Source: Chloroflexota bacterium
GTDB taxonomy: Bacteria; Chloroflexota; Limnocylindria; Limnocylindrales; CSP1-4
DNA length: 64,000 bases
Assembly (NCBI GenBank): GCA_015478725.1
Contig: JADMIG010000005.1
Location: 1-64,000, forward strand
Direction of reading: 5' to 3'
Each line of letters opens with the position of its first letter. Positions within the stretch are counted from its first letter, which is position 1. Below the pieces are notes generated by a model that had not been told where the DNA came from, did no database searches, and saw only the letters and a program-made list of their open reading frames with translations. The position numbers were made by a program, and so were the translations under genes. Positions 1 to 64,000 of the stretch are shown here, in pieces.

Positions 1-56
1 ATCAGGAAGGGTCGTGACAGGCCCCGATCAGGCCCGCCGGGCGCTGGAAGTTCGGC

Positions 57-305
57 CTAGCGGCCCTTCTTGTGGGCTCGGGCATCCGCCTCGAGATCAT
101 GGCGCCTGAGATGCGCCTGGATGTCCCGCTCGCGGGCCTGGGCGATCGGTCGGGAGAGGCCCATGTTCGGGAGCATCGAGTGTCCCTCGACGTCGTCCTC
201 GGTACCCTCGCGAGTCGTCGCGCCCTCGCGGGCCGTCGCGCTCTCGCGCGCCGTGATCCCTTCGCGCGGGCCCTTGCGGCTGCGCTTCACCTCGTCGGCT
301 GCCAT
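57..305 (-). CDS. small hypothetical protein with EDDVEGHS motif
   Basis: This encodes an 82-residue, very hydrophilic protein of unknown function. The N-terminal half is rich in Arg, Glu, Thr and Ala with three degenerate AREGAT-like repeats. The C-terminal half carries TEDDVEGHSM followed by a basic, probably helical tail (ARERDIQAHLRR) ending HKKGR. I chose the internal ATG at 303-305 because AGGAGA lies about 7 bases upstream; the frame stays open further upstream but that part looks like antisense noise. There is no signal peptide or membrane segment. I recognise no named family. The acidic-to-basic layout could suit binding to nucleic acid or to a larger partner, but that is a guess. 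Confidence 0.6.
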   Translation of the reverse strand: MAADEVKRSRKGPREGITARESATAREGATTREGTEDDVEGHSMLPNMGLSRPIAQARERDIQAHLRRHDLEADARAHKKGR

Positions 306-450
306 CGTCGGTCTCCTGTTCGGACATGCTCCCCGGCGTCGGCGATCCGGGCTGGGGCCATCTTCTGCCAGCGCGACTCGGCCGTCCAGTGACAGTCGAG
401 ACTCCGCCGGTGTCATCCATCTGACGCCCATCGTGGGCACGGCCCCCCGC

Positions 451-1062
451 TCAGGACCGCGGGATGGGTCGCATCGGGAAGACGCCCACGACGATCGGGG
501 TGACCGGATCGTGCGACAGCTCGAAGCCCACCTCTCCCGCAGCGAGGAGCTCACCGAGCATCCGCCCTTCGCGATCCGGCAGCCCGAGGTAGATGCACGA
601 TCCGTCCACGATCACCGCGGTCACGTCATCATCGCCTCCGTCGATCGCGAACCGACGGCGGATCTCGTGCATCGGCAGATATGCCCGGCTCTTGACGAAC
701 CGCCGCAGCTGTGCCGTGGTGCACGTGCTCTGATGGATCTGCTCCACGGATCCGGGCGCCGAGGTGTCGGCCGGTGGCACGTCTGCCGATGGCGCGGGGT
801 CGGTCGGCGGCGGTGGATCTGCTCGCGACACCGGATCCGGCAGCGGCTCCGGACCGCGCTCAGGTCCGGACGCCTTCGTCGACTCCGCCGCCGGGCGTTG
901 GACGGACGATCCGTCATCGAGCACCACCGCGGCGAGCGGCGGGCGGGCGACCACGGCAGCGGTCGGTGCGCCGCCGGTCTCGGACGGACGGGCCGCCTCG
1001 ACGCGATGCGACCGCGGGTGCGGGCGCGCTCGGTCCACATGGCGATGGGCGTGGCGACTCAT
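451..1062 (-). CDS. hypothetical protein, disordered N-terminus plus conserved-looking C-terminal domain
   Basis: The protein has about 203 residues. The first 110 or so are Pro/Ala/Arg-rich and probably disordered. The last 85 look folded: a helix with QLRRFVKSRAYLP, a strand segment DDDVTAVIVDGSCIYLGLP, and an end with FELSHDPVTPIVVGVFP. The start at 1062 has a GGAGCGGAG purine stretch upstream; an ATG at 1101 in the same frame would add 13 residues. No signal peptide or known catalytic motif is visible. It stands alone, reads leftward, and its family is not recognised. Confidence 0.6.
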   Translation of the reverse strand: MSRHAHRHVDRARPHPRSHRVEAARPSETGGAPTAAVVARPPLAAVVLDDGSSVQRPAAESTKASGPERGPEPLPDPVSRADPPPPTDPAPSADVPPADTSAPGSVEQIHQSTCTTAQLRRFVKSRAYLPMHEIRRRFAIDGGDDDVTAVIVDGSCIYLGLPDREGRMLGELLAAGEVGFELSHDPVTPIVVGVFPMRPIPRS

Positions 1063-1228
1063 CGGATCGCTCCGCTCCACGCAGGTCGGGCGTTGCGCCA
1101 TGGTACTGATCGCTGCGACGCAGCTGCATCGCGGATGGGCTCGGTCATGTCGTCAGCGCTGCTGGTCCATCCTCTGGGCGGGCGGGACCGTCCGAGGATG
1201 ATACCCCGCCGCAACCACCGGGTCCGGA

Positions 1229-2446
1229 CTACCGTCCGTCGACGACGCGCAGAGCCCGATCGGCTTCGTTGAGCACGTCCGGGCCTTCCTCACCGCAGAC
1301 CACGATATCTTCGAGCCGCATGCCCCACCGACCGGGGTAGTAGATGCCGGGTTCGATGCTGAAGGCCATGCCCGGCCGCAGGGGCTCCGACGAGCCGGCG
1401 ACGATGTACGGGTCCTCGTGCGCTTCGAGACCGATGCCGTGACCCGTCCGATGGATGAATGCCGGGCCGTGACCGCCGGCCGCGATGATCGAGCGAGCCG
1501 CCGCATCGATGGCCTCGGGTGCGACTCCCGGCCGCACGGCAGCCGTGGCGGCCGCCTGGGCTCGACGGAGCAGGTCGTATGCCGCGACGAACTCCGGCGG
1601 CGGGCCCGCCGCGGCGTCGCCGCCGGCGACCCAGACGACGCGGGTGATGTCGCTTCCGTAGCCGCCGAGTGGCCCGCCGATGTCGAGGACCAGCGGCTCC
1701 CCGGTGTCGATCCGCCGGTCCGAGGCCGCGTGATGCGGGGAAGCCGAGTCGGGGCCCGCGGCGACGATCGCGAACTCGGCCGTGTCGTGTCCCTCGTCCA
1801 TGAGCCGGTCGCGGACCTCGCGGGCGACGTCCGCCTCTGTCCGGCCGACGAGGCGGCCGGCCGCGATCGCGCCGATGACCCGGTCTGCGGCATGAGCCGC
1901 GAGGCGGAGCAGCGCGATCTCGTCGGCGTCCTTGACGATCCGAAGGGGGGCCGTGACGGTCGATCCGCGAACGAAGCGCGAGCCTGGCAGCATCGCCTGG
2001 AGGCGGAGCACGTGGCTCGCCCAGAGCGTGTCCGTGACCGCCACGATGGGCGACGGGAGCGACATCCGGCCGCCCGATGGCACGCCGACGGCTCCTCGCC
2101 CGGCCGTGGCGCGCACGAGATCCGCGACGATCGCATGCGGATCCTCGCTCTCCTCCCAGGTCCGGATGGACACGAGACCTACCGGCGCCGCCGCCGACCG
2201 GGCGGCCGGATCCGCCTCGAGGCGAGGGGCCACGAGCGTCGGCACCGTCCCGGCGTCGGCAGTGACGACGAGCATCGTCAGGCGCTCGAGCGGGATCGCG
2301 TCGTAGCCGGCGAGGTAGCGCAGGTCCGGCCCGACGCCGACGAGCAGGGCGGCGAGACGCTGCTCCGCGAGGAGTCGGCGGGCGGCGGCGAGCCGCTCCG
2401 CGTACCTGGAGGCTGGGATCGTCGGGCGCTCGGCGAGCGCGGTCAT
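1229..2446 (-). CDS. M24 family Xaa-Pro aminopeptidase-like metallopeptidase
   Basis: This 405-residue protein has the two-domain layout of prolidase/aminopeptidase P: a creatinase-type N-terminal domain (about 1-165) and a pita-bread catalytic domain (about 170-400). The dinuclear-metal ligands are visible: Asp in LVLDIGG, Asp in GSDITR, His336 in HRTGHGIGLEAHE, Glu365 in SIEPGIYY and Glu379 in RLEDIV. It should cleave X-Pro bonds or dipeptides in the cytoplasm; the exact substrate cannot be read from the sequence. Its start overlaps the stop of the receiver-like gene by four bases (ATGA), so it is the last gene of the Kor/CBS operon. Confidence 0.9.
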   Translation of the reverse strand: MTALAERPTIPASRYAERLAAARRLLAEQRLAALLVGVGPDLRYLAGYDAIPLERLTMLVVTADAGTVPTLVAPRLEADPAARSAAAPVGLVSIRTWEESEDPHAIVADLVRATAGRGAVGVPSGGRMSLPSPIVAVTDTLWASHVLRLQAMLPGSRFVRGSTVTAPLRIVKDADEIALLRLAAHAADRVIGAIAAGRLVGRTEADVAREVRDRLMDEGHDTAEFAIVAAGPDSASPHHAASDRRIDTGEPLVLDIGGPLGGYGSDITRVVWVAGGDAAAGPPPEFVAAYDLLRRAQAAATAAVRPGVAPEAIDAAARSIIAAGGHGPAFIHRTGHGIGLEAHEDPYIVAGSSEPLRPGMAFSIEPGIYYPGRWGMRLEDIVVCGEEGPDVLNEADRALRVVDGR

Positions 2447-2832
2447 CGGGAGCCGACCGGAGTTCCCGGCGCACGATCGGCGAGCCAGGCGGCGATCGTC
2501 GCGGGACCGTGGTCCGCGAGCCGGCGATAGGCGAGGACGCGTCCCGCGCCGGCCGCGAGCGCGCGCCGTCGGAGCGCAAGGTCGTCATGCTGTCCCACAG
2601 CGAGGACGCTGGCCCCGATCGCGACCGCCGCGGCCACCGCCTCGACGCCGTCGTATGCCCGGGCGGTGAGATCCACGATGGCGGCGGCATCCTCGTCGAC
2701 CCGCAGGGCCACCTCAAGCGCGTTCAGCGTCCGGACGGCGACCGGTTCGCCACCGGCGGTCCGGATCGCCGCGACGAGGCGGGTCGACCAGATGAGGTCG
2801 TCGGCGAGGACGACGACCCGCCGTTCCGTCAC
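2443..2832 (-). CDS. receiver-like (CheY-fold) hypothetical protein
   Basis: The protein has 129 residues starting at GTG 2830-2832, one base after the TGA of the upstream CBS gene, which points to translational coupling. The pattern of beta strands (RRVVVLADDL, AAIVDLTAR, ASVLAVGQ, RVLAYRRL) alternating with helices resembles a response-regulator receiver domain. The acidic pair after strand 1 (ADDL) and an Asp at the end of strand 3 (IVDLT) are present, but the conserved Lys region is replaced by AYRR. It has no output domain. It may be a degenerate receiver acting by protein contact. The fold is inferred from pattern only. Confidence 0.65.
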   Translation of the reverse strand: MTERRVVVLADDLIWSTRLVAAIRTAGGEPVAVRTLNALEVALRVDEDAAAIVDLTARAYDGVEAVAAAVAIGASVLAVGQHDDLALRRRALAAGAGRVLAYRRLADHGPATIAAWLADRAPGTPVGSR

Positions 2833-2833
2833 C

Positions 2834-3319
2834 TCAGCCGACGATCTCGGCGATGCGGTGGAAGACGTCCCTCGCGGTGACGATCCCGGTCGGGCGGCCG
2901 AGCTCGACGAGGGGGATGTGCCGGAAGCCGCCGACCGCCATCTTGTTGATGGCGACGGCGACGGTGTCGTCCCTGCGGAGGACGACCGGGTCACGGGTCA
3001 TGACGTCGCCGACGGTGAGCCCGGCGAGCCTGCGGCCGGCGAGCTTGAGGAGTGCGTCGCGTTCGGTGAAGATGCCGACGAGCCGGCCGCGGTCCACGAC
3101 GAGCAGCGCGTCCACCGCCTCGTCCCGCATGGACTCGAGCGCCTCGCTCATCGGGGTATCCCGGGCGACCATGAGCGGGGCCTGGGACGCGAGCCCGGAG
3201 AGCCGCGCATCGAACCGGGTGTGGGGTGCGAGGCGGTCGGACCCCGTGAGCGGTGTGCCGCACCGGTCGCACTCATCCTCGCCGGCGATGTTGTCGAAGC
3301 CGCAGGCGGGACAGATCAT
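2834..3319 (-). CDS. zinc-ribbon plus CBS-pair protein
   Basis: This 161-residue protein begins with a CPxC...CDRC zinc ribbon (residues 3-21) followed by two CBS motifs: about 45-95 with LLVVDRGRLVGIFTERD, and 100-155 with HIPLVELGRPTGIVTARDVF. CBS pairs bind adenosine nucleotides and often act as energy sensors. Its ATG overlaps the KorB stop by four bases, so it is co-translated with the oxidoreductase. This points to a regulator or accessory of KorAB, but that role is inferred from position, not shown by motif. Confidence 0.85.
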   Translation of the reverse strand: MICPACGFDNIAGEDECDRCGTPLTGSDRLAPHTRFDARLSGLASQAPLMVARDTPMSEALESMRDEAVDALLVVDRGRLVGIFTERDALLKLAGRRLAGLTVGDVMTRDPVVLRRDDTVAVAINKMAVGGFRHIPLVELGRPTGIVTARDVFHRIAEIVG

Positions 3320-4422
3320 GGTCGGTCGTCCGGTTCGACCGTCCAGGTCTCGCCGCCGTTGAGGAGCTTCTCGAGATCGCCCTCGCCGCGTTGCTCGACG
3401 GCGGCCGCGAGCTGGGCGCTGAGGAGCTCGTCGTGGGTCGGGCGTTCGACGTCCCGGATGACGCCGACGGGGACCGGGAAGTCCGGGAAGAACATCCGGC
3501 TGAGCATGAACGCGAGGTAGGGGTCCTCGGCGTGCTCATCGTGGACGAGGATGTCGTCCTCCGCGACCCCGTCGACACCGAGCTGGACGACCTCGGGGTG
3601 GAGGCCGCGGAGCCGGATCCCGCGATCGCGGTCCTTGCCGAAGAGCATCGGGCGGCCGTGCTCGAGGACGAGCATCCGATCGTCGCGGACCTCCCGGTCG
3701 GTGAACGATCGCCAGGCCCCGTCGTTGAAGATGTTGCAGTTCTGGAGGACCTCCGTGAACGCCGAGCCGCGATGCCGGCCGGCCCGCTCGAGCGTCTGTT
3801 GAAGATGCTCGGTATGCGTATCGACCGAGCGGGCGACGAACGTGGCCTCCGCGGCGAGGGCGACCGAGAGCGGCATGATCGGGTGATCGATCGTCCCGTC
3901 CGGCGTCGACTTCGTCCGCTTGCCGAGCTCGGAGGTGGGGCTCGCCTGGCCTTTGGTCAGGCCGTAGATCCGGTTGTTGAACATGACGAGCTTGATGTCG
4001 ACGTTGCGGCGCATGGAGTGCAGGACGTGATTGCCGCCGATCGAGAGCGCGTCGCCGTCGCCGGTGATGACCCAGACCATGAGGTCCGGGCGGGCGGCCT
4101 TGAGGCCGGTCGCAAGCGTCGGCGCTCGACCATGGATCGAATGGAAGCCGTACGTGTTCATGTAGTACGGGAGGCGGCCGGAGCAGCCGATCCCGCTGAT
4201 GAAGACGATGTTCTCCTTCGGATACCCGAAGTCCGGCATGACCTTCTGGGTCTGGGCGAGGATCGAGTAGTCGCCGCAGCCGGGGCACCAGCGGACCTCC
4301 TGGTCCGACACGAAGTCCTTGCGGGTGAGCTGGGTGAGGACCGCCTGGTTCGCCGGGCTGAGCGCCGGCGGCTCGAGGGGGGTCGGCGCGGTCGGCGGTG
4401 TGGCGATGGCTCGATCGGTCAT
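3316..4422 (-). CDS. korB: 2-oxoacid:ferredoxin oxidoreductase, beta (TPP) subunit
   Basis: KorB (368 residues) carries thiamine pyrophosphate and one Fe-S cluster and pairs with the alpha subunit encoded just upstream to decarboxylate a 2-oxoacid, passing electrons to ferredoxin. The [10 protein letters not shown] motif lies near residue 47 and the TPP/Mg motif [12 protein letters not shown] near 120. Length and the two-subunit layout fit the 2-oxoglutarate type; pyruvate or another 2-oxoacid cannot be excluded. It overlaps KorA and the following CBS gene by four bases each. The reaction is central to the TCA cycle (oxidative or reductive) and supplies low-potential electrons. Confidence 0.93.
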
Positions 4423-6278
4423 GAGACGGTCTTCCCTTCGAGGGCGGCTTCGGCGGCTTCGACGATCTCGGTGATCCGGAACGGCTTGCCGCGGACCCGG
4501 TCGTAGCTGATCGCGTCGACGAGGTAGCGACCCCGGACCAGCAGCGCGAGCTGGCCGAGATTGATCTCCGGGATGAGGACCCGGCGGTAATTCGACAGGA
4601 TCGTCCCGAGGTTCCGCGGGAACGGATTGAGATGGCGGAGGTGGGCGTGGGCGACGCTCTGGCCAGTGGCCTGGAGTCGTTCGGCGGCGCTCCGGATGGA
4701 GCCGTACGTCGAGCCCCAGCCGAGGATGAGGAGGTCGCCGCGCTGCGGACCGAAGACGGTGAGCTCCGGGATGTCGTTCGCGATGCCGGCGATCTTGGCC
4801 TGGCGGAGGAGCTGCATCCGATGGTGGTTGTCCGGGTCATAGCTCACGTTCCCGGTGACATCCGCCTTCTCGAGACCGCCGATCCGATGCTCGAGGCCGG
4901 GCGTCCCGGGCACCGCCCACGGACGGGCGAGGGTCTTCGGGTCGCGATCGTACGGGTGGAAGCCCGCGCGTTCCGTCCGGTTCTCGACGCCGATCTCGGG
5001 CAGGCTCGCGACCGACGGGATGAGCCACGGCTCGGCTCCCGTGGCGAGGAACGCATCCGAGAGGTAGATGACCGGGGTCATGTACGTGAGGGCGATCCGG
5101 ACGGCCTCGAACGCCATGTCGAAGCAGTCGCCCGGCGTCGCCGGGGCGACGACCGCGACCGGCGAGTCGCTGTTCCGTCCGAAGAGGACCTGCAGGAGAT
5201 CCGCCTGCTCGTTCTTCGTGGGCATCCCGGTGGACGGGCCGGCCCGCTGCACGTCGATGACCACGAGCGGCAGCTCGACCATCACCGCGAGGCCGATCGC
5301 TTCGCTCTTGAGCGCGATCCCCGGCCCGGACGTGCCGGTCATCCCGAGGGCACCGCCGTAGCTCGCGCCGATCGCCGAGCCGATCGCGGCGATCTCGTCC
5401 TCCGCCTGGAACGTCTTGACCCCGAAGTGCTTGTAGCCGGATAGCAGGTGGAGGATGTCGGAGGCCGGCGTGATCGGGTACGAGCCGTAGAAGATCGGGC
5501 GTCCGGACTTCCGGCTGGCCGCGACGAACCCGAGCGCCGTCGCCTCGTTGCCGGTGATGTTCCGGTACCGGCCGGGCGGTAGATGGGCCGGCGCGACCCG
5601 GTAGTGCGTATGGAACATCTCGGTCGTCTCGCCGAAGGCGTAGCCGGCCTTGAGCGCCCGGGCGTTCGCCTCCGCGATGACCGGGCGGGCCTTGAACCGA
5701 TCCTCGATCCAGCGGAGCGTCGGATCCATGCTCCGCTCGTAGAGCCAGAACATGAGGCCGAGGGCGAAGAAGTTCTTCGTCAGGTCGATCTGCTTGTTCG
5801 ACATCTCGAGACCGTCAAGCGAGCGCGCGTTGAGGCTCGAGATGGGGATGGGGAAGACCGTGTACTGGCTGAGCGTCCCATCGTGAAGGGGGTTCTCGGC
5901 ATAGCCGACCTTGTGAAGGTTCGTCGGCGTGAAGGCGTCCTCGTTGACGATGAGCGCGCCTCCAGCCGGCAGGTCGCCGATGTTCGCCTTGAGGGCCGCC
6001 GGGTTCATCGCGACGAGGACGTCCGGCTGATCGCCCGGGGTGTGGATGTCCGTGCTGCTGAAGCTCAGCTGGAAGCCGGAGACACCGGGCAGCGAGCCAG
6101 CTGGCGCCCGGATCTCTGCCGGGAAGTCCGGGAGGGTGCTGATGTCATTGCCGAAGACGGCGGCGGTCCGGGTGAACTGCGTGCCGGTGAGCTGCATCCC
6201 GTCGCCGGAGTCGCCGGCGAACCGGATCGTGACGCGTTCGAGCTCCTGCGTCGGAAGATGACGCTCGGCGATGGTCAC
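4419..6278 (-). CDS. korA: 2-oxoacid:ferredoxin oxidoreductase, fused gamma-alpha subunit
   Basis: This 619-residue subunit joins the gamma domain (about 15-190, beginning [13 protein letters not shown]) to the alpha pyrimidine-binding domain (about 215-610). The marker [11 protein letters not shown] is present, with the [17 protein letters not shown] stretch after it. There is no delta ferredoxin domain and no CoA-domain insertion, as in two-subunit archaeal and bacterial KorAB. It starts within the last four bases of the upstream CBS gene and ends overlapping korB. Together the proteins convert 2-oxoglutarate (most likely) plus CoA to the acyl-CoA, CO2 and reduced ferredoxin in the cytoplasm. 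Confidence 0.93.
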
Positions 6279-6778
6279 GCTCCCTCCGACTCCTTCATCT
6301 GCTGGTGCGGGCGGGGCGGAAGGTTGAGGACCTCCTCCGGGAACGCCTCCGCGAGATAGCGCAGGACGTCCTGCGGCCGGACGATCCCCTGGAGGGTGCC
6401 GGTCGCGTCGACGATCGGCACGTTCCGGTAGCGACCCGTCTCCATGAGCGCGACGGCGGCGGCGATGGGGTCGTCGAGCCGGAGCGTGTGCGGCTCCGCG
6501 TTCATGAGCGCCTCGACGGGCCGATCAAGCTCCTCATCCGTACCGACGAGCTGGGCGACGATGTCGCGCTCGGTGAGCACGCCGAGCAGCCGCCCCTTCG
6601 CGTCCGCGACGACGACGCTGTCTCCGGTCCCCGTCCCCTGGATCGCGAGGAGGCACGTCGCGAGGCTCGTCCCGGGCGCGACACGGACGGGATCACGGCG
6701 CCGGAGGACCTTGATCGGCTCGTCGAGGAGCGTGGGGACCCGCTCGGCGACAGGGCGCACTCGTGTTACATCGCTCAC
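6275..6778 (-). CDS. CBS-pair protein heading the kor operon
   Basis: The protein has 167 residues with two CBS motifs: the first around 40-90 ([20 protein letters not shown]) and the second around 100-155 ([19 protein letters not shown]). It has no catalytic partner domain, so it is a stand-alone nucleotide-sensing candidate. The start GTG at 6776-6778 has no Shine-Dalgarno but sits seven bases after a TACACT -10 box, so the operon is probably leaderless. It overlaps korA by four bases. Together with the zinc-ribbon CBS protein downstream it brackets korAB, which suggests adenylate-linked control of the enzyme. Confidence 0.85.
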
Positions 6779-6785
6779 GTCGCGA

Positions 6786-6791
6786 AGTGTA
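6786..6791 (-). promoter_or_regulatory. -10 box of leaderless kor operon
   Basis: TACACT on the minus strand, seven bases before the GTG of the CBS gene; no ribosome-binding site lies between. Confidence 0.5.
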
Positions 6792-7133
6792 GGACCGCAT
6801 CGGAAAACCGACCAGCCGCTGGAGGGGCGGTTGGCGTGGCGTGGCGCCGCCCGTCCTCCGGAGCGGCGGCGGCCGCGCCGGCGTTTTCCCCGCAGATCGA
6901 CTCCTGCGGACCGTTAGTGAGCCCGCGGCCTCGGATTCGATCAAGACGCCGCGCAGACTCGCAGTCCACGCACGAATCGGCGGGGCGGCTGATCGATCTC
7001 GCCGTTCCGAGCGCGACTCCCGTCGGTAAGCGCCTGGAGCAGTCGATCAGCGATGAAATCGGCCCGACGACCTCGCGGCCGCAAGCGGTCGGGGCAGGCC
7101 GGACTGCGAACCCCTGGTGTCGGGCGAGCCGAG
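6792..7133. other. intergenic region between divergent transcripts
   Basis: Nothing coding is seen between the kor operon promoter and the tandem repeat before the EamA gene. Reading frames that cross it lack start signals and have the composition of GC-rich noise. Confidence 0.5.
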
Positions 7134-7193
7134 TACGTCGGGCGTCAAGAGCGTCCGGTCCGATACGTCGGGCGTCGAGAGCGTCCGGTCCGA
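7134..7193 (+). repeat. 30-bp tandem repeat (two copies) carrying promoter-like elements
   Basis: Two head-to-tail 30-bp units (7134-7163 and 7164-7193) differ at one base (caaga versus cgaga). Each begins TACGTC; a third partial unit begins TACGAT, which is the -10 box used by the next gene. The repeat looks like local duplication of a promoter segment. Confidence 0.75.
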
Positions 7194-7199
7194 TACGAT
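7194..7199 (+). promoter_or_regulatory. -10 box of the EamA gene
   Basis: TACGAT, nine bases before the ATG at 7209; no Shine-Dalgarno between them, so the transcript is probably leaderless. Confidence 0.5.
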
Positions 7200-7208
7200 C
7201 GGGCGACC

Positions 7209-8174
7209 ATGGATCGTCGTCGCGCCGTCGGGGTGCTCATCGTCGTCGTCTCCGCCTGCGGATTCGGCTCGGGAGCGCTGTTCGCCAAGCCGGCCTACGA
7301 CGCGGGCATCGACTGGCTGACGCTCCTCGCCTGGCGCTTCGCGATCGGGGCGACCCTCGCCTGGCTGTGGCTCCTGATCTCGCCGGCGCGGCGGGCCGGC
7401 CTCCGCGCGATCTCGCGCCGCCAGGTGGCCGGTGCGCTCGCCCTCGGCGCCCTCTACACGGGGAACGCGTCGACCTACTACGCCGCGCTCGAGACGGTCT
7501 CTGCGTCGCTTGCAGCCCTCATCGTCTACATCTACCCCGTGCTCGTGGCGGTGCTGACGCTGCGCATCGGGCAGCCCCTCGAGGGTCGTCGCGCATGGGC
7601 CGCCCTCGGCGTCGCGACGCTCGGGGCGGTGCTGGCGATCGGCGGCATCGACACCACGCATACGCCACCCCTGAGTGGACTCCTCCTCGCGGTCGCCTCG
7701 CCGCTCATCTACGCCTGCTGGATCGTCCTGTCGGCGCGTCTCGGCGGCGAGCGGCGGGATCGGGCGGGCCACGAGGACGAAGCGGGAGCCGCTGCTGCCG
7801 TAGCGAGCGCGCTCATGATGACGGCGAGCGCGACGATCTTCTGGGTCGTCGGACTCGCGGCGGACCGGCCGCTCGCCCCGACCTCCATCCCGGCAGCTGC
7901 GTGGGCGCCGCTCCTCGGCCTCGGCATCGCCTCGACGTTCGTCGCGATCCAGCTGTTCTACGCCGGCGCCCGGCGGATCGGCGCCGCCCAGGCGGCCCTC
8001 ATCAGCACGGTCGAACCGGTCTACACGATCACCCTTGCGGCGCTCCTCCTCGGCGAGTTCCTCACCCCGATCCAGCTGGCCGGCGGGGCACTCATCCTCG
8101 GAGCGGTCCTGCTCGCCCAGACGTCCGGACGGGCGCGGACCGCGGCGCCGGAGCTCCGGCTCGCCGACGAGTGA
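7209..8174 (+). CDS. EamA/DMT-family transporter
   Basis: This 321-residue inner-membrane protein has about ten hydrophobic segments in two five-helix halves, as in the drug/metabolite transporter superfamily. The first half includes GSGALFAKPAYDAGIDWL and the second ends with the EPVYTITLAALLLGE signature. It probably exports or imports a small metabolite; the substrate is unknown. I chose the ATG at 7209 because the first helix follows directly and the upstream in-frame part consists of the translated tandem repeat. It converges on hmgA downstream. Confidence 0.88.
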   Translation: MDRRRAVGVLIVVVSACGFGSGALFAKPAYDAGIDWLTLLAWRFAIGATLAWLWLLISPARRAGLRAISRRQVAGALALGALYTGNASTYYAALETVSASLAALIVYIYPVLVAVLTLRIGQPLEGRRAWAALGVATLGAVLAIGGIDTTHTPPLSGLLLAVASPLIYACWIVLSARLGGERRDRAGHEDEAGAAAAVASALMMTASATIFWVVGLAADRPLAPTSIPAAAWAPLLGLGIASTFVAIQLFYAGARRIGAAQAALISTVEPVYTITLAALLLGEFLTPIQLAGGALILGAVLLAQTSGRARTAAPELRLADE

Positions 8175-8193
8175 CCATCCGAGCGCCGCGCGG

Positions 8194-9417
8194 TCAGTCC
8201 GGGAATGCCTCCGCGCCGCGGGAGGCGAGCTCGGAGGCCTCGCGACCGCCATCCTCCGGTGGCAGCCACGAATACGGGTAGGCTGGGTCGTCGAGCTCGG
8301 CCGCCTGGCGCGTGAGCCGCAGCGGGTGGAAGGTGTCCACCATGACCGCGAGCTCGTCCGTCCGTTCCTTGCCGATCGACGCCTCCGCGGTCCCGGGATG
8401 TGGGCCGTGAGGGATCCCCGCCGGATGAACGGTGAACGAGGCGATCTCGACGCCGCGCCGGCTCATAAAATTGCCGGCCACGTAATAGATGACCTCGTCG
8501 CTGTTGATGTTGCTGTGGTTGTACGGCGCGGGGATCGCGAGCGGGTGGTAGTCGAACTTCCGCGGCACGAACGAGCAGACGACGAAGTTCCGGCCCTGGA
8601 ATGTCTGGTGGACCGGCGGCGGCTGATGGACGCGGCCGGTGATCGGCTCGAAGTCGCCGATGTTGAAGATGTACGGCCAGAGATAACCGTCCCAGCCGAC
8701 GACGTCGAACGGGTGGTGGCGGTAGTGGTAGGCGGTGATTCGACCGCGGACCTTGACATCGACGACGAACTCGCCGGTCTCCGTCCGTGGCGGGACCGCC
8801 TCCGGGATCCGGATGTCGCGGGCCGAGTAGGGCGCGTGTTCGAGCAGCTGGCCGTACTCGTTCCGATAGCGCTTCGGCGACTCGAGCTCGGACGGGCATT
8901 CGAGCCACAGCATCCGCTGTTCGGAGCCGGCATCCGGGGCGAGCCGCCACGTCGTCCCGATCGGGATGACGATGTAGTCGCCCGGGCCGTAGCGGAGCGG
9001 CCCGAACACCGAGTCGAACAGCCCCTCCCCCTCGTGGACGAAGAGCATCTCGTCCGCCTCGCCGTTGCGGTAGAAGCGGTCCTCCGGCATCGACTCGTCC
9101 GGCCTGACGATGCCCATCACGACATCCGCGTTGAAGTACAGGGGGATCCGCCCGCCGATCGCGTCGCCGCCCGGTTGGACCGCGCCGGTCTTCGTCAATC
9201 GGTGGCGGTGGAGGCCGTCGACCGCCTCGTCGAGCCGCACCTCGCGGACCGCCTCGACCCGGTGCGTCCGCGTCGGCGGCGTCACGTGGTAGAGGAGGCT
9301 GCTCCGCCCGACGAAGCCCTCGACACCGAAGAGCTCCTCGGCGTAGAGGCTCCCGTCCGGAGCCCGGTGCTGCGTGTGGCGCTTGTGCGGCACGTTGCCG
9401 CGCGAGATGTAGAACAT
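8194..9417 (-). CDS. hmgA: homogentisate 1,2-dioxygenase
   Basis: HmgA (407 residues) opens the ring of homogentisate to maleylacetoacetate, using Fe(II) and O2. The start has a clear AAGGAGG site and the typical opening MFYISRGNVPHKRHTQ. The iron-site region is visible toward the C-terminus: NHSNINSDEVIYYVAGNF, then HPAGIPHGPHPG. The cupin fold and length fit the bacterial family. It is the last gene of a leftward HPPD-FAH-GNAT-HmgA cluster, 37 bases after the GNAT gene, consistent with tyrosine/phenylalanine breakdown in the cytoplasm. Confidence 0.92.
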   Translation of the reverse strand: MFYISRGNVPHKRHTQHRAPDGSLYAEELFGVEGFVGRSSLLYHVTPPTRTHRVEAVREVRLDEAVDGLHRHRLTKTGAVQPGGDAIGGRIPLYFNADVVMGIVRPDESMPEDRFYRNGEADEMLFVHEGEGLFDSVFGPLRYGPGDYIVIPIGTTWRLAPDAGSEQRMLWLECPSELESPKRYRNEYGQLLEHAPYSARDIRIPEAVPPRTETGEFVVDVKVRGRITAYHYRHHPFDVVGWDGYLWPYIFNIGDFEPITGRVHQPPPVHQTFQGRNFVVCSFVPRKFDYHPLAIPAPYNHSNINSDEVIYYVAGNFMSRRGVEIASFTVHPAGIPHGPHPGTAEASIGKERTDELAVMVDTFHPLRLTRQAAELDDPAYPYSWLPPEDGGREASELASRGAEAFPD

Positions 9418-9454
9418 CGGGCGAGCCTCCTTGGCGGACGAGTCTAGTCCGGCG

Positions 9455-9964
9455 TCAGCCGCCCGGATCGTCGCCCACGATCGCACTCCGCCGCTCGAGC
9501 AGGGCGACGTCGCGCCAGCGGCTCGCTGCGTCGCGGCCGAGTCGCCGCTGGACGCCGACGATCCTGAAACCGGCCCGCGCGTGGAGGGCGAAGCTCGCCG
9601 CGTTCTCGGCGAGGATCCCGGCCTGGAGTGTCCAGACCCCGGCAGCCTCCGAGGCCGGGATGAGCTCGCCGAGGAGCGCCGTGCCGACACCGCGTCCGTG
9701 CGCGGCGGGATCGACATACACGCTCTCCCAGGCGACCCCGGCGTAGACGGGTCGGTGCGCGTACGGACCGAGTGCGGTCCAGCCGATGATCCGCTCATCG
9801 AGGTCCACCGCCACGAACCGGCACTCCGTCCGATGCGCGGCGTCCCACCCGTCCCACTCCGGCGCGTCGCGTTCGAGCGTCGCGTTGCCGCTCGCGATCC
9901 CCGCCTCGTAGATCCGGCGGACCGACGGCCAGTCCGCGGCGCGCATCGGCCTGATGAGGGTCAT
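9455..9964 (-). CDS. GNAT acetyltransferase, phosphinothricin-acetyltransferase type
   Basis: The protein has 169 residues with a GNAT fold: MTLIRPMRAADWPSVRRIY at the N-terminus, an aromatic FVAVDLDERIIGW strand and the acetyl-CoA loop HGRGVGTALL near residue 93. It resembles the PAT/MnaT subgroup that acetylates amino groups of amino-acid-like compounds. Its ATG overlaps the FAH-family stop by four bases, so it is translated with the homogentisate pathway, where it has no textbook role. It might detoxify an amine side product; that is only inference. Confidence 0.82.
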   Translation of the reverse strand: MTLIRPMRAADWPSVRRIYEAGIASGNATLERDAPEWDGWDAAHRTECRFVAVDLDERIIGWTALGPYAHRPVYAGVAWESVYVDPAAHGRGVGTALLGELIPASEAAGVWTLQAGILAENAASFALHARAGFRIVGVQRRLGRDAASRWRDVALLERRSAIVGDDPGG

Positions 9965-11061
9965 CGGCGATCGCGCGATGGCGGGCGGTCGACGATCGGT
10001 GTCCGGAGCTCGCCGAGGCGCTCGATGCCGAGCACGACCTCGTCGCCAGGTTCGAGGTAGCGGCCGAGGGTCTCGTCCCTCACCTCGAGGAGGCAACCGG
10101 TCCCGACGGTCCCACTGCCGATGAGGTCGCCCGGCCGGAGGCCGACGTCGGCGGACGCACGGGCGAGCATCTCGCCGAAGGAGAACCGCGCGTCGCTCCA
10201 CCTGCCCCGGCCGATGGGATGCGTGATGCCTGCGGCGTCGAAGACGGTCGCGGTCATCGCGAGGTCCGGACCGGTCGCCCCAGGTCGGCGCGCATCGGCG
10301 ATCTCGTCCGGGGTGACGAGCCACGGGCCGATGGAGCTCGCGAAGTCCTTGCCCTTCGCCGGCCCGAGCCGGACGGTCGTCTCGTCGCGCTGGAGGTCGC
10401 GCGCCGACCAGTCGTCGAGGATGCAGTAGCCGCCGATCGCCTCCTCCGCCCTCGCCGGGTCGAGATCGCGAGCCGGCGTGTCGACGAGGGCGCAGACCTC
10501 GAGCTCGAGATCGAGCTCGGACGAGCCGCGAGGTGCCCAGACCGAATCATCCGAGCCACGGAGCTCGGAGACGTTGCTGAAGTAGAAGACCGGCAGTCGA
10601 TACCAGGCCTCGGGCACCTCGCCGCCGCGACGCCGCCACATGGCGGCGACGTGGCCCTCGAAGGCGTAGAAGTCGCGGAGGCTCGGCGGGCGCAGGATCG
10701 GCGGCCCGAGGCGAAGATCGCTCGCGGCGAGGATCGCGTCGTCGTCCGGATCGTCCGGATCGTCCGGATCGTCCGGTTCGCTCGGCTCGGTGAGCGCGAG
10801 GAACCCCTCGAGGATCGCCCGCAGGGCTTCGACGCGACGACCGGCGGCGAGGTGATCGTCGAGGGTCGTGACCGGCGAGCGGAAGAGGCCGTCGTTGTGG
10901 GCGAGGCGCGGATCTGCCGCGAGCAGACGGCGTCGCGCGACCTCGAGGTCGAGCCACCCTCCCGGGGACGGCGCGGCGGCAGCCGGACCGCCGAGTGCGG
11001 CGGCGAGTCGCCACGGCGTCCCCGCGGGCGCGTGACGTTCGCGGACGTGCGCGATCCTCAT
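9961..11061 (-). CDS. fumarylacetoacetate hydrolase family protein
   Basis: This 366-residue protein has the FAH-family core in its C-terminal two thirds. ELDLELEVCALVD carries the metal-binding Glu residues, followed by GGYCILDDWSARDLQ, GPAKGKDFASSIGPWLVT and RPGDLIGSGTVGTG. In this cluster it most likely hydrolyses fumarylacetoacetate to fumarate and acetoacetate. The N-terminal 100 residues contain a DDP repeat made by a 9-bp tandem repeat in the DNA. It begins five bases after the HPPD stop and overlaps the GNAT gene. No maleylacetoacetate isomerase is seen in the cluster. Confidence 0.88.
   Translation of the reverse strand: MRIAHVRERHAPAGTPWRLAAALGGPAAAAPSPGGWLDLEVARRRLLAADPRLAHNDGLFRSPVTTLDDHLAAGRRVEALRAILEGFLALTEPSEPDDPDDPDDPDDDAILAASDLRLGPPILRPPSLRDFYAFEGHVAAMWRRRGGEVPEAWYRLPVFYFSNVSELRGSDDSVWAPRGSSELDLELEVCALVDTPARDLDPARAEEAIGGYCILDDWSARDLQRDETTVRLGPAKGKDFASSIGPWLVTPDEIADARRPGATGPDLAMTATVFDAAGITHPIGRGRWSDARFSFGEMLARASADVGLRPGDLIGSGTVGTGCLLEVRDETLGRYLEPGDEVVLGIERLGELRTPIVDRPPSRDRR
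10744..10779 (-). repeat. 9-bp tandem repeat inside FAH gene
   Basis: Four copies of gtccggatc (the last degenerate) encode a run of Asp-Asp-Pro units in a surface-linker region of the FAH-family protein. The frame is kept, so copy-number change would only lengthen or shorten the linker. Confidence 0.85.
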
Positions 11062-11066
11062 GGGGA

Positions 11067-12242
11067 CTAGAGGTTCCCGCGCCGCGCCTGTTCGATCTCG
11101 ATGGCCTCGAAGAGCGCCTTGAAGTTGCCGACCCCGAACCCGCGCGACCCGTGCCGTTCGATGACCTCGAAGAAGAACGTAGGCCGATCCTGCACCGGAC
11201 GGGTGAAGATCTGGAGCAGGTAGCCCTCCTCGTCGCGGTCCGCCTCGATGCCGAGCTCCTCGAGCGTCGCCATCGGCACGCCGACATCCCCGACGCGTTC
11301 GGCAAGCGTCTCGTAATACGCGTGCGGCATGCCGAGGAACTCCACGCCGTTCTCTCGGAGCGTTCCCACGGTCGCCACGATGTCGTCCGTGCGGAGGGCG
11401 ATGTGCTGACAGCCGGGCATGCCGTACCAGTCGAGGAACTCCTGGATCTGGCTCTTCTTCTTGCCGCTGGCCGGCTCGTTGATCGGGAACTTGATGCGGC
11501 CGGAGCCGTTCGTCATGACCTTGGACATGAGCGCCGAGTACTCGGTGTGGATGACCGAGTCGTCGTAGTGGATGAGCTGGCTGAAACCGAACACGTCGCG
11601 ATAGAAGTCGACGAAGCTGTCCATCTCGCCGAGGGCGACGTTGCCGACGCAGTGGTCGACCTCGAGGAGGCTCATCCCGGCGGCGGCACGGGCGGGCCTG
11701 CCGATGCGGCGATACCCCGGCGCGAACACGCCGCTGTAGGCGGACCGATCGATGAAGCTGTGGCGCGTCTCGCCGTAGGTCCAGACTGCCGCACGACGGA
11801 GGACGCCGTCCGCGCCGCCGTCAAGCTCGAGCGGCTCGCTGGCCGAGCGAGCGCCCCGCGCGGTCGTCTCGCGCCAGGAATGGGTGACATCCTCGACGGT
11901 GAACGCGATGTCCCTGACCCCGTCGCCGTGAGCCCTGACATGCTCCGCCACCTCGCCGTCCGGGGTCAGCGGCGCGGTGAGGACGAACGTGATGTCGTTG
12001 CGCCGCATGACGTAGCTCGCCCGGTCGCGGACGCCCGTCTCGAGGCCGGCGAAGGCGACCGGAGTGAAGCCCCACAGCGCTCGGTAGTAGGCGGCCGCCT
12101 GGCGCGCGTTGCCGACCCAGAACTCGATGTGGTCGATCCCGGCGAGCGGCAGGAAGTCGGCGGCTCGGGCGAAGGCTCCCGGATCGAGCCGCGCACCCGC
12201 CTGGTTCGCCGTCCCGAGGTCCGTCGGCAGTATCTGGGTCAT
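11067..12242 (-). CDS. hpd: 4-hydroxyphenylpyruvate dioxygenase
   Basis: HPPD (391 residues) converts 4-hydroxyphenylpyruvate to homogentisate with Fe(II) and O2. It has two VOC domains (about 25-165 and 185-375). The three iron ligands are visible: His in LEVDHCVGNV, His in GCQHIALRTDD and Glu in TFFFEVIERHG. The C-terminal GVGNFKALFEAIE helix is typical. I chose the ATG at 12242 because GGAGG lies about eight bases upstream; a longer in-frame start at 12341 has no support. It is the first gene of the tyrosine-catabolism cluster. Confidence 0.94.
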   Translation of the reverse strand: MTQILPTDLGTANQAGARLDPGAFARAADFLPLAGIDHIEFWVGNARQAAAYYRALWGFTPVAFAGLETGVRDRASYVMRRNDITFVLTAPLTPDGEVAEHVRAHGDGVRDIAFTVEDVTHSWRETTARGARSASEPLELDGGADGVLRRAAVWTYGETRHSFIDRSAYSGVFAPGYRRIGRPARAAAGMSLLEVDHCVGNVALGEMDSFVDFYRDVFGFSQLIHYDDSVIHTEYSALMSKVMTNGSGRIKFPINEPASGKKKSQIQEFLDWYGMPGCQHIALRTDDIVATVGTLRENGVEFLGMPHAYYETLAERVGDVGVPMATLEELGIEADRDEEGYLLQIFTRPVQDRPTFFFEVIERHGSRGFGVGNFKALFEAIEIEQARRGNL

Positions 12243-12370
12243 GGGTGTGTCCTCCGATGCGACGCGGTCCGCGCACATGCACGAGGGACGGTGCGACACT
12301 TCGGTCGCCCATCGATCCGGGCCAGTATGGAACGCGGTCATGGAGCGTCAAGCGACGGCAGAGGAGCCTC

Positions 12371-12868
12371 ATGTCCGATCGACCGACCCGGTCAGCCGCG
12401 ATCGAGCGGCTGGAGCACGCCGGACGCGACATCCACGACCTCGGGCCGCGCGTCGAGGCCGGCGCGCCGTGGCCGCTCGCCGACCGGTTCGGCACCGAGC
12501 CCGAGGCACGTTGGGGGCCGCCCGAGATCCTCGCCCACCTCGCCGAGATGCTCCCGTTCTGGCTCGGTGAGATCGAGCGGATCGTCGCCTCCGCGCGTCC
12601 GTCGCCGTTCGGACGCGTCGCCACCGACGCCCTCCGGCTGGCGACGATCGAACGGGACCGCTCGCTCCCGCCACGTGAGTTGTTCTCGCGGATCGCGAAC
12701 GACCTCGAGCGCTACGAGCGCCGCCTGCCGGAGCTTGCCGAGGCCGACCTCGCCGCGGTCGGGATCCACCCGCGATCCGGCGAGCTGTCCGTCGCGGACG
12801 TCCTCGAGCGAATGGTGGTCGGCCATCTCGAGGAGCACGTGGTCCAGATCCGCGAGGCGATCGGCTGA
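12371..12868 (+). CDS. DinB-like four-helix protein
   Basis: The protein has 165 residues, mostly helical. PPEILAHLAEMLPFWLGEIER resembles the first metal-binding helix of DinB/YfiT superfamily proteins, and VVGHLEEHVVQIREAIG the last one, with His residues at the usual places. Members often use bacillithiol or mycothiol or bind a metal; no function can be assigned here. GAGGAG lies just upstream of the ATG at 12371. It is followed four bases later by the DUF5317 gene, probably in the same transcript. Confidence 0.72.
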   Translation: MSDRPTRSAAIERLEHAGRDIHDLGPRVEAGAPWPLADRFGTEPEARWGPPEILAHLAEMLPFWLGEIERIVASARPSPFGRVATDALRLATIERDRSLPPRELFSRIANDLERYERRLPELAEADLAAVGIHPRSGELSVADVLERMVVGHLEEHVVQIREAIG

Positions 12869-12872
12869 CCCG

Positions 12873-13445
12873 ATGTTCATCCTCTACGCGGTCGTCGTCG
12901 GAATCGTCGCCGGGTACCTGACGGGCGGCCGCCTCGAAGGCCTGGCGACCGTCCGGTTTCGCTGGGCCGGGCTCGCGATCGCCGGCTTCGCGATCCAGCT
13001 CATCCTCTTCCTCGGTCCGGTCGCCGAGGCCCTCGATGGCGCGCCGGCGCTCGGTGTCGCGGCCTATGTCGGATCGACGGCACTCGTCCTCGGCGCCGTG
13101 CTCGCCAACCTCCGACTGCGGGGACTCGCGATCGTCGCGCTGGGCGCCGCGCTCAATGCGGCCGCCATCGTGGCGAACGGCGGGATCATGCCCACCACGG
13201 TCGGGGCGCTCGCCATCGCGGGGCGCGCTCCCGGCATCGGTTTCTCGAATAGCGCGGTGCGGGTGGATCCGGCGCTTCCCTGGCTCGTGGACCGGTTCGG
13301 CCTGCCGTCATGGCTTCCGCTCGCGAACGTCTTTTCGCTCGGCGACGTCATCATCGGGCTCGGCATCGCGATCGCGGTGGCGGCCGGCATGCGCGCCCGC
13401 TCGAGGACCGCGGACGCAGCCCCCGTCCGACCCGGACCGCGGTAG
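12873..13445 (+). CDS. DUF5317 family membrane protein
   Basis: This 190-residue protein has five or six hydrophobic segments (for example FILYAVVVGIVAGYLTGG and GLAIVALGAALNAAAIVANG). The NGGIMPTT motif and the late FSLGDVIIGLG segment are typical of DUF5317 proteins of unknown function. It lies in the cytoplasmic membrane. It starts four bases after the DinB-like gene, suggesting coupling. Immediately after its stop a new promoter and a c-di-GMP riboswitch begin. Confidence 0.75.
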   Translation: MFILYAVVVGIVAGYLTGGRLEGLATVRFRWAGLAIAGFAIQLILFLGPVAEALDGAPALGVAAYVGSTALVLGAVLANLRLRGLAIVALGAALNAAAIVANGGIMPTTVGALAIAGRAPGIGFSNSAVRVDPALPWLVDRFGLPSWLPLANVFSLGDVIIGLGIAIAVAAGMRARSRTADAAPVRPGPR

Positions 13446-13458
13446 TACGAACGGGCCA

Positions 13459-13487
13459 TTGGGCGTCGTGCGCGCACGCGCTACCGT
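13459..13487 (+). promoter_or_regulatory. promoter of the c-di-GMP riboswitch unit
   Basis: TTGGGC (13459-13464), a 17-base spacer and TACCGT (13482-13487) give a good sigma-70-type promoter. Transcription would begin about 13494, just before the aptamer. Confidence 0.55.
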
Positions 13488-13505
13488 GCGCAGCCTGGAA
13501 GCGGT

Positions 13506-13612
13506 GTCGCTTCCCATCGGAGTCCCGTCCAGGGCACACCCGTCGCAAGGCGGGGTCGCAAAGCCAGGGATCTCCCCCGCGAGGGCAGAGACCGCCCGGC
13601 CGCCGGAACGAC
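13506..13612 (+). promoter_or_regulatory. c-di-GMP-I (GEMM-I) riboswitch
   Basis: The core reads AGGGCACACC (13531-13540), then a six-pair stem closed by a GCAA tetraloop (13545-13548), then the hallmark GTCGCAAAGCC (13555-13565). This is the layout of the GEMM-I aptamer, where a GNRA-capped stem precedes GGGACGCAAAGCC. A second hairpin follows at about 13570-13592. An outer stem can form between 13506-13514 (GTCGCTTCC) and 13605-13612 (GGAACGAC). It should bind cyclic di-GMP and control the small gene at 13729. Whether binding turns expression on or off cannot be read by eye. Confidence 0.82.
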
Positions 13613-13728
13613 GATGCTGGACCGCTCAGAGGTGACGATGTGGACGCGGACCTGGCGCGCTTCACCGTGGTACCGGCGCCATACGGCGGCGGCGCACTCA
13701 CCCTGGGGAACAGGAAGACAGGTTCGTC

Positions 13729-13830
13729 ATGAAGCTCGTGATCAAGTCGCAGGCGCTCCGCGTCCTCCTGGCCCTGGGCGCGCTCGCCAGCTCGGCTCTC
13801 GTGCTCGAGGCCGGCAGGCGCTGGTGGTAG
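13729..13830 (+). CDS. 33-residue single-pass membrane peptide under c-di-GMP riboswitch
   Basis: The peptide has a basic N-terminus (MKLVIKSQALR), one hydrophobic helix (residues 12-26, VLLALGALASSALVL) and a C-terminus EAGRRWW. AGGAAGACAGG lies upstream of the ATG. It is the only plausible product between the riboswitch (ends about 13612) and a perfect hairpin at 13865. The arrangement promoter-aptamer-peptide-hairpin makes a dedicated monocistronic c-di-GMP unit. The Lys/Arg flanks and Trp pair would suit an inner-membrane anchor or a regulator of a larger membrane complex. I recognise no named family. Confidence 0.68.
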   Translation: MKLVIKSQALRVLLALGALASSALVLEAGRRWW

Positions 13831-13864
13831 GCCGTTCCGGCCGCTGAGGCCGGGGCCGCAGCCC

Positions 13865-13891
13865 GAGACCGCCGGCTCGTCCGGCGGTCTC
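13865..13891 (+). terminator. perfect hairpin ending the riboswitch unit
   Basis: An 11-pair stem (GAGACCGCCGG at 13865-13875 with CCGGCGGTCTC at 13881-13891) and a 5-base loop. No U-tract follows, as is common in GC-rich genomes. Confidence 0.7.
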
Positions 13892-14054
13892 GTCGCGTCC
13901 GGGGCGGGACGAGCGAACGCGAGACGACGCGGATGGACCCGCTCGCGATCGCGGCGCCGGCGCGTATCGTACGGACGGCGACCGCTCCGCGTCCCCGGCG
14001 GGGCGACCGTCGCCAGCCGACGAGACGACGTCATCCGACGGAGAGGAGCCCGAC

Positions 14055-14573
14055 GTGTTCACCCTCGCCGTCTCCCCCCTCGAGCTCGTCGTCCGCTCGA
14101 TCCTCGTCTACGTCGTCTTCTTCGGTGGTCTGCGGCTGTTCGGCAAGCGCGAGATCGGCCAGTTCACCCTCTTCGACCTCGCCCTCGTCCTCCTCGCCGC
14201 GAACGCGGTCCAGCCGGCGGTCACCGGTCCCGACGCGTCGGTCCCAGGAGGCGTCATCATCCTCGTCACGCTCTTCGCGACGAACCGGCTCGTCGCCGAA
14301 GCACGGACGCGTCTCCCGTGGGTCCGCCGGCTCCTGGAGTTCAGCCCGACCGTCATCGGCCGCGACGGCGCCTGGCTCCCAGACGTCCTCGAGCGCGAGG
14401 GCCTCGACCTCACCGACTGCGATGCCGCCCTCCGGGAGCACGGTCTCGACGACGTGAGCGACGTCAAGCTCGCGACCCTCGAGGAGGACGGCTCGATCAG
14501 CATCGTGCCCGTGGAAGGGATGACGGTCGACGCGGCACGTCGGCGGCGGCGCCGGTTTCGCCGGTCGCGCTGA
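14055..14573 (+). CDS. DUF421 (YetF-like) membrane protein
   Basis: This 172-residue protein has three N-terminal membrane helices (about 8-28, 38-58 and 65-82) and a cytoplasmic alpha/beta tail. FFGGLRLFGKREIGQFTLFD is the DUF421 signature, and the tail contains VKLATLEEDGSISIVP as in YetF/YcaP proteins. The start is GTG at 14055 with GAGGAG upstream. The family is widespread and its function is unknown. Confidence 0.85.
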   Translation: MFTLAVSPLELVVRSILVYVVFFGGLRLFGKREIGQFTLFDLALVLLAANAVQPAVTGPDASVPGGVIILVTLFATNRLVAEARTRLPWVRRLLEFSPTVIGRDGAWLPDVLEREGLDLTDCDAALREHGLDDVSDVKLATLEEDGSISIVPVEGMTVDAARRRRRRFRRSR

Positions 14574-14608
14574 GCGGCGCTCTTGATCCGGCGCTCCCGC
14601 CCGCCCGA

Positions 14609-16648
14609 TCAGGACCCGGTCGGGACCGCTGCCTCGAGGACGTGGCGGCGGAGGAACTCGCGGGTCCGGGTGAACGCATCGCGCCGGTTCTCCCGCGACT
14701 GCCAGCCGTGGGCCTCGTCGTCGTACCAGTGGACCTCGTGATGCTTGCCCTCGATCTCGAGCGCCTCGATCATCCGCTCGGACATGAGCGGCACGACGCG
14801 CTTGTCCCTGCGGCCGTGGAGGATGAGGAGCGGTGCCTCGAGCCGCTCCGCCCGATAGACCGGCGAGCCGCGACGGAAGAGGTCCCCCCGTCCGGGATCG
14901 TCCGGTGAGCCCATCTGGCGATCGAGGTCGATGCGACCGGGCCGGTCGCCGTGGCGGTAGCTCTCGGCGATCTCCGAGTCGCCATAGAGGTCGATGCCGG
15001 CCGCCCAGAGCGATGGCTCCTCCACGAGCGCCGAGAGCACGAGGTAGCCGCCGTACGAACCGCCCCAGATGGCCAGCCGTCCGTCGCACCACGGCTGCTC
15101 GCGGAGCCAGCGCGCCGCATCGATGACGTCGAAGACGTCGGCGTGACCCCACTCGCCCATGTTCGCCTCGCGGAACGTCCGGCCGTAGCCGGTCGAGCCG
15201 CGGAAGTCGACATCAAGGATGGCGAACCCGTCACGGACGAGCACCTGCCTGAACGGGCCCCAGCCCCGGTACGACTGCCAGGTGGGGCCGCCGTGGACGT
15301 TGACGATCGCCGGGACCCGTCGTCCGCCGCGACGTCCGCTCGCGGTCGACGGCCGGAGGAGCGTCCCCTCGATGCGGAGGCCGTCACGGGCGCCGACGGT
15401 GACGCGCTCCTCGGGCGCGAATCGCGCGACCGCCGGAGCGAGGACCGCCGGAAGGGAGGTACTCATCGGCCGCGGCCGGGATCCCTCCGGAGCGACGCCC
15501 GGGACCGGGAGCAGCCACAGGTCCTGCGGTCGCGTGGCTGACTCGCCGATCGCTGCGATCCACGCTCCGTCGGGCAGCCAGCCCACCGCTCGCCAGACGC
15601 CGGCCCATGGCTGGATCGGCGTCCCTCCCGCGACACTCGGTCGCGGGAGCTTCGGCGGACGACCCCGTCCGCGCTTCAGCGGTCCGCTGCCGGCAACGGC
15701 CGTCACGACGAGATCGACGAGGCCATCGTGGACGGCGATGTGCACACAGCGCGAACCGTCCGGCGACGGAAGCGGGGCATAGCCGAACCCACCGCCCGGC
15801 TCTCCGTGCTCTGGCGGGCCGGCCGTCACGACGGTCCGCGCCTCGAGATCCGGAGCGAGACGCACCACGTCGAACCAGCCGCTCGCATCGGTGAGGAAGA
15901 GGAGGCCGCCATCCGGCAGCCAGTGGGCGCCGCACTCCCAGTCCCCGCCGCCGCCGATGCGGCGCTCGTCGCCGGTCGCGACGTCGACGATGGAGATCCG
16001 CGATGCGTGGCGGACGCTCGGCCCGCGCTGGCCGGCGACTGCGAGCCGGGTCCCGTTCGGCGACCACTCGAACTCTTCGACGTCGAGGCCAGCGGCCGTC
16101 ACCGGGCGCGGCTCGAGACGCCGCGGCACCGCCGCAGGCCGGCCGCGCCGGGGCACGGGTGCCTCGATGACCCAGACCTGCGCCCAGCCGCGCCGGCGCG
16201 AGATGCAAGCGAGTCGCCCGCCGTCCGGGGACCAGTGCGGCGCGGTGTTGCCGGCCGGATGGTCGGTGACGGTCGTGAGCCGCGTCCCATCGATGTCGAC
16301 GATGCAGATCGCCATGTCGCGGACGAACGCGAGCCGCCGACCGTCCGGCGACCAGCGCGGATCCGAGATCGGCTTCTCGGACGAGGTGATGCGGACCGGC
16401 ATGCCGCCCCTGACCGGCTGGATGTACAGCTGTCGGGCGCCTCCCGACTCCTGGGTGAAGGCGATCGATCGTCCCCGCGGATCGATCCGGAACTCGCGCG
16501 GCGCCTCGACGGCGACGATGTGCTCGATGGTGAGCGGGTCGCCCGACGGCGCCGGGGTCGGGGTCGAGCCGCCAGACGAGCCTGCGGTCGGACCGCTCGA
16601 TGGGGGTGCCGGGTCCCGCCGCCCGGAGCCGCCGATCACTCGCCGCAT
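14609..16648 (-). CDS. S9 family prolyl oligopeptidase-like serine peptidase
   Basis: This 679-residue protein has an N-terminal beta-propeller built from WSPDGRRLAF-type repeats (about 50-400) and a C-terminal alpha/beta hydrolase domain. The catalytic triad is visible: Ser531 in GGSYGGY, Asp615 in GRRDKRVVPL and His647 in DEAHGW. It should cut short peptides as acylaminoacyl/dipeptidyl peptidases do. A Pro/Ser/Gly-rich stretch lies at 15-40; no clear signal peptide is seen. Its ATG overlaps the ProC stop by one base (TGATG), so both are translated together. Confidence 0.9.
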   Translation of the reverse strand: MRRVIGGSGRRDPAPPSSGPTAGSSGGSTPTPAPSGDPLTIEHIVAVEAPREFRIDPRGRSIAFTQESGGARQLYIQPVRGGMPVRITSSEKPISDPRWSPDGRRLAFVRDMAICIVDIDGTRLTTVTDHPAGNTAPHWSPDGGRLACISRRRGWAQVWVIEAPVPRRGRPAAVPRRLEPRPVTAAGLDVEEFEWSPNGTRLAVAGQRGPSVRHASRISIVDVATGDERRIGGGGDWECGAHWLPDGGLLFLTDASGWFDVVRLAPDLEARTVVTAGPPEHGEPGGGFGYAPLPSPDGSRCVHIAVHDGLVDLVVTAVAGSGPLKRGRGRPPKLPRPSVAGGTPIQPWAGVWRAVGWLPDGAWIAAIGESATRPQDLWLLPVPGVAPEGSRPRPMSTSLPAVLAPAVARFAPEERVTVGARDGLRIEGTLLRPSTASGRRGGRRVPAIVNVHGGPTWQSYRGWGPFRQVLVRDGFAILDVDFRGSTGYGRTFREANMGEWGHADVFDVIDAARWLREQPWCDGRLAIWGGSYGGYLVLSALVEEPSLWAAGIDLYGDSEIAESYRHGDRPGRIDLDRQMGSPDDPGRGDLFRRGSPVYRAERLEAPLLILHGRRDKRVVPLMSERMIEALEIEGKHHEVHWYDDEAHGWQSRENRRDAFTRTREFLRRHVLEAAVPTGS

Positions 16649-17502
16649 CAGCGGCCCGCGTCGCGGCCGACCGTCGCCTCGAGCTCCTCGCCGAGCTCGA
16701 CCGTCCGCCGGAACGCCGCCCAGACGGCCTCGGAGAGGACGGTCCGGAGGCGGCCGGACTCGAGCTCGTGGAGCGCCGCGGCGGACGTCCCGCCGGGCGA
16801 GGTGACCATGTTCCGGAGGACCGCCGGGTGATCGCCCGACTGCTTCGCGAAGTGGGTGCTCCCCTCGAGCGTCTCGATCACGAGGTCGTGGGCGATGTGA
16901 CGGGGGAACCCGAGATGGACGGCCGCATCGATGAGCGCCTCCATGACGAGGAAGACGTACGTCGGTCCGGTGCCGCTGACGGCGGTCGCCATCGCCACGA
17001 ACCGCTCGTCGTCCACCTCGATCTCGTGTCCGAGAGCCCGGAGCAGGGCGCTCGCCTGAACACGCTGCTCGGCGGTCGTCGCTGGCGTCGCGTACCAGAC
17101 GGTCATCCCGCGACCGAGCCGGGCGGGGGTGTTCGGCATGCTGCGGACCACCTGGCCGTGGCCGAGGAAGCCGATGAGCGCGGCCGTCGTTGCGCCGGCG
17201 ATGACGGACAGGACGAGCTGGCCGTCCCGGAGCGTCGGCCCGATCTCGCGACCCACGCGGGCGAGCATCTGGGGCTTGATCGCGAGCAGGACGACGTCCG
17301 CCGCGGAGACCGCCTCGACATTCGAGGCGGTCGTCCGGATGCCATAGAGCCGTGCGAGCTCGTCGCGCCGATCGGCGCGCGGGTGGCTCGCGACCACCTG
17401 GGCGGGCTCGACGAGCTCGCCCCGCAGGAGACCGGCGATCATCGCCTCGGCCATCACGCCGGAACCGACCGTGGCGATCGTGCGATGGGTCAGGGGGGAC
17501 AT
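16648..17502 (-). CDS. proC: pyrroline-5-carboxylate reductase
   Basis: ProC (284 residues) reduces pyrroline-5-carboxylate to proline with NAD(P)H. The N-terminal Rossmann motif reads TIATVGSGVMAEAMIAGLL. The signatures VRSMPNTPARLGRG, AVSGTGPTYVFLVMEAL and SPGGTSAAALHELE are all in place, and the length is normal. It is followed directly by an S9 peptidase that releases X-Pro or short peptides, so the pair may link peptide breakdown with proline supply, though the coupling may be coincidental. The start is leaderless-type, with TATACT seven bases upstream. Confidence 0.93.
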   Translation of the reverse strand: MSPLTHRTIATVGSGVMAEAMIAGLLRGELVEPAQVVASHPRADRRDELARLYGIRTTASNVEAVSAADVVLLAIKPQMLARVGREIGPTLRDGQLVLSVIAGATTAALIGFLGHGQVVRSMPNTPARLGRGMTVWYATPATTAEQRVQASALLRALGHEIEVDDERFVAMATAVSGTGPTYVFLVMEALIDAAVHLGFPRHIAHDLVIETLEGSTHFAKQSGDHPAVLRNMVTSPGGTSAAALHELESGRLRTVLSEAVWAAFRRTVELGEELEATVGRDAGR

Positions 17503-17509
17503 CGCGCCG

Positions 17510-17515
17510 AGTATA
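17510..17515 (-). promoter_or_regulatory. -10 box of proC
   Basis: TATACT on the minus strand, seven bases before the ATG of proC, with no Shine-Dalgarno. Confidence 0.55.
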
Positions 17516-17537
17516 CCGATGCGCCTCGCGGCTCGAC

Positions 17538-18518
17538 CTATGCCGTGGCCCGGCCGAGCAGGAAGAACCGGCTCGTCGTCGCCACGGTCGCGGTCCGGAA
17601 ACCGGCCGCGAGGAGGGCGGTCTCCAGGTCCGCGGGCTCGTGATAGACCTTCCAGATCGTGAAGGTGCGGCCGTCGTCGAGCCGACGGACCATCGTCTCC
17701 GAGGCGGGATCCACCTCGTGGTCGACCGCCGACGACCGCGGGTCGTGGCGCGAGTCGATGAAGGCGAACGTCCCGCCGGGTCGGAGCCAGCGACGGACGA
17801 GGTCGAGGAATGCCACGAGGCGCGCCCGCGGCACGTGGCTCAGCCAGAAGCCGGCGAACAGCGCGTCGGCCGGTGGTGCCTCGGGCTCCGCCCACACGTC
17901 GCGGACGTGAAGATGAGCCCGAAGACCATGGGCGAGCAGCCGGTCCCGAGCGCGATCGAGCGGCGCCGACGCGCCGTCGTACGCCGCGAGCTCACCCTTG
18001 CTGGCCAGGAGCGGCGACCACCAGCCGGTCCCCGCGGCGAGCTCGACGATGCGCCCACCGATCGGCAGGCCATCCAGCCAGACGGTCGCCGCGTCGAGAT
18101 CGACCGCCCAGGCCATGTCGTCGAGCGGCCCATGAGCGAACCTGCCGCGCCGCAGGTACCAATCGTCGTACTCCGGAGCGCGCGCTTCGTAGTAGGCGAG
18201 CATCTCGCGGGCCCGCTCCGGGTCATCCGGAAGGGGCCCGAGTGCCGATCCCGCGGCCGGCAGATCCGGCGCTGCTGCGGTCGGTGACTCCGCTGATCTC
18301 GCGGTCTGTACGCCCGCTCGGGCGGCTGCCGCACGAGCGGCCAGCGCGTCGCGGAGGCGGAACCGGAGGAACGGATTGTCACCGGCGCGCCCGAGGCAGT
18401 CCGGACAGAGCTGCGCCCAGCCCTCGAGATCGTCCGGGCCGCTGGTCGCGTGCGCCGACCCACACCACAGGCAGTCGAAGGACGCCCGGAACGGCATGGA
18501 CCGGGTCGGCGGCGGCAT
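17538..18518 (-). CDS. class I SAM methyltransferase with N-terminal zinc motif
   Basis: This 326-residue protein starts with a Cys-rich segment (CLWCGSAH then LCPDCLG, residues 16-45) that looks like a zinc ribbon. A linker follows, then a class I methyltransferase core from about 115, with VELAAGTGWWSPLLA as the SAM-binding motif I and PGGTFAFIDSRHDP near motif III. The substrate is unknown. Two ATG starts are possible (18518 or 18497) and neither has a good ribosome site. It begins six bases after the stop of the BtuF-like gene, so it is probably co-transcribed. Confidence 0.8.
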   Translation of the reverse strand: MPPPTRSMPFRASFDCLWCGSAHATSGPDDLEGWAQLCPDCLGRAGDNPFLRFRLRDALAARAAAARAGVQTARSAESPTAAAPDLPAAGSALGPLPDDPERAREMLAYYEARAPEYDDWYLRRGRFAHGPLDDMAWAVDLDAATVWLDGLPIGGRIVELAAGTGWWSPLLASKGELAAYDGASAPLDRARDRLLAHGLRAHLHVRDVWAEPEAPPADALFAGFWLSHVPRARLVAFLDLVRRWLRPGGTFAFIDSRHDPRSSAVDHEVDPASETMVRRLDDGRTFTIWKVYHEPADLETALLAAGFRTATVATTSRFFLLGRATA

Positions 18519-18523
18519 GCGGC

Positions 18524-19450
18524 TCAGGCCGGGACCGGCACCCAGCTCATCGGCGGCGACACGTCGATGAATCGGCTCGGATCGAAGATCTCGGCGAGGA
18601 TAGCGATGCCGTCGACGACCCGCGGTCCCGGGCGGCTGAAGTACGCCGAGCCGTCGACCGCGATGACGTTCTGGCGCTGGACCGCCGGGATGTCCGCCCA
18701 GCCGGCCGGTTTGCGCAGTCGCGCGAGCTCGAGGACGGCATCCGCGAGCCCGAGCCCGCAGGGCATGACGAGGAGCATCTCGGGCTCGAGATCGCGGATC
18801 GTCCGCCACGTCGTTCGGACGGATGGCTCACCGTCGCGGCCGAGGAGGTCCCAGCCGCCCGCGCGGCGGATCTGCTCGGGCACCCAGTGCCCGACGGTCA
18901 TCGGTGGGTCGAGCCACTCGAGCGCGACGACGCGGACCGGCCGGTGGCCCTGCGCCCGACCGCGATCCACCTTCGCCTCGATCCGCCCGAGCCGGCGTCG
19001 AAGGCGTCCGAGCAGCGCCACCGCCTTGCGTTCCGTGTCACTCATCGCGCCCACCGTGGCGATCGAGTTGAAGATCCCCTCGAGCGACGTGGGCTCGAGC
19101 GAGACGACCGCGATATCGCGATGGATGGACCGGGCGATCCCCTCGACGGACGCCCGATCGGGCGCACAGACCGGGCAGAGGGACTGGGTGAGGATCAGAT
19201 CGGGCCGCGCGCGGCGAAGGGCCGCCTCGTCGAGGACGTGGAGGGGGGAACCGCTGGCGAGCGCCCGCCGGACCCGCCGGTCGATCGTCGCGCTCGCTCC
19301 GCCGGTCCGAACCGCGGGTCGCGTCATGACGGGCTTGCCGACCACCCGGGCCGGCCAGTCGCATGCATGGCTGACGCCGACGAGCTGCCGGCTCAGGCCA
19401 AGCGCGCAGACGATCTCCGTCGCCGACGGCACGAGCGAGACGATGCGCAT
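18524..19450 (-). CDS. BtuF-like cobalamin/metal-chelate-binding protein
   Basis: The protein has 308 residues of the helical-backbone metal-receptor fold: MRIVSLVPSATEIVCALGL at the start, ARPDLILTQSLCPVCAPD in the middle and GWADIPAVQRQNVIAVDG near the end. These match the cobalamin-binding (BtuF) group. There is no signal peptide or lipobox, and LCPVC is an unusual Cys pair; it is probably cytoplasmic, so not a classical transporter subunit. No permease or ATPase of the BtuCD type is adjacent. The gene appears leaderless (TAGACT six bases upstream). Confidence 0.8.
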   Translation of the reverse strand: MRIVSLVPSATEIVCALGLSRQLVGVSHACDWPARVVGKPVMTRPAVRTGGASATIDRRVRRALASGSPLHVLDEAALRRARPDLILTQSLCPVCAPDRASVEGIARSIHRDIAVVSLEPTSLEGIFNSIATVGAMSDTERKAVALLGRLRRRLGRIEAKVDRGRAQGHRPVRVVALEWLDPPMTVGHWVPEQIRRAGGWDLLGRDGEPSVRTTWRTIRDLEPEMLLVMPCGLGLADAVLELARLRKPAGWADIPAVQRQNVIAVDGSAYFSRPGPRVVDGIAILAEIFDPSRFIDVSPPMSWVPVPA

Positions 19451-19456
19451 CGGTTG

Positions 19457-19462
19457 AGTCTA
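19457..19462 (-). promoter_or_regulatory. -10 box of the BtuF-like gene
   Basis: TAGACT on the minus strand, six bases before the ATG at 19450. Confidence 0.55.
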
Positions 19463-19513
19463 GCGACGGACCACGTACCGCCCGATCATCGGGGCACCGA
19501 GCGGGCGGAGTCG

Positions 19514-19801
19514 TCAGCGAGGCTTCATCTCGTCGATCGCGACCCGGGTCACGGCGCGATCCACATACCACTGGGCGTCGAGCGTCGTGTACCGAATCCA
19601 TTCGGCCGGCAACGATTCCTCAGGGAAGATCGCGTTCACCGGGCACTCCGGCTCGCACGCGCCACAGTCGATACATTCATTCGGGTCGATCTGCAGCTTC
19701 CGGTCGACGCCTTCCTCATAGTGGATGCAGTCGACCGGGCAGACCGAGACGCACGAGAGGTCGAGCACATCGATGCACGGCTCGGCGATGACGTAGGTCA
19801 T
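19514..19801 (-). CDS. fdxA: 7Fe/8Fe ferredoxin, FdxA type
   Basis: The ferredoxin has 95 residues. The first cluster motif (CIDVLDLSCVSVCPVDC, residues 9-25) has the spacing of a 3Fe-4S/4Fe-4S cluster with the insertion typical of FdxA, and the second is CIDCGACEPECPVNAI. The C-terminal extension (about 60-95) is also FdxA-like. GGAGGAG lies about ten bases upstream of the ATG. It could be the electron acceptor of KorAB encoded 13 kb away, although other ferredoxins may exist elsewhere in the genome. Confidence 0.92.
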   Translation of the reverse strand: MTYVIAEPCIDVLDLSCVSVCPVDCIHYEEGVDRKLQIDPNECIDCGACEPECPVNAIFPEESLPAEWIRYTTLDAQWYVDRAVTRVAIDEMKPR

Positions 19802-19954
19802 GGGACTCGGGCTCCTCCGCGATCACCCGCCTCGACGGGTCTCGATCATCCGCACGGTGCACCGGTCGTCTGCCCGACCGATGCGCGGGGAGCGTATCAC
19901 CCTGGAGCCAGGCGAGCCGAACGCGGCCGGGGTCCGACGGCTCGACCCGGGCGC

Positions 19955-20458
19955 TCAGGGACCGACGAGGCGGACGGGCACCTGCATCCCCTTCGCCCAG
20001 TGGCCCGGGATGTGGCAACCGACGATGAGCGCGGGACCGCCCGCCGGCACCGTCCAGCGGACGTCGACACGCTGGCCGGACTGGACCACGATCCGGAGCC
20101 CGGACACCCCGGGGGGCACGGTGACCACCGGGGTGGGGCCGGGTGGTGCCCCCTCGACCGCCGCCTCCGCCGCCTCCCAGGCGTCCTGAGTCGCCGCGTC
20201 GCCGATCACGGCCTCGTGCACGTCGAGCCCCGCATTGATGACGTGGAGAAGGACGGTCTCGCCCGGGATGAGGTCGACGACCGGCGGTGAGAACGCGTAC
20301 TCGCGGGCGATGATGTTCACCTCCCGCGGCCGATCCACCGTCCCGGCAGTGGGGGTCGGCGTGAGCGTCGGGCCGCCGCTGTCGCAACCGCTGACGATGC
20401 TCGCCGCGGCGATGACGAACAGGGCGGCGGCGAGCGTCTGGCGGGAGCGGGGTTCCAT
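19955..20458 (-). CDS. cupredoxin-like lipoprotein
   Basis: This 167-residue protein has a lipoprotein signal (LAAALFVIAAASIVSGC, Cys at about 25) and then a beta-rich cupredoxin domain. Candidate type-1 copper ligands are His in LDVHEAVIG and Cys-His-His-Met in VGCHIPGHWAKGM. It would be anchored outside the cytoplasmic membrane and carry electrons or copper. It differs from the cupredoxin tails of the respiratory proteins in this window. It starts 12 bases after a small secreted-protein gene, so the two are probably co-transcribed. Confidence 0.8.
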   Translation of the reverse strand: MEPRSRQTLAAALFVIAAASIVSGCDSGGPTLTPTPTAGTVDRPREVNIIAREYAFSPPVVDLIPGETVLLHVINAGLDVHEAVIGDAATQDAWEAAEAAVEGAPPGPTPVVTVPPGVSGLRIVVQSGQRVDVRWTVPAGGPALIVGCHIPGHWAKGMQVPVRLVGP

Positions 20459-20470
20459 CTCCGCACGAGT

Positions 20471-20764
20471 CTACGGCCGCTCCCGGGACGTGCGCCCATG
20501 GCGCGCCGCGAGGCGCAGGGCGGCGACCCGACTCGTCTGCCGGCCATGCGCGGCAGCCACCCAGCGCCTTCCACGCGGCTCGGTCGTCATGGTTCTCGAT
20601 GCCCAGCGCCTGCCCCGCGGCTCTGCCGCCTTCGACGTCGACGCAGCGGTCACCTGCGGTCCCGATGCGGGCGATCCGAATGCCCAGCCGACCGTATCGG
20701 AGGATCCGGCCATGACGGTCGCCGCGATGGCCCCGGCGACGATGACGAACCTCGCACTGCGCAC
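20471..20764 (-). CDS. small secreted protein with repeated PRGRRW motif
   Basis: The protein has 97 residues. GTG at 20762-20764 is preceded by GGAGGAG with ideal spacing, which supports translation. An N-terminal hydrophobic segment (RFVIVAGAIAATVMAG) should direct export, leaving a basic chain with two copies of EPRGRRW (about residues 47-53 and 61-67) and an Arg-rich tail. No known family. It is upstream of the cupredoxin lipoprotein gene by 12 bases, suggesting shared function at the cell surface. Confidence 0.55.
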   Translation of the reverse strand: MRSARFVIVAGAIAATVMAGSSDTVGWAFGSPASGPQVTAASTSKAAEPRGRRWASRTMTTEPRGRRWVAAAHGRQTSRVAALRLAARHGRTSRERP

Positions 20765-20890
20765 GGTGCTCCTCCAGCGTGCCCCTTCCCCGAGCGGCGT
20801 CGTGCACCGACGCCCGTCTCCTCGGAATGCGGAGTGTCGGGCCGCCCGCTTAGCTGCGACTTATCGCCTCGCCGCCGGGCCGGGCCGCGC

Positions 20891-20896
20891 TACCAT
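20891..20896 (+). promoter_or_regulatory. -10 box of the DksA-like gene
   Basis: TACCAT, six bases before GTG 20903; no Shine-Dalgarno. Confidence 0.5.
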
Positions 20897-20902
20897 CCTC
20901 GC

Positions 20903-21262
20903 GTGGATCCCCTCGCTCGATCGCCCCTCGACCTGGCGGCCCGCCCGGCCCTCGAAGCGGCTCGGGCGGCGCTCCGCGAAGAGATCGCGGCGACGATCGA
21001 ATCACCCGGGCCGATGACGTACGGATCGCAGGCGGCGGCGGCGAGCCACGTCTTCGAGCAGCAGCGCGACCTCGCCCTCCGCGACCGTGCCGTCGGTCAG
21101 CTCGCGCTCGTCGAAGGGGCGCTTGCGCGGCTCGAGGCGAGAACGTTCGGTCGATGCCTCCGCTGCGGCGGACCGATCGGTGCCGACCGCCTCGAGGCAC
21201 TCCCCTGGGCGGAGATGTGCATCGGGTGTGCCCGCATCGTCGGTCCCGGCGGATCCGGGTGA
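20903..21262 (+). CDS. DksA/TraR-type zinc-finger protein
   Basis: The protein has 119 residues: a helical hairpin (LALRDRAVGQLALVEGALARL, about 60-80) followed by a four-Cys zinc finger (CLRCGGPI ... CIGC, residues about 88-110), as in DksA/TraR/YteA proteins. DksA-like proteins act on RNA polymerase, but the DxxDxA tip motif of true DksA is not obvious, so the role is uncertain. GTG at 20903 follows TACCAT by six bases (leaderless). Its stop overlaps the next gene (GTGA). Confidence 0.82.
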   Translation: MDPLARSPLDLAARPALEAARAALREEIAATIESPGPMTYGSQAAAASHVFEQQRDLALRDRAVGQLALVEGALARLEARTFGRCLRCGGPIGADRLEALPWAEMCIGCARIVGPGGSG

Positions 21263-22242
21263 CGGAGGGCCTCGTCGGGCTCGACGCGATCGAGCGTGCC
21301 GCGGCACTCCTCGTCGGCGTCGCGGCCAGGACACCGCTCGTCCCCTTCCCCGCCGTCGAGGGCGGCCTCCTCAAGGCCGAGTCCCTCCAGCCGATCGGGG
21401 CGTTCAAGATCCGCGGCGCCCACGTGGCGATCGCCGCGCTCGGCCCCGCCGAGCTCCGACGCGGCGTCATCACCTACTCGTCCGGCAATCATGCCCAGGG
21501 CGTCGCCCGGGCCGCCCGGCTGCTCGGTGCTCCGGCGGTCGTCGTCATGCCGTCCGACGCGCCGCTCCTCAAGCGTCGCCGCGTCGAAGCGGACGGCGCG
21601 GAAGTCGTCGTGGTCGGGCCGTCAAGCTCGGAGCGGCGGAGCGTCGCGGAGCGGATCGCCCTCGAACGCGGCCTGTCCATCATCCCGCCATACGACGACG
21701 ATCGGATCATCGCCGGCCAGGGTACCGTCGGTCTCGAGATCGTCGAGGACGCGCCGGACGTCGCCGTCATCCTCGTCCCGATCGGTGGCGGTGGCCTTGC
21801 CTCGGGCGTCGCCGCCGCCGTCAAGGCGCTGCGTCCCGGCACCCGGGTCGTCGGGGTGGAGCCGGAGCTCGCGGCGGACGCTCGCGCGTCGCTCGAGGCC
21901 GGACGGATCGTCGAGTGGCCGGCAGAGCTCGTGAGCCGGACGATGGCCGACGGGACGCGGACCCAGGCGCTCGGCACTCGGACGTTCGCCCATCTCCTGG
22001 CGCTCCTCGACGCGATCGTCACCGTGACGGAGGCGGAGATCGCGGCCGCGGTCCGGCTCGCCGCCGAGCAGTCGCGGCTCGTGGTCGAACCATCCGGGGC
22101 GCTGTCCATCGCCGCGCTCCGCTACCGTCGCCGCGAAGCGGGGCTCGACGGGCTCGATGGCTCGCTCGTCGCCGTCGTCAGCGGCGGCAACGTCGATCCC
22201 GAGCGCTACCGGGAGCTGCTCGCCTCGCCGATCCCCGACTGA
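21259..22242 (+). CDS. PLP-dependent threonine/serine dehydratase-like enzyme
   Basis: This 327-residue protein belongs to fold-type II PLP enzymes. The Schiff-base lysine lies in PIGAFKIRGA, the substrate loop reads YSSGNHAQGVA and the phosphate-binding glycine loop is IGGGGLASGV. It lacks the C-terminal ACT-like regulatory domain, so it resembles catabolic threonine dehydratase or serine racemase rather than full-length IlvA. It would deaminate L-threonine or L-serine to the oxoacid. The GTG start overlaps the DksA-like stop by four bases. Confidence 0.88.
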   Translation: MTEGLVGLDAIERAAALLVGVAARTPLVPFPAVEGGLLKAESLQPIGAFKIRGAHVAIAALGPAELRRGVITYSSGNHAQGVARAARLLGAPAVVVMPSDAPLLKRRRVEADGAEVVVVGPSSSERRSVAERIALERGLSIIPPYDDDRIIAGQGTVGLEIVEDAPDVAVILVPIGGGGLASGVAAAVKALRPGTRVVGVEPELAADARASLEAGRIVEWPAELVSRTMADGTRTQALGTRTFAHLLALLDAIVTVTEAEIAAAVRLAAEQSRLVVEPSGALSIAALRYRRREAGLDGLDGSLVAVVSGGNVDPERYRELLASPIPD

Positions 22243-22267
22243 CGCCCGAGCCTCACGAGGTGTGCCA

Positions 22268-23182
22268 TCAGCCGTCGGCGCGTTCGCGGGCGAGTCGATC
22301 GGCGAGTGCCGCCTCCCGCTCCCGGATCGCCGCCATCGCGACGTCCGCCCGGCGTTCCTCGCGCGCCGTGTCTCGCTGCTCGCGGCGCATCCAGCCGGCG
22401 ACGACGAGGACGATCGCCGAGATGAAGACGAAGTCACCGATGATCCACATGAGCCCGCCGGCGAGCTGCTGATCGGCGAGCGCGCCGAGGCCCCAGCCGA
22501 GATGAAGGTTCGCGTAGTGGGGATAGAGCGGGGCTCCGGCGGTGAGGATCGCGAGGGCGAGGAACGTGTTCTGCGGCATCTGGAGGAACACATACATGAC
22601 CCGCGCCGGGTGCGGCATCCGCCACGGGCTCGGGTCGAGCGCGACGGCCGGCCACCAGAAGAGGAGCCCCACCGAGAGGTAGAGGGCATGCTCGATGTCG
22701 TGGACGAACGGGTCGCTCAGCGATCGGTCGAACATCGGCGAGAAATGGGTCCCCCACATGACCCCCGCGAAGAGCGACCACGAGACGACGGGGAAGGCGA
22801 GGACCTTGACGAGTCGACTGTGGAGGATCGGGAGGATGAAGCGCCGTCGCTGCTCGGGCCGCGCGACCCTGAGGAGGATGGTGATCGGGGCCCCCAGGGC
22901 CAGCAGCGGCGCGGCGACGAGGGTGAGGAGGACGTGCTGGACCATGTGGACCGAGAAGAGCGTCGTGTCGTAGCGCTCGATCACCGACTGCAGGGCGATC
23001 TCGATGGCAAGGAGGCCGCCGATGAAGGCGGCGAGGCGCGCGCGCGGCACCGGGCTGTCGGGGTGCCGCGCGTCGACGTGGCGTACCGCCCAGAGATACG
23101 CCAGGGCGAGGATCGCGAGCGGGACCGCGATGAGCGGATCGAAGGACCAGTCGAGGAGGACGTCGGAGAGCACGGGCGTCAT
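22268..23182 (-). CDS. ctaG: cytochrome c oxidase assembly protein, CtaG (caa3) family
   Basis: This 304-residue polytopic membrane protein has seven or so hydrophobic segments. The family signature is visible in FSVHMVQHVLLTLVAAPLLALG and in HDIEHALYLSVGLLFWWP, with conserved His residues that may handle copper, and FLQMPQNTFLALAIL. It helps insert copper into caa3-type oxidases. It is transcribed away from the oxidase operon that starts 180 bases to the right, so the two units share a divergent promoter region. A charged helical tail (REEREAALADRL-like) ends the protein. Confidence 0.88.
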   Translation of the reverse strand: MTPVLSDVLLDWSFDPLIAVPLAILALAYLWAVRHVDARHPDSPVPRARLAAFIGGLLAIEIALQSVIERYDTTLFSVHMVQHVLLTLVAAPLLALGAPITILLRVARPEQRRRFILPILHSRLVKVLAFPVVSWSLFAGVMWGTHFSPMFDRSLSDPFVHDIEHALYLSVGLLFWWPAVALDPSPWRMPHPARVMYVFLQMPQNTFLALAILTAGAPLYPHYANLHLGWGLGALADQQLAGGLMWIIGDFVFISAIVLVVAGWMRREQRDTAREERRADVAMAAIREREAALADRLARERADG

Positions 23183-23362
23183 GACCCGTCCATCGTGCCA
23201 CGGAAGGCGGCGCCGGCTTCCCGGATCGGCCCCGATGGCCACGCCGCCCGGTGGCTCGGGTATCATGGCGCCGGCCGTGCCGAGGAGGCGGGCCTATCGC
23301 CAGCCCCGCCGGAGTGTCGGCGTGTCCGGGCCGCCCGACACTCGACCGTTCGAGGACCCCGC

Positions 23363-24499
23363 ATGCCGACGACGAGGAAGAAGCCTCCGCGCCTCGCAGC
23401 GATCGCGCTGCCGTTGCTCGCGCTTCTGGTCGCCGGCTGCGCCTCGCAGGTCCCGGCCCTCTACCCGCCGCAGGACGTCACGACGCAGGGAGCGGCGACC
23501 AGAAGCCTCTACGACATCGTCTTCCTCATCGGCGCGGTCATCTTCTTCTTCGTCGAGGGGCTCATCGTCTTCGCGGTCCTCCGCTATCGCCGCAAGCCCA
23601 CGGACACCGAGCTGCCGCCCCAGATCCACGGCAACAACCTCATCGAGATCGTCTGGACGGTCATCCCGACGGTGATCGTCGTGTTCCTCTTCGTCATCTC
23701 GTGGCAGACGCTCAACACGGTCGATGCGAAGTCCGCGGATCCCGCGGTCCGCGTGGCCGCCGTGGCGAAGCGCTTCTCGTGGAACTTCCTCTATCTCGGG
23801 GCAGACGGCAGGCCGCTGTTCACGACGGACGCCGCCGGCGACGGCAACTTCGGCGAGATGGTCGTCCCGGTCGGGGTGCCCATCCAGGTCGAGCTCTACA
23901 GCCCGGATGTCATCCACGCCTTCTACGTCCCGAAGTTCCTCTTCAAACGCGACGTCGTGCCGGGTCGCACGAACGAGTTCGACTTCACGGTGGACGCCCA
24001 GGATGTCGGCCAGACGTTCCGCGGCCAGTGCGCCGAGCTGTGCGGCGTGGGCCACGCGGGGATGACGTTCGACGTGAAGGCCGTGAGCATGACGGAGTAC
24101 CAGACCTGGCTCCAGCAGCAGATCGCCCAGGCCGCGGCCACGCCCGCCGCGCCAGCGAGCGGCAGCCCGGCGGCGCCCGGCGCGCCGGGCGGCAATCCCT
24201 CGCCGAGTGCCGGGTCCGGCGGCACGAGCATCCAGATCGGCGCCCAGAACCTCGCCTTCGACAAGGCGACCCTCTCGGCTCCGGCCGGACAGCCGTTCCA
24301 GATCGTCTTCGCCAACAACGACCCCGGCGTGCCCCACAACGTCGAAATCAAGAATCCCGATGGAAGCATCGCCTTCAAGGGCGCCATCGTGACCGGACCC
24401 ACGACCACGACGTACGCCGTTCCGGCACTCCCGGCCGGGACGTACCCGTTCCAGTGCACGGTCCACCCGACGATGACCGGCACGCTCACGGTGCAGTAA
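23363..24499 (+). CDS. coxB: cytochrome c oxidase subunit II with C-terminal cupredoxin domain
   Basis: This 378-residue lipoprotein has a lipobox with Cys26 (LLVAGC), two membrane helices (about 50-70 and 90-110), the CuA domain and a Pro/Ala/Gly linker, then a second copper domain (about 285-378). CuA ligands are visible: His in DVIHAFYVPKF and CAELCGVGHAGM. The tail has type-1 ligands His (VPHNVEIKN) and Cys-His-Met (FQCTVHPTMTG). In caa3 oxidases the tail is usually cytochrome c; here a blue-copper module takes its place. First gene of the cox operon, 10 bases before coxA. Confidence 0.93.
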   Translation: MPTTRKKPPRLAAIALPLLALLVAGCASQVPALYPPQDVTTQGAATRSLYDIVFLIGAVIFFFVEGLIVFAVLRYRRKPTDTELPPQIHGNNLIEIVWTVIPTVIVVFLFVISWQTLNTVDAKSADPAVRVAAVAKRFSWNFLYLGADGRPLFTTDAAGDGNFGEMVVPVGVPIQVELYSPDVIHAFYVPKFLFKRDVVPGRTNEFDFTVDAQDVGQTFRGQCAELCGVGHAGMTFDVKAVSMTEYQTWLQQQIAQAAATPAAPASGSPAAPGAPGGNPSPSAGSGGTSIQIGAQNLAFDKATLSAPAGQPFQIVFANNDPGVPHNVEIKNPDGSIAFKGAIVTGPTTTTYAVPALPAGTYPFQCTVHPTMTGTLTVQ

Positions 24500-24509
24500 G
24501 GAGCTCCCG

Positions 24510-26144
24510 ATGGCGACCACCGCGCTGACGCCTGCCGCCACTGCGTACCGGAGCAGCCTGTACGAGTGGGTGACGACGACCGATCACAAGAAGATCGGGA
24601 TCCTCTACGTCGTCAACTCGTTCCTCTTCTTCCTCATCGGCGGCGTGCTCGCGCTCGGTGTCCGCAGTCAGCTCGCGGTGCCGGACAACAAGCTCATCTC
24701 GCCAGAGCTGTACAACCAGCTCTTCACGATGCACGCCTCGATCATGATCTTCCTGTTCATCATCCCGATGCTCGCGGGCTTCGGGAACTACATCGTCCCG
24801 CTCATGATCGGCGCGCCGGACATGGCGTTCCCGCGCATCAACGCGCTCTCGTTCTGGATGCTGCCGCTCGCCGGGATCATCATGCTGAGCGGCTTCCTGA
24901 CCCCCGGGGGCGCGGCCGCCGAGGGATGGACGTCGTACAGCCCGCTCGCCCAGCGGGCCTACTCGGGCATCGGGACGGATCTGTGGATCGTCGCGGTCGC
25001 GCTCATCGGCACGAGCTCGATCCTCGGCGCCGTCAACTTCCTCGTGACGATCTTCAAGATGCGGGCGCCGGGCATGACGATGTTCCGGATGCCGATCATG
25101 GCGTGGACGGTCCTCGTGACGAGCGTCCTCGTGCTGCTGGCGACGCCGGTCCTCACGAGCGGCCTCATCATGCTGTTCATCGACCGCAACTACGGCGGCC
25201 ATTTCTTCGACCCGGCGACCGGCGGGAACGCGATCCTCTGGCAGAACATCTTCTGGTTCTACTCGCATCCCGCCGTCTACATCATGATCCTGCCGGCGAT
25301 GGGGATGATCAGTGAGATCCTGCCGGTCTTCTCGCGGAAGCCGCTCTTCGGCTACAAGGCGTTCGTCTTCGCGACGGCCGGCATCGGCGCACTCGGGTTC
25401 TCCGTGTGGGCCCATCACATGTTCACGACCGGGGCGGTCTACCTGCCGTTCTTCAGCTTCATGACGTTCCTCATCGCCGTGCCGACCGGCGTGAAGATGT
25501 TCAACTGGATCGCGACCCTCTACCGCGGGCAGCTCACGTTCTCGACGCCGCTCCTGTTCGCCCTCGGCTTCCTCTCGATGTTCCTCATCGGCGGAATCGA
25601 CGGCGCGTTCAGCGCGGCGGTCCCGGTGGACTTCGCCCTGCACGACACGTACTGGGTCGTGTCGCACCTCCACTACGTCCTGTTCGGCGGCTCGGTCTTC
25701 GGGGTCATGGCCGGCACCTACTACTGGTTCCCCAAGATGAGCGGCCGCCGCCTCAACGAGACGCTCGGCAAGATCCAGTTCGTCCTCATGTTCATCGGCT
25801 TCAACCTGACGTTCTTCCCGATGCACCTGCTCGGCCTCGACGGGATGCCGCGGCGGATCGCGGTCTACGCCTCGACCGCCGGCTGGAGCCAGCTCAACCT
25901 CGTCGCGACGATCGGCAGCATCATCATCGCCACATCGATGCTGCCGTTCCTGTGGAACGTCTTCATCTCGCTCCGCAACGGCGAGCCCGCCGGGGACGAT
26001 CCGTGGGAGGGCAACACCCTCGAATGGGCGACGAGCTCCCCGCCGCCGCCGTACAACTTCGACCACCTCCCGCAGATCCGGTCCGAACGACCGGTCTTCG
26101 ACGCTCGCCACGGCCGGGTCGCCGATCACGGAGGCGAGGCGTGA
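24510..26144 (+). CDS. coxA: cytochrome c oxidase subunit I, A2 type
   Basis: CoxA (544 residues, about 12 helices) holds low-spin haem, haem a3 and CuB. Ligand regions are seen: TMHASIMIFLFIIPMLAGFG (haem a His), YSHPAVYIM (CuB His and cross-linked Tyr), WAHHMFTTG (two CuB His) and HLHYVLFGG (haem His pair). YSHPAV lacks the proton-channel Glu of HPEVY and instead has the Tyr-Ser pair of A2-type oxidases such as caa3 of Thermus and Rhodothermus. AGGAG precedes the ATG. It reduces O2 to water and pumps protons. Confidence 0.96.
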   Translation: MATTALTPAATAYRSSLYEWVTTTDHKKIGILYVVNSFLFFLIGGVLALGVRSQLAVPDNKLISPELYNQLFTMHASIMIFLFIIPMLAGFGNYIVPLMIGAPDMAFPRINALSFWMLPLAGIIMLSGFLTPGGAAAEGWTSYSPLAQRAYSGIGTDLWIVAVALIGTSSILGAVNFLVTIFKMRAPGMTMFRMPIMAWTVLVTSVLVLLATPVLTSGLIMLFIDRNYGGHFFDPATGGNAILWQNIFWFYSHPAVYIMILPAMGMISEILPVFSRKPLFGYKAFVFATAGIGALGFSVWAHHMFTTGAVYLPFFSFMTFLIAVPTGVKMFNWIATLYRGQLTFSTPLLFALGFLSMFLIGGIDGAFSAAVPVDFALHDTYWVVSHLHYVLFGGSVFGVMAGTYYWFPKMSGRRLNETLGKIQFVLMFIGFNLTFFPMHLLGLDGMPRRIAVYASTAGWSQLNLVATIGSIIIATSMLPFLWNVFISLRNGEPAGDDPWEGNTLEWATSSPPPPYNFDHLPQIRSERPVFDARHGRVADHGGEA

Positions 26145-26785
26145 GCGCCGGCACGGCAATGATCGTGGCCCACGAGGACCCCCACGCCCTCGATCATGGC
26201 AACCGGGGGATCAGCAACCCGATCCTGGGGATGATCCTCTTCATCTGCTCGGAGGTGATGTTCTTCGCCGGGCTGTTCGCGGCGTATTTCAACGTCCGGG
26301 CGAACGCGCCCACCTGGCCGCCGTCGGTCGCCGAGGTCGGGCCGATCGCCGAGCGGTTCAATCTCCACGCCGAGCCATGGTTCGGCGCCACGCTCACCGT
26401 GATCCTCGTCATCAGCTCGTTCACCTGCCAGCTCGGCGTCTGGGCGATCCGACGCGACGATCGGCGAGGTCTCGTCCGCGCGATCGGCGTGACGCTCATC
26501 CTCGGCATCGTCTTCCTCATCGGCCAGGCGTACGACTACAGCCAGCTCGGATTCGGCCTCGCGGACGGGACGTTCGGCACGACCTTCTACACGCTCACCG
26601 GCTTCCATGGGGCGCACGTCCTCGCCGGGGCGATCATGCTCAGCGTCGTCCTCTACCGGGCGATGAGCGGCCAGTTCTCCGCGCGCCACCACGACGCGGT
26701 CGAGGCGACGTCCATCTACTGGCACTTCGTCGACGTGGTCTGGGTCGCGCTCTTCTCGATCCTCTACGTCATCCCGACCCGCTAG
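26141..26785 (+). CDS. coxC: cytochrome c oxidase subunit III
   Basis: CoxC (214 residues) has five membrane helices. Signatures are GMILFICSEVMFFAGLFAAYF, GQAYDYSQLGF, FYTLTGFHGAHVLAGAI and YWHFVDVVWVALFSILY. The five-helix, short form is usual in caa3-type enzymes. The GTG start overlaps the coxA stop by four bases. It stabilises subunit I and lies in the cytoplasmic membrane. Confidence 0.95.
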   Translation: MSAGTAMIVAHEDPHALDHGNRGISNPILGMILFICSEVMFFAGLFAAYFNVRANAPTWPPSVAEVGPIAERFNLHAEPWFGATLTVILVISSFTCQLGVWAIRRDDRRGLVRAIGVTLILGIVFLIGQAYDYSQLGFGLADGTFGTTFYTLTGFHGAHVLAGAIMLSVVLYRAMSGQFSARHHDAVEATSIYWHFVDVVWVALFSILYVIPTR

Positions 26786-26794
26786 GAGAGGGCG

Positions 26795-26971
26795 ATGCGG
26801 CTCAAGCACCCGCGGAACGCGATCGGGGTCGGGCTCGTCTTCGTCGTCATCGGCGTGGCGTACTACCTGTTGAGCCGTGATGCCGGCGGTACGACGACCC
26901 TCGTCTTCCTCGGCATCGCGATGTCCATCGCGGCGTACGCCCTCGTCGTGGGCACGCCGGACGACCTCTAG
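26795..26971 (+). CDS. 58-residue cox-operon membrane protein
   Basis: This short gene has AGGAGAGGG just before its ATG and sits nine bases after coxC. It encodes two hydrophobic helices (GVGLVFVVIGVAYYLL and TTLVFLGIAMSIAAYALVV) joined by a short polar loop SRDAGG. By position and size it is probably a small accessory subunit of the oxidase, comparable with other short subunit IV-like proteins, but no sequence family is recognised. Confidence 0.72.
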   Translation: MRLKHPRNAIGVGLVFVVIGVAYYLLSRDAGGTTTLVFLGIAMSIAAYALVVGTPDDL

Positions 26972-26997
26972 GCCGCGGGCCCCGGAGCGGATCTCCG

Positions 26998-28083
26998 ATG
27001 GCGCAACTCCAGGCGGCCTGGACGTCGATCCTCGACATCCTCGCCAAGCTCGTCATCCCGGACTGGGGCGGACTCATCGCCCTCATCCCGGTCGGACTCG
27101 CGGCGATCGTCGTTCTCTGGCTGCTCATGGTCGTGCGCGCCTACGCGACGGTCGGCCCGAGAGAGCGCGGCATGCCGCGCCGCGATCTCGTCCCGCCGTC
27201 GGGCGTTCACATGCCGGGCCCATCGTTCGCGCCGTCCTTCGCGGCGGTCGGAGCCGCCCTCCTCTTCTTCGGCTTCGTCTGGGGCGGGGCGATCCTCCTC
27301 CTCGGCTTCGGCGCGCTGGTCCTCACGCTCCTCTACTGGCTCCGCGAGGGGATGCTCGACTACGACCGGGTCGCCGGCGTGGCATCCGTCCCCGCTGTCG
27401 TGGGAGGCGGCGGGCCGCCGGCCGGCGTCCACATGCCCGGTCCGTCGTTCCTGCCGCTCGTATCCGCCGTGTCCGCGGCGATCCTCTTCGCCGGCTTCGT
27501 GCTCGGCGGGTGGGTCCTCATCGCCGCCGTGCTCTGCCTCGTCATCGGCCTGCTCGGCTGGCTCCGGACGGCCGGCGTCGAATACCACCTCACCGAGGAG
27601 GCGGACCGGACCGGGCACCTCCGGAATGCGGCGGCGCCGCGTTTCCCGGCGCGGATGTTCGCCTCCTTCACGGTCATCCTCCTCGTCGCGGCGGCGTTCC
27701 AGACCGGCATCTTCCCGCCGGCGAACTCCTCGGCCGGCGCGGCCGCCCCGGGAGCGTCCGCCGGGCCCGGCGCGTCCGGGACCCCGGCGAGCCCCTCCGC
27801 CGTCGCCGCGGACGTCGCGATCACCGCCCAGAACATCTCGTTCACGACGCCGACCGTCACCGCACCGGCGGGACGGCCGTTCACCATCGCGTTCCAGAAC
27901 CTCGACAGCGGCACCCCCCACAACGTGACGATCCGGAACCCGAACGGGAGTGACGCGTTCGACGGTGCGATCGTCACCGGCGTCATCACGACGCTCTACC
28001 AGGTCCCCGCCCTGGCGGCCGGGACGTACACCTTCTTCTGCAAGGTCCACACCTCGATGACCGGGACGATCACGGTCAGGTAA
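26998..28083 (+). CDS. oxidase-operon membrane protein with duplicated helix module and cupredoxin tail
   Basis: This 361-residue protein begins with a membrane helix (about 23-46), then two copies of a module starting GVHMPGPSF (near 69 and 142), each followed by two hydrophobic helices. The module resembles the cytochrome oxidase subunit IV segment of actinobacterial/Chloroflexota type. After another helix (FASFTVILLVAAAF) and an Ala/Pro/Gly linker comes a cupredoxin (about 270-361) with ligands His (TPHNVTIRN) and Cys-His-Met (FFCKVHTSMTG). It ends the cox operon and probably docks copper outside the membrane. Confidence 0.85.
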   Translation: MAQLQAAWTSILDILAKLVIPDWGGLIALIPVGLAAIVVLWLLMVVRAYATVGPRERGMPRRDLVPPSGVHMPGPSFAPSFAAVGAALLFFGFVWGGAILLLGFGALVLTLLYWLREGMLDYDRVAGVASVPAVVGGGGPPAGVHMPGPSFLPLVSAVSAAILFAGFVLGGWVLIAAVLCLVIGLLGWLRTAGVEYHLTEEADRTGHLRNAAAPRFPARMFASFTVILLVAAAFQTGIFPPANSSAGAAAPGASAGPGASGTPASPSAVAADVAITAQNISFTTPTVTAPAGRPFTIAFQNLDSGTPHNVTIRNPNGSDAFDGAIVTGVITTLYQVPALAAGTYTFFCKVHTSMTGTITVR

Positions 28084-28103
28084 CACAGGTCTCGACCACG
28101 CGA

Positions 28104-28658
28104 ATCTTCAGCGCTCATCCGCGCCCATCGACCCTCGCTCGGCGGCTCGCACTCGCCGTCGTCGGTGCGATCGCGCTCGCCTCGATCCTGTCCGCCTGCA
28201 CGAGCGGCACGACCGCCGCTGGGTCGGGGTCGCCGGACGTGGGCATCGGTGTCGGTCAGCTCGCTCCGCCGCTGAGCGGGACGACGCTCGACGGCGGGTC
28301 GCTCAGCCTCGCCTCGTTCCGTGGCCGACCGGTCCTCGTGAACTTCTGGGCGAGCTGGTGCGTCCCGTGTCGCTCGGAGTTCCCGCTCTTCAAGGCTGCC
28401 CTCGCCCGGCACCCGGACCTCGTCATCGTCGGCGTCATCTTCCAGGACGACCCCGCGTCGGCGAAGGCGTTCGTGTCGTCATTCGGGGCGAGCTGGCAGA
28501 GCATTCTCGACCCGACGGCGGCGATGGCCAACGCCTACCGGGTCGTCGCGCCGCCCCAGTCGTACTTCATCGATCGGAATGGCATCGTCCGGTCGCGCCA
28601 GATCGGCGAGCTGACGACGGACGACTTCGAACGCCAGTACGCCGCGATTGGCCCGTGA
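28104..28658 (+). CDS. TlpA/ResA-like thioredoxin lipoprotein (start uncertain)
   Basis: The redoxin domain (from 28239) has the active site WASWCVPCRSEFP, and a cis-Pro region in VAPPQSYFIDRNGIV. Upstream and in frame lies a full lipoprotein signal: ARRLALAVVGAIALASILSAC with the Cys codon at 28197-28199. Yet no ATG, GTG or TTG occurs between the in-frame stop at 27951 and GTG 28239. I place the start at ATC 28104 tentatively; starting at 28239 would lose export. The function is probably thiol reduction for cytochrome c or CuA assembly. It overlaps the ABC gene (GTGA). Confidence 0.75.
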   Translation: MFSAHPRPSTLARRLALAVVGAIALASILSACTSGTTAAGSGSPDVGIGVGQLAPPLSGTTLDGGSLSLASFRGRPVLVNFWASWCVPCRSEFPLFKAALARHPDLVIVGVIFQDDPASAKAFVSSFGASWQSILDPTAAMANAYRVVAPPQSYFIDRNGIVRSRQIGELTTDDFERQYAAIGP

Positions 28659-29659
28659 CGTCGGTCGACGCCGGGGCGGCTCCGTCGGCCGGAGCGGGGA
28701 TCGTCGCGTCCGTTCACGACCTCGTGAAGCGATACGGTGGTCGGACGGTCCTTGACGGCCTGACCTTCGATATCCGGCGCGGTGAGCTCCTCGCACTCCT
28801 CGGCCCGAACGGCGCCGGCAAGACCACGACGATCGAGATCCTCGAGGGCTACCGCCGGCTCGATGGCGGGTTCGCCACGGTCCTCGGCCGCGACCCATGG
28901 CGGGCGGGTGGCGCGCTCACCGGGCGAGTGGGCCTCATGCTCCAGGGCGGAGGAATCTACCCGCAGGCGCGACCGCTCGAGATCCTCCGGCTCCACGCGA
29001 GGTTCTTCGGGACGCCGCACGATCCGGCCGAGCTCCTCGACCTCGTCGGGCTTCGCCATGCGGCCCGCACCAGGTACAGGGTCCTCTCCGGTGGCGAGCG
29101 GCAGCGACTCGGTCTCGCGCTGGCCCTCGTCGGACGGCCCGAGCTCCTCTTCCTCGATGAGCCCACGGCCGGCATGGACCCGGCGGCGAAGGCGGCGACC
29201 CGGGCCCTGATCGGCGATCTGCGGACGGCGGGCGTGACGATCCTCCTCACGACCCACGAGCTCGCCGACATCGAGCGCCTCGCGGATCGCGTCGCGATCA
29301 TTGATCGCGGTCGGCTCGTCGCCCTCGGCTCGCCGGCAGAGCTGACGGCGGGCGCGGCGCCGTCCGTGCGGCTTCGACTCGACCGACCGCCGACCCCGGG
29401 CGCGATCGCCGCGTTGGCTGCGTCCATCGGCGAACGGTTCGAGGGCGGGCGCGTCGCCGTCGACGGAGCGAGCGGGCTTCGGGTCGTCGGCGTCCCGCCG
29501 TCTCCCGCGGTGGTGGAGCGGATCGCCGTCGCGTGCCGGGCACGGGACCTCCTCATCGTCGAGCTTCGGACGAGCGCCGGCTCGCTCGAGGAGCGCTACC
29601 TCGAGCTCGTCGGCGGCGATGACGAGGACGTGGACGCCGGCGAGGGCGCGTCGGCATGA
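28655..29659 (+). CDS. ABC-2 exporter ATP-binding protein
   Basis: This 334-residue ATPase has Walker A GPNGAGKTTT (near 53), Q-loop LMLQGGGIY, signature LSGGERQRLGLALAL and Walker B LLFLDEPTAGMDP, followed by the His-loop TTHEL. A C-terminal extension of about 110 residues (from about 225) is typical of CcmA/NodI/DrrA-like exporters. The GTG start overlaps the TlpA-like gene, and its stop overlaps the permease by four bases. The cargo is unknown; its position suggests haem, copper or another factor for oxidase assembly. Confidence 0.9.
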   Translation: MTSVDAGAAPSAGAGIVASVHDLVKRYGGRTVLDGLTFDIRRGELLALLGPNGAGKTTTIEILEGYRRLDGGFATVLGRDPWRAGGALTGRVGLMLQGGGIYPQARPLEILRLHARFFGTPHDPAELLDLVGLRHAARTRYRVLSGGERQRLGLALALVGRPELLFLDEPTAGMDPAAKAATRALIGDLRTAGVTILLTTHELADIERLADRVAIIDRGRLVALGSPAELTAGAAPSVRLRLDRPPTPGAIAALAASIGERFEGGRVAVDGASGLRVVGVPPSPAVVERIAVACRARDLLIVELRTSAGSLEERYLELVGGDDEDVDAGEGASA

Positions 29660-30444
29660 GTGAGGATCCGCGGACCCGCTGGGCGCCGGGATCGGGCCGT
29701 GTCGCACCGCGCTGGCGGGCGGTCCTCGGGCAGACCGCCATGGAGCTGCGTCTCACGTCCCGGCGCGGCGAGAACCTCCTCGTGATGCTCGCGATCCCGA
29801 TCGCACTCCTCGTGTTCCTCTCATCGGTCAATGTCCTCCCGGCAGGGAGCGGACGACCCATCGACTTCCTGGTCCCGGGCATCCTCGCGCTCGCCGTCAT
29901 CTCGACGAGCCTCGTCAATCTCGGCATCGCGACGGCGTATGAGCGCTCGTATGGCGTCCTCAAGCGGCTCGGCGGTTCGCCTCTCGGACGGGGCGGACTC
30001 GTGGCGGCGAAGCTGATCGGCGTCCTCGTCGTGGAGATCGGCCAGCTCGGTGTCCTCGTCGTCGTCGCGGGAGTCGGATTCGGCTGGGGCCCGGGGACCG
30101 GCGCGTCCATCGTCGTGGCGGTCCTCGCCGTCGTCCTCGGAACGCTCGCGTTCGCCGGACTCGGACTCCTCATGGCCGGCGCGCTCCGGGCAGAGGCGAC
30201 CCTCGCCGGGGCGAACGGCCTGTACCTCCTCCTGCTGCTGCTCGGCGGCATCGTGGTCCCGATCGATCAGCTGCCGTCCGCCCTCGCCGCCCTCGCCCGG
30301 ATCCTGCCGGCGAGTGCGCTCTCGGACGCGCTCCGCATCGGCGTCGGCGCGAGTACGGGCGATCCCGTGCTCCCGCTCATGGTGCTCGCCGGCTGGGGCG
30401 TCGTCACGGCCGGACTCGCAGCGCGGACGTTCCGCTGGGATTGA
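29656..30444 (+). CDS. ABC-2 type permease
   Basis: This 262-residue permease has six hydrophobic helices. ELRLTSRRGENLLVMLAIPI at the start and GGIVVPIDQLPSALAALARI near the end are ABC-2 signatures. Its ATG overlaps the ATPase stop (ATGA). It forms the membrane half of the exporter; the cargo is not readable from the sequence. A strong hairpin follows 114 bases later. Confidence 0.9.
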   Translation: MSEDPRTRWAPGSGRVAPRWRAVLGQTAMELRLTSRRGENLLVMLAIPIALLVFLSSVNVLPAGSGRPIDFLVPGILALAVISTSLVNLGIATAYERSYGVLKRLGGSPLGRGGLVAAKLIGVLVVEIGQLGVLVVVAGVGFGWGPGTGASIVVAVLAVVLGTLAFAGLGLLMAGALRAEATLAGANGLYLLLLLLGGIVVPIDQLPSALAALARILPASALSDALRIGVGASTGDPVLPLMVLAGWGVVTAGLAARTFRWD

Positions 30445-30557
30445 TACCGCGCAGCGGCGACCATCCGCAGCTCCAGGATCCGATGGCACCGTGCAAGGGT
30501 GGATTCGGTCGTGCCCGGCGACGGGCTGCCACTCCGCCGGAACCGTCGGGAATCACG

Positions 30558-30581
30558 AGACCCGGCCTCGCGGCCGGGTCT
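30558..30581. terminator. bidirectional terminator hairpin
   Basis: A perfect 10-pair stem (AGACCCGGCC with GGCCGGGTCT) and TCGC loop. It lies after the ABC permease on the plus strand and 15 bases after the tRNA 3' end on the minus strand, so it can serve both. Confidence 0.75.
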
Positions 30582-30595
30582 TCGCATCGGCGATC

Positions 30596-30670
30596 TGGTT
30601 GCGGGGGACGGATTCGAACCGCCGACCTTCGGGTTATGAGCCCGACGAGCTGCCGCTGCTCCACCCCGCG
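30596..30670 (-). tRNA. initiator tRNA-fMet (CAT)
   Basis: Read on the minus strand, the RNA starts CGCGGGG and ends CCCCGCA-A-CCA. The anticodon loop CTCATAA gives CAT. Two initiator marks are present: the unpaired C1-A72 at the acceptor end and three G-C pairs (GGG/CCC) at the base of the anticodon loop. CCA is encoded (30596-30598). The D-loop is two bases shorter than in E. coli. Confidence 0.95.
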
Positions 30671-30676
30671 TTGGGC

Positions 30677-30705
30677 ATGATAGGGAGGCGGGAGGGGCGC
30701 GTCAA
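30677..30705 (-). promoter_or_regulatory. promoter of initiator tRNA
   Basis: TTGACG (30700-30705), a 17-base spacer and TATCAT (30677-30682) on the minus strand, six bases before the tRNA 5' end. This is a near-consensus sigma-70 promoter. Confidence 0.8.
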
Positions 30706-30875
30706 ACTCGGGTCCGAGCCCAGGACGGCCGCCGCACGCGGCAGGCGAGACCCGACGGGCGAGCGGCGTCGGGCGCGGCGCCAAGGGCCGCGCCCGGTGC
30801 GCGTATGAGCTACTCCGCCGTCGGCCGTGGCCGCGCCGCCGTCGGCCGCGCGGTGGCCCGCGCCGTGGGCCGCGT

Positions 30876-31104
30876 ACGCACCGTGTGCGTGCAAGCTCGC
30901 CGAAGCGATGCTACGGGCCGGCGGGCGGCACGCCCGGTGCGTCGCGACGACGCACGGTGCATCCAAACGATGTTCGTCGCCACGCGTACGCAAGACGTGC
31001 GCCCGGCACGCATCACGTGCGTCCCCGACCGCACGGCACTCGGGGACGACCCGGGCCGGGAGCCGCCGGAGACGGCCGCGCCGCCAAGTACGCAACCGAT
31101 GCGT
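30876..31104. repeat. cluster of ACGCA/TGCGT palindromes
   Basis: Three palindromes of identical form ACGCA-N5-TGCGT start at 30876, 31008 and 31090; the last extends to TACGCA/TGCGTA. A reverse-order palindrome, GTGCGTCG-CGA-CGACGCAC, lies at 30937-30955, and a lone ACGCA at 30988. The 520-base region between the tRNA promoter and the phosphoesterase stop (30706-31193) holds no recognisable gene. The cluster may be a set of operators or RNA hairpins. Confidence 0.75.
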
Positions 31105-31108
31105 AGGC

Positions 31109-31163
31109 GGATTCAATGCCAGGCGAACGGCTCGCGCAGGCGGGTCGGGCGTGGATTCAATGC
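31109..31163 (+). repeat. direct repeat GGATTCAATGC
   Basis: The 11-mer occurs at 31109-31119 and 31153-31163, 44 bases apart, in the non-coding stretch before the phosphoesterase 3' end. Two copies only; not a CRISPR array. Confidence 0.6.
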
Positions 31164-31193
31164 AGGCCCGGCTTCAGGACCGTCACAACTCGC

Positions 31194-32399
31194 TCAGCCG
31201 CCGAACAGCCCGCGCAGGTCCGTCGCGCCGCACGAGCCGCCGAGGCAGCCGAGACCCCAGGCCTCCTCGATGGTGCGGAGCAGCGAGTAGTGGTTGCGGA
31301 ACACCCCGTCCGTGCTGCCGGCGCGAACGAGCGGACTGATGACGAGGGTCGCCACGCGGCCGCCGCCGTGGACGTTGGAGGTGCCCTCGTCGACGGTGAT
31401 GAAGAGGACGCTGTCGGCGAACGCCGGGCTGGCGACGATCCGCGGGACGAAGTCCGAAAGGAATCGGTCCCCGGTCGCCACGGAGCAGTCGTGCATGTCG
31501 TGGCACATGTTCGGGATGATGAGCTGGAAGTCCGCTGCGGCCGGGTCGAAGTGGCTGAAGTCGGTGATGTTCGCGCAGCGCTTCGTGTCCCCGGAGATGT
31601 TCGTGAAGCTGATCGCCGGTTCGTGCTTCCGGGCGTACGTGCCGAGCCCGTCCGGGCCGCCGTTCGCGCTGTAGCCGGTGTAGCAGCCGAGCGGCACGTT
31701 CTCGGCGAAGACCCGCCAGGTCTTCCCACGCGCCTCGAGCTGGTCGACGAGGTTCCGGCCGGGCAGGTCGTGCGACAGATCGTCCGTGACCCCCTGCGTG
31801 GATCCGCTGAACAGGGCGATGTAGTTCGGCTCGGAGGGGTGAGTCTCGGCGTACATGTCGGTGAGGCTCGCGAACCGCGTCCGAAGGCTGTTGAAGTACG
31901 GCGCGGCCGGGTTCCCGACGAGGTCGCCGTACGACTTGTTCTCGAGGACGATCTCGTAGATGTGGCGGAAGGCCGGAACGCCAGCGACGGGTGAGACGCT
32001 CGGGGCGGCCGAGAGCGTCGGCGCGGGCGTCGGGCGGGGTGTCGGCGCGGGCGTCGGGCGGGGTGTGAGAACGCCAGACGTCGGACGGGGCGTGGAACGG
32101 CTCGTGGGCGTCGGCCGGACGGGCGTCGACGCGGGCGCGCCGCCAGGAGGACCACCCGACGGCCCGGAAGACGCTGCGGGGGCGAGCGTCGCTGGCACGC
32201 CGGTGGTCGACGCAGCGGTCGATGCGGTGGTCGTCGGGCTCGGCGGCGACCCTGCCGGGAGGATCGATGCCGGCGACACCGCGGCCCCGATCGGACCGTC
32301 CGATGCCGGTGATGCGACGGGCGCCGACGGCGCGGCGCAGGCACCCGCGACGAAGACGATCACGAGGAGGACGGCGAGCGCGGCGGGGCCTCGGGTCAC
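31194..32399 (-). CDS. secreted phosphoesterase (acid phosphatase/phospholipase C family) lipoprotein
   Basis: This 401-residue protein has a lipoprotein signal (ALAVLLVIVFVAGAC) followed by a 100-residue Ser/Thr/Pro/Ala linker with PTPAPTPRP repeats. The catalytic domain of the phosphoesterase family (PF04185-like) starts about 130: HIYEIVLENKSYGDL, ETHPSEPNYIALFSG, LIIPNMCHDMHDC and FITVDEGTSNVHGGG carry probable metal ligands. GTG 32399 has GGTGAG upstream. It would cleave phosphate esters or phospholipids outside the cell. The Pro-rich linker suggests it must reach across the envelope. Confidence 0.87.
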   Translation of the reverse strand: MTRGPAALAVLLVIVFVAGACAAPSAPVASPASDGPIGAAVSPASILPAGSPPSPTTTASTAASTTGVPATLAPAASSGPSGGPPGGAPASTPVRPTPTSRSTPRPTSGVLTPRPTPAPTPRPTPAPTLSAAPSVSPVAGVPAFRHIYEIVLENKSYGDLVGNPAAPYFNSLRTRFASLTDMYAETHPSEPNYIALFSGSTQGVTDDLSHDLPGRNLVDQLEARGKTWRVFAENVPLGCYTGYSANGGPDGLGTYARKHEPAISFTNISGDTKRCANITDFSHFDPAAADFQLIIPNMCHDMHDCSVATGDRFLSDFVPRIVASPAFADSVLFITVDEGTSNVHGGGRVATLVISPLVRAGSTDGVFRNHYSLLRTIEEAWGLGCLGGSCGATDLRGLFGG

Positions 32400-32459
32400 C
32401 TCACCAGGGTGACACGCTGACGCGATGAGCACCGCCGCGGCGACCACACCACGATCGTC

Positions 32460-33272
32460 TCAGCGGATGCGCGCCCGAAGCGCCTCCCGCCAGACCTCCA
32501 CCGCCCGCGGCCACCAGACGTCGATCGCCTCCGATGATCCGTACCACGGAGCCCCGCCCAGCTGGCCGTGGACGATCCGGTCCAGGACGAGCACCTCGCT
32601 GCCGCCGAGGCTCGCCGATCCGACCGGCACGAGCCCGTCGCCCGCGGGCTCCGCGTTGCCGTCGACCGGCAGGAGTCCGGCGTACAGGCGATGGGCAGCC
32701 CGCTCGCGACGAGTGCCGGCCATCCGGCCGATGACGGATCGCGAGGCGACCGCGAGATAGCCGGTCGTCGGTGCGAACGCGGATCCCGGAACGACCCGCT
32801 CGACGAACTCGGTCGCGGCGCGGGCGAGGGGGCGGCCGAGCGCCGTCGTCGCGGTGACATGGTGCGGCGTGCCGAGTGTCACGATCGCGCCGATCCGGCC
32901 AGCCGCGGCGAATCGCCGTCCGGCGAGGGGCTCGGGGGACGTGAGCAGGCGTGCGGTCATCCCCCCGGCGGAGTGACCCACGACGAGGATCGGCGCGCCG
33001 CGACTTCGCGACGATGCCGCAGCGAGCTCGCCCGCTCGGAGGAGCGCCCGGCCGGAGCGACTCGCGATCGCGCCGAAGCCGCGACGACTCGCGAGCAGCC
33101 AGTCCGGCAGCCAGATCGGGGCGACGACGACCGCGGCGGCCCCGCGAGCGAGCAGGCGCTGTCGCATCCGCGCATAGAGCGGCGGCGACGTGAGGAAGCC
33201 GCCGAGGATGAGGACGGTGGGCGCCACCTCGTCGATCGCCGAACGCCACCAGCGATCGGCATCGGGCGTCAT
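32460..33272 (-). CDS. alpha/beta hydrolase, lipase-like
   Basis: The hydrolase has 270 residues. The nucleophile elbow GHSAGGM lies near 99, preceded by TVLILGGFLTSPPLY and followed by IVTLGTPHHV, which is the lipase oxyanion/acid region; VHGQLGG near 240 may supply the catalytic His. No signal peptide is seen. The ATG overlaps the MFS stop by four bases. The substrate is an ester or lipid, not further defined. Confidence 0.83.
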   Translation of the reverse strand: MTPDADRWWRSAIDEVAPTVLILGGFLTSPPLYARMRQRLLARGAAAVVVAPIWLPDWLLASRRGFGAIASRSGRALLRAGELAAASSRSRGAPILVVGHSAGGMTARLLTSPEPLAGRRFAAAGRIGAIVTLGTPHHVTATTALGRPLARAATEFVERVVPGSAFAPTTGYLAVASRSVIGRMAGTRRERAAHRLYAGLLPVDGNAEPAGDGLVPVGSASLGGSEVLVLDRIVHGQLGGAPWYGSSEAIDVWWPRAVEVWREALRARIR

Positions 33273-34699
33273 GTCGCTGCGACCTCGGGATCGCCCGGTT
33301 CGGCACCCATCCGCCGCCCCGGCCGCCTCGAGTCGCTCGCGAGCAGCGGCCGCCCTCCCACGAGCAGCGCCCCGATGAGGGAGGTGAAGATGACCGCCGA
33401 GAAGAGATAAAAGGGGAAACGCAGATCGATCCCGGCGAGCGTTCCGGTCACGAGCGAGGCCACGACGAAGCCGACCGTGCCGGCTGCGCCGAAGACCCCC
33501 TGGGCGGTGGAGGACCGTCCATCCGGACTCCCGCGTCCCACGATCGCGTACAGGGCCGGGTTGAGGATCGCGAAGCCGGTCGCCTCCACGAGGATGATCG
33601 GGATGGACCAGACCGGATCGACGATGAGCGTGTAGGCGAGGCTCGAGAGGCCGACCATGACCGATCCGACGATGAGGAACCGAACGCTGCCGCGCCGGTC
33701 CACGATCCGACCGGCGAGCGGCCCGAACAGGAGCACCGGGATCGCGAACATCGAGAACGTGAGGCTCACGAGCGTGAGGCTCGCCCCCTTCGCCGTGAGG
33801 AAGATGCTCCAGATGACGTCGTACGTCCCGCCGCCGAAGTTCCCCCCTGCGTTGACGAGGATCGCCGCCGCGAGCGGGCGATTGCGGAGCGACGACGGGC
33901 GATCCACCCCGTGGCCGGGAGGCGGCGTGACCCCGAGCAGACCGTCGGCGGCCGGATCGTCGCCGCGCGGACCGTCGCCGGCCGGAGCCGAGCCTCCGTC
34001 CCTCGCCCACCCATCGGGATCGGCACCCTCCTCGAGCGGCGGGAGGTCGCGACGGAACTCGGCGAGACCGACCGCCGCGGCCTGCGGGGTGTGCCCCCGG
34101 CGGGGGACGTCCCGCACGGCGACGGCCACCGTGACAGCCCCGAGCAGTCCGAGGACGCCGCCCATGATGAACACGAAGCCGATGCCGCCGAAGAGGCTCG
34201 CCCCGATGCCGCCGAGCGCCGGCCCGAGCAGGAGGCCGGACATCTGGGCCGCGCCGTACCAGCCGAAGGCCTCACCGTGACGCTCGGCGGGCATCGCATC
34301 GATGAGGACGCCGCGAGCGGCCGGATCGTAGATCGAGGTCGACAGTCCGTCGAGGGCCCGCAGGACGAGGAACGCAGCCGGTCCGTGGAGCACGAGTGGC
34401 AGCGTTAGGAATACGGATGACAGGGCGAGTCCGGCGACCATGAGAGGGACCCGCGGCACCCGGTCGGCGAGCCAGCCGAAGATCGGCTCACCGATGAGGC
34501 GCGCCGCGGGCCAGGCCGCGATGACGACTCCGAGCGTCGCCAGGTCGACGCCCTGCTCGGTGAAATAGAGGGGCAGGACCGGGAGCAGGGCTCCGAACCC
34601 GATCCACACGACGATCTCCGCCGCGAACAGCGGCGCGACCGGTCGCCAGCGGGCGAGCCAGTCGCCGGGGATGCGGCGGAGGCGGTCGAAGGTGGTCAT
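33269..34699 (-). CDS. MFS transporter
   Basis: This 476-residue transporter has 12 predicted helices in two halves. The loop 2-3 motif reads GWLADRVPRVPLMVAG (MFS motif A, GxLaDrxGrkxxl-like), repeated in the second half as GPLAGRIVDRRGSVRFL. The central cytoplasmic loop is long (about 60 residues, rich in Asp/Gly/Pro). It is likely a drug or metabolite exporter. It is coupled to the downstream lipase-like hydrolase. The start at ATG 34699 precedes the first helix by about 20 residues; no strong Shine-Dalgarno is seen. Confidence 0.88.
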   Translation of the reverse strand: MTTFDRLRRIPGDWLARWRPVAPLFAAEIVVWIGFGALLPVLPLYFTEQGVDLATLGVVIAAWPAARLIGEPIFGWLADRVPRVPLMVAGLALSSVFLTLPLVLHGPAAFLVLRALDGLSTSIYDPAARGVLIDAMPAERHGEAFGWYGAAQMSGLLLGPALGGIGASLFGGIGFVFIMGGVLGLLGAVTVAVAVRDVPRRGHTPQAAAVGLAEFRRDLPPLEEGADPDGWARDGGSAPAGDGPRGDDPAADGLLGVTPPPGHGVDRPSSLRNRPLAAAILVNAGGNFGGGTYDVIWSIFLTAKGASLTLVSLTFSMFAIPVLLFGPLAGRIVDRRGSVRFLIVGSVMVGLSSLAYTLIVDPVWSIPIILVEATGFAILNPALYAIVGRGSPDGRSSTAQGVFGAAGTVGFVVASLVTGTLAGIDLRFPFYLFSAVIFTSLIGALLVGGRPLLASDSRRPGRRMGAEPGDPEVAAT

Positions 34700-34765
34700 C
34701 GGGCGCCCGTTCGGCACGAGTGGGCCGGCCCATCGTACCCGACCGACCGCGCTCGGCCGGGGTCG

Positions 34766-34771
34766 TATCAT
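34766..34771 (+). promoter_or_regulatory. -10 box of small membrane-protein gene
   Basis: TATCAT, six bases before GTG 34778; leaderless type. Confidence 0.5.
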
Positions 34772-34777
34772 CGGGCG

Positions 34778-35128
34778 GTGCCGATCACCCTGACCGTCGC
34801 CCTCGTGTTCGCGGCCGTGCTCGTGGCAGCTGTCCCGGCCCGTCGGCTTCGGCTGGATGGTCGGTCGGCGCGGGCGATCGCGATCTACCTGATGATCCTT
34901 GTGACACTCGCCCTCGGCGTGGTCGAGCTCGAGCGGTTCGCCCGCTATCTGCTCCCGCTCCTCGGCCTCGTGTTCATCGCCCCGTTCCTCACGTGGCCGG
35001 GCGGCATCGATCGTCTCCTCGGGTCGCACGGCCCGGTCGGACCGCCATCCCACACGGCAGGGCGGCAGGCCCCGAGGAACGTCACCCCTCGCGACGGCGA
35101 TCCGGAGCGACGGGATCGGGAGCCGTGA
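34778..35128 (+). CDS. small membrane protein, unknown
   Basis: The protein has 116 residues with three hydrophobic helices (about 3-20, 33-50 and 55-72) and a polar C-terminal tail of about 35 residues rich in Arg, Pro and Gly. No family is recognised. The GTG start lies six bases after TATCAT. It is divergent from the MFS gene. Confidence 0.68.
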   Translation: MPITLTVALVFAAVLVAAVPARRLRLDGRSARAIAIYLMILVTLALGVVELERFARYLLPLLGLVFIAPFLTWPGGIDRLLGSHGPVGPPSHTAGRQAPRNVTPRDGDPERRDREP

Positions 35129-35322
35129 CCGAGGCTCTGGACAGACCGCCTCGCCGCCGGGTGGCGACGTGGTCGGCATCGACGGTCCGCTCCGTGACGG
35201 CCGCGTAGATCGCACCGAGGAAGCCGGTCGCCACCCGGCCGACCCCAATGTCCGCCGGGTTCCACGCCGCCGCGGATGAGCGCGACGTGATCCGGATGGT
35301 CCATCGAGGCGTCAGGCGGCGG

Positions 35323-35394
35323 TGAGCCGGGTGGGGCTCGAACCCACAACCCAGCGCTTAAAAGGCGCTTGCTCTGCCATTGAGCTACCGGCCC
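35323..35394 (-). tRNA. tRNA-Lys (TTT)
   Basis: On the minus strand the cloverleaf is complete: acceptor GGGCCGG/CCGGCTC, D-arm GCTC-AATGGCA-GAGC, anticodon arm AGCGC-CTTTTAA-GCGCT and T-arm GTGGG-TTCGAGC-CCCAC. The anticodon is TTT. The 3' end reads ACC followed by G, so CCA is not fully encoded. TAGACT lies just upstream. Confidence 0.95.
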
Positions 35395-35744
35395 CTCGGG
35401 AAGTCTAGCCGTGATTCCCACGGACGTGGTCGACAGCGCAGACCTGCCCGGCTTCCGCCGGATCCGGTTCCATCGGGCGGGGTACGGCGCGGCACGCCGT
35501 TCCTGACCGATGACCCCCAGGCGGGGTTGGTCACCGACTCCCCACGCGGCGCTCGTAGACCTGAGCGTGGATCGGGCCGGGCCGGCACGTCGATCCTGCC
35601 AGATTCCCGGGTGAGGGCCACCTGTCACCGACATGCAGACCAGTGCCCGCCTCATGGCCATCTGCCGGAACCTGGGACGGAGGGCTCGATCCGATGGGCA
35701 TCCTCGTCAACGACGTGTCCGGCAATCACCGGGAGCGGCCCGTC
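35395..35744. other. intergenic region upstream of tRNA-Lys
   Basis: About 350 bases without a recognisable gene. It includes a TAGACT -10-like element on the minus strand (revcomp at 35408-35413) that may serve tRNA-Lys. Confidence 0.45.
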
Positions 35745-35789
35745 GGGAGTCTACCGGACCGGAGTCTACCGGACGGGAGTCTACCGGAC
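35745..35789 (-). repeat. 15-bp tandem repeat with three TAGACT elements
   Basis: Three head-to-tail 15-bp units. On the minus strand each reads gtccggTAGACTccc (the middle one has one change), so each carries the same -10 hexamer used by several leaderless genes here. The first unit on the minus strand overlaps the stop codon of the dehydrogenase gene. Confidence 0.8.
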
Positions 35790-36764
35790 CCCCGGGTTGA
35801 CGGGGGTCGGGAGCCGCTCGCCGCGTACGCCGGCGATGAGATTCGCGGCCGCCATCTCGGCCATCCGGCCGCGGGTCGCGTGCGTCGCCGACGCGATGTG
35901 GGGGACGACGAGGCACTGGTCGAGCGAGAGGAGCGGATCGTCCGGCGCGATCGGCTCCGGATCGGTCACGTCGAGCGCGGCTCCCGCGATCACCCCGTCC
36001 CGGAGCGCCTCGTACAGCGCCCGCTGGTCGACGACCGGGCCGCGCGCCGTGTTGACGAGGATCGCTGTCGGCCGCATCGATCGAAGGCGCGCCGCATCGA
36101 TGAGCCCGCGCGTCTCCGCCGTCAGGTTGACGTGGAGCGAGACGAAGTCCGAGTGGGCGAGGAGCTCGTCGAGGTCCACCCGCGTCACCCCGAGCGCCCG
36201 TTCGGTCTCTTCCGGCACCGGCGTCCGGTTGTGATAGAGGACCGTCATCCCGAACCCGGAGGCACGCCGGGCAACAGCCTGCCCGATCCGCCCGAAGCCC
36301 ACGATCCCGAGCGTCGCGCCGTGGATGTCCGCGCCGAGGAGGAGGAGCGGGCCCCACGTCCGCCATCCCCCCGTCCGGACGAACCGATCGCCCTCCGGGA
36401 GTCGCCGGCCGGCGGCCATGAGGAGGGCGAAGGCGAAGTCGGCGGTCGTCTCGGTGAGTGCACCCGGCGTGTTCCCGACCGCGACGCCCCGCGCCGTGCA
36501 CGCCGCAACGTCGACGTTGTCATAGCCCACCGCGTAGTTGCTCACGACTCGCAGTCGCGGGCCCGCCACGTCGAGCAGCTCGCTGTCGACCCGATCGGTG
36601 AGGAGGGTGAGGATCCCGTCGCGACCGGCGACGCCGGCGAGGAGATCCGCCCGCGATGGTGGCAGCTCGTCCTCCCAGACGAGCGCCTCGCAGGTGTCGC
36701 GGATCGAGGCGAGGCCGGCCTCCGGGATCCGGCGCGCGACGAAGACACGCGGCCGGTCCACCAC
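35781..36764 (-). CDS. D-2-hydroxyacid dehydrogenase (glyoxylate/hydroxypyruvate reductase type)
   Basis: This 327-residue protein has the NAD-binding motif [16 protein letters not shown] near 152. Catalytic residues are in [13 protein letters not shown] (Arg), [15 protein letters not shown] (Glu) and [15 protein letters not shown] (His). It fits the glyoxylate/hydroxypyruvate reductase (GyaR) branch. The start is one of two adjacent GTG codons (36764 or 36761), eight bases after the aminotransferase stop. Together with that enzyme it could interconvert an amino acid, its oxoacid and hydroxyacid. Confidence 0.9.
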
Positions 36765-36772
36765 GCCGGGTC

Positions 36773-37942
36773 TCAGACGGCGACCGTCGCGAGGACGGCC
36801 CGGATCCGCCCGAGTGCCTCGGCGATCTTCGCCTGCGAGTTCGCGTAGCTGATCCGGACGTGGCTCCGGCCCACCTGCCCGAACGCCGTGCCGGCGAGGA
36901 GCGAGACACCGCCCTCGTAGAGCATCGCGTCGGCGAAACGCTCGCCGGTCATCCCCGTCCCTGACACGTCCGGGAAGACGTAGAAGGCGCCCTCGGGACG
37001 GAGACACGAGATCCCCGGGATCGCATTGAGGCCGTCGACGATGAGCTCCCGGCGGATCCGGAACTCGCGGACCATCGCGTCGACCGAGTCCTGCGGTCCG
37101 AGGAGCGCCTCCGCGGCGGCGACCTGGCTGAACGAGCTCGTGCAGCTGACGCTGTTGATGATGAGCCCGCTGAACGCGGCGACGAGCGGCTCCGGGACGA
37201 TCGCGTAGCCGAGCCGCCAGCCGGTCATCGCGAACGTCTTCGAGAAGCCGTCGAGGACGATGGTCCGCTCGGCCATGCCCGGCAGGCTCGCGATCGAGAC
37301 GTGCTCCCCGTCGTAGACGATCCGGCCGTAGATCTCGTCGGCGAGGACCACGAGATCGTGCTCGATCGCGATCGCGGCGATCGCCTCGAGATCCGCTCGC
37401 GGGATGACGCCGCCGGTGGGATTGGCCGGCGAGTTGAAGATGAGGAGGCGCGTCCGCGGGCTCACGAGGCGGGCGATCTCCTCCGGGTCCATCCTGAAGC
37501 CGTGCTCCTGGCGGATCGGGACCGGGACCGCGGTCGCTCCCACGAAGCGCGCCATCGACTCGTAGATCGGGAAGCCGGGATCCGGGTAGATCACCTCGTC
37601 GCCCGCGTCGACGAGGCCGAGGATGGCGTAGAACATGATCGGCTTCGCACCCGGCGTGACGACCACCCGATCGGCGACGACCGGGAAGCCCTTGCGGCGC
37701 GACGCGTCGAGGGCGACCGCCTCGCGCAGGACGGGCAGGCCGAGCGCCGGGCCGTAGTGGGTCCAGCCGTCGGCGAGGGCTCGATCTGCCGCCGCCCGGA
37801 TGTTCGGCGGCGTGTCGAAGTCGGGCTCGCCGATCTCCAGGTGGATGATGTCGCGCCCGGTCGCCTCGAGGGCGCGAGCGCGAGCGGCCGCGGCGAACGC
37901 GGTCTCGGTGCCGAGTCGTTCCATCCGTGAGGCGAGGCGCAT
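36773..37942 (-). CDS. PLP-dependent class I/II aminotransferase
   Basis: The enzyme has 389 residues of fold type I. Landmarks are [15 protein letters not shown] at the N-terminus, NSPANPTGG in the middle and the PLP lysine in [16 protein letters not shown] near 225. It resembles the aspartate/aromatic aminotransferase subgroup Ib. The amino donor is not fixed by sequence. It appears leaderless, with TAGGAT six bases upstream. Confidence 0.92.
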
Positions 37943-37948
37943 CGGTGC

Positions 37949-37954
37949 ATCCTA
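37949..37954 (-). promoter_or_regulatory. -10 box of aminotransferase gene
   Basis: TAGGAT on the minus strand, six bases before the ATG at 37942. Confidence 0.55.
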
Positions 37955-37990
37955 GAGCATTGACGTCCCGACGATCCCCTCGTCCTGGGG

Positions 37991-37996
37991 TACGAT
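37991..37996 (+). promoter_or_regulatory. -10 box of the DUF2203 gene
   Basis: TACGAT, seven bases before GTG 38004. Confidence 0.55.
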
Positions 37997-38003
37997 CCCG
38001 ACC

Positions 38004-38384
38004 GTGACGACGTTCTACGACATCGACGCCGCGAACGCCCGGCTGCCGCTGGTCCGCGACCTCCTCACGCTCCTTCGCGAGGCGCGGGCCGAGCTCATCC
38101 GCCTCCGGGATCTCGCCGCGGATCCCGGCGTGGACGAAGCCGAGCTGCGGCGGCTGCGCCTGCGGATGCAGGGCATCATCGACCAGATGCAGGCGGCGGT
38201 CGTCCGACTCGACGCGATGAGCATCACCCTCCGCGACATCGAGAGCGGCCTCATCGACTTTCCGGCCCTCGTCAACGGCCGCCAGGTCTGCCTCTGCTGG
38301 CGGCTCGGCGAGCACGAGGTCGTCTGGTGGCACGAGCTGAGCGCCGGTTTCGCCGGCCGGCGCGAGCTCGCCGAGCTCGTCTGA
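38004..38384 (+). CDS. DUF2203 family protein
   Basis: The protein has 126 residues. It begins [21 protein letters not shown] and continues with a long helix, ending with the family signature [29 protein letters not shown]. Function unknown; the conserved Trp, Cys and His residues suggest a ligand or metal site. It is followed two bases later by a rhodanese-like gene. Confidence 0.85.
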
Positions 38385-38386
38385 CG

Positions 38387-38776
38387 ATGGGCCCCGCATC
38401 CCGGACCCCATCGATCGACCCGTCGACGGCGGACGCCCGACGCCGTTCGACCGAGACGCCGAGCCCGGTCTTGCTCGACGTCCGGGAGGCGGACGAGCAC
38501 CGCAGCGGTCGACCCGAGGGCGCCGTCCTCGCCCCACTGTCCACGCTCGCGGCCCGACTCGGCGAGATCCCGCGCGACCGCCCGATCTTTGTCATCTGCC
38601 ACTCGGGCGGGCGGTCCGCGACGGTGACCGACTACCTGCTCGCGAACGGCTGGTCGGACGTCCTCAACGTCGGCGGCGGGATGATCGCCTGGGAGCGCGC
38701 CGGCATGCCTGTTCGGACCGGCCACCGGACGCCCTGGAGTACGAACTCCCGGCGTGAGCGTCAGCCGCCGGCGTGA
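38387..38776 (+). CDS. rhodanese-domain sulfurtransferase
   Basis: The protein has 129 residues. The single rhodanese domain contains [14 protein letters not shown] and the active-site loop CHSGGRSA (Cys near 72), followed by [16 protein letters not shown]. It transfers or carries sulfane sulfur in the cytoplasm. It starts two bases after the DUF2203 stop. Its last 16 bases overlap the 3' end of the convergent Kelch-like gene. Confidence 0.88.
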
Positions 38777-40245
38777 CCGCGGCGCGCGCGGATGCGCCGG
38801 ATGAGCGCCCGGGTCTGCTCCTTGTGGGCAAGCGCCCAGCCGATGAGGATGAGCAGGACGAAGTTCACCGTCGCGACCCCGGCCGCGGCGAGGTAGCCGA
38901 GCTGCTGGCCGATCTCACCGTCGATCTTGAGGGCCGGGATCGTCACACCGAACGGTCCGCCGAGCTGGAAGAACGGGGGCATCGGCGCGAGGTTCGCGCG
39001 GACGCTCGCCGCCGTCACCCCGTCCGCCGTGGCTCCGCCGATGAGGTACGCGTTCGACCCGGAGGCGACCGCCGAGCTGCCGGCGAGTCCGCCGGCCGGC
39101 AGATCCATCTGCGGCAGCTCGCTCCATCCGGTGATCGCGCCGTTCGGGTCCGGCGTCGTCCACCAGGCCTCGCTCCGCGGCGTCGTGCCATCCGTCCCGC
39201 CCACGAGGTAGAGCGAGCCGTTCGCCGTGAATCCGGCGGCATCCGTGCGGGGTGCCGGGAGGTTCGCCCCGGCGTTGCTGGGCGTGCCCCAGCGGACGAC
39301 GGACCCGGCCTGAGTGCCGCTGCCGAGGTCGCCGCGCTGGACGACCGCCGTGGGGCCCTTCGCGTCCACGCCGCCGTAGACGAAAATCGATGGGCCGGTG
39401 AGGATCGCCGTCCCGTCGGCTCGCGGCGCGACGAGCGGTGCGTTCGTCTGCCATGTCCCGAGGTTGCCCTTGGCGTCCACGGTCGACTTCCAGACGGTCG
39501 TCGTTGGACCGGTCGCGTCACGACCCCCGACAAGGATGACGCCGTCGCTCGCCGCGATGAACGCGGTCCCGTCGCGCGGCGCCGGCAACGTGAGGTTCGG
39601 GCGCTTGGTCGTCCCGTCCGCGGCCGTCCCCCCGTCGGCGACCTGCCACTGGCCGAGGGCGCCCGTCTTCGCGTCCGGCGTGATGTAGTACGCGGTCGTC
39701 GTCGGGGCGCCGGATGCGTCCGCGCCGCCGATCACAAGGACGGAACCACCGAAGAACCCGGCCGCGACCTTCGTTCGGGGCGCCGGCAGCGCCGGGCCCT
39801 GGCGCCAGGCCGAGAAGTTGCCGGTCGAGTACAGGTCCGCCTCGAAGACCGTCGACGTGGCCGTCGTCCCATCCGTCCCGCCGATGTAGAGGAGGTGGGT
39901 CCCGACCTGGACAGCCGTGCCGTCCCGGCGGCCTGCAGGCAGTGCGAGGTCCTTCGGCGAGACCTGCCAGGGGAGGAAGGCGCCCTCTGGCGCCGGGCAC
40001 GGCAGGGTCTGGTTCGACGCCGGACAGAAGTTCACCGGCGTGAGTGCGTCGGCGCGGATGCCGATGGGGATCGTGGAGAACACGGTGAAGTAATACGCCC
40101 GGTCGGGGATGTAGCCGAGGATGAGGATGATGAAGATGAACCAGCCGAAGGCCTTGAGGGACGCCCAGGCCCAGCCGTCACGGTCGAGCAGACCGAACAT
40201 CGCCCGCCGTTTCGTCGCACCGCGTCCGAGCGCCTGCTGCGCCAT
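38761..40245 (-). CDS. membrane-anchored Kelch-like repeat protein of the bc operon
   Basis: This 494-residue protein has an N-terminal helix (FGWFIFIILILGYIP), a large external beta-propeller made of LPAPR...G...VYLIGG-type Kelch/Nanlike repeats (about 85-420), and a C-terminal helix (VATVNFVLLILIGWALA) with a basic tail. The repeats show GGTDGTTATSTVF and GGTDGTTPRSEAW blades. It is the last gene after the cytochrome c gene of the bc operon, so it may dock to the external face of the complex. No known catalytic motif. GGAGG precedes the ATG. Confidence 0.82.
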   Translation of the reverse strand: MAQQALGRGATKRRAMFGLLDRDGWAWASLKAFGWFIFIILILGYIPDRAYYFTVFSTIPIGIRADALTPVNFCPASNQTLPCPAPEGAFLPWQVSPKDLALPAGRRDGTAVQVGTHLLYIGGTDGTTATSTVFEADLYSTGNFSAWRQGPALPAPRTKVAAGFFGGSVLVIGGADASGAPTTTAYYITPDAKTGALGQWQVADGGTAADGTTKRPNLTLPAPRDGTAFIAASDGVILVGGRDATGPTTTVWKSTVDAKGNLGTWQTNAPLVAPRADGTAILTGPSIFVYGGVDAKGPTAVVQRGDLGSGTQAGSVVRWGTPSNAGANLPAPRTDAAGFTANGSLYLVGGTDGTTPRSEAWWTTPDPNGAITGWSELPQMDLPAGGLAGSSAVASGSNAYLIGGATADGVTAASVRANLAPMPPFFQLGGPFGVTIPALKIDGEIGQQLGYLAAAGVATVNFVLLILIGWALAHKEQTRALIRRIRARRGHAGG

Positions 40246-40289
40246 CGTCCTCCATCCTCACCGCCGACCCATGCGGTCCGCGGGCCCGT

Positions 40290-41345
40290 CTACTTGACCG
40301 TGAGCGTCCCCGTCATGTTCGGGTGGACCGTGCATTGGAAGGGATACGTTCCCGCCGCGAGGGCCGGGACGGCGTAGGTCGTCTTGATCACGCCGGTGAC
40401 GATGGCCCCCTTGAAGACGACGGCGCCCGTCGAATCCTTGATCTCCACGTTGTGGGGAATGCCGGCGTCCTGGTTGTCGAACGCGATCGCGAACGCCTGA
40501 CCGGCCGGTGCCGTCACGGCGGTCGTCGTGAAGGCGATGCCCTGGGCCGTGATGTCCACGGTCGTCGCGCCCGGGGCGGGCGTGGGGGCCGGACTCGAGC
40601 CACTCGATGCGCCGCTCGAGAAGGCGGAGCTCCAGCAGTCCGGGAACGGCGTCGCGCCGGGGGCCGGCTTGTAGCTGGGATCCACCCAGCCGGTGAACGT
40701 CTCCACCTTGCCGGTCTTCGGGTCGATGACCGGCTCGTTCGTCGAGGGATCGCGAACGACGTACGTCTGCGTGTTCGTCGCCCGGAGGTAGGCGATGAGA
40801 TCGTCGATCTGGGCGTAGTTCAGGGGACCGCCGTTGTCATTCGACCAGACGGGCATGAGGCTCTTGGCGTTGCCGCACACATAGCGGCCACCTTCGCGAA
40901 GGACGTTCGCCAGGTACGTCGGATTGAGGTGGGCGAAGAGCTTGTCCTGCTCGTTGAGCGGCGGAGCGCCGGCGTCGTTCGCGAAGCCCTGGCCGTTCAC
41001 GCCGTGACAGCGGGCGCAGTTCGCCTGGTAGATGTTGTAGCCACGCTCGATGGACGTCACCTGCTGGGCGGCCACCTCCGCCCCGAGCCGACTGGTGTCG
41101 GGGACCCCCGGAACGCCGAGCTCGTAGAAGTAGTAGCCGATGACGAACAGGACGACGACGAGGACGGCGAGGAAGCCGACCCAGCGGGCGTTCGCCGTCT
41201 GTCGGACGATCCCGGCCGCGCGCTCCGGCGTCAGCTCGAAGGCGTGGGCGCTCGGCGGTGCGGTAAACCGCTCGGCCGGGGCGGGCACCGCGTCCGGTCG
41301 CCGTGCCGGGAGCTGCTGCCCGGGGCGTTCCGGCTGATCGGTCAT
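40290..41345 (-). CDS. membrane cytochrome c fused to cupredoxin
   Basis: This 351-residue protein has one membrane helix (about 55-75, VGFLAVLVVVLFVIGYYF), a cytochrome c domain (about 100-200) with haem site NCARCHG and Met ligand in SLMPVW, a Pro/Ser linker, and a C-terminal cupredoxin (about 262-351). The copper ligands are His (IPHNVEIKD) and Cys-His-Met (FQCTVHPNMTG). The tail is nearly the same as that of CoxB. In the bc operon it would accept electrons from Rieske/cyt b and hand them on through copper. Confidence 0.92.
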   Translation of the reverse strand: MTDQPERPGQQLPARRPDAVPAPAERFTAPPSAHAFELTPERAAGIVRQTANARWVGFLAVLVVVLFVIGYYFYELGVPGVPDTSRLGAEVAAQQVTSIERGYNIYQANCARCHGVNGQGFANDAGAPPLNEQDKLFAHLNPTYLANVLREGGRYVCGNAKSLMPVWSNDNGGPLNYAQIDDLIAYLRATNTQTYVVRDPSTNEPVIDPKTGKVETFTGWVDPSYKPAPGATPFPDCWSSAFSSGASSGSSPAPTPAPGATTVDITAQGIAFTTTAVTAPAGQAFAIAFDNQDAGIPHNVEIKDSTGAVVFKGAIVTGVIKTTYAVPALAAGTYPFQCTVHPNMTGTLTVK

Positions 41346-41379
41346 CGGGGCGCTCGGCAGGTGGTCGCTGACGTCCGCA

Positions 41380-42054
41380 TCAGATGCATCCGGTCGGCGA
41401 CTTCGGCGGGATGAGGCCAGGCTGGCCGAGCGCGACAGGGAGCGGCCCCAGGGTGATCTTTCCGGTGTCGAGCCAGAGGGAGCCGTCGCCCTTCACGGTG
41501 GCCGAGAAGCGGTCCATGGACCGCGGGGCCGGACCGAACCGCGCCCCGTCCGCCTTGATCCCGAGGCGGTCGTAGCGCGACCCGTGGCAAGGGCACTCGA
41601 ACCAGAAGTTCTTCAGGCACGGGTTCGGCCGGCAGCCCAGGTGCGGACAACGCTGGTAGAGCGGGCGGACGTTGAGCGCGGTCCCGTCGCCGGTCGTGTC
41701 CGTTCCCGGGACGAACTGCTGGCGGTTCGTGTCGACGAGCACGATGTACGCCCGGGCATCCGGCACGTAGGCCGGGAAGCCGTCGGCGATCGGCAGGTTG
41801 CTGTTGGCGAGCTTGAGATCGGCCAGGCTCCCGACCTTCACGATGCCGCCGAAGCCGCCGGCGAGGTTCGGCCAGAGGAAGCCGAGCGTGCCCGCCCCGA
41901 GCTCGGTCAGCCAGAGGGCCATCGCGCCGCCGACGGATCGCCGGATGAGCGATCGCCGGGACATGCCCTGGACCTGCTCGTGGCGGCGAGCCTTGAGCGC
42001 CTCCTTCGTGAGCGCCTGGGGGCGCGATGCGGGTTCGACCTGGTAGTTGCTCAT
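41380..42054 (-). CDS. Rieske iron-sulfur protein
   Basis: The protein has 224 residues. A twin-Arg-like stretch (SRRSLIRRS) and a hydrophobic helix (about 45-65) tether it to the membrane. The 2Fe-2S cluster motifs are RCPHLGCRPNP and CPCHGSRYD. A Cys pair outside the cluster could form the stabilising disulfide. It moves between cytochrome b and the cytochrome c-cupredoxin protein encoded next. Confidence 0.93.
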   Translation of the reverse strand: MSNYQVEPASRPQALTKEALKARRHEQVQGMSRRSLIRRSVGGAMALWLTELGAGTLGFLWPNLAGGFGGIVKVGSLADLKLANSNLPIADGFPAYVPDARAYIVLVDTNRQQFVPGTDTTGDGTALNVRPLYQRCPHLGCRPNPCLKNFWFECPCHGSRYDRLGIKADGARFGPAPRSMDRFSATVKGDGSLWLDTGKITLGPLPVALGQPGLIPPKSPTGCI

Positions 42055-42073
42055 CGGGTCGGGTGATCTGTCG

Positions 42074-42676
42074 TCACAGGTTGAAGTGGAGGCCGGGGGA
42101 GTCGATGAACGGGATGACGAAACTGTAGCCGGGGCCACGGAAGAACACGCCGATGAACGTCACGACGAGACCGAGCCCGCAGAAGAGAGTGAAGAGCATG
42201 ACCGCGGTCTTCCGTTCGGACGGCCGGAAGGCGAGGACGTTGCCGCGGTCGACGAACGGGATGAGGGCGGCGCCGACGAGGACGAAGATCGGGGTGAGGG
42301 CGCCGGCGACCGTCGGGTGGAAGTACGCGAGCAGCTCCTGGAGGCCGAGGAAGTACCACGGCGCCTTCGCCACGGCGGGCGTGACATTGCCGTTCGCGAG
42401 CTCCTCGAGCGGCGCGTTGACGAACAGGCCCATGAGGAGCAGGAAGATACTCATCATCCCCGCGGCGAGGAACTCGATCGTCAGGAGATGCGGCCAGGTC
42501 ATGACCGTGTCGTCCGGTTCCTTCTGGACGCGGACGACGGCATCCTGCTTGACCAGCGCGAGGAGCCGGTACGGACGGGCGGACATCGGCACCCGCTGCT
42601 TGTCGATCTCCGTCCGGCGGGACGGGTCGACCGGGGCGACGACGCGGCGCTCGGATGGCGGCTTCGTGTCCGTCAT
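42074..42676 (-). CDS. cytochrome b C-terminal domain (subunit IV-like)
   Basis: The protein has 200 residues with three membrane helices. KAPWYFLGLQELLAYFHPTVAG matches the PDWYFL-type quinol-site region of cytochrome b C-terminal domains, though the PEWY motif is changed to APWY. It corresponds to subunit IV of split b6f-type complexes. The ATG overlaps the cytochrome b stop by four bases. Confidence 0.9.
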   Translation of the reverse strand: MTDTKPPSERRVVAPVDPSRRTEIDKQRVPMSARPYRLLALVKQDAVVRVQKEPDDTVMTWPHLLTIEFLAAGMMSIFLLLMGLFVNAPLEELANGNVTPAVAKAPWYFLGLQELLAYFHPTVAGALTPIFVLVGAALIPFVDRGNVLAFRPSERKTAVMLFTLFCGLGLVVTFIGVFFRGPGYSFVIPFIDSPGLHFNL

Positions 42677-43401
42677 AGCGGGCCGGAGATCCCGCCGTCC
42701 TTGCGGATGCGCCAGAAATGGACCGCCAGGAAGATCGCCATGATGAGCGGCATGACCATGATGTGGAGGACATAGAACCGCAGCAGCGTGTTCTGGCCGA
42801 CCTCCAGGCCGCCGAGGAGGAGGAGCTTGCTCGGCGTGTTGAAGAGCGGCGCGTAGCCGGCCATGTTCGTTCCGATCGTGATCGCCCAGTAGCTGATCTG
42901 GTCCCACGGCAGCAGGTAGCCCGTGAAGCTCACGAACAGGGTCGAGAAGAGGAGGACCACTCCGACGACCCAGTTGAACTCACGCGGCGGCTTGTATGCG
43001 CCGTGGTAGAAGACCCGCATCATGTGGAGGAAGACGAAGAAGACCATGAGGTGGGCCGCCCAGCGGTGGATGTTCCGGGTGAGCAGGCCGAAGGCGACGT
43101 GACTCTGGATGTTGAGGATGTCCGTGTAGGCGAGCTTGTCCGAGGGCACGTAGAAGAACATGAGATAGACGCCGGTCACGGTGAGGACGAGGAAGAGGAA
43201 GAAGCTCAACCCGCCGAGACAGAAGGTGTAGGCGAACTTCACGGCGTGCTGGCGGACCCGGACCGGGTGGATGTGGAGGAACACGTTGTTCATCACGGCG
43301 TACGCGCGCGACCGCTCGTCGCTCGGGTACGGCTGGCGGAACAGGGATCGCCACACGGCGCTCCGGCGGATGCTCTGGTCCACCCGCTCGAGGAAGCTCA
43401 C
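42673..43401 (-). CDS. cytochrome b N-terminal domain (b6-like)
   Basis: The protein has 242 residues with four helices. The two b haems are ligated by His residues in HVAFGLLTRNIHRWAAHLMV and in FYVLHIMVMPLIMAIFLAVHFW. The split from the C-terminal half is the b6f-like arrangement. The GTG start has GGAGGG upstream and overlaps the flavoprotein stop (GTGA). It oxidises menaquinol or another quinol. Confidence 0.94.
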   Translation of the reverse strand: MSFLERVDQSIRRSAVWRSLFRQPYPSDERSRAYAVMNNVFLHIHPVRVRQHAVKFAYTFCLGGLSFFLFLVLTVTGVYLMFFYVPSDKLAYTDILNIQSHVAFGLLTRNIHRWAAHLMVFFVFLHMMRVFYHGAYKPPREFNWVVGVVLLFSTLFVSFTGYLLPWDQISYWAITIGTNMAGYAPLFNTPSKLLLLGGLEVGQNTLLRFYVLHIMVMPLIMAIFLAVHFWRIRKDGGISGPL

Positions 43402-45233
43402 CCATGCCCTCCTGCGACGCCCGCCAGACCGGCGAGTTGCGCGTCCCGGTACGACTCCTTGTAGAGCCGACCGTCCGTCGAGATCTCCTCGAGCTCGAAC
43501 CGTTCCATCGTAATGGCGTCGAACGGGCATCGCTTGACGCAGAGAGCACAGCGGATGCAGCGCTCCTCATCGAGGATCATCGCCGCGCCCTGGCTCCAGC
43601 CGTACGCCTCCTCGACTTCCGGCAGGACCCCCTCGGACTTGAGCTGGTTCACGTCCACCATGTGGATGACGCCCTCCGGACAGACATCCGCACAGGCGCC
43701 GCAGAGGACGCAGCGGAACGGATCGAACCAGATGTTGAAGTTGCACATGAGGCACCGCGTCGACTCGGCGACCGCCTGGTTCGTCGTGTAGCCGAGCTCG
43801 ACCGGGGTGGTGAAGTTCACCTCCGGCTGGGTCGACGGCATGCGCGCGGCGAGCGGTGCCATCGGGATGTGCTGGCGCGGCAGGACGTCGTACAGCTCGG
43901 GCATGTCGTGGCGCCACGAGCTCGTGATCCTGACGTTCGCGGCGACGGTCACGTCCTGGCGACCGCTGAGATAGCGATCGATCGCATAGGCGCACTTCTT
44001 GCCGTGACCGGCCGCCTCGATGAGGGTCGTGGGGCCGGTCACGAAATCGCCACAGGCAAAGACACCCCGGACGTTCGTGGCGTACGTGGCGGGGTCCACC
44101 TTGACCCGTCCGCGGTTGATCTCGAAGCTCGCCTCGACCGGCAGGAACGTCAGGTCCGCGGCCTGCGAGACGGCCGGGATCACCGTGTCCGCCTTGACGA
44201 CGAAGTCGGAGCCGGGGATCGGGACGGGCGAACGACGACCGGATGCGTCCGGCTCGCCGAGCTTGTTGCGGATGAACCGCACGCCGGTGAGATGGCCGTC
44301 CTCGCCGATGAGCTCGACGGGGCTGACGAGGAATTCCATCCGCACGCCCTCGCGCTCGGTCTCGCCGAGCTCCTCCTCGTCCACCACGAGCTCGGAACGC
44401 GTCCGGCGATAGGCGATCGTCACGTGCTCCGCGCCATGGCGAAGGCTCGTCCGCGAGCAGTCCATCGCGGTGTACCCGCCGCCGATGACGACCACGTCGT
44501 TGCCGACCTCGAGCGGCTGGCCCAGGTTCGCCCGCTTCATGAAGTCGACGCCGTACTGAACGCCCGCGAGCTCCGAGCCCGGGACGTCGAGCTCGACGGC
44601 GTTCATCGCGCCGGCAGTGATCGCGACGGCGTCGAACTCCGCTTGCAGGCCCTCGAACGTGATCTCCGTGCCGATCGTCGTGTTGAATCGGAACGTGACC
44701 CCGAGCCGTTCGATGAGCCGGACGTCCATCTCGATCGCCTCGCGCGGGAGACGGAAGGCCGGGACCCCGATCAGCATCGTCCCGCCGGCGTACGGCAGGC
44801 TGTCGAAGACGGTGACGCCGAACCCCTTGAGGGCGAGCTCGCGAGCGACGGAGAGACCGGCCGGCCCGGCGCCGACCACGGCGACCCGCTCGTCGCGGGC
44901 CGTGATCCGCGGCATGACGTCCGGGATCCCGGACGCCTCGTGCCATTCGACGAGGAACCGCTTCATCGCCCGGATCGCGAGCGGGCGATCGATGTCACCG
45001 CGCCTACAGGCGCGCTCGCACGGAGCCGAACAGACGTACGAGCACATCGCGGCGACCGGGTTGGGATCCCGGCTGAGGATGTAGCCCTCCTCGAATCGTC
45101 CCTCGGCCGCGAGGTTGAGATAGCCGCGGCAGTTCGTCCCGACCGGGCACGCTTCCTGGCACTCGATGTTGCACTGGAGCCAGGACGCGTCGACCGGTTG
45201 AACGAGGAATTCCTGGTACGGGTCGATGGCCAC
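43398..45233 (-). CDS. GltD-like FAD/Fe-S oxidoreductase leading the bc operon
   Basis: This 611-residue protein has an N-terminal Cys-rich domain (CNIECQEACPVGTNCRGY, then CSYVCSAPCERACRRG), then an FAD/NAD(P) module with VAVVGAGPAGLSVARELA and VVVIGGGYTAMDCSRT, as in the glutamate synthase small subunit. The C-terminus has two 4Fe-4S motifs, CVLCGACADVCPEG and CIRCALCVKRCPFDAI. Its stop overlaps the cytochrome b start, so the product is made with the bc complex. It could pass NAD(P)H or ferredoxin electrons to quinone or directly to the complex. Confidence 0.9.
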   Translation of the reverse strand: MAIDPYQEFLVQPVDASWLQCNIECQEACPVGTNCRGYLNLAAEGRFEEGYILSRDPNPVAAMCSYVCSAPCERACRRGDIDRPLAIRAMKRFLVEWHEASGIPDVMPRITARDERVAVVGAGPAGLSVARELALKGFGVTVFDSLPYAGGTMLIGVPAFRLPREAIEMDVRLIERLGVTFRFNTTIGTEITFEGLQAEFDAVAITAGAMNAVELDVPGSELAGVQYGVDFMKRANLGQPLEVGNDVVVIGGGYTAMDCSRTSLRHGAEHVTIAYRRTRSELVVDEEELGETEREGVRMEFLVSPVELIGEDGHLTGVRFIRNKLGEPDASGRRSPVPIPGSDFVVKADTVIPAVSQAADLTFLPVEASFEINRGRVKVDPATYATNVRGVFACGDFVTGPTTLIEAAGHGKKCAYAIDRYLSGRQDVTVAANVRITSSWRHDMPELYDVLPRQHIPMAPLAARMPSTQPEVNFTTPVELGYTTNQAVAESTRCLMCNFNIWFDPFRCVLCGACADVCPEGVIHMVDVNQLKSEGVLPEVEEAYGWSQGAAMILDEERCIRCALCVKRCPFDAITMERFELEEISTDGRLYKESYRDAQLAGLAGVAGGHG

Positions 45234-45310
45234 GAGGTGGTCGAGCCTCTCCTGCGTGAGCGGATGCGAGGGGGACGAAACGGGGGCGCGCGCCGATCAG
45301 CGGCTCTCGG

Positions 45311-45341
45311 AATCTACCATCCGCGTCGGAACGGGCGCAAA
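45311..45341 (-). promoter_or_regulatory. possible promoter of the bc operon
   Basis: TTGCGC (45336-45341), 19-base spacer, TAGATT (45311-45316) on the minus strand, 78 bases before the ATG of the flavoprotein gene. Confidence 0.4.
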
Positions 45342-45671
45342 ACGTTGCCCGGCGGCCGTCCTCCGAGCGCCGCGGCGTTTGTCTCAACCGCTCATCCCCG
45401 GAGCCTTCGAGTCGGGAGCGAGGTCCGGCAGGCCCGGCCTGACCTGCCAGGATGCCTGGCCAAGCGTGGTCGACCCCCGCGGAGGCCGCCATTCGACGCG
45501 GATCCGTACCGAACGTTCTGCCGGCGAGCGAACGAGACCTCGGCGACGCGCTCCGTCCTCCGACCGCCCGACCGCCCGACTGCCTCTCGGACGATCGCGA
45601 CGGGCCGCTGGGACACCGATCGGCGACACCGAATGGATCGTTCGTCGGGTTGACCCCACACCGAGTGGCAG
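45342..45671. other. intergenic region, no gene seen
   Basis: This is the stretch between the divergent bc operon and the coiled-coil protein gene. Reading frames crossing it have no start signals and look like noise. No repeat or hairpin stood out. Confidence 0.4.
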
Positions 45672-45700
45672 CTACGCTGCGGGACGGGTGAGGCGTCGGC

Positions 45701-47521
45701 ATGGGACACGAGCCGGGTCGGTCGAGGAGGTCGGCGGTGGTCGCGAGCGAGTTCGCATTCCTGGTGCTCGGACTGATCCTCGGGATCCCGAGCGGCGCGG
45801 CCATCCTCGTCGTCATCCGGGCTCGGCCGCAGACCCCGCATGAGGTCCGCCTCATCGTCGCCCCGGACAGTGTGCCCCGGCGGCGACCCTCCACGCTTGC
45901 CCACGACCCGTTCTCGGCCCGGGAACCGGCGATCGCGACGGCGGGGCCAGCGGACGTCGAGTGGCACGGCGGCCCGCCGGTGCCGGTCGGCGGAGCCAGC
46001 GGTCGTACATCCGTTCGGCCGAGCGTCGCCGTCCCGGTGGCGGTCGGCCTGGATCCGGTGCTCGCCACGATCCGCCGCGGGGCGCCGATCGCCGCGAGCC
46101 GGGCCGTGGCTCAACGGGAGCCGAGCCGGACCGCGGCGGCGGCCGGGATCGCCATGCTCGAGACCGGGATCGAGGTGAGCTCACTCGAACGGGCGAGCGC
46201 AGCATCCGAACCCCGGGCGGTCGACGACGCGCCCACCGGCATCCAGGCGTCCGCGCCCGACGCCGAGCCCACCGGCATCCAGGCGTCCGCGCCCGACGCG
46301 ACCTCCGCGACCTCCGCGACCTCCGCGACCTCCGCGGCACAATGTTCCGACGAGCGGCGAACGGTCGACGAACGATGTGCGCTCGCCGACCGGCTCGCCG
46401 CCGGAGCCGAGGCTGCGGCCGTGACCCTGCGGACCGCGCGTCGCGAGTACGACGACCATGCCGCCCGGGCGGATGCTGGCGCGGCGATCGCCGACGTGCG
46501 GTCGCAGCGAGCGGCGAAAGATGCTGCCCAGGCCGCGTTCCGCGAGGCGCGGGCAGTGGCGTCGACGCACGATCCCGTCGAGGCGGCCGCCCGGGCGTGG
46601 CTCCAGGAGATCAACCGGATCAACACGACCGCCCGCGAGGCGAGCTCCGATATGACCCTCGAGCGGGCGGCAGCGGTCGCCCTCATCGGGACGATCGAAC
46701 ACCTCACCGTGGAGGCGGATGCTGCCCGCGTGCAGGCCGAAGCGGCACAGACGGCCTGCCTCGAAGCGAGGGATGCCCTCGCGGCGTGCGAGGAACAGGC
46801 GGCCACGGCGAGCTCACCGCTCCAGCCGTCGCTCGCGCCGGACGAACCGCCGGGTCCCGGAGCCACCCCGGTCACGGCCGCAGGCGTCGCGACAGGCGTC
46901 GCCACGCAACCCGACGAGTCGGCGCTCGGCGGATCGCTCGTGACTGCGGCCATCGCCGAACGCTCGCGGGTCGGATCCGCGACGATCCTCCGCCTCCTGT
47001 CCGGCGATCGCAGCGCGCTCGACCGCGTCGCCGCGAACCTGTCCGCGGGCGACCCGGCGGAGGAGCACCGCTGGCGGCTCGCTCTGAGCGATCTCGTCGA
47101 CGCCATCGTGGGCCGGGCGATCGAGGCATGCTCGTTCGTCTTCCCGGATGCACACCCGTTCTGGGGTCTGTTCCCGCCCGCCCAGAGCCACGACATCGCC
47201 CTCGCCCTCTCATCGCTCGGCTTCCGGACCGACAGATCGGGCAGCTTCATCGACGACCGGGCGCCGGGCCAGCGCGAGTTGTCGCTCGCGCTCGGCTATG
47301 CGGGGATCGACCCGATGCGGATCCGCCACTGGCCCACGGAAGCCGAGCTGCCGCTGCTCTATCGAGACGTGATCGTGGCGGCCGGCGAGTACCTCGTCGC
47401 GACGGCACCGGGGCTCACCCTCGGCGAACTCGTCGCGGTCCTCGGCCGGCAGGCTGACGCGCTCACGGATCTCTGGAATGCCTGGGGGACGATCCGGCCG
47501 CTGCTCATCGAACCGGCCTGA
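45701..47521 (+). CDS. large single-pass membrane protein with coiled coil, unknown
   Basis: This 606-residue protein has one N-terminal membrane helix (about 15-40, ASEFAFLVLGLILGIPSGAA), a low-complexity stretch with two 12-residue repeats (PTGIQASAPDA) and a Ser-Ala-Thr run, an Ala/Glu/Arg coiled coil (about 220-370), a Pro/Gly linker, and a folded C-terminal domain (about 400-606) with FPDAHPFWGLFPPAQ. GGTGAGG precedes the ATG. No family is recognised. The design suits a membrane-tethered scaffold or stalk. Confidence 0.75.
   Translation: MGHEPGRSRRSAVVASEFAFLVLGLILGIPSGAAILVVIRARPQTPHEVRLIVAPDSVPRRRPSTLAHDPFSAREPAIATAGPADVEWHGGPPVPVGGASGRTSVRPSVAVPVAVGLDPVLATIRRGAPIAASRAVAQREPSRTAAAAGIAMLETGIEVSSLERASAASEPRAVDDAPTGIQASAPDAEPTGIQASAPDATSATSATSATSAAQCSDERRTVDERCALADRLAAGAEAAAVTLRTARREYDDHAARADAGAAIADVRSQRAAKDAAQAAFREARAVASTHDPVEAAARAWLQEINRINTTAREASSDMTLERAAAVALIGTIEHLTVEADAARVQAEAAQTACLEARDALAACEEQAATASSPLQPSLAPDEPPGPGATPVTAAGVATGVATQPDESALGGSLVTAAIAERSRVGSATILRLLSGDRSALDRVAANLSAGDPAEEHRWRLALSDLVDAIVGRAIEACSFVFPDAHPFWGLFPPAQSHDIALALSSLGFRTDRSGSFIDDRAPGQRELSLALGYAGIDPMRIRHWPTEAELPLLYRDVIVAAGEYLVATAPGLTLGELVAVLGRQADALTDLWNAWGTIRPLLIEPA
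46231..46337 (+). repeat. 36-bp and 9-bp tandem repeats in the coiled-coil gene
   Basis: Two copies of a 36-bp period unit (46231-46299) are followed by four copies of acctccgcg (46301-46337). All keep the reading frame. Confidence 0.85.
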
Positions 47522-47527
47522 CGGGGC

Positions 47528-48298
47528 TCACCCGCCGCCGTCCTCCTCGTCGTCGTCCTCCTCGTCGAGGATGATCCGGCGGAAGGACTCCGCCGCCGCG
47601 ACACCGATCCGGGCGCCCTCCTCGGCGGCGGAGGATCGGATCCGGTCGGCAAGCCGCTCGGGTTCGCGGATCTGGCTCTCGTGGACCCGGAGGGCGTCGA
47701 TCTTGCGGTCAACGGCCAAGCCCACGTCCACCCATACGTTCGGCTGTTCAGTCCAGAAGAGGTACAGGCGCCGGACCCGGTGCGCGGCAAGGCCGTCGCG
47801 GGCCAGCCAGGGGAATGCCATCGGGTTGCGCGCCGCCGGATAGGCGGCGTCCACCGCGGCGATCCCGGCGGTCCGGTGATCGGCGTGATTCACGCCTCCG
47901 TCCGTCCAGAACACCATCTCCGGGTCGTTGCACAGGATCGCGTCGGGGCGGAAGGCACGGATCTCGCGGACGAGATGCTCCCGGAGTGGCAGATCATTCG
48001 CCAGGGCGCCGTCCGGCTGGTGGAGGAAGACGACCTCGTCATAGCCGACGATCGCCGCGGCCGTTCGCTGCTCCCGTTCTCGTGTCGCGGCGAGAGCCAG
48101 GGGATCGGCGTCGGGATCCTCGCCGCCAGCGTCGCCGCTCGTGCAGCACACGAGGCGACCCACGGACCCCCCGGCGATCCAGCTGGCGGCGGTCGCCGCC
48201 GGCCCGAAGTCGGCGTCGTCGGGGTGGGCGACGATGACCATGAAGCGGGAGGGGCGCCAGTCTTCGACGACGGGCGATGCGGGTTGCGACGGTTTCAT
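47528..48298 (-). CDS. PIG-L family N-acetylglucosaminyl deacetylase
   Basis: The protein has 256 residues. The zinc site is VIVAHPDDADFGPA (His-x-Asp-Asp) with a third ligand in VNHADHRTAG. It resembles MshB/BshB-type deacetylases that remove acetyl from sugar precursors of mycothiol, bacillithiol or glycolipids. The C-terminus is an acidic run (DEEDDDEEDGGG). It is convergent with the coiled-coil gene, with only six bases between stops. Confidence 0.88.
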   Translation of the reverse strand: MKPSQPASPVVEDWRPSRFMVIVAHPDDADFGPAATAASWIAGGSVGRLVCCTSGDAGGEDPDADPLALAATREREQRTAAAIVGYDEVVFLHQPDGALANDLPLREHLVREIRAFRPDAILCNDPEMVFWTDGGVNHADHRTAGIAAVDAAYPAARNPMAFPWLARDGLAAHRVRRLYLFWTEQPNVWVDVGLAVDRKIDALRVHESQIREPERLADRIRSSAAEEGARIGVAAAESFRRIILDEEDDDEEDGGG

Positions 48299-48415
48299 TC
48301 CTCGGGTAGCATCCCGGTCGAGGCTTCGCTCGTCTCCCCCCACGCGCGAAGCCTCATTCGATTCCTCCGCCCGACGCGATCGAGCTGCCGCCCGATCATC
48401 GGATCGACCGACCGG

Positions 48416-48901
48416 TCATCCGCGGGCCGCGTCGCGAAGCGATCGATAGGTCTCGAGGACCTCGGCCGCGTGACCATCCGCCTTCACCTTCGGCCAGACG
48501 TGCGCGATCCGTCCCTCCGGATCCACGAGGAAGCTCGAGCGGATGATCCCCTCGTATTCGCGTCCGTACGACTTCTTGAGCCCCCAGGCGCCGTAGACCT
48601 CGGCGACCCGATGACCGTCGTCCGCCAGGAGCGTGAACGGGAGCTCGAACTTCGCCCGGAACCGGGCATGGCTCGCGGCTCCGTCCGGACTGACGCCCCA
48701 CACGGCGAGACCCTCGCCGGACGTCACCGGGTGGAGGTCGCGGAACTGGCACGCCTCCGTCGTGCACCCGGGCGTGTCGTCCTCGGGATAGAAATAGACG
48801 AGCGTCCATCCGCCGTGCTGTTCGGTGAGTCGGTGGAGCACGCCCTCGTCGTCCGCGAGTGCGACCTCGGGGGCCAGGTCGCCGGTCGCCGGCATGCTCA
48901 T
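48416..48901 (-). CDS. bcp: peroxiredoxin, BCP type
   Basis: The protein has 161 residues. The peroxidatic Cys lies in DTPGCTTEACQFRD (Cys at about 46), with the second Cys five residues later as in 2-Cys BCP proteins. The fold ends with WPKVKADGHAAEVLETYRSL. It reduces hydrogen and lipid peroxides with thioredoxin. The ATG overlaps the thiN stop (ATGA) and also has its own TACGCT box six bases upstream. Confidence 0.93.
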   Translation of the reverse strand: MSMPATGDLAPEVALADDEGVLHRLTEQHGGWTLVYFYPEDDTPGCTTEACQFRDLHPVTSGEGLAVWGVSPDGAASHARFRAKFELPFTLLADDGHRVAEVYGAWGLKKSYGREYEGIIRSSFLVDPEGRIAHVWPKVKADGHAAEVLETYRSLRDAARG

Positions 48902-49602
48902 CGCGTCAGCGTAGCAGGGGCCTCGACGATGAGCAGTCGGCCCGCCCGGATGGCGACGGTCGCGCGTCGCCCGAGCCGGATGTTCGAGATCCCTCGCGCG
49001 GGACCAAGGCGGAGCGGCTCGTCGGAGAGCGGATAGCGGAGGCCGGACGTTGTCACGCCCATGACGTCGTCGCCGAGCGGCAGGAGCGACACGAGATCGC
49101 CGGGCCGTCCCTCGAGCTCCCGGCTGGCTGGGCCGCGAAGGAGGACGATGCGCGCCCGCGGGTCGACGATGGCCGGGCTGCGCTCGGCGAGGGCCGGGTG
49201 GGCGAGCAGCGCGACGTTCGCCAGGGCGTGATCGAACCGTGCACCGCCGAGCGCGCCGACGATGACGACCCCCGTCGCCCCGAGCTCGACGGCTGCCAGG
49301 ATGGCCAGCTCGGTGTCCGATTCGTCCTTCGCGACAGGTGCGGTGCGGACCTCGACGCCGGCCGCCGCGAACCGGTCCAGGTCCTCCGCGCCGAGCGAGT
49401 CATCGTCGCCGACGATGAGGTCGATCGCGAACCCGAGCCGCTCCGCACCGCGAGCGCCGCCGTCCGCGGCGACCACGAGCGTCGCGCCGTCTGCCCATCC
49501 AGGCCACGCGGCGTCGATCGCCGCGCGATCCGGGACGTCCCCATCCGCGACGACGATCGCGAGGCGGCCGCCGGAAGCCGCGAGCCCGGTACGCTGGTCC
49601 AC
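48898..49602 (-). CDS. thiN: thiamine pyrophosphokinase
   Basis: The protein has 234 residues. The catalytic motifs are VAADGGARGAERLG, VGDDDSLG (usually GDFDS) and KDESDTELAI, and the GGARFDHALANV turn is typical. It makes thiamine diphosphate from thiamine and ATP, the cofactor of KorB in this window. I chose GTG 49602, which sits six bases after TAGGAT; the earlier GTG at 49608 touches that box and is unlikely. Confidence 0.87.
   Translation of the reverse strand: MDQRTGLAASGGRLAIVVADGDVPDRAAIDAAWPGWADGATLVVAADGGARGAERLGFAIDLIVGDDDSLGAEDLDRFAAAGVEVRTAPVAKDESDTELAILAAVELGATGVVIVGALGGARFDHALANVALLAHPALAERSPAIVDPRARIVLLRGPASRELEGRPGDLVSLLPLGDDVMGVTTSGLRYPLSDEPLRLGPARGISNIRLGRRATVAIRAGRLLIVEAPATLTR
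48908..48913 (-). promoter_or_regulatory. -10-like box before bcp
   Basis: TACGCT on the minus strand, six bases before the bcp ATG, located inside the 3' end of thiN. Confidence 0.4.
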
Positions 49603-49608
49603 CGTCAC

Positions 49609-49614
49609 ATCCTA
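49609..49614 (-). promoter_or_regulatory. -10 box of thiN
   Basis: TAGGAT on the minus strand, six bases before GTG 49602. It sets the start choice. Confidence 0.5.
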
Positions 49615-49702
49615 CTCATCGACCCCTCCTCGACCGCGGGACCGCGCTGCCGGATCCCCGCAGCACCGAGAATCCCCGCCCAGGGCGGCCTGAGCCGCAT
49701 GC

Positions 49703-49708
49703 TAGACT
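49703..49708 (+). promoter_or_regulatory. -10 box of the YbaK-like gene
   Basis: TAGACT, seven bases before GTG 49716. Confidence 0.55.
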
Positions 49709-49715
49709 CCCGTCC

Positions 49716-50270
49716 GTGCCCGACGACGAGCTCCATCCCGCGATCCAGCGCGTCCTCGAGGCGGCCGCGCGGAAGGGGGTGACGCTCGAGGTCCGCGTCT
49801 TCCCGGAGACCACCCACACCGCGGCGGATGCCGCCGCTGCGGTGGGTGCGGAGCTCGGCCAGATCGTCAAGTCGCTCGTCTTCGTCGTCCCGGCTGATGG
49901 CGGGACCATCGAGCCGATCCTCTGCCTCGTGGCGGGCCCGAACCGCGTCGATCTCGCGCGGCTCGCTGCCGTCGTGGGGGATCAGCGCATCCGGCGGGCG
50001 AGCGCCCGCGAGGCGAACGAGCTCACCGGATTCGTCATCGGCGGCATCCCTCCGATCGGCCACGCCCGTGCGATCCGGACGATCATGGACCCCGATCTCG
50101 GACGGTTCCCCGTCGTCTGGGCCGCGGCCGGGACGGATACCGCGGTGTTCCCGGTCCCGCCGGCCACGCTCCGGACGCTCGCCAACGCGACGGTCGCGCC
50201 GATCGTGGAGGATCGCCCACGCGAACCTGCGGGCACGATCGAGGGGGCGAGGCAGGGGGCCGGCGCCTGA
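49716..50270 (+). CDS. YbaK/EbsC-family aminoacyl-tRNA deacylase
   Basis: The protein has 184 residues of the YbaK/ProX editing fold. GAELGQIVKSLVFVV carries the conserved Lys, and TGFVIGGIPPIGHA is the GGxxPxGH-like motif that shapes the substrate pocket. It probably hydrolyses mischarged Cys- or Ala-tRNA(Pro). GTG start, leaderless type. Its stop overlaps the CTG start proposed for the next gene. Confidence 0.88.
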   Translation: MPDDELHPAIQRVLEAAARKGVTLEVRVFPETTHTAADAAAAVGAELGQIVKSLVFVVPADGGTIEPILCLVAGPNRVDLARLAAVVGDQRIRRASAREANELTGFVIGGIPPIGHARAIRTIMDPDLGRFPVVWAAAGTDTAVFPVPPATLRTLANATVAPIVEDRPREPAGTIEGARQGAGA

Positions 50271-50854
50271 GTCCGGATCCCGGATCAGGGGAGGCACAGC
50301 AGGCCGTCGTCCAGTACCCGGGTGGGATCCGGGCCCGGTACCGCTGGGCGGGGAGCGGCGGCGCACGAGCGGTCTTCGCGCTCACGGAGGCCGGCGGCAC
50401 ACTCGAGGATCTCGGCCGCCTCGTCTCGGATGAGCCGGACCGGTTGTGCCGCGCGGAGGTCCGCGTCGAGCGGCCGGGCGGCGCCTGGGCGGTCCGGCTC
50501 GCCTCGGCGATCTCGGACGTCCCCCAGGGGATCCTCTGGGACGTCCCGGCGCTCCTCGTCGTGCGGTACGGCTTCGCCGCATATGGGCTCGAGTCGCGCA
50601 GCGGGATCCTCCGCTGGCTCCATCGGAGCGGAACGCCGCTCGTGACGGTCGTCGGCTCGCCGCGTCTCGAGCACATCCTCGTCCAGTCCGAGCTCGAGAC
50701 GTTCGCCGTCGATGCGGATGGTGCCACCGTGTGGCGAGCGGCCCACTCGGACGTCGTGACGGCGGCGGAGCTCGTCGGCGGTCGTCTCGTCCTCACGAGC
50801 TTCAGCGGCGCCATGAGCGCGCTCGACCCGGTGACCGGACGGGCGGCAGGTTGA
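50267..50854 (+). CDS. beta-propeller-like hypothetical protein (non-canonical start)
   Basis: The C-terminal half reads HILVQSELETFAVDADGATV then GGRLVLTSFSGAMSALDP, blades like those of PQQ/WD40-type propellers. The N-terminal half (GGIRARYRWAGSGGARAVFA) also looks coding. No ATG or GTG lies in frame upstream; the first standard start is TTG 50444, which would cut 59 residues. A CTG at 50267 overlaps the YbaK stop as CTGA, matching the coupling seen elsewhere, so I propose it (195 residues). Function unknown. Confidence 0.6.
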   Translation: MSPDPGSGEAQQAVVQYPGGIRARYRWAGSGGARAVFALTEAGGTLEDLGRLVSDEPDRLCRAEVRVERPGGAWAVRLASAISDVPQGILWDVPALLVVRYGFAAYGLESRSGILRWLHRSGTPLVTVVGSPRLEHILVQSELETFAVDADGATVWRAAHSDVVTAAELVGGRLVLTSFSGAMSALDPVTGRAAG

Positions 50855-50892
50855 GGCGCACCGCCAGCAGCGCGGTCGGGATGTGGACGTTC

Positions 50893-50916
50893 GGTGGATA
50901 ACCCGGCGGATAACCC
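50893..50916 (+). repeat. 12-bp direct repeat upstream of promoter
   Basis: GGTGGATAACCC and GGCGGATAACCC stand head to tail, 33 bases before a TTGACG -35 box. The spacing suits a regulator bound upstream of RNA polymerase. Confidence 0.65.
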
Positions 50917-50949
50917 GGCCGTTCGCATGGATCTCGTGGACAGACGGCG

Positions 50950-50978
50950 TTGACGTCGCGCGGTCGCAGGCCTAGCGT
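50950..50978 (+). promoter_or_regulatory. sigma-70-type promoter of a small RNA or leader
   Basis: TTGACG (50950-50955), a 17-base spacer and TAGCGT (50973-50978). The same -35 hexamer drives the initiator tRNA. Confidence 0.65.
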
Positions 50979-50984
50979 GGAACG

Positions 50985-51075
50985 CAGCCCGAAGGGGCCG
51001 AGCGTACGCTAACGGCTGAGATCGCCTCAAGGCCCACGCGTCGGGTAGGTTCCTTCGGGCCCTTCTGTGCCCTCC
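50985..51075 (+). ncRNA. candidate structured small RNA or 5' leader
   Basis: A 9-pair stem joins 50987-50995 (GCCCGAAGG) and 51052-51060 (CCTTCGGGC). Inside it GGCC at 50996 can pair with GGCC at 51031, enclosing the small hairpin TGAG-ATCGC-CTCA (51017-51029). It begins where the promoter predicts. It does not match SRP, 6S, tmRNA or a riboswitch I know. It could be a free RNA or the leader of the following operon. Confidence 0.45.
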
Positions 51076-51079
51076 GGAC

Positions 51080-51085
51080 TATCAT
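51080..51085 (+). promoter_or_regulatory. -10 box before a tiny leader peptide
   Basis: TATCAT, seven bases before GTG 51093. Confidence 0.45.
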
Positions 51086-51092
51086 CGCCGCC

Positions 51093-51116
51093 GTGACCCA
51101 CCGGATCGAGCCGTGA
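51093..51116 (+). CDS. possible 7-residue leader peptide MTHRIEP
   Basis: GTG 51093 lies seven bases after a -10 box and its TGA overlaps the GTG of the next gene (GTGA). Translation of the leader would bring ribosomes onto a gene that has no Shine-Dalgarno. It is too short for coding statistics, so this is a positional inference. Confidence 0.35.
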   Translation: MTHRIEP

Positions 51117-51829
51117 CCCCGCCCCTGCTCGCCGGCCTCGGTGTCGCGGTCCTCGTCGGAGCCGCCATCGTCCTCCGCTCGTTCGGCCCCGGCTACCGCA
51201 TCGGCCGCCTCCTCGCCACCGTCCGGAGCGTTCCCATGGCGAGCGCCCTCGAGGCGGCTCGCGCAGCGGACGGGCGGTACCTCCGCATCGACGGCCGGAT
51301 CGACTCGGAAACGGATTTCGAGGACGAGCACCACCGGCCGCTCGTCCTCCGCCGCTTCCGACTGGAAGTCCGCGAGGGTCGCGACTGGCGGGCCGTGGAC
51401 GATCGACGGGAAGTGGTGCCATTCCAGGTCCGGAACGGCCTGAGCGCCATCGCCATCGATGCGGACGCATTGGACGAGGGCCTCGTCGTCATCCCGCGGG
51501 AGGCCGTGGGGACGGCGGCGGACGCCAGCGACCGCCTCCCGGCCGGCGTCCGCGAGGATGCCCCGACGCGGATGAGGATCCAGCAGGTGTCGTCGGTCGA
51601 ACACGCGATCGTCCTCGGCGTGCCCGTCGAGCGCCCCGACGGCACGGTCACGATGACGGCGGGTGCCGGTCGTCCGCTCATCCTCTCGACGCTCGAACCG
51701 GACGAGGCGATCCGCATGCTCGCCGGTGGACGTCGAACGCGTCCGATCCTCGCGACCGTACTGCTCATCGTGGGCGCCGGATTCATCGCGATCGCGATCG
51801 GGTGGGCGCTCGTGGAAGCACTCCGATGA
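51113..51829 (+). CDS. membrane protein with GIDE-like domain
   Basis: The protein has 238 residues. An N-terminal helix (ALL-GVAVLVGAAIVLRSF-like, about 5-22) and a C-terminal one (about 212-234) flank an external or cytoplasmic domain: DGRYLRIDGRIDSETDFE, then VLRRFRLEVREGRDWRAVD and FQVRNGLSAIAIDA. This two-helix plus domain layout is that of the GIDE/MULAN domain of bacterial and archaeal proteins. No RING finger follows. Function unknown. It is coupled to the next gene by ATGA. Confidence 0.7.
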   Translation: MTPPLLAGLGVAVLVGAAIVLRSFGPGYRIGRLLATVRSVPMASALEAARAADGRYLRIDGRIDSETDFEDEHHRPLVLRRFRLEVREGRDWRAVDDRREVVPFQVRNGLSAIAIDADALDEGLVVIPREAVGTAADASDRLPAGVREDAPTRMRIQQVSSVEHAIVLGVPVERPDGTVTMTAGAGRPLILSTLEPDEAIRMLAGGRRTRPILATVLLIVGAGFIAIAIGWALVEALR

Positions 51830-52239
51830 TCGGCATTGCTTCCGCCCTGAACCCCCGACGAGCGTCCGGACTCACCCGGGCACGAACGATGCTCCTCGGC
51901 GCGATCCTCGCCGTCGTCGCGATCGTCCTTCTCGGCGCCGCCCAGGCCACCGCAACCGCTGCGCCCGGGCCCTCGGCTGCCACCGGAGCGGCCGTGCCGG
52001 CCGCGTCATCGGCGCCGCCCTCTGCTGCGCCGTCCGCCGCACCATCGGCGGCGATCGGTGGGGACATGCGCTCGGCCGGCGACGGACCCGGACTCGTCGG
52101 AGCGCCGTTCCTCGCGATCGGCGGTGTCGTCGTCCTCGGGCTCGTCGCCGCGGGCGCGACGCTCCTCTACGTCCACGTGACCACGGATCGTCGCCGTCCC
52201 GCTGACCGCCCCGACGAGACGGCCTCGACCCGACAGTGA
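51826..52239 (+). CDS. small two-helix membrane protein, unknown
   Basis: The protein has 137 residues with two membrane helices (MLLGAILAVVAIVLLGAAQ and LAIGGVVVLGLVAAGATLLYV) separated by an Ala/Ser/Pro-rich loop with SAAPSAAPSAA repeats. The basic tail RRRPADRPDE faces inside. The ATG overlaps the stop of the GIDE-like gene. No family is recognised. Confidence 0.7.
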   Translation: MIGIASALNPRRASGLTRARTMLLGAILAVVAIVLLGAAQATATAAPGPSAATGAAVPAASSAPPSAAPSAAPSAAIGGDMRSAGDGPGLVGAPFLAIGGVVVLGLVAAGATLLYVHVTTDRRRPADRPDETASTRQ

Positions 52240-52254
52240 CGGAGCGCTGACGCG

Positions 52255-53121
52255 ATGATGACACGCCGGATCGCCGCCGCATCGGTGGTCGTCATCGCCG
52301 CGCTCGCCGTCGCGATCGCGTCAGGTGCACTGTCCCTTCCGCCATCCGGTCTCGGCCCCGACCGGACGGCCGCGGTCGGCGGCACCTCCGCGATCGGTAG
52401 CCCTTCCGCGGTCGGCAGCACCTCCGCGGTCGGTAGCCCTTCCCCGGGCACCATCGGCGGCGCGCCGTCCGCGGTCGGCGGCGCGTCCGGTTCGACATCG
52501 GAATCGCCGGGGGCGGCGAGCGCCACGCCCGGCGGTCGCCTCGCCGGTGGCGCACCCACGTCGGCGCTCGGGTTCAGGCTTCGCGCGACGGTCGTCCCGA
52601 TCGGGTATCCGCTGCCCGCGTCGGCGTCGTATCGCTACGGCCCAGGCTGGCACGCGTTCCGGCTCGGTGCCCCGCTGCCCTACGAGTCGGTCCTCGGGAT
52701 CAGCCGCACGGGAGCGCTGCTCCGGGCTCACGACGGCGTCGACATCCAGGTCCGCGTCGGGACGCCGATCCTCGCGGCCTTCAGCGGTGTCGTCATCGAC
52801 CCCCGGACCCACTGGTATCCGTGGGCGCCGCAGCTCTACGGGAACGTCGTCGTCATCCGCAGCACGGAACCCACATCGATCGGCTACTTCGCGATCAACG
52901 CCCACCTGTCCGTCGTGAGCGTCCGCGTCGGAGCCGTCGTCCGACGCGGCCAGGTCGTCGGTCGCACCGGAATCACCGGCAACGCCCGAGGGACGATCCC
53001 GCACCTCCACTTCGAGTTACGGGCGCCGTTCAAGATCGATCAGACGTGGGGCGGCGTCTTCCGCCGCATCGATAGCTTCGATCCCCTCCCGTCGCTGCTC
53101 GCCGCCGATCGGCACCCGTAG
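52255..53121 (+). CDS. M23 family metallopeptidase
   Basis: This 288-residue exported protein has a signal/anchor (ASVVVIAALAVAIASGAL), a linker with repeated SAVGSTSAVGSPS units, and a LytM/M23 domain from about 145: LRAHDGVDIQV (His and Asp zinc ligands) and IPHLHFELRAPF (His-x-His). It probably cuts peptidoglycan cross-links or regulates such enzymes. It lies 15 bases after the small membrane-protein gene. Confidence 0.9.
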   Translation: MMTRRIAAASVVVIAALAVAIASGALSLPPSGLGPDRTAAVGGTSAIGSPSAVGSTSAVGSPSPGTIGGAPSAVGGASGSTSESPGAASATPGGRLAGGAPTSALGFRLRATVVPIGYPLPASASYRYGPGWHAFRLGAPLPYESVLGISRTGALLRAHDGVDIQVRVGTPILAAFSGVVIDPRTHWYPWAPQLYGNVVVIRSTEPTSIGYFAINAHLSVVSVRVGAVVRRGQVVGRTGITGNARGTIPHLHFELRAPFKIDQTWGGVFRRIDSFDPLPSLLAADRHP

Positions 53122-53134
53122 GACCATCGTTCTA

Positions 53135-53164
53135 TTGGCAGGAACTGTGAAACTTCCGTAGTGT
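53135..53164 (+). promoter_or_regulatory. promoter of the diguanylate cyclase gene
   Basis: TTGGCA (53135-53140), 18-base spacer, TAGTGT (53159-53164). A second -10-like TATCCT at 53184 lies 12 bases before the GTG start. Confidence 0.5.
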
Positions 53165-53201
53165 CCGACACGTCAACCTCACATATCCTCCACCGAGCGC
53201 C

Positions 53202-56090
53202 GTGACCACCACCCTTCTCCCCCGGCCTCCGGACGCGACCCTGTCCGTGACGAAGGCCGCCCGCCTCCTGGGAGTCCATCCGAACACGGTCCGGGCGTGG
53301 AGCGAACAGGGTCGTCTCCGCTACTACCGGATCAATCCCCGTGGCGATCGGCGCTACCGGCTCGGCGACCTCCAGAGCTTCCTCGCCGCCGCAGAGGCCG
53401 GCAGCGGGAACGATCCGACGACCGGGGCGGGGCGGATCGGCCCGCGACACGGCCAGGGCAGTGGAGCCGGCCGCACGATGGCCGGGACGGTGGGCGACGC
53501 GGCCGAGCGCGATGGTCGGAGCGGGGACCTGCGCGCCATCGCGGAGATCGCGGCCATCACATCGGACGGTCGCGATCTCGATCACCTGCTCGGCGCGGCG
53601 GTCGCCGTCATCCGCGCGGCGCGCGGGTATCGCGCCGTCGCCGTGTACGAGCTCGACGATGCGCGGCTCGTCTTCCGCGCCGCATCGCCCGCGGGTGGTC
53701 GGATCGGTGACCTGGCACGCTCGTTCGGTGCCGCGGCAACGGCGCTCGACGAGGGCCGAGCGGTCCACATGCGCGCCGACATGGCGGGCTGGACGCCCCT
53801 CATCGCGGATTCCGCCACCGAGATCGCGATCCCGATCATCGCCGGGCCGACGCGCTGGGGCGTCCTCGTCGTGGCTTCGGAGCGACTGGACGGCCTCACG
53901 GAGTCCGACCTCGAGTTCCTCGACACGGTCGCGCGGCAGTGCGCCGTCGGGGTCCATTCCGCGGAACTGCTCGGCGAGGCCGCACAGCAGGTCCACCGAC
54001 TCGAGGCCCTCCGCCGGGTCGCCGGCGACGTCGCGAGCAAGCTCGACCTCGAGCAGACACTCGCGGGGGTCGTCGATCACGGGATCGCCCTCTTCGCGGC
54101 GGACCGGGCGGCGATCTTCCTCCGTCGGCCGGACGGGCACCTCACCGAGGATGTCTCGCGTGGCCTGTCCGCCGGATACCTTGCGGCGGTCCGGGACTTC
54201 CCGAGCCCCTCGCTGCCTGCGGCGTCCGTCGCGGCGGGGACGCCGCTCTTCGCGACGGACTACGCGAATGACCCGCGCGTCGGCGTGATGCGCGCCGCCG
54301 TCATCCAGGAAGGCTTCGACACGCTCGCGTCCGCGCCGCTGTTCGACGGGTCCGAGCTGCTCGGCCTCCTGTGCATCTATCACGATCGCGCGCACCCGTG
54401 GTCCGAGAGCGAGCTCGACACCCTCGCGACGTTCGCGGCGCAGGCATCCGTCGCCATCAAGGCCTCCCGCAACTACAGCCAGATGGCCACGTGGGCGGCG
54501 CAACTGCAGTCCATCCAGCAGCTCGGCGCCCGCCTCAACCGGCTCACGAGCGTCCACGAGATCGGACTCGCGATCGCGACCGAGCTGCGCCAGCTCCTCG
54601 ACTTCCACAACGTGCGCGTCTACCGCCTGTACGGCGACGACCTCATCCCGGTCGCGATGCAGGGCCAGGTCGGCGAGTACGTGGACGAGACCCCGGACCA
54701 GCTCCGGATCAAGATCGGCCTCGGGATCACCGGCTGGGTCGCGCTTCACAAGGTCGCGCAGAACCTGCCGGATGCCGCGAAGGACCCCCGGGCGAACACG
54801 ATCGCCGGGACGGAGCCGGACCTCGACGAGTCGATGCTCCTCGCCCCGATGATCTTCGAGGACCGCGTCCTCGGCGTCCTCGTCCTCGCGAAGCTCGGCC
54901 TGCAGCAGTTCACGGAGGACGACCTCCGCCTGCTCGTCATCTACGCGAGCTTCGCCGCCCAGGCGATGGCGAACGCCGACTCGACCGAGGCGCTCCGAGG
55001 CAAGACGTCCGCCCTCGAACGCCAGATCGAGAGCCAGCGACTGCTCCTCCAGATCACCGAGTCGATCCTCACGACGCTCGACGCTCGCGCCGTGCTCGAC
55101 CAGATCACGGACCGCCTCGGCGTGGTGGTCCGAGCGGACAACATCTCGATCGAGCTCGTCGACCCGCTGACCGGGCTGCTCCGCCCGCTCACCGCGAAGG
55201 GCGTCCACGCCGCCCAGTTCCTCCAGCCCTGGGCGCCGGGCGAGGAGGGCATCGCGACCTGGGTGGTCACCCACAACGAACCGCAGCTCATCGTCGACGA
55301 GAGGGCCGATCCGCGGATCAACGATTTCCGCGGGATCCCGGACCTCGAGGCGAGCCTCATCGTCGTGCCCCTCCGCGGTCGCGACGGAGCGATCGGCGTC
55401 CTGACCCTCGAACGGCTCGGCGCGGACGACCGCTTCCCGGAAGCGGAGTTCGACCTCGTCAAGCTCTTCGCCGCCCACGTCTCGATCGCCCTGCAGAACG
55501 CCGAGGCCCACCGGGCACTGGCCGTCCGGGCTCGGACGGACGCGCTGACGGGACTGCTCAATCATGGGACGTTCCAGGATCGACTCGCTGAGCGCGTCGC
55601 CGCCGGGAGTCCGTTCAGTCTCATCATGGCGGACCTCGACGACTTCAAGGCCGTCAACGACGCACTCGGCCATCAGGCCGGCGATCGACTCCTCCACGAG
55701 ATCGCGACGGCGATCATCGGGGCCGGGCGGGAGTCCGACCTCGTCTTCCGCTACGGCGGCGACGAATTCACCATCCTGCTGCCGGGGACGAACCGCAACG
55801 GGACGCTCCGAGTCGCCGAGCGGGTAGGGTCCGCCGTGCACGCCGTGGGAGCGAGCGGCACGGGCTGGGCGGCCGCAGGGATCACCGTCAGCGCGTCCAT
55901 CGGCCTGGCGACCTTCCCGGAGGATGGGTCGACCGCGGCCTCGATCCTCCTTGCTGCGGATCGGGCCTGCCTCGTCGCGAAGCGGTCAGGCCAGGGCCGA
56001 ATCGCGACCGCCGACGAGGGCCGCTCGCTCGCCTCGGAATTCTCCCTTCAGCAGCCGACGCCGGTCGACCCACCGAGCCTCCCCGTCTGA
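53202..56090 (+). CDS. diguanylate cyclase with HTH and four GAF domains
   Basis: The protein has 962 residues. The N-terminus is a MerR-type helix-turn-helix (AARLLGVHPNTVRAWSEQGR, near 18-37). Four GAF domains follow (about 110-255, 268-415, 430-585 and 610-770), then a GGDEF domain. The GGDEF active site is intact at 852-856, and the RESD inhibitory site at 843-846 has the exact five-residue spacing needed for product inhibition by c-di-GMP. It should make c-di-GMP in the cytoplasm in response to ligands or redox state. The DNA-binding domain is unusual for a cyclase. Confidence 0.92.
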   Translation: MTTTLLPRPPDATLSVTKAARLLGVHPNTVRAWSEQGRLRYYRINPRGDRRYRLGDLQSFLAAAEAGSGNDPTTGAGRIGPRHGQGSGAGRTMAGTVGDAAERDGRSGDLRAIAEIAAITSDGRDLDHLLGAAVAVIRAARGYRAVAVYELDDARLVFRAASPAGGRIGDLARSFGAAATALDEGRAVHMRADMAGWTPLIADSATEIAIPIIAGPTRWGVLVVASERLDGLTESDLEFLDTVARQCAVGVHSAELLGEAAQQVHRLEALRRVAGDVASKLDLEQTLAGVVDHGIALFAADRAAIFLRRPDGHLTEDVSRGLSAGYLAAVRDFPSPSLPAASVAAGTPLFATDYANDPRVGVMRAAVIQEGFDTLASAPLFDGSELLGLLCIYHDRAHPWSESELDTLATFAAQASVAIKASRNYSQMATWAAQLQSIQQLGARLNRLTSVHEIGLAIATELRQLLDFHNVRVYRLYGDDLIPVAMQGQVGEYVDETPDQLRIKIGLGITGWVALHKVAQNLPDAAKDPRANTIAGTEPDLDESMLLAPMIFEDRVLGVLVLAKLGLQQFTEDDLRLLVIYASFAAQAMANADSTEALRGKTSALERQIESQRLLLQITESILTTLDARAVLDQITDRLGVVVRADNISIELVDPLTGLLRPLTAKGVHAAQFLQPWAPGEEGIATWVVTHNEPQLIVDERADPRINDFRGIPDLEASLIVVPLRGRDGAIGVLTLERLGADDRFPEAEFDLVKLFAAHVSIALQNAEAHRALAVRARTDALTGLLNHGTFQDRLAERVAAGSPFSLIMADLDDFKAVNDALGHQAGDRLLHEIATAIIGAGRESDLVFRYGGDEFTILLPGTNRNGTLRVAERVGSAVHAVGASGTGWAAAGITVSASIGLATFPEDGSTAASILLAADRACLVAKRSGQGRIATADEGRSLASEFSLQQPTPVDPPSLPV

Positions 56091-56135
56091 GCGGCGACGG
56101 TCCACTGCGGCCGCGCCGGGTCGTCGCGCCTGGCG

Positions 56136-56894
56136 CTACAGGCGTCCGGCCTCCATGACTCGCTGGAGGAAGCGACGCGTCCGCGGCTCCGCCGGCGCCC
56201 CGAAGATGACGGCGGGCGGTCCCGACTCGAGGATCCGGCCCGCGTCGAGGAAGCAGACGCGGTCCGCGACGTCACGGGCGAAGGCCATCTCGTGGGTCGC
56301 GATGATCATCGTCATGCCCCCTCGAGCGAGCTCGCGGACCTCGTCGAGGACCTCGGCCACGAGCTCCGGGTCGAGGGCACTCGTGATCTCGTCGAGGAGC
56401 AGGAGATCCGGCTCCATCGCGAGGGCCCGCACGATCGCGACCCGCTGTTGCTGGCCGCCGGACAGACGGTCCGGATAGTCGCGGGCCTTGTCCGCGAGGC
56501 CGAACCGCTCGAGGAGCGCCGTGGCTCGGGCGGCAGCCTCCCTCTCGGACAGCCGGAGGACCTTGCGGGGCGCGAGGGTGACGTTGTCGAGGACGCGCAT
56601 GTGGGGGAAGAGATTGAACGCCTGGAAGACGATCCCGACGCGCCGCCGGATCCGGTCGACCGGCGCACCCGGCGCGGTGATCTCCTGTCCCTCGAGGATG
56701 ATCCGACCGGCGTCGATCGGTTCGAGGAGGTTGATGCAGCGGAGCAGCGTGGACTTGCCGCTTCCCGAGGCGCCGATGAGGCAGACGACCTCGTGTTCGC
56801 CGACCTCGAGATCGATGCCGCGGAGGACCTCCGTCGGGCCGAACGACTTGTGGAGGCCCTCGATCCGGACTGCCCGGCCGGTCGCGGGCGTCAT
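56136..56894 (-). CDS. polar amino-acid ABC transporter ATP-binding protein
   Basis: This 252-residue ATPase has Walker A IGASGSGKSTLLR, Q-loop FQAFNLFPHM, signature LSGGQQQRVAIVRAL and Walker B LLLLDEITSALDP; GGMTMIIATHEM is the His-loop of the GlnQ/HisP family. The ATG overlaps the permease stop by four bases. It powers uptake through the permease encoded upstream. Confidence 0.94.
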   Translation of the reverse strand: MTPATGRAVRIEGLHKSFGPTEVLRGIDLEVGEHEVVCLIGASGSGKSTLLRCINLLEPIDAGRIILEGQEITAPGAPVDRIRRRVGIVFQAFNLFPHMRVLDNVTLAPRKVLRLSEREAAARATALLERFGLADKARDYPDRLSGGQQQRVAIVRALAMEPDLLLLDEITSALDPELVAEVLDEVRELARGGMTMIIATHEMAFARDVADRVCFLDAGRILESGPPAVIFGAPAEPRTRRFLQRVMEAGRL

Positions 56895-57706
56895 CGGGCG
56901 ACCCCGGCGAGCTGGCGGCGCCGCTCGCGGGCGACGAGCCAGTCCGTGAGACGCGCGAGGGGCACGGTGAGGATGAGGAAGAACGCCGCCGTCACGAGGT
57001 ACGGCGTGAAGTTGAACCACCCGGATTCGTCGATCTGGGCCTGCTTGAAGACCTCCACGACCCCGAGGAAGCCGATGAGCGCCGAGTCCTTCTGGAGCCC
57101 GATGAAATCGTTGAGGAGGGGCGGGATGACTCGCCGGATCGCCTGTGGGACGACGACGTAGCGGAGCGCCTGGGCCCGGCTGAGTCCGAGCGAGCGGGCG
57201 GCCGCCTCCTGGCTCGGGTGGACCGACTCGATCCCGGCCCGGTAGACCTCCGAGACGTACGCCGTGTAGAGCAGGACCAGCGAGACGAGCCCCCAGAAGA
57301 AGGGATCGCTCGGCATCCAGTCGATGCCCAGGGTGGGCATCCCGAACCCGAGGGTGAAGACGATGAGGATGCCGGGAACGCCACGGAAGAAGTCCGTGTA
57401 GAGGATCGCGAGGAGGCGGACCGGGAAGAACACGGGGCCCGGCAGGCTGCGGAGGATCGCGAGCACCATCGCGAGCGGGAGGATGAGCACCTCCGCGATG
57501 AGGAACGCCTGGATGTTCGTGACGATCGCGGGCGCCTGACGCGGCCACGACTGCCACCAGTAGTTCGCGTTGAAGAACGCCTGCTGGACGAGCGGCCAGC
57601 CGGGCGAGCTCACGACGACGAGCGCGATCGCCCCGAAGACGACGACCGTGCTGGCGATGGCGATGACGACCGCGCCTCGTTCGCGGCCGGACTGGCGCGT
57701 CGCCAT
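56891..57706 (-). CDS. polar amino-acid ABC transporter permease
   Basis: The protein has 271 residues with five or six helices. The EAA loop AARSLGLSRAQALRYVVVPQA is typical of the HisM/GlnP family. A single permease gene suggests a homodimer. It lies between the binding protein (28 bases upstream) and the ATPase (overlap). Confidence 0.93.
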   Translation of the reverse strand: MATRQSGRERGAVVIAIASTVVVFGAIALVVVSSPGWPLVQQAFFNANYWWQSWPRQAPAIVTNIQAFLIAEVLILPLAMVLAILRSLPGPVFFPVRLLAILYTDFFRGVPGILIVFTLGFGMPTLGIDWMPSDPFFWGLVSLVLLYTAYVSEVYRAGIESVHPSQEAAARSLGLSRAQALRYVVVPQAIRRVIPPLLNDFIGLQKDSALIGFLGVVEVFKQAQIDESGWFNFTPYLVTAAFFLILTVPLARLTDWLVARERRRQLAGVAR

Positions 57707-57734
57707 CGTGACGGCTCGGGCAGCGGCGCCGCCG

Positions 57735-58709
57735 CTACTTGAGCATCGGCACGTCGCCCTCGGCCTTGACGATGTACTCCTGGCGGAGGCTCTCGAGATC
57801 GCCGTTCGCGGTGAGGGCGGCGATCGCCTGGTTGACGCAGGCGGTGAGGCTGCTGCCCTTGTTGAGGACGACGGAGAAATGCTCCTGGGCTCCGACGGTC
57901 GGCAGCTCGCCCACGATGACGCCGTTCGTCAGCTCCACGTCCCGCACGAAGTACGCGGTCCCGAGGTCGACGACGACACCGTCGATCTGATGCGCCTTGA
58001 GCGCCGCCACCGCGGCGTCGAGCGTGTTGTAGACGAGGGGCGCCTTCGTGGGCTGGATGTTGTTCTGGATGTACGTCAGGCTCGTCGTCCCGACCTGCGT
58101 CCCGAGGCGGAACGCCTTGAGTCCGGCGACCGTGGTCACCTTCGAGATGGCGTTGCTCTTGAAGCCGACGACGGCCTGGTTGTCGTTGAAATACCCGTCG
58201 GACAGGTCGACCGCCTGGGCACGCTCCGGGGTGTACGAGACCTGGGTGAGGTAGATGTCGAACTTCTTCGGCCCGGGCTGGATCGCGTTCGCGAACGGGA
58301 CCGCCGTCCACACCACGTCGGCCTTCGGGAAGCCGAGCTCCTGGGCGATGAGGTACGCGGTCGCCGCCTCGAGGCCGAGGCCGTTGTTCGGGTCGGCGTT
58401 CTGCCAGACGGAGCCGGAGGCCGGTGCGGGACCGGCGAACCACGGGCCGTAGGCCGGGTTGTCGGCGCCGATGGTCAGCGTGCCGGGCGTCATCGTCCTG
58501 AGACTCGGGCGGCTGCAGTCGAGGGCAGAGGCGCTCGCTGCGGCGGACGCGCTCGCTGCGACGCTGGCGGAGGCGGACGGAGCCGCAGCGCTCGGGGCGG
58601 CCGAGGCGGCGCTCGGTGGGGCCGCGCTCGGCGCCGGCGTCGCGGCGCTCGAGCAGCCGGCGAGGATGAGAGCGGCGCCGAGGACGGCGATCCGCGACAG
58701 GATCTTCAT
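57735..58709 (-). CDS. amino-acid ABC transporter substrate-binding lipoprotein
   Basis: The protein has 324 residues. The lipobox is AALILAGC (Cys near 19), followed by a 50-residue Ala/Ser/Pro linker and a family-3 binding domain from about 75: LTIGADNPAYGPWF, FDIYLTQVSYTPERAQAVDLS and GLKAFRLGTQVGTTSLTYI. The C-terminus keeps DLESLRQEYIVK. Substrate likely a polar amino acid. GGAGGA is upstream of the ATG at 58709; TACACT lies at 58745-58750. Confidence 0.92.
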   Translation of the reverse strand: MKILSRIAVLGAALILAGCSSAATPAPSAAPPSAASAAPSAAAPSASASVAASASAAASASALDCSRPSLRTMTPGTLTIGADNPAYGPWFAGPAPASGSVWQNADPNNGLGLEAATAYLIAQELGFPKADVVWTAVPFANAIQPGPKKFDIYLTQVSYTPERAQAVDLSDGYFNDNQAVVGFKSNAISKVTTVAGLKAFRLGTQVGTTSLTYIQNNIQPTKAPLVYNTLDAAVAALKAHQIDGVVVDLGTAYFVRDVELTNGVIVGELPTVGAQEHFSVVLNKGSSLTACVNQAIAALTANGDLESLRQEYIVKAEGDVPMLK

Positions 58710-58770
58710 GTGAATTCCTCCTCCTCCGATCACGAACCCCCGAGAGTGTAGCGGGCGGGCCGCAGAATCC

Positions 58771-58804
58771 GAAGCGGCGCCTGGAGGAGGCCAGGCGCCG
58801 CTTC
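58771..58804. other. long perfect hairpin in divergent intergenic region
   Basis: A 14-pair stem (GAAGCGGCGCCTGG with CCAGGCGCCGCTTC) with a six-base loop. It lies between the promoter of the ABC operon and the divergent gene at 59034, upstream of both, so it is not a terminator of either. About 230 bases after it hold nothing recognisable. Confidence 0.75.
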
Positions 58805-59017
58805 GGCTCTTGGTGGTCGTCTCGGCGGGAGGAGGGAGAACGCCTCGACGACCCGGGGATATTCGGTGCTGCGAGTCGGCCCGCCGTCCCCGTGCTGTGC
58901 GGTCCGTCCCGGTGCGGTGACCGCGTCATCGTTCCGGTGAGGGAACTCTCGCCCCCGCCCCGGGCCGCGGCGATGACCCATCCGTCCTGGTGGACCAGGT
59001 ACTTCCGGCGCCCCGGG

Positions 59018-59023
59018 TAGACT
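59018..59023 (+). promoter_or_regulatory. -10 box of membrane-protein gene
   Basis: TAGACT, ten bases before ATG 59034. Confidence 0.5.
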
Positions 59024-59033
59024 CGCCTCCACG

Positions 59034-60218
59034 ATGCGGGTCCGGACCTTCGAATTGCGGCTCATCGCGGCCGGGCTGACCGCGCTGTGGACGGTCGTCG
59101 CCGGACTGCTCCTCGTCGGCTACCGGCCGGGAGGACCGATCGACGTCCTCGTCGGCATGACGGCGATCCCTCCGGTGGCGATCGCGGCCGTCGCCCTCCG
59201 CTGGCCGCCGACGGCCCGCGACGATCGGGTCTTCGCCGGCACGCTGTGGCTCGGACTTCTCGTCGGGCTCCTCCTCATCCCGTCCATCGGCGGAGTCATC
59301 GGACAGCTGACGGCGCGCGGGCCCCAGACGATCGTGCCATCGTGGGAAGTCGCGTATCCGTGGCTCCTCGCGCTCGCCGGGACGAGCATCTTCAGCGGTC
59401 TCGGCATCGCCCGCCACACGCTCGGGCCGGGCGCCGCGCGACGGCGGCGGCTCGCCCGCGGCCTCGCGACGGGCATCGTCCTCACCGTCGCCGCCGGTTC
59501 GATCTTCGCCGGATCCGCGTTCGCCAACGGCCTGGCCCTCGCCGACCATCCCGCCGCGTCGTCGAGGTTCGGGCCGACGGATCCGGCCCTTGCCATGCCG
59601 CCGTGCGAAGGACCCATCCTCGACGGCTCGAGCGCGTCCGTCGAGCTGGACCTGACCGCCGACGTCGATCGACGACCGATCGGATCCGCCCGGATCGTCG
59701 GCCTGCGGGCCGGCTCGGACGTCCGCTGGACCGCGGATGTCGCGACGAGCGACGTGCTCGGTCAGTTCAGCGCGATCCGCTCTGGCGGTTTCGGCTGGCT
59801 CAAGGAGCCGGGCGGTCCGTGGACCCTCACGACCTTGAGCCGGATGAACGAGCTCACGCTCGACCGGCGGGCGATCCAGGTGGCGCTCACGGCCGGCGAC
59901 CGGGCGGCCGCCGAGAACCGCGGCATCGAATTCGTCGAGGGCGCTCGCGCGCGTCACTGCCGGATCGCGATCGACGGATCGACGTTCGCCCGCGCGTTCC
60001 CCGAGATCGCGTGGTTCGCGAACGGGACGCCGGACCTCCATCGCTGGCGCGGCGAGCTCGACTACTGGATCTTCGGCGACGACGAGGTCGGCCAGATCCA
60101 GGTGACGGTCAACGGCGACGCGGCGGGTCTCGGGGCCACCGGCCTGCAGGCGACGATCAGAACGGCCATGATCGCGACGGATCGGGACCGCTCGATCACG
60201 ATCGCGCCACCGGGCTGA
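59034..60218 (+). CDS. hypothetical membrane protein with soluble C-terminal domain
   Basis: The protein has 394 residues. Four or five helices fill the first 170 residues (for example GLTALWTVVAGLLLVGY and GIVLTVAAGSIFAGSAFA). The rest is a beta-rich soluble domain, with SASVELDLTADVDRRPIGS and a late ELDYWIFGDDEVGQIQVTVN, which may lie outside the membrane and recalls LppX/LprG-like folds, though weakly. No catalytic motif. The next gene is a WYL regulator 35 bases downstream. Confidence 0.75.
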   Translation: MRVRTFELRLIAAGLTALWTVVAGLLLVGYRPGGPIDVLVGMTAIPPVAIAAVALRWPPTARDDRVFAGTLWLGLLVGLLLIPSIGGVIGQLTARGPQTIVPSWEVAYPWLLALAGTSIFSGLGIARHTLGPGAARRRRLARGLATGIVLTVAAGSIFAGSAFANGLALADHPAASSRFGPTDPALAMPPCEGPILDGSSASVELDLTADVDRRPIGSARIVGLRAGSDVRWTADVATSDVLGQFSAIRSGGFGWLKEPGGPWTLTTLSRMNELTLDRRAIQVALTAGDRAAAENRGIEFVEGARARHCRIAIDGSTFARAFPEIAWFANGTPDLHRWRGELDYWIFGDDEVGQIQVTVNGDAAGLGATGLQATIRTAMIATDRDRSITIAPPG

Positions 60219-60253
60219 CCGGCTGGCGCCGCGGCACGCGAGGAGGGACGCGA

Positions 60254-61261
60254 GTGGACGACCGCGATCGGTTCGAGGGCAAGCGCGATCGCGTCGCCCG
60301 CATGCTCCGCATCGTCCGGTACCTCGAGGAGCGTGGCGAGAGCGGCGCCCGGCCGGACGAGATCGCCCGCGCCGTCGCGATGTCCCGCCGGACCGTATAC
60401 CGCGACCTCCGAGCGATCGAGCGCGAGCTCGAGCTGCCCCTCTGGTCGATGAACGGCATCTGGGGTCTCGCCGAGCGTGGCCTCCTCCCGCCGCTCAAGC
60501 TCACCCTCGATGAGGCGATGGCGGTCTTCCTCGCCGCGCGGCTCATCGCCCGCTACGCGACAAGCCACGACCCGGACCTCATGGGGGCCTTCCAGAAGCT
60601 CGGCTCGGGGCTGCCGGAGGCGCTCGCCGAGCACGTCGCGACCACTCTCGACGTCATGGCCCGCCAGCCACCGGACGACCGGCTTCGAGCGCGGGTCCGG
60701 ACGCTCACGCGAGCCTGGGCCGAGCGACGGGTCGTCTCGATCACCTACGACCCGGGGACCTACGACCCGGGCCGCGAACTCCGGGTGGCGCGCGTGCGGC
60801 CTTATCTCATCGAGCCGTCGTCCACGACGCACTCGCTCTATCTCATCGGCCATGACGAGACGCGAGCCGCCCTCCGGACGTTCAAGATCGAGCGGATCCT
60901 CGACGTCGCGATGACCAACGACCGATTCGAGCCGCCGGCCGGAGGCGCCATCGAGGACGCCCTCGCCCATGCCTGGGACATCATCGCCGACCAGCCGGCG
61001 GTGGAGGTCGTGCTCCGCTTCGCGCCGTCCGTCGCGGGCCGGGTCGCGGAGACGCGCTGGCATCCCTCCGAGCGTCGGGAACCGGCGGCGGACGGCTCGC
61101 TCGTCTGGCGGGCGACGGTCGCGGGCGTGCTCGAGGTCCGCCTGTGGGTCCTCTCATGGGGTGCCGACGTGGAGGTGCTCGAGCCGGCGGACCTCCGCCG
61201 CGAGGTGGCGCGGACCATCCGGGCGGCCGCCGCCCGCTACGCCGGCGACGGACCCGACTGA
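60254..61261 (+). CDS. WYL-domain transcriptional regulator (HTH)
   Basis: The protein has 335 residues. An N-terminal winged helix (DEIARAVAMSRRTVYRDLRA, about 35-55) is followed by a WYL domain (about 150-235, with the RVRPYLIEPSSTTHSLYLIG segment) and a WCX extension. Such regulators sense nucleic acid or nucleotides and often control defence or DNA-damage genes. GAGGAGGG precedes the GTG. No defence genes are adjacent. Confidence 0.87.
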   Translation: MDDRDRFEGKRDRVARMLRIVRYLEERGESGARPDEIARAVAMSRRTVYRDLRAIERELELPLWSMNGIWGLAERGLLPPLKLTLDEAMAVFLAARLIARYATSHDPDLMGAFQKLGSGLPEALAEHVATTLDVMARQPPDDRLRARVRTLTRAWAERRVVSITYDPGTYDPGRELRVARVRPYLIEPSSTTHSLYLIGHDETRAALRTFKIERILDVAMTNDRFEPPAGGAIEDALAHAWDIIADQPAVEVVLRFAPSVAGRVAETRWHPSERREPAADGSLVWRATVAGVLEVRLWVLSWGADVEVLEPADLRREVARTIRAAAARYAGDGPD

Positions 61262-61306
61262 GACGCGGCGGAACCCGTCGCCGGGACGCCTTCCGGCCAG
61301 CCGGGG

Positions 61307-61312
61307 TACCCT
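61307..61312 (+). promoter_or_regulatory. -10 box of CAP-domain gene
   Basis: TACCCT, eight bases before ATG 61321. Confidence 0.45.
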
Positions 61313-61320
61313 TTCCGCGG

Positions 61321-62205
61321 ATGACGTCTCGAGCCAGACCGCGAACGCCAGCTCCCCTCTTCAGCGCCACGATCCTGGCGAGCCTCGTGTTCGCCACGGC
61401 CGGCGCGACCGGGGTGGGTGCCGTCGGAGCGAACGCCGCCGTGTCCGCAGCTGCCGTGGTACCTGCCATCGCAGCGGCCGTCACGGCGATCCCCGCCTCG
61501 CCGAGCACGACCTCCGTCGAGGGCTATCTCCTCACCTGGGTCAACGCGGATCGAGCGGCCCTCGGCCTCCGGCCGCTCCGCCTCGACGGGCGGCTCCGCA
61601 CGGTCGCCCGGACGCGTGCCGCGACGCTCGCGACGCTCGGCATCCTCAGCCATACGGCTCCCGGGGACCTCGCGTCCCAGCTCGCGGCGGCCGGCGTCCA
61701 GCGGTACGCCTGGGGCGAGGACATCGGGTGGACCTCGTACGCCTGGGGATTGAGCGCGGCCCGATCGCTCTACTCGATGTGGAAGGCGAGCCCGGAGCAC
61801 TGGACGATCCTCACGAACGCGACGTACAACTACGTCGGGTTCGGACTCGGCTACCGGCCGAGCGGCGGCGCGACCTACGGGTCCGCCGTCCTCACGGAGT
61901 CGAGCGACCAGACGGCGCCTGCCGCGCGGATGACGAGCGCCTCCCGGATCGGCACGACGGTGCGGTTCACGTGGACCGGCACCGACGTCTCTCTTCAGAC
62001 GCACACGGCGGGGTTCGTCTCGTTCGATCTCCTCTATCGCGCGAGCAACGGCGTGTCGCGGGTCATCCGCACCGGAACGACCGCGACGGCCATCTCGATC
62101 GCCTCGCGCCCTGGCGGGCACTCGTACTATCTGAGCGTCCGGGCGCGTGATCGCGCCGGCAACGTCTCTCCCTGGAGCGCGCCGCTCCACGTCTGGGTCC
62201 CTTAG
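61321..62205 (+). CDS. secreted CAP/SCP-domain protein
   Basis: The protein has 294 residues. A signal peptide (about 1-40) is followed by a CAP domain: LLTWVNADRAALGLRPLRLDG, ILSHTAPGDL, and the second-His region TNATYNYVGFGLGYR. The C-terminal 100 residues form a fibronectin-type beta domain ending with YYLSVRARDRAGNVSPWS. It is exported and may bind ligands or the cell wall. Confidence 0.87.
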   Translation: MTSRARPRTPAPLFSATILASLVFATAGATGVGAVGANAAVSAAAVVPAIAAAVTAIPASPSTTSVEGYLLTWVNADRAALGLRPLRLDGRLRTVARTRAATLATLGILSHTAPGDLASQLAAAGVQRYAWGEDIGWTSYAWGLSAARSLYSMWKASPEHWTILTNATYNYVGFGLGYRPSGGATYGSAVLTESSDQTAPAARMTSASRIGTTVRFTWTGTDVSLQTHTAGFVSFDLLYRASNGVSRVIRTGTTATAISIASRPGGHSYYLSVRARDRAGNVSPWSAPLHVWVP

Positions 62206-62229
62206 GTCGCACGCGCTCCCGGAGGCAGG

Positions 62230-63660
62230 ATGGGCCGCCACCCGTTCTCGGCGGTCAACCTCATCAGCGATCCGATCCACGGCTACATCGAGCTGACCAA
62301 GCGGCTCTCGGCCGCCGAAGCCGCTGCGGCCGGGCTCCCGACCGAGACCGCTGCTGAGGAGGACCTCGTCGATTCGACGTGGCTTCAGCGGCTCCGCCGG
62401 ATATCCCAGCTCCAGAGCGCCCGCTGGGTCTTCCCGAGTGCCGAGCATTCCCGATTCACCCACGGCCTCGGCGTCATGCACGAGGCCGGCCTCTGGGCCC
62501 GCCAGCTGTACCCGTCACTGCGGGCTCGGCTGCTCGCCGACGGCGCCGCCCCAGGGGGCGGAGGAGGTCCGCCGGCTCTCCCGTCGGAGGGCCTCGTCGT
62601 CGAGACGATGCGGGTCGCCGGGCTCCTTCACGACGTGGGCCACGGACCATTCGCCCACTTCTTCGACGAGCACGTCCTCCGCGACTTCTCGGCGCCACCG
62701 GATCGCCGCCGTGACGGCGCGAAGCCGCTGACCCACGAGGATCTCAGCCAGCTCATCATCGAGCGCGAGCTCGGCTCGACCATCTCCGCCCTTCGCCGCG
62801 CACCCGGCGCCACGGCGGCGCGCGACGCGTTCGAGCCGGGCGAGGCGATCGATCCGCGCTGGGTCGCCTTCCTCGTCTCGAAGCCGGCCCTCGTGGACCC
62901 CACGATGCCACCCTGGGTGCGACTCCTCCAACCCCTCCTGTCCGGCGTCTTCACGGTCGACAACCTCGACTACGTCCGCCGCGACGCCTACTTCACCGGC
63001 GTCGCGACCGGCCCGGTGGACGTCGAACGGCTGCGGCGGTACGCGTTCGTCGGCGAGCGGGGCCTGACGCTCTACGAACCGGGGCTCGGCGCCCTGGAGG
63101 TATTCCTCTCCAGCCGCCTCTTCCTCTACCAGCAGGTGTACTTCCATCGCACGGTCAGGGCGATCGACCTCGACCTCGGCGAGGTCTTCGGCCCGAGCAT
63201 CGGGGCGATCTTCGGCCTCCGCTCGCCGGCCGAGCACTTGGGGGCCTACGCCGACCTCGACGAGTACGCCCTGCTCCACCAGGCCGCCCTGTGGTCGCGG
63301 GGCGAGGCCGTTCGCGAGGACCCCACCCCCGGCGACGGGACCGTCACCCGTGCCGTGGCGGATTCGTGGCGGGCGATCCTCCTGCGCCGCCCGCGATGGC
63401 GGAGCGAGGCGGAGATCCGGCTCTCCTACGAGGACGTCGTGCCGGAGGCGGAGATCGCCGCGCTCGGCCCGCCCGAACCGGGCCGGGTCGTCATCGATCT
63501 CGCGGTCGTCGACGCCCGACCGGCGGACGCGACCGCCACTGATTCGCTGCTCGCCGTCGAGGGCCGCGACGGGCAGCCCGCGGCACCGCTGAGCCGGACC
63601 ATCGGGCGGCTGCCGGCCTGGTCGCTGATCGCGCGGCGGTATCGGCGGATCGCGACCTGA
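62230..63660 (+). CDS. HD-domain phosphohydrolase (dGTPase/SAMHD1-like)
   Basis: The protein has 476 residues. The HD site is spread over SRFTHGLGVMHEAG, GLLHDVGHGPFAHFFDEH and VDNLDYVRRDAYFTGV, the typical YwfO/SAMHD1 order. It starts ISDPIHGYIELT. It probably hydrolyses deoxynucleotides to nucleosides and triphosphate. GGAGG lies just upstream of the ATG. Confidence 0.92.
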   Translation: MGRHPFSAVNLISDPIHGYIELTKRLSAAEAAAAGLPTETAAEEDLVDSTWLQRLRRISQLQSARWVFPSAEHSRFTHGLGVMHEAGLWARQLYPSLRARLLADGAAPGGGGGPPALPSEGLVVETMRVAGLLHDVGHGPFAHFFDEHVLRDFSAPPDRRRDGAKPLTHEDLSQLIIERELGSTISALRRAPGATAARDAFEPGEAIDPRWVAFLVSKPALVDPTMPPWVRLLQPLLSGVFTVDNLDYVRRDAYFTGVATGPVDVERLRRYAFVGERGLTLYEPGLGALEVFLSSRLFLYQQVYFHRTVRAIDLDLGEVFGPSIGAIFGLRSPAEHLGAYADLDEYALLHQAALWSRGEAVREDPTPGDGTVTRAVADSWRAILLRRPRWRSEAEIRLSYEDVVPEAEIAALGPPEPGRVVIDLAVVDARPADATATDSLLAVEGRDGQPAAPLSRTIGRLPAWSLIARRYRRIAT

Positions 63661-63712
63661 TGCCGCGCACCGCCTGCGTCGGGCGGGCCACGCCCGGCCT
63701 GCCGAACGCCGG

Positions 63713-64000
63713 ATGGTGACCGACGGTCGCAGCGGCGACGGCGCGGCGGCCGGGGCAGCGGCCCTCTTCGGGTCCGCGTACGTCGCGACCGCGGTCGCGC
63801 TCCAGTCGTTCGGACCGCTGCCGATCGCCCTCTGGCGCGGCGTCGGCGCGGCCACGATCGTCGGCGTCCTCGTCCTCCGCGATCGGCGCCGCCTCGCCAG
63901 TGTGTCGACCGTCCATCGCGGTGCCGGGGTGCCGGTGCGGCCGTGGGCGGGGTGGCTCTCGTCGCGCCGGCTCTCGATCGGACGGCTCGGGCGCCTCGTC
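63713..64000 (+). CDS. EamA-family transporter, 5' part (cut by window end)
   Basis: The first 96 residues are visible. After a short polar start comes a helix (AAALFGSAYVATAVALQSF), then PLPIALWRGVGAATIVGVLVL, which matches the helix 1-2 pattern of EamA transporters. The frame runs off the right edge. Confidence 0.7.
   Translation, partial: MVTDGRSGDGAAAGAAALFGSAYVATAVALQSFGPLPIALWRGVGAATIVGVLVLRDRRRLASVSTVHRGAGVPVRPWAGWLSSRRLSIGRLGRLV

Follow-up and report, generated by a model that had tools for sequence, protein, structure and literature searches.

Doublets of intergenic palindromes are usually explained as single-stranded hairpins that are moved by RAYT enzymes. REPINs, which are inverted doublets of REP sequences, show preferred end-to-end distances of 71 and 110 bp in Pseudomonas fluorescens (PMC3116915). 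Among the Chloroflexi, one species, T. roseum, is known to have GTAG REPs, and CGTC REPs are without a known transposase (PMC3733652). In the internal eliminated sequences of Paramecium, a helical length period has been explained by looping between transposase-bound ends (PMC3408717).

Here we analyse a cluster of palindromes in a 64,000-nucleotide stretch of a Chloroflexota bacterium (GCA_015478725.1, contig JADMIG010000005.1, positions 1 to 64,000; hereafter the window), together with the dispersed family to which it is assigned below. Like REPINs, this family has short inverted palindromic ends, an intergenic location, interiors that are less conserved than the ends, and preferred distances (PMC3116915). 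In contrast to REPINs, however, it comes with no RAYT that we could find, its interior does not fold, its copies are far fewer, its distances form a ladder with steps of 10.7 bp and are not confined to one or two values, its GTA tag has the opposite polarity, and extra copies lie at 50 bp. With GTAG- and CGTC-tagged REPs it shares palindromes in the range of 20-40 bp, an unpaired tag at one end, dimers and a frequent position behind genes, while it differs in the GTA at the 3' foot, the low copy number and the helical ladder (PMC3733652). Conserved ends, unrelated interiors and a helical length period recall the Paramecium sequences, but these are eukaryotic germline DNA cut by a domesticated PiggyBac enzyme and have no sequence relation to the present family (PMC3408717). 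Finally, looped operators of the LacR/GalR type likewise consist of paired palindromic operators that depend on helical phase (PMC1762422, PMC4899725); these regulate particular promoters, whereas here many unrelated loci, a near-identical duplicate and a distribution that is patchy between genera are seen. The initial annotation of the window covered a single locus; the important part is the dispersed family with its spacing rule.

Results

The cluster occupies DNA that a codon-usage gene call classifies as non-coding, and its parts and surroundings are as follows (coordinates in the window, strand, description).

30875..30894, plus: left end palindrome TACGCACCGTGTGCGTGCAA, centre 30883, facing right; 16.8 bits with a matrix trained without the window sites; 3 mismatches to TACGCRCCNGGYGCGTNGTA
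30927..30954, no strand: weak second right-facing copy GGCACGCCCGGTGCGTCGCG, 5 mismatches, 52 bp from the left end, membership doubtful; overlaps the inverted TGCGT-N7-ACGCA
30987..31006, plus: poorly matching palindrome TACGCAAGACGTGCGCCCGG, centre 30995; 1 mismatch to ACGCAN5TGCGT, poor match to the full consensus
31007..31026, plus: poorly matching palindrome CACGCATCACGTGCGTCCCC, centre 31015; exact ACGCAN5TGCGT, 10.9 bits
31086..31105, minus: right end palindrome TACGCATCGGTTGCGTACTT (minus-strand reading), centre 31097, facing left; 19.1 bits with the matrix made without the window sites
30875..31105, no strand: whole element; facing pair with centres 214 bp apart and more palindromes inside, in the orientation of the family
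30596..30670, minus: tRNA-Met (CAT), a neighbour outside the element; identified by eye as initiator from three G-C pairs in the anticodon stem
30677..30705, minus: tRNA promoter-like TTGACG-17-TATCAT, similar in relatives and outside the cluster
31194..32447, minus: neighbour gene, putatively phosphoesterase-like by eye; stop codon 88 bp from the cluster

The positions given in the initial annotation hold for the three exact ACGCA-N5-TGCGT palindromes (starts 30876, 31008 and 31090), for the inverted TGCGT-N7-ACGCA (30938-30954) and for a half-site at 30988 that had been listed as isolated; this last ACGCA is the head of a fourth palindrome with 1 mismatch to ACGCAN5TGCGT, ACGCAAGACGTGCGC. 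The nine half-sites and their stated excess over expectation were likewise confirmed. Local statistics were computed on 854,377 bases (∼855 kb) of the same genome, which were fetched as stretches. No other 300-bp stretch of this sequence reaches nine half-sites, the second-densest cluster having 7, and three order-3 Markov simulations of the same size gave at most 5. The spacing is specific: there were 10 ACGCA-N5-TGCGT sites, against 0-2 for each other spacing from 0 to 15. As these stretches had been picked for holding N5 sites, the whole-genome count is the fairer one, and it gave 11 sites, 3 of them in the window cluster, against 2 for the backward control.

A longer consensus was derived from the other genomic sites. 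The unit is a 20-bp asymmetric imperfect palindrome, TACGCRCC-N-GGYGCGT-N-GTA, with the GTA on one side only. Allowing up to 2 mismatches and counting both strands, this consensus occurs at 18 places in the genome of the window (G000) and at more than 30 in MGR_bin394 (G010); it is also found many times in CF_16 (G048), and the backward controls for these three genomes gave 0-1. In the congener G001, the part that has been sequenced showed no such site. In a pattern scan across 84,980 species, repeated matches were confined to Chloroflexota, and most other matches were single and chance-like. MGR_bin394, MGR_bin265 (G126) and MnB_4 (G127) carry the family, as does CF_16 among the relatives, and one further Chloroflexi record (L121) holds one locus with the same layout, so that the family as found here amounts to five Chloroflexota genomes plus a single locus. 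The exact core was detected in 7 of the 126 genomes of the order; in G040, G087 and G089 it was single, unpaired and in gene-like sequence. Viral contigs gave 3 matches and no pairs.

When the window sites were withheld from the matrix, both window ends were still among the 21 hits above 16 bits in the 855 kb, where permuted matrices gave 0.57 hits on average and the reversed matrix gave 1. Since both ends rank among these held-out hits and face each other in the usual orientation, the window cluster very probably belongs to the dispersed family. Apart from the palindromes, no long repeat was common to the window cluster and other loci. A CRISPR array would consist of near-identical direct repeats with unique spacers; the units seen here have diverged, point towards one another and mostly come in groups of 2-3, and the Rfam CRISPR matches nearby fell far under the gathering score. 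A core motif, GAGCGTGGA, had been seen by eye in several genomes; it was inconsistent in the genome of the window and is not claimed. Our literature search found no paper that describes this element or that reports REP spacers in phase with the helix.

The arrangement of the units follows two rules. Firstly, in all five genomes units stand head-to-head in pairs with the GTA inward. Secondly, neighbouring units of the same orientation keep a distance of exactly 50 bp in 17 of the 23 instances, and a further same-orientation copy often lies 50 bp outside a facing pair. Two 50-bp-spaced units also lie in the second-densest half-site cluster of the 855 kb (C1:29935-30350, L058), which sits directly behind a dehydrogenase-subunit gene. 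In MGR_bin394, a contig end (C8, L039 1-150) holds three identical 50-bp units in tandem, which is either a true array or an assembly artefact.

The distances between the centres of nearest facing pairs fell into the groups 72-73, 101-104, 112-116, 123-126, 135-137, 147 and 155-158 bp, with additional values of 170 and 173 bp. An automatic search yielded 29 non-redundant pairs, in which the fourth of these groups ran from 124 to 126 bp. Among periods from 6 to 20 bp, 10.72 bp fitted these pairs best (R = 0.70; P-value 5e-5 relative to jitter, the lowest value that 20,000 trials can give). A first Rayleigh test had used hand-picked pairs; the automatic test, with its smaller R, is our main figure. 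A fit of period and phase to G126 and G000 also predicted the held-out G127 (P-value 0.0096), and G127 with G048 and G010, the last two counted once each (P-value 0.0008); for this held-out test the pair set was compiled by hand, with the 173 bp in G127 resolved as 123 + 50 or 73 + 100 via weaker intermediate sites.

The interiors of the copies are largely free. In G126 they were as unlike each other as shuffled DNA, and elsewhere they were mostly unrelated, apart from one pair in G000 and several copies in G010, the interiors of which were homologous, as they would be in a MITE. Their predicted folding showed no excess over shuffled interiors (mean z -0.32 ± 0.17). Because helix phase is kept while the interiors are free and unfolded, these data point to proteins that would bridge two sites on double-stranded DNA across a short loop, and not to single-strand or RNA hairpins. 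Operators, a DNA-binding nucleoid site and RNA hairpins had all been offered as options for the cluster. A predicted protein-DNA site is the best reading, with the motif nearly limited to non-coding DNA, while RNA hairpins are not favoured given the lack of excess folding in the interiors and a spacing that follows the double-stranded pitch.

The window copy itself is degenerate, and its palindromes exceed the usual 2-3. Its centre distance of 214 bp fits the ladder only as 114 + 2 x 50, an arithmetic that is suggestive only, and the palindromes that lie between the ends, at +52 and +112, are weak. The palindromes centred at 30995 and 31015 are only partly accounted for, as is the inverted TGCGT-N7-ACGCA.

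We further examined the genomic setting of the family. The motif is not equally common in genes: 42 of the 45 element loci were wholly non-coding. Where both neighbouring genes could be called, they were co-directional at 18 loci, convergent at 8 and divergent at 5, and many copies are found behind genes. In the genome of the window, the neighbours, as judged by eye, included permease, dehydrogenase-subunit, glutamine-synthetase-like, urocanase-like and GGDEF/EAL-like genes.

Two copies in this genome (C1:31114-31282 and C3:72900-73068) share 92% identity over 169 bp at unrelated loci. Target-site duplications, one mark of a MITE, were not evident by eye at the flanks of these two copies, and they are the only near-identical pair in this genome, which indicates that recent movement is rare. 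The urocanase-MFS spacer in the genome of the window contains an element, and the orthologous spacer of the congener is short and without one, although the two spacers differ by more than the element alone. As judged from these genomic comparisons, the duplicate at unrelated loci, the patchy occurrence between genera and the relative without one copy point to a mobile element.

Two further loci in the same genome deserve mention. At C3:70554-72920 (L077) there is a long GGDEF/EAL-like gene for which the element copy at C3:72900 apparently supplies the stop codon, as if the 3' end of the gene had been replaced. At C7:54784-55830 (L088), two family palindromes at a distance of 1.03 kb flank a membrane-protein gene and face each other across it, and these may be either chance neighbours or a larger element; the cargo of this pair comprised the membrane protein only, with no transposase.

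Discussion

Our slightly preferred reading is that the family is a REPIN/BIME-like miniature element, the ends of which would be paired on double-stranded DNA by a putative protein, and that the window cluster is a degenerate copy of it. Our analysis shows the family with its rules of orientation and 50-bp spacing, its phasing on the helix, the near-identical duplicate and the relative without a copy; a protein, its class, synapsis and transposition are inferred in the following way. Each palindrome would be occupied, on double-stranded DNA, by a dimeric DNA-binding protein; this is probably a transposase or a recombinase that is supplied in trans. The bound ends would then be joined over a short loop, which needs both sites on the same face of the helix; this proposed requirement of looping would account for interiors that are free in sequence but constant in length modulo one turn. 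Copies would come to rest in intergenic DNA, in many cases behind genes, and would decay there. Several observations sit less well with a mobile element: looping host proteins would give the same phasing, the two middle palindromes of the window fit the full consensus poorly, its 214 bp requires the added 2 x 50, and the urocanase-MFS spacers, the flanks without visible duplications and the single near-identical pair have been described above.

Between the ends, hardly anything except the length modulo one turn is conserved, which means that a mechanical constraint on a protein-DNA complex may be read from sequence in an uncultured group. With a spacing that follows the helix and no RAYT found, either another enzyme would move such elements or a host protein would loop them. 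We are evenly divided on whether one-face ends, free interiors, a built-in 50-bp end repeat and the missing RAYT together define a class of mini-element or looping site that is new for bacteria.

The main rival explanation, which we regard as unlikely but serious, is that the sites are host operators or chromosome-architecture sites, at which a tetrameric or bridging protein would form short loops in the manner of LacR or GalR for regulation or nucleoid organisation. Helically phased palindromic sites, as expected of looped operators, are indeed what we found, and phasing together with palindromic dimer sites is what a looping protein needs; unconstrained interiors and intergenic position also agree with it. 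However, the neighbouring genes seem unrelated in function, promoters are not favoured in the 18 co-directional, 8 convergent and 5 divergent settings, one near-identical duplicate occurs at another locus, and the sites are patchy between genera and absent from orthologous positions.

A REP/REPIN system that is moved by a RAYT via single-stranded hairpins appears improbable. The likeness is real in that short imperfect palindromes form inverted doublets in intergenic DNA at characteristic distances, as in PMC3116915 and PMC3733652. Our search for an autonomous partner covered the RAYT family, and no Y1_Tnp domain (PF01797) was detected in the five element-bearing genomes, whereas control genomes were positive; as these five are fragmented drafts, this absence is not final. 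Since no RAYT was found in them, we do not assign the family to the standard REP/REPIN systems despite the likeness. GTAG REPs have their tag at the 5' foot of the hairpin. Here, the GTA(G) lies 3' of the palindrome, the interiors do not fold into one hairpin, and the spacing tracks the double helix.

Slightly less probable again are RNA-level elements, such as bidirectional terminators or stabilisers of mRNA 3' ends. These would suit the many copies behind genes, and the window stretch does fold somewhat better than shuffled sequences (z -2.5 and -2.8), but the gain in folding energy comes from the palindromes themselves and not from the interiors, a helical spacing period is not expected for RNA, and the tRNA is the only Rfam match that passes its score.

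A link with the initiator tRNA, upstream of whose promoter the initial annotation had placed the cluster, is not supported. The cluster is upstream of the tRNA, starting ∼170 bp upstream of its promoter-like sequence. Nevertheless, in 13 relatives with the same tRNA the cluster was absent from every one, related sites lie beside unrelated genes, and the tRNA promoter is separate from the cluster, with similar TTGAC..TATCAT/TAGAAT sequences in most relatives inspected. That the cluster is an operator of this tRNA is contradicted by these relatives, and we consider it very improbable. A permease gene adjoins the initiator tRNA in most relatives fetched.

A chance cluster, for which a 71% GC genome with its eye-catching short GC-rich palindromes might be blamed, is the least credible explanation of all, being contradicted by a density that no shuffle or simulation attains, by enrichment specific to spacing and orientation, and by the held-out matrix hits.

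Both flanks of the window copy carry repeats of other kinds. Between the tRNA promoter and the element, the stretch 30735-30873 is GC-rich, with near-repeats of CGCCGTCGGCCGCG and nested inverted repeats. Just beyond the right end of the element, an 11-bp exact direct repeat, GGATTCAATGC, is present at 31109-31119 and 31153-31163, 44 bp apart.
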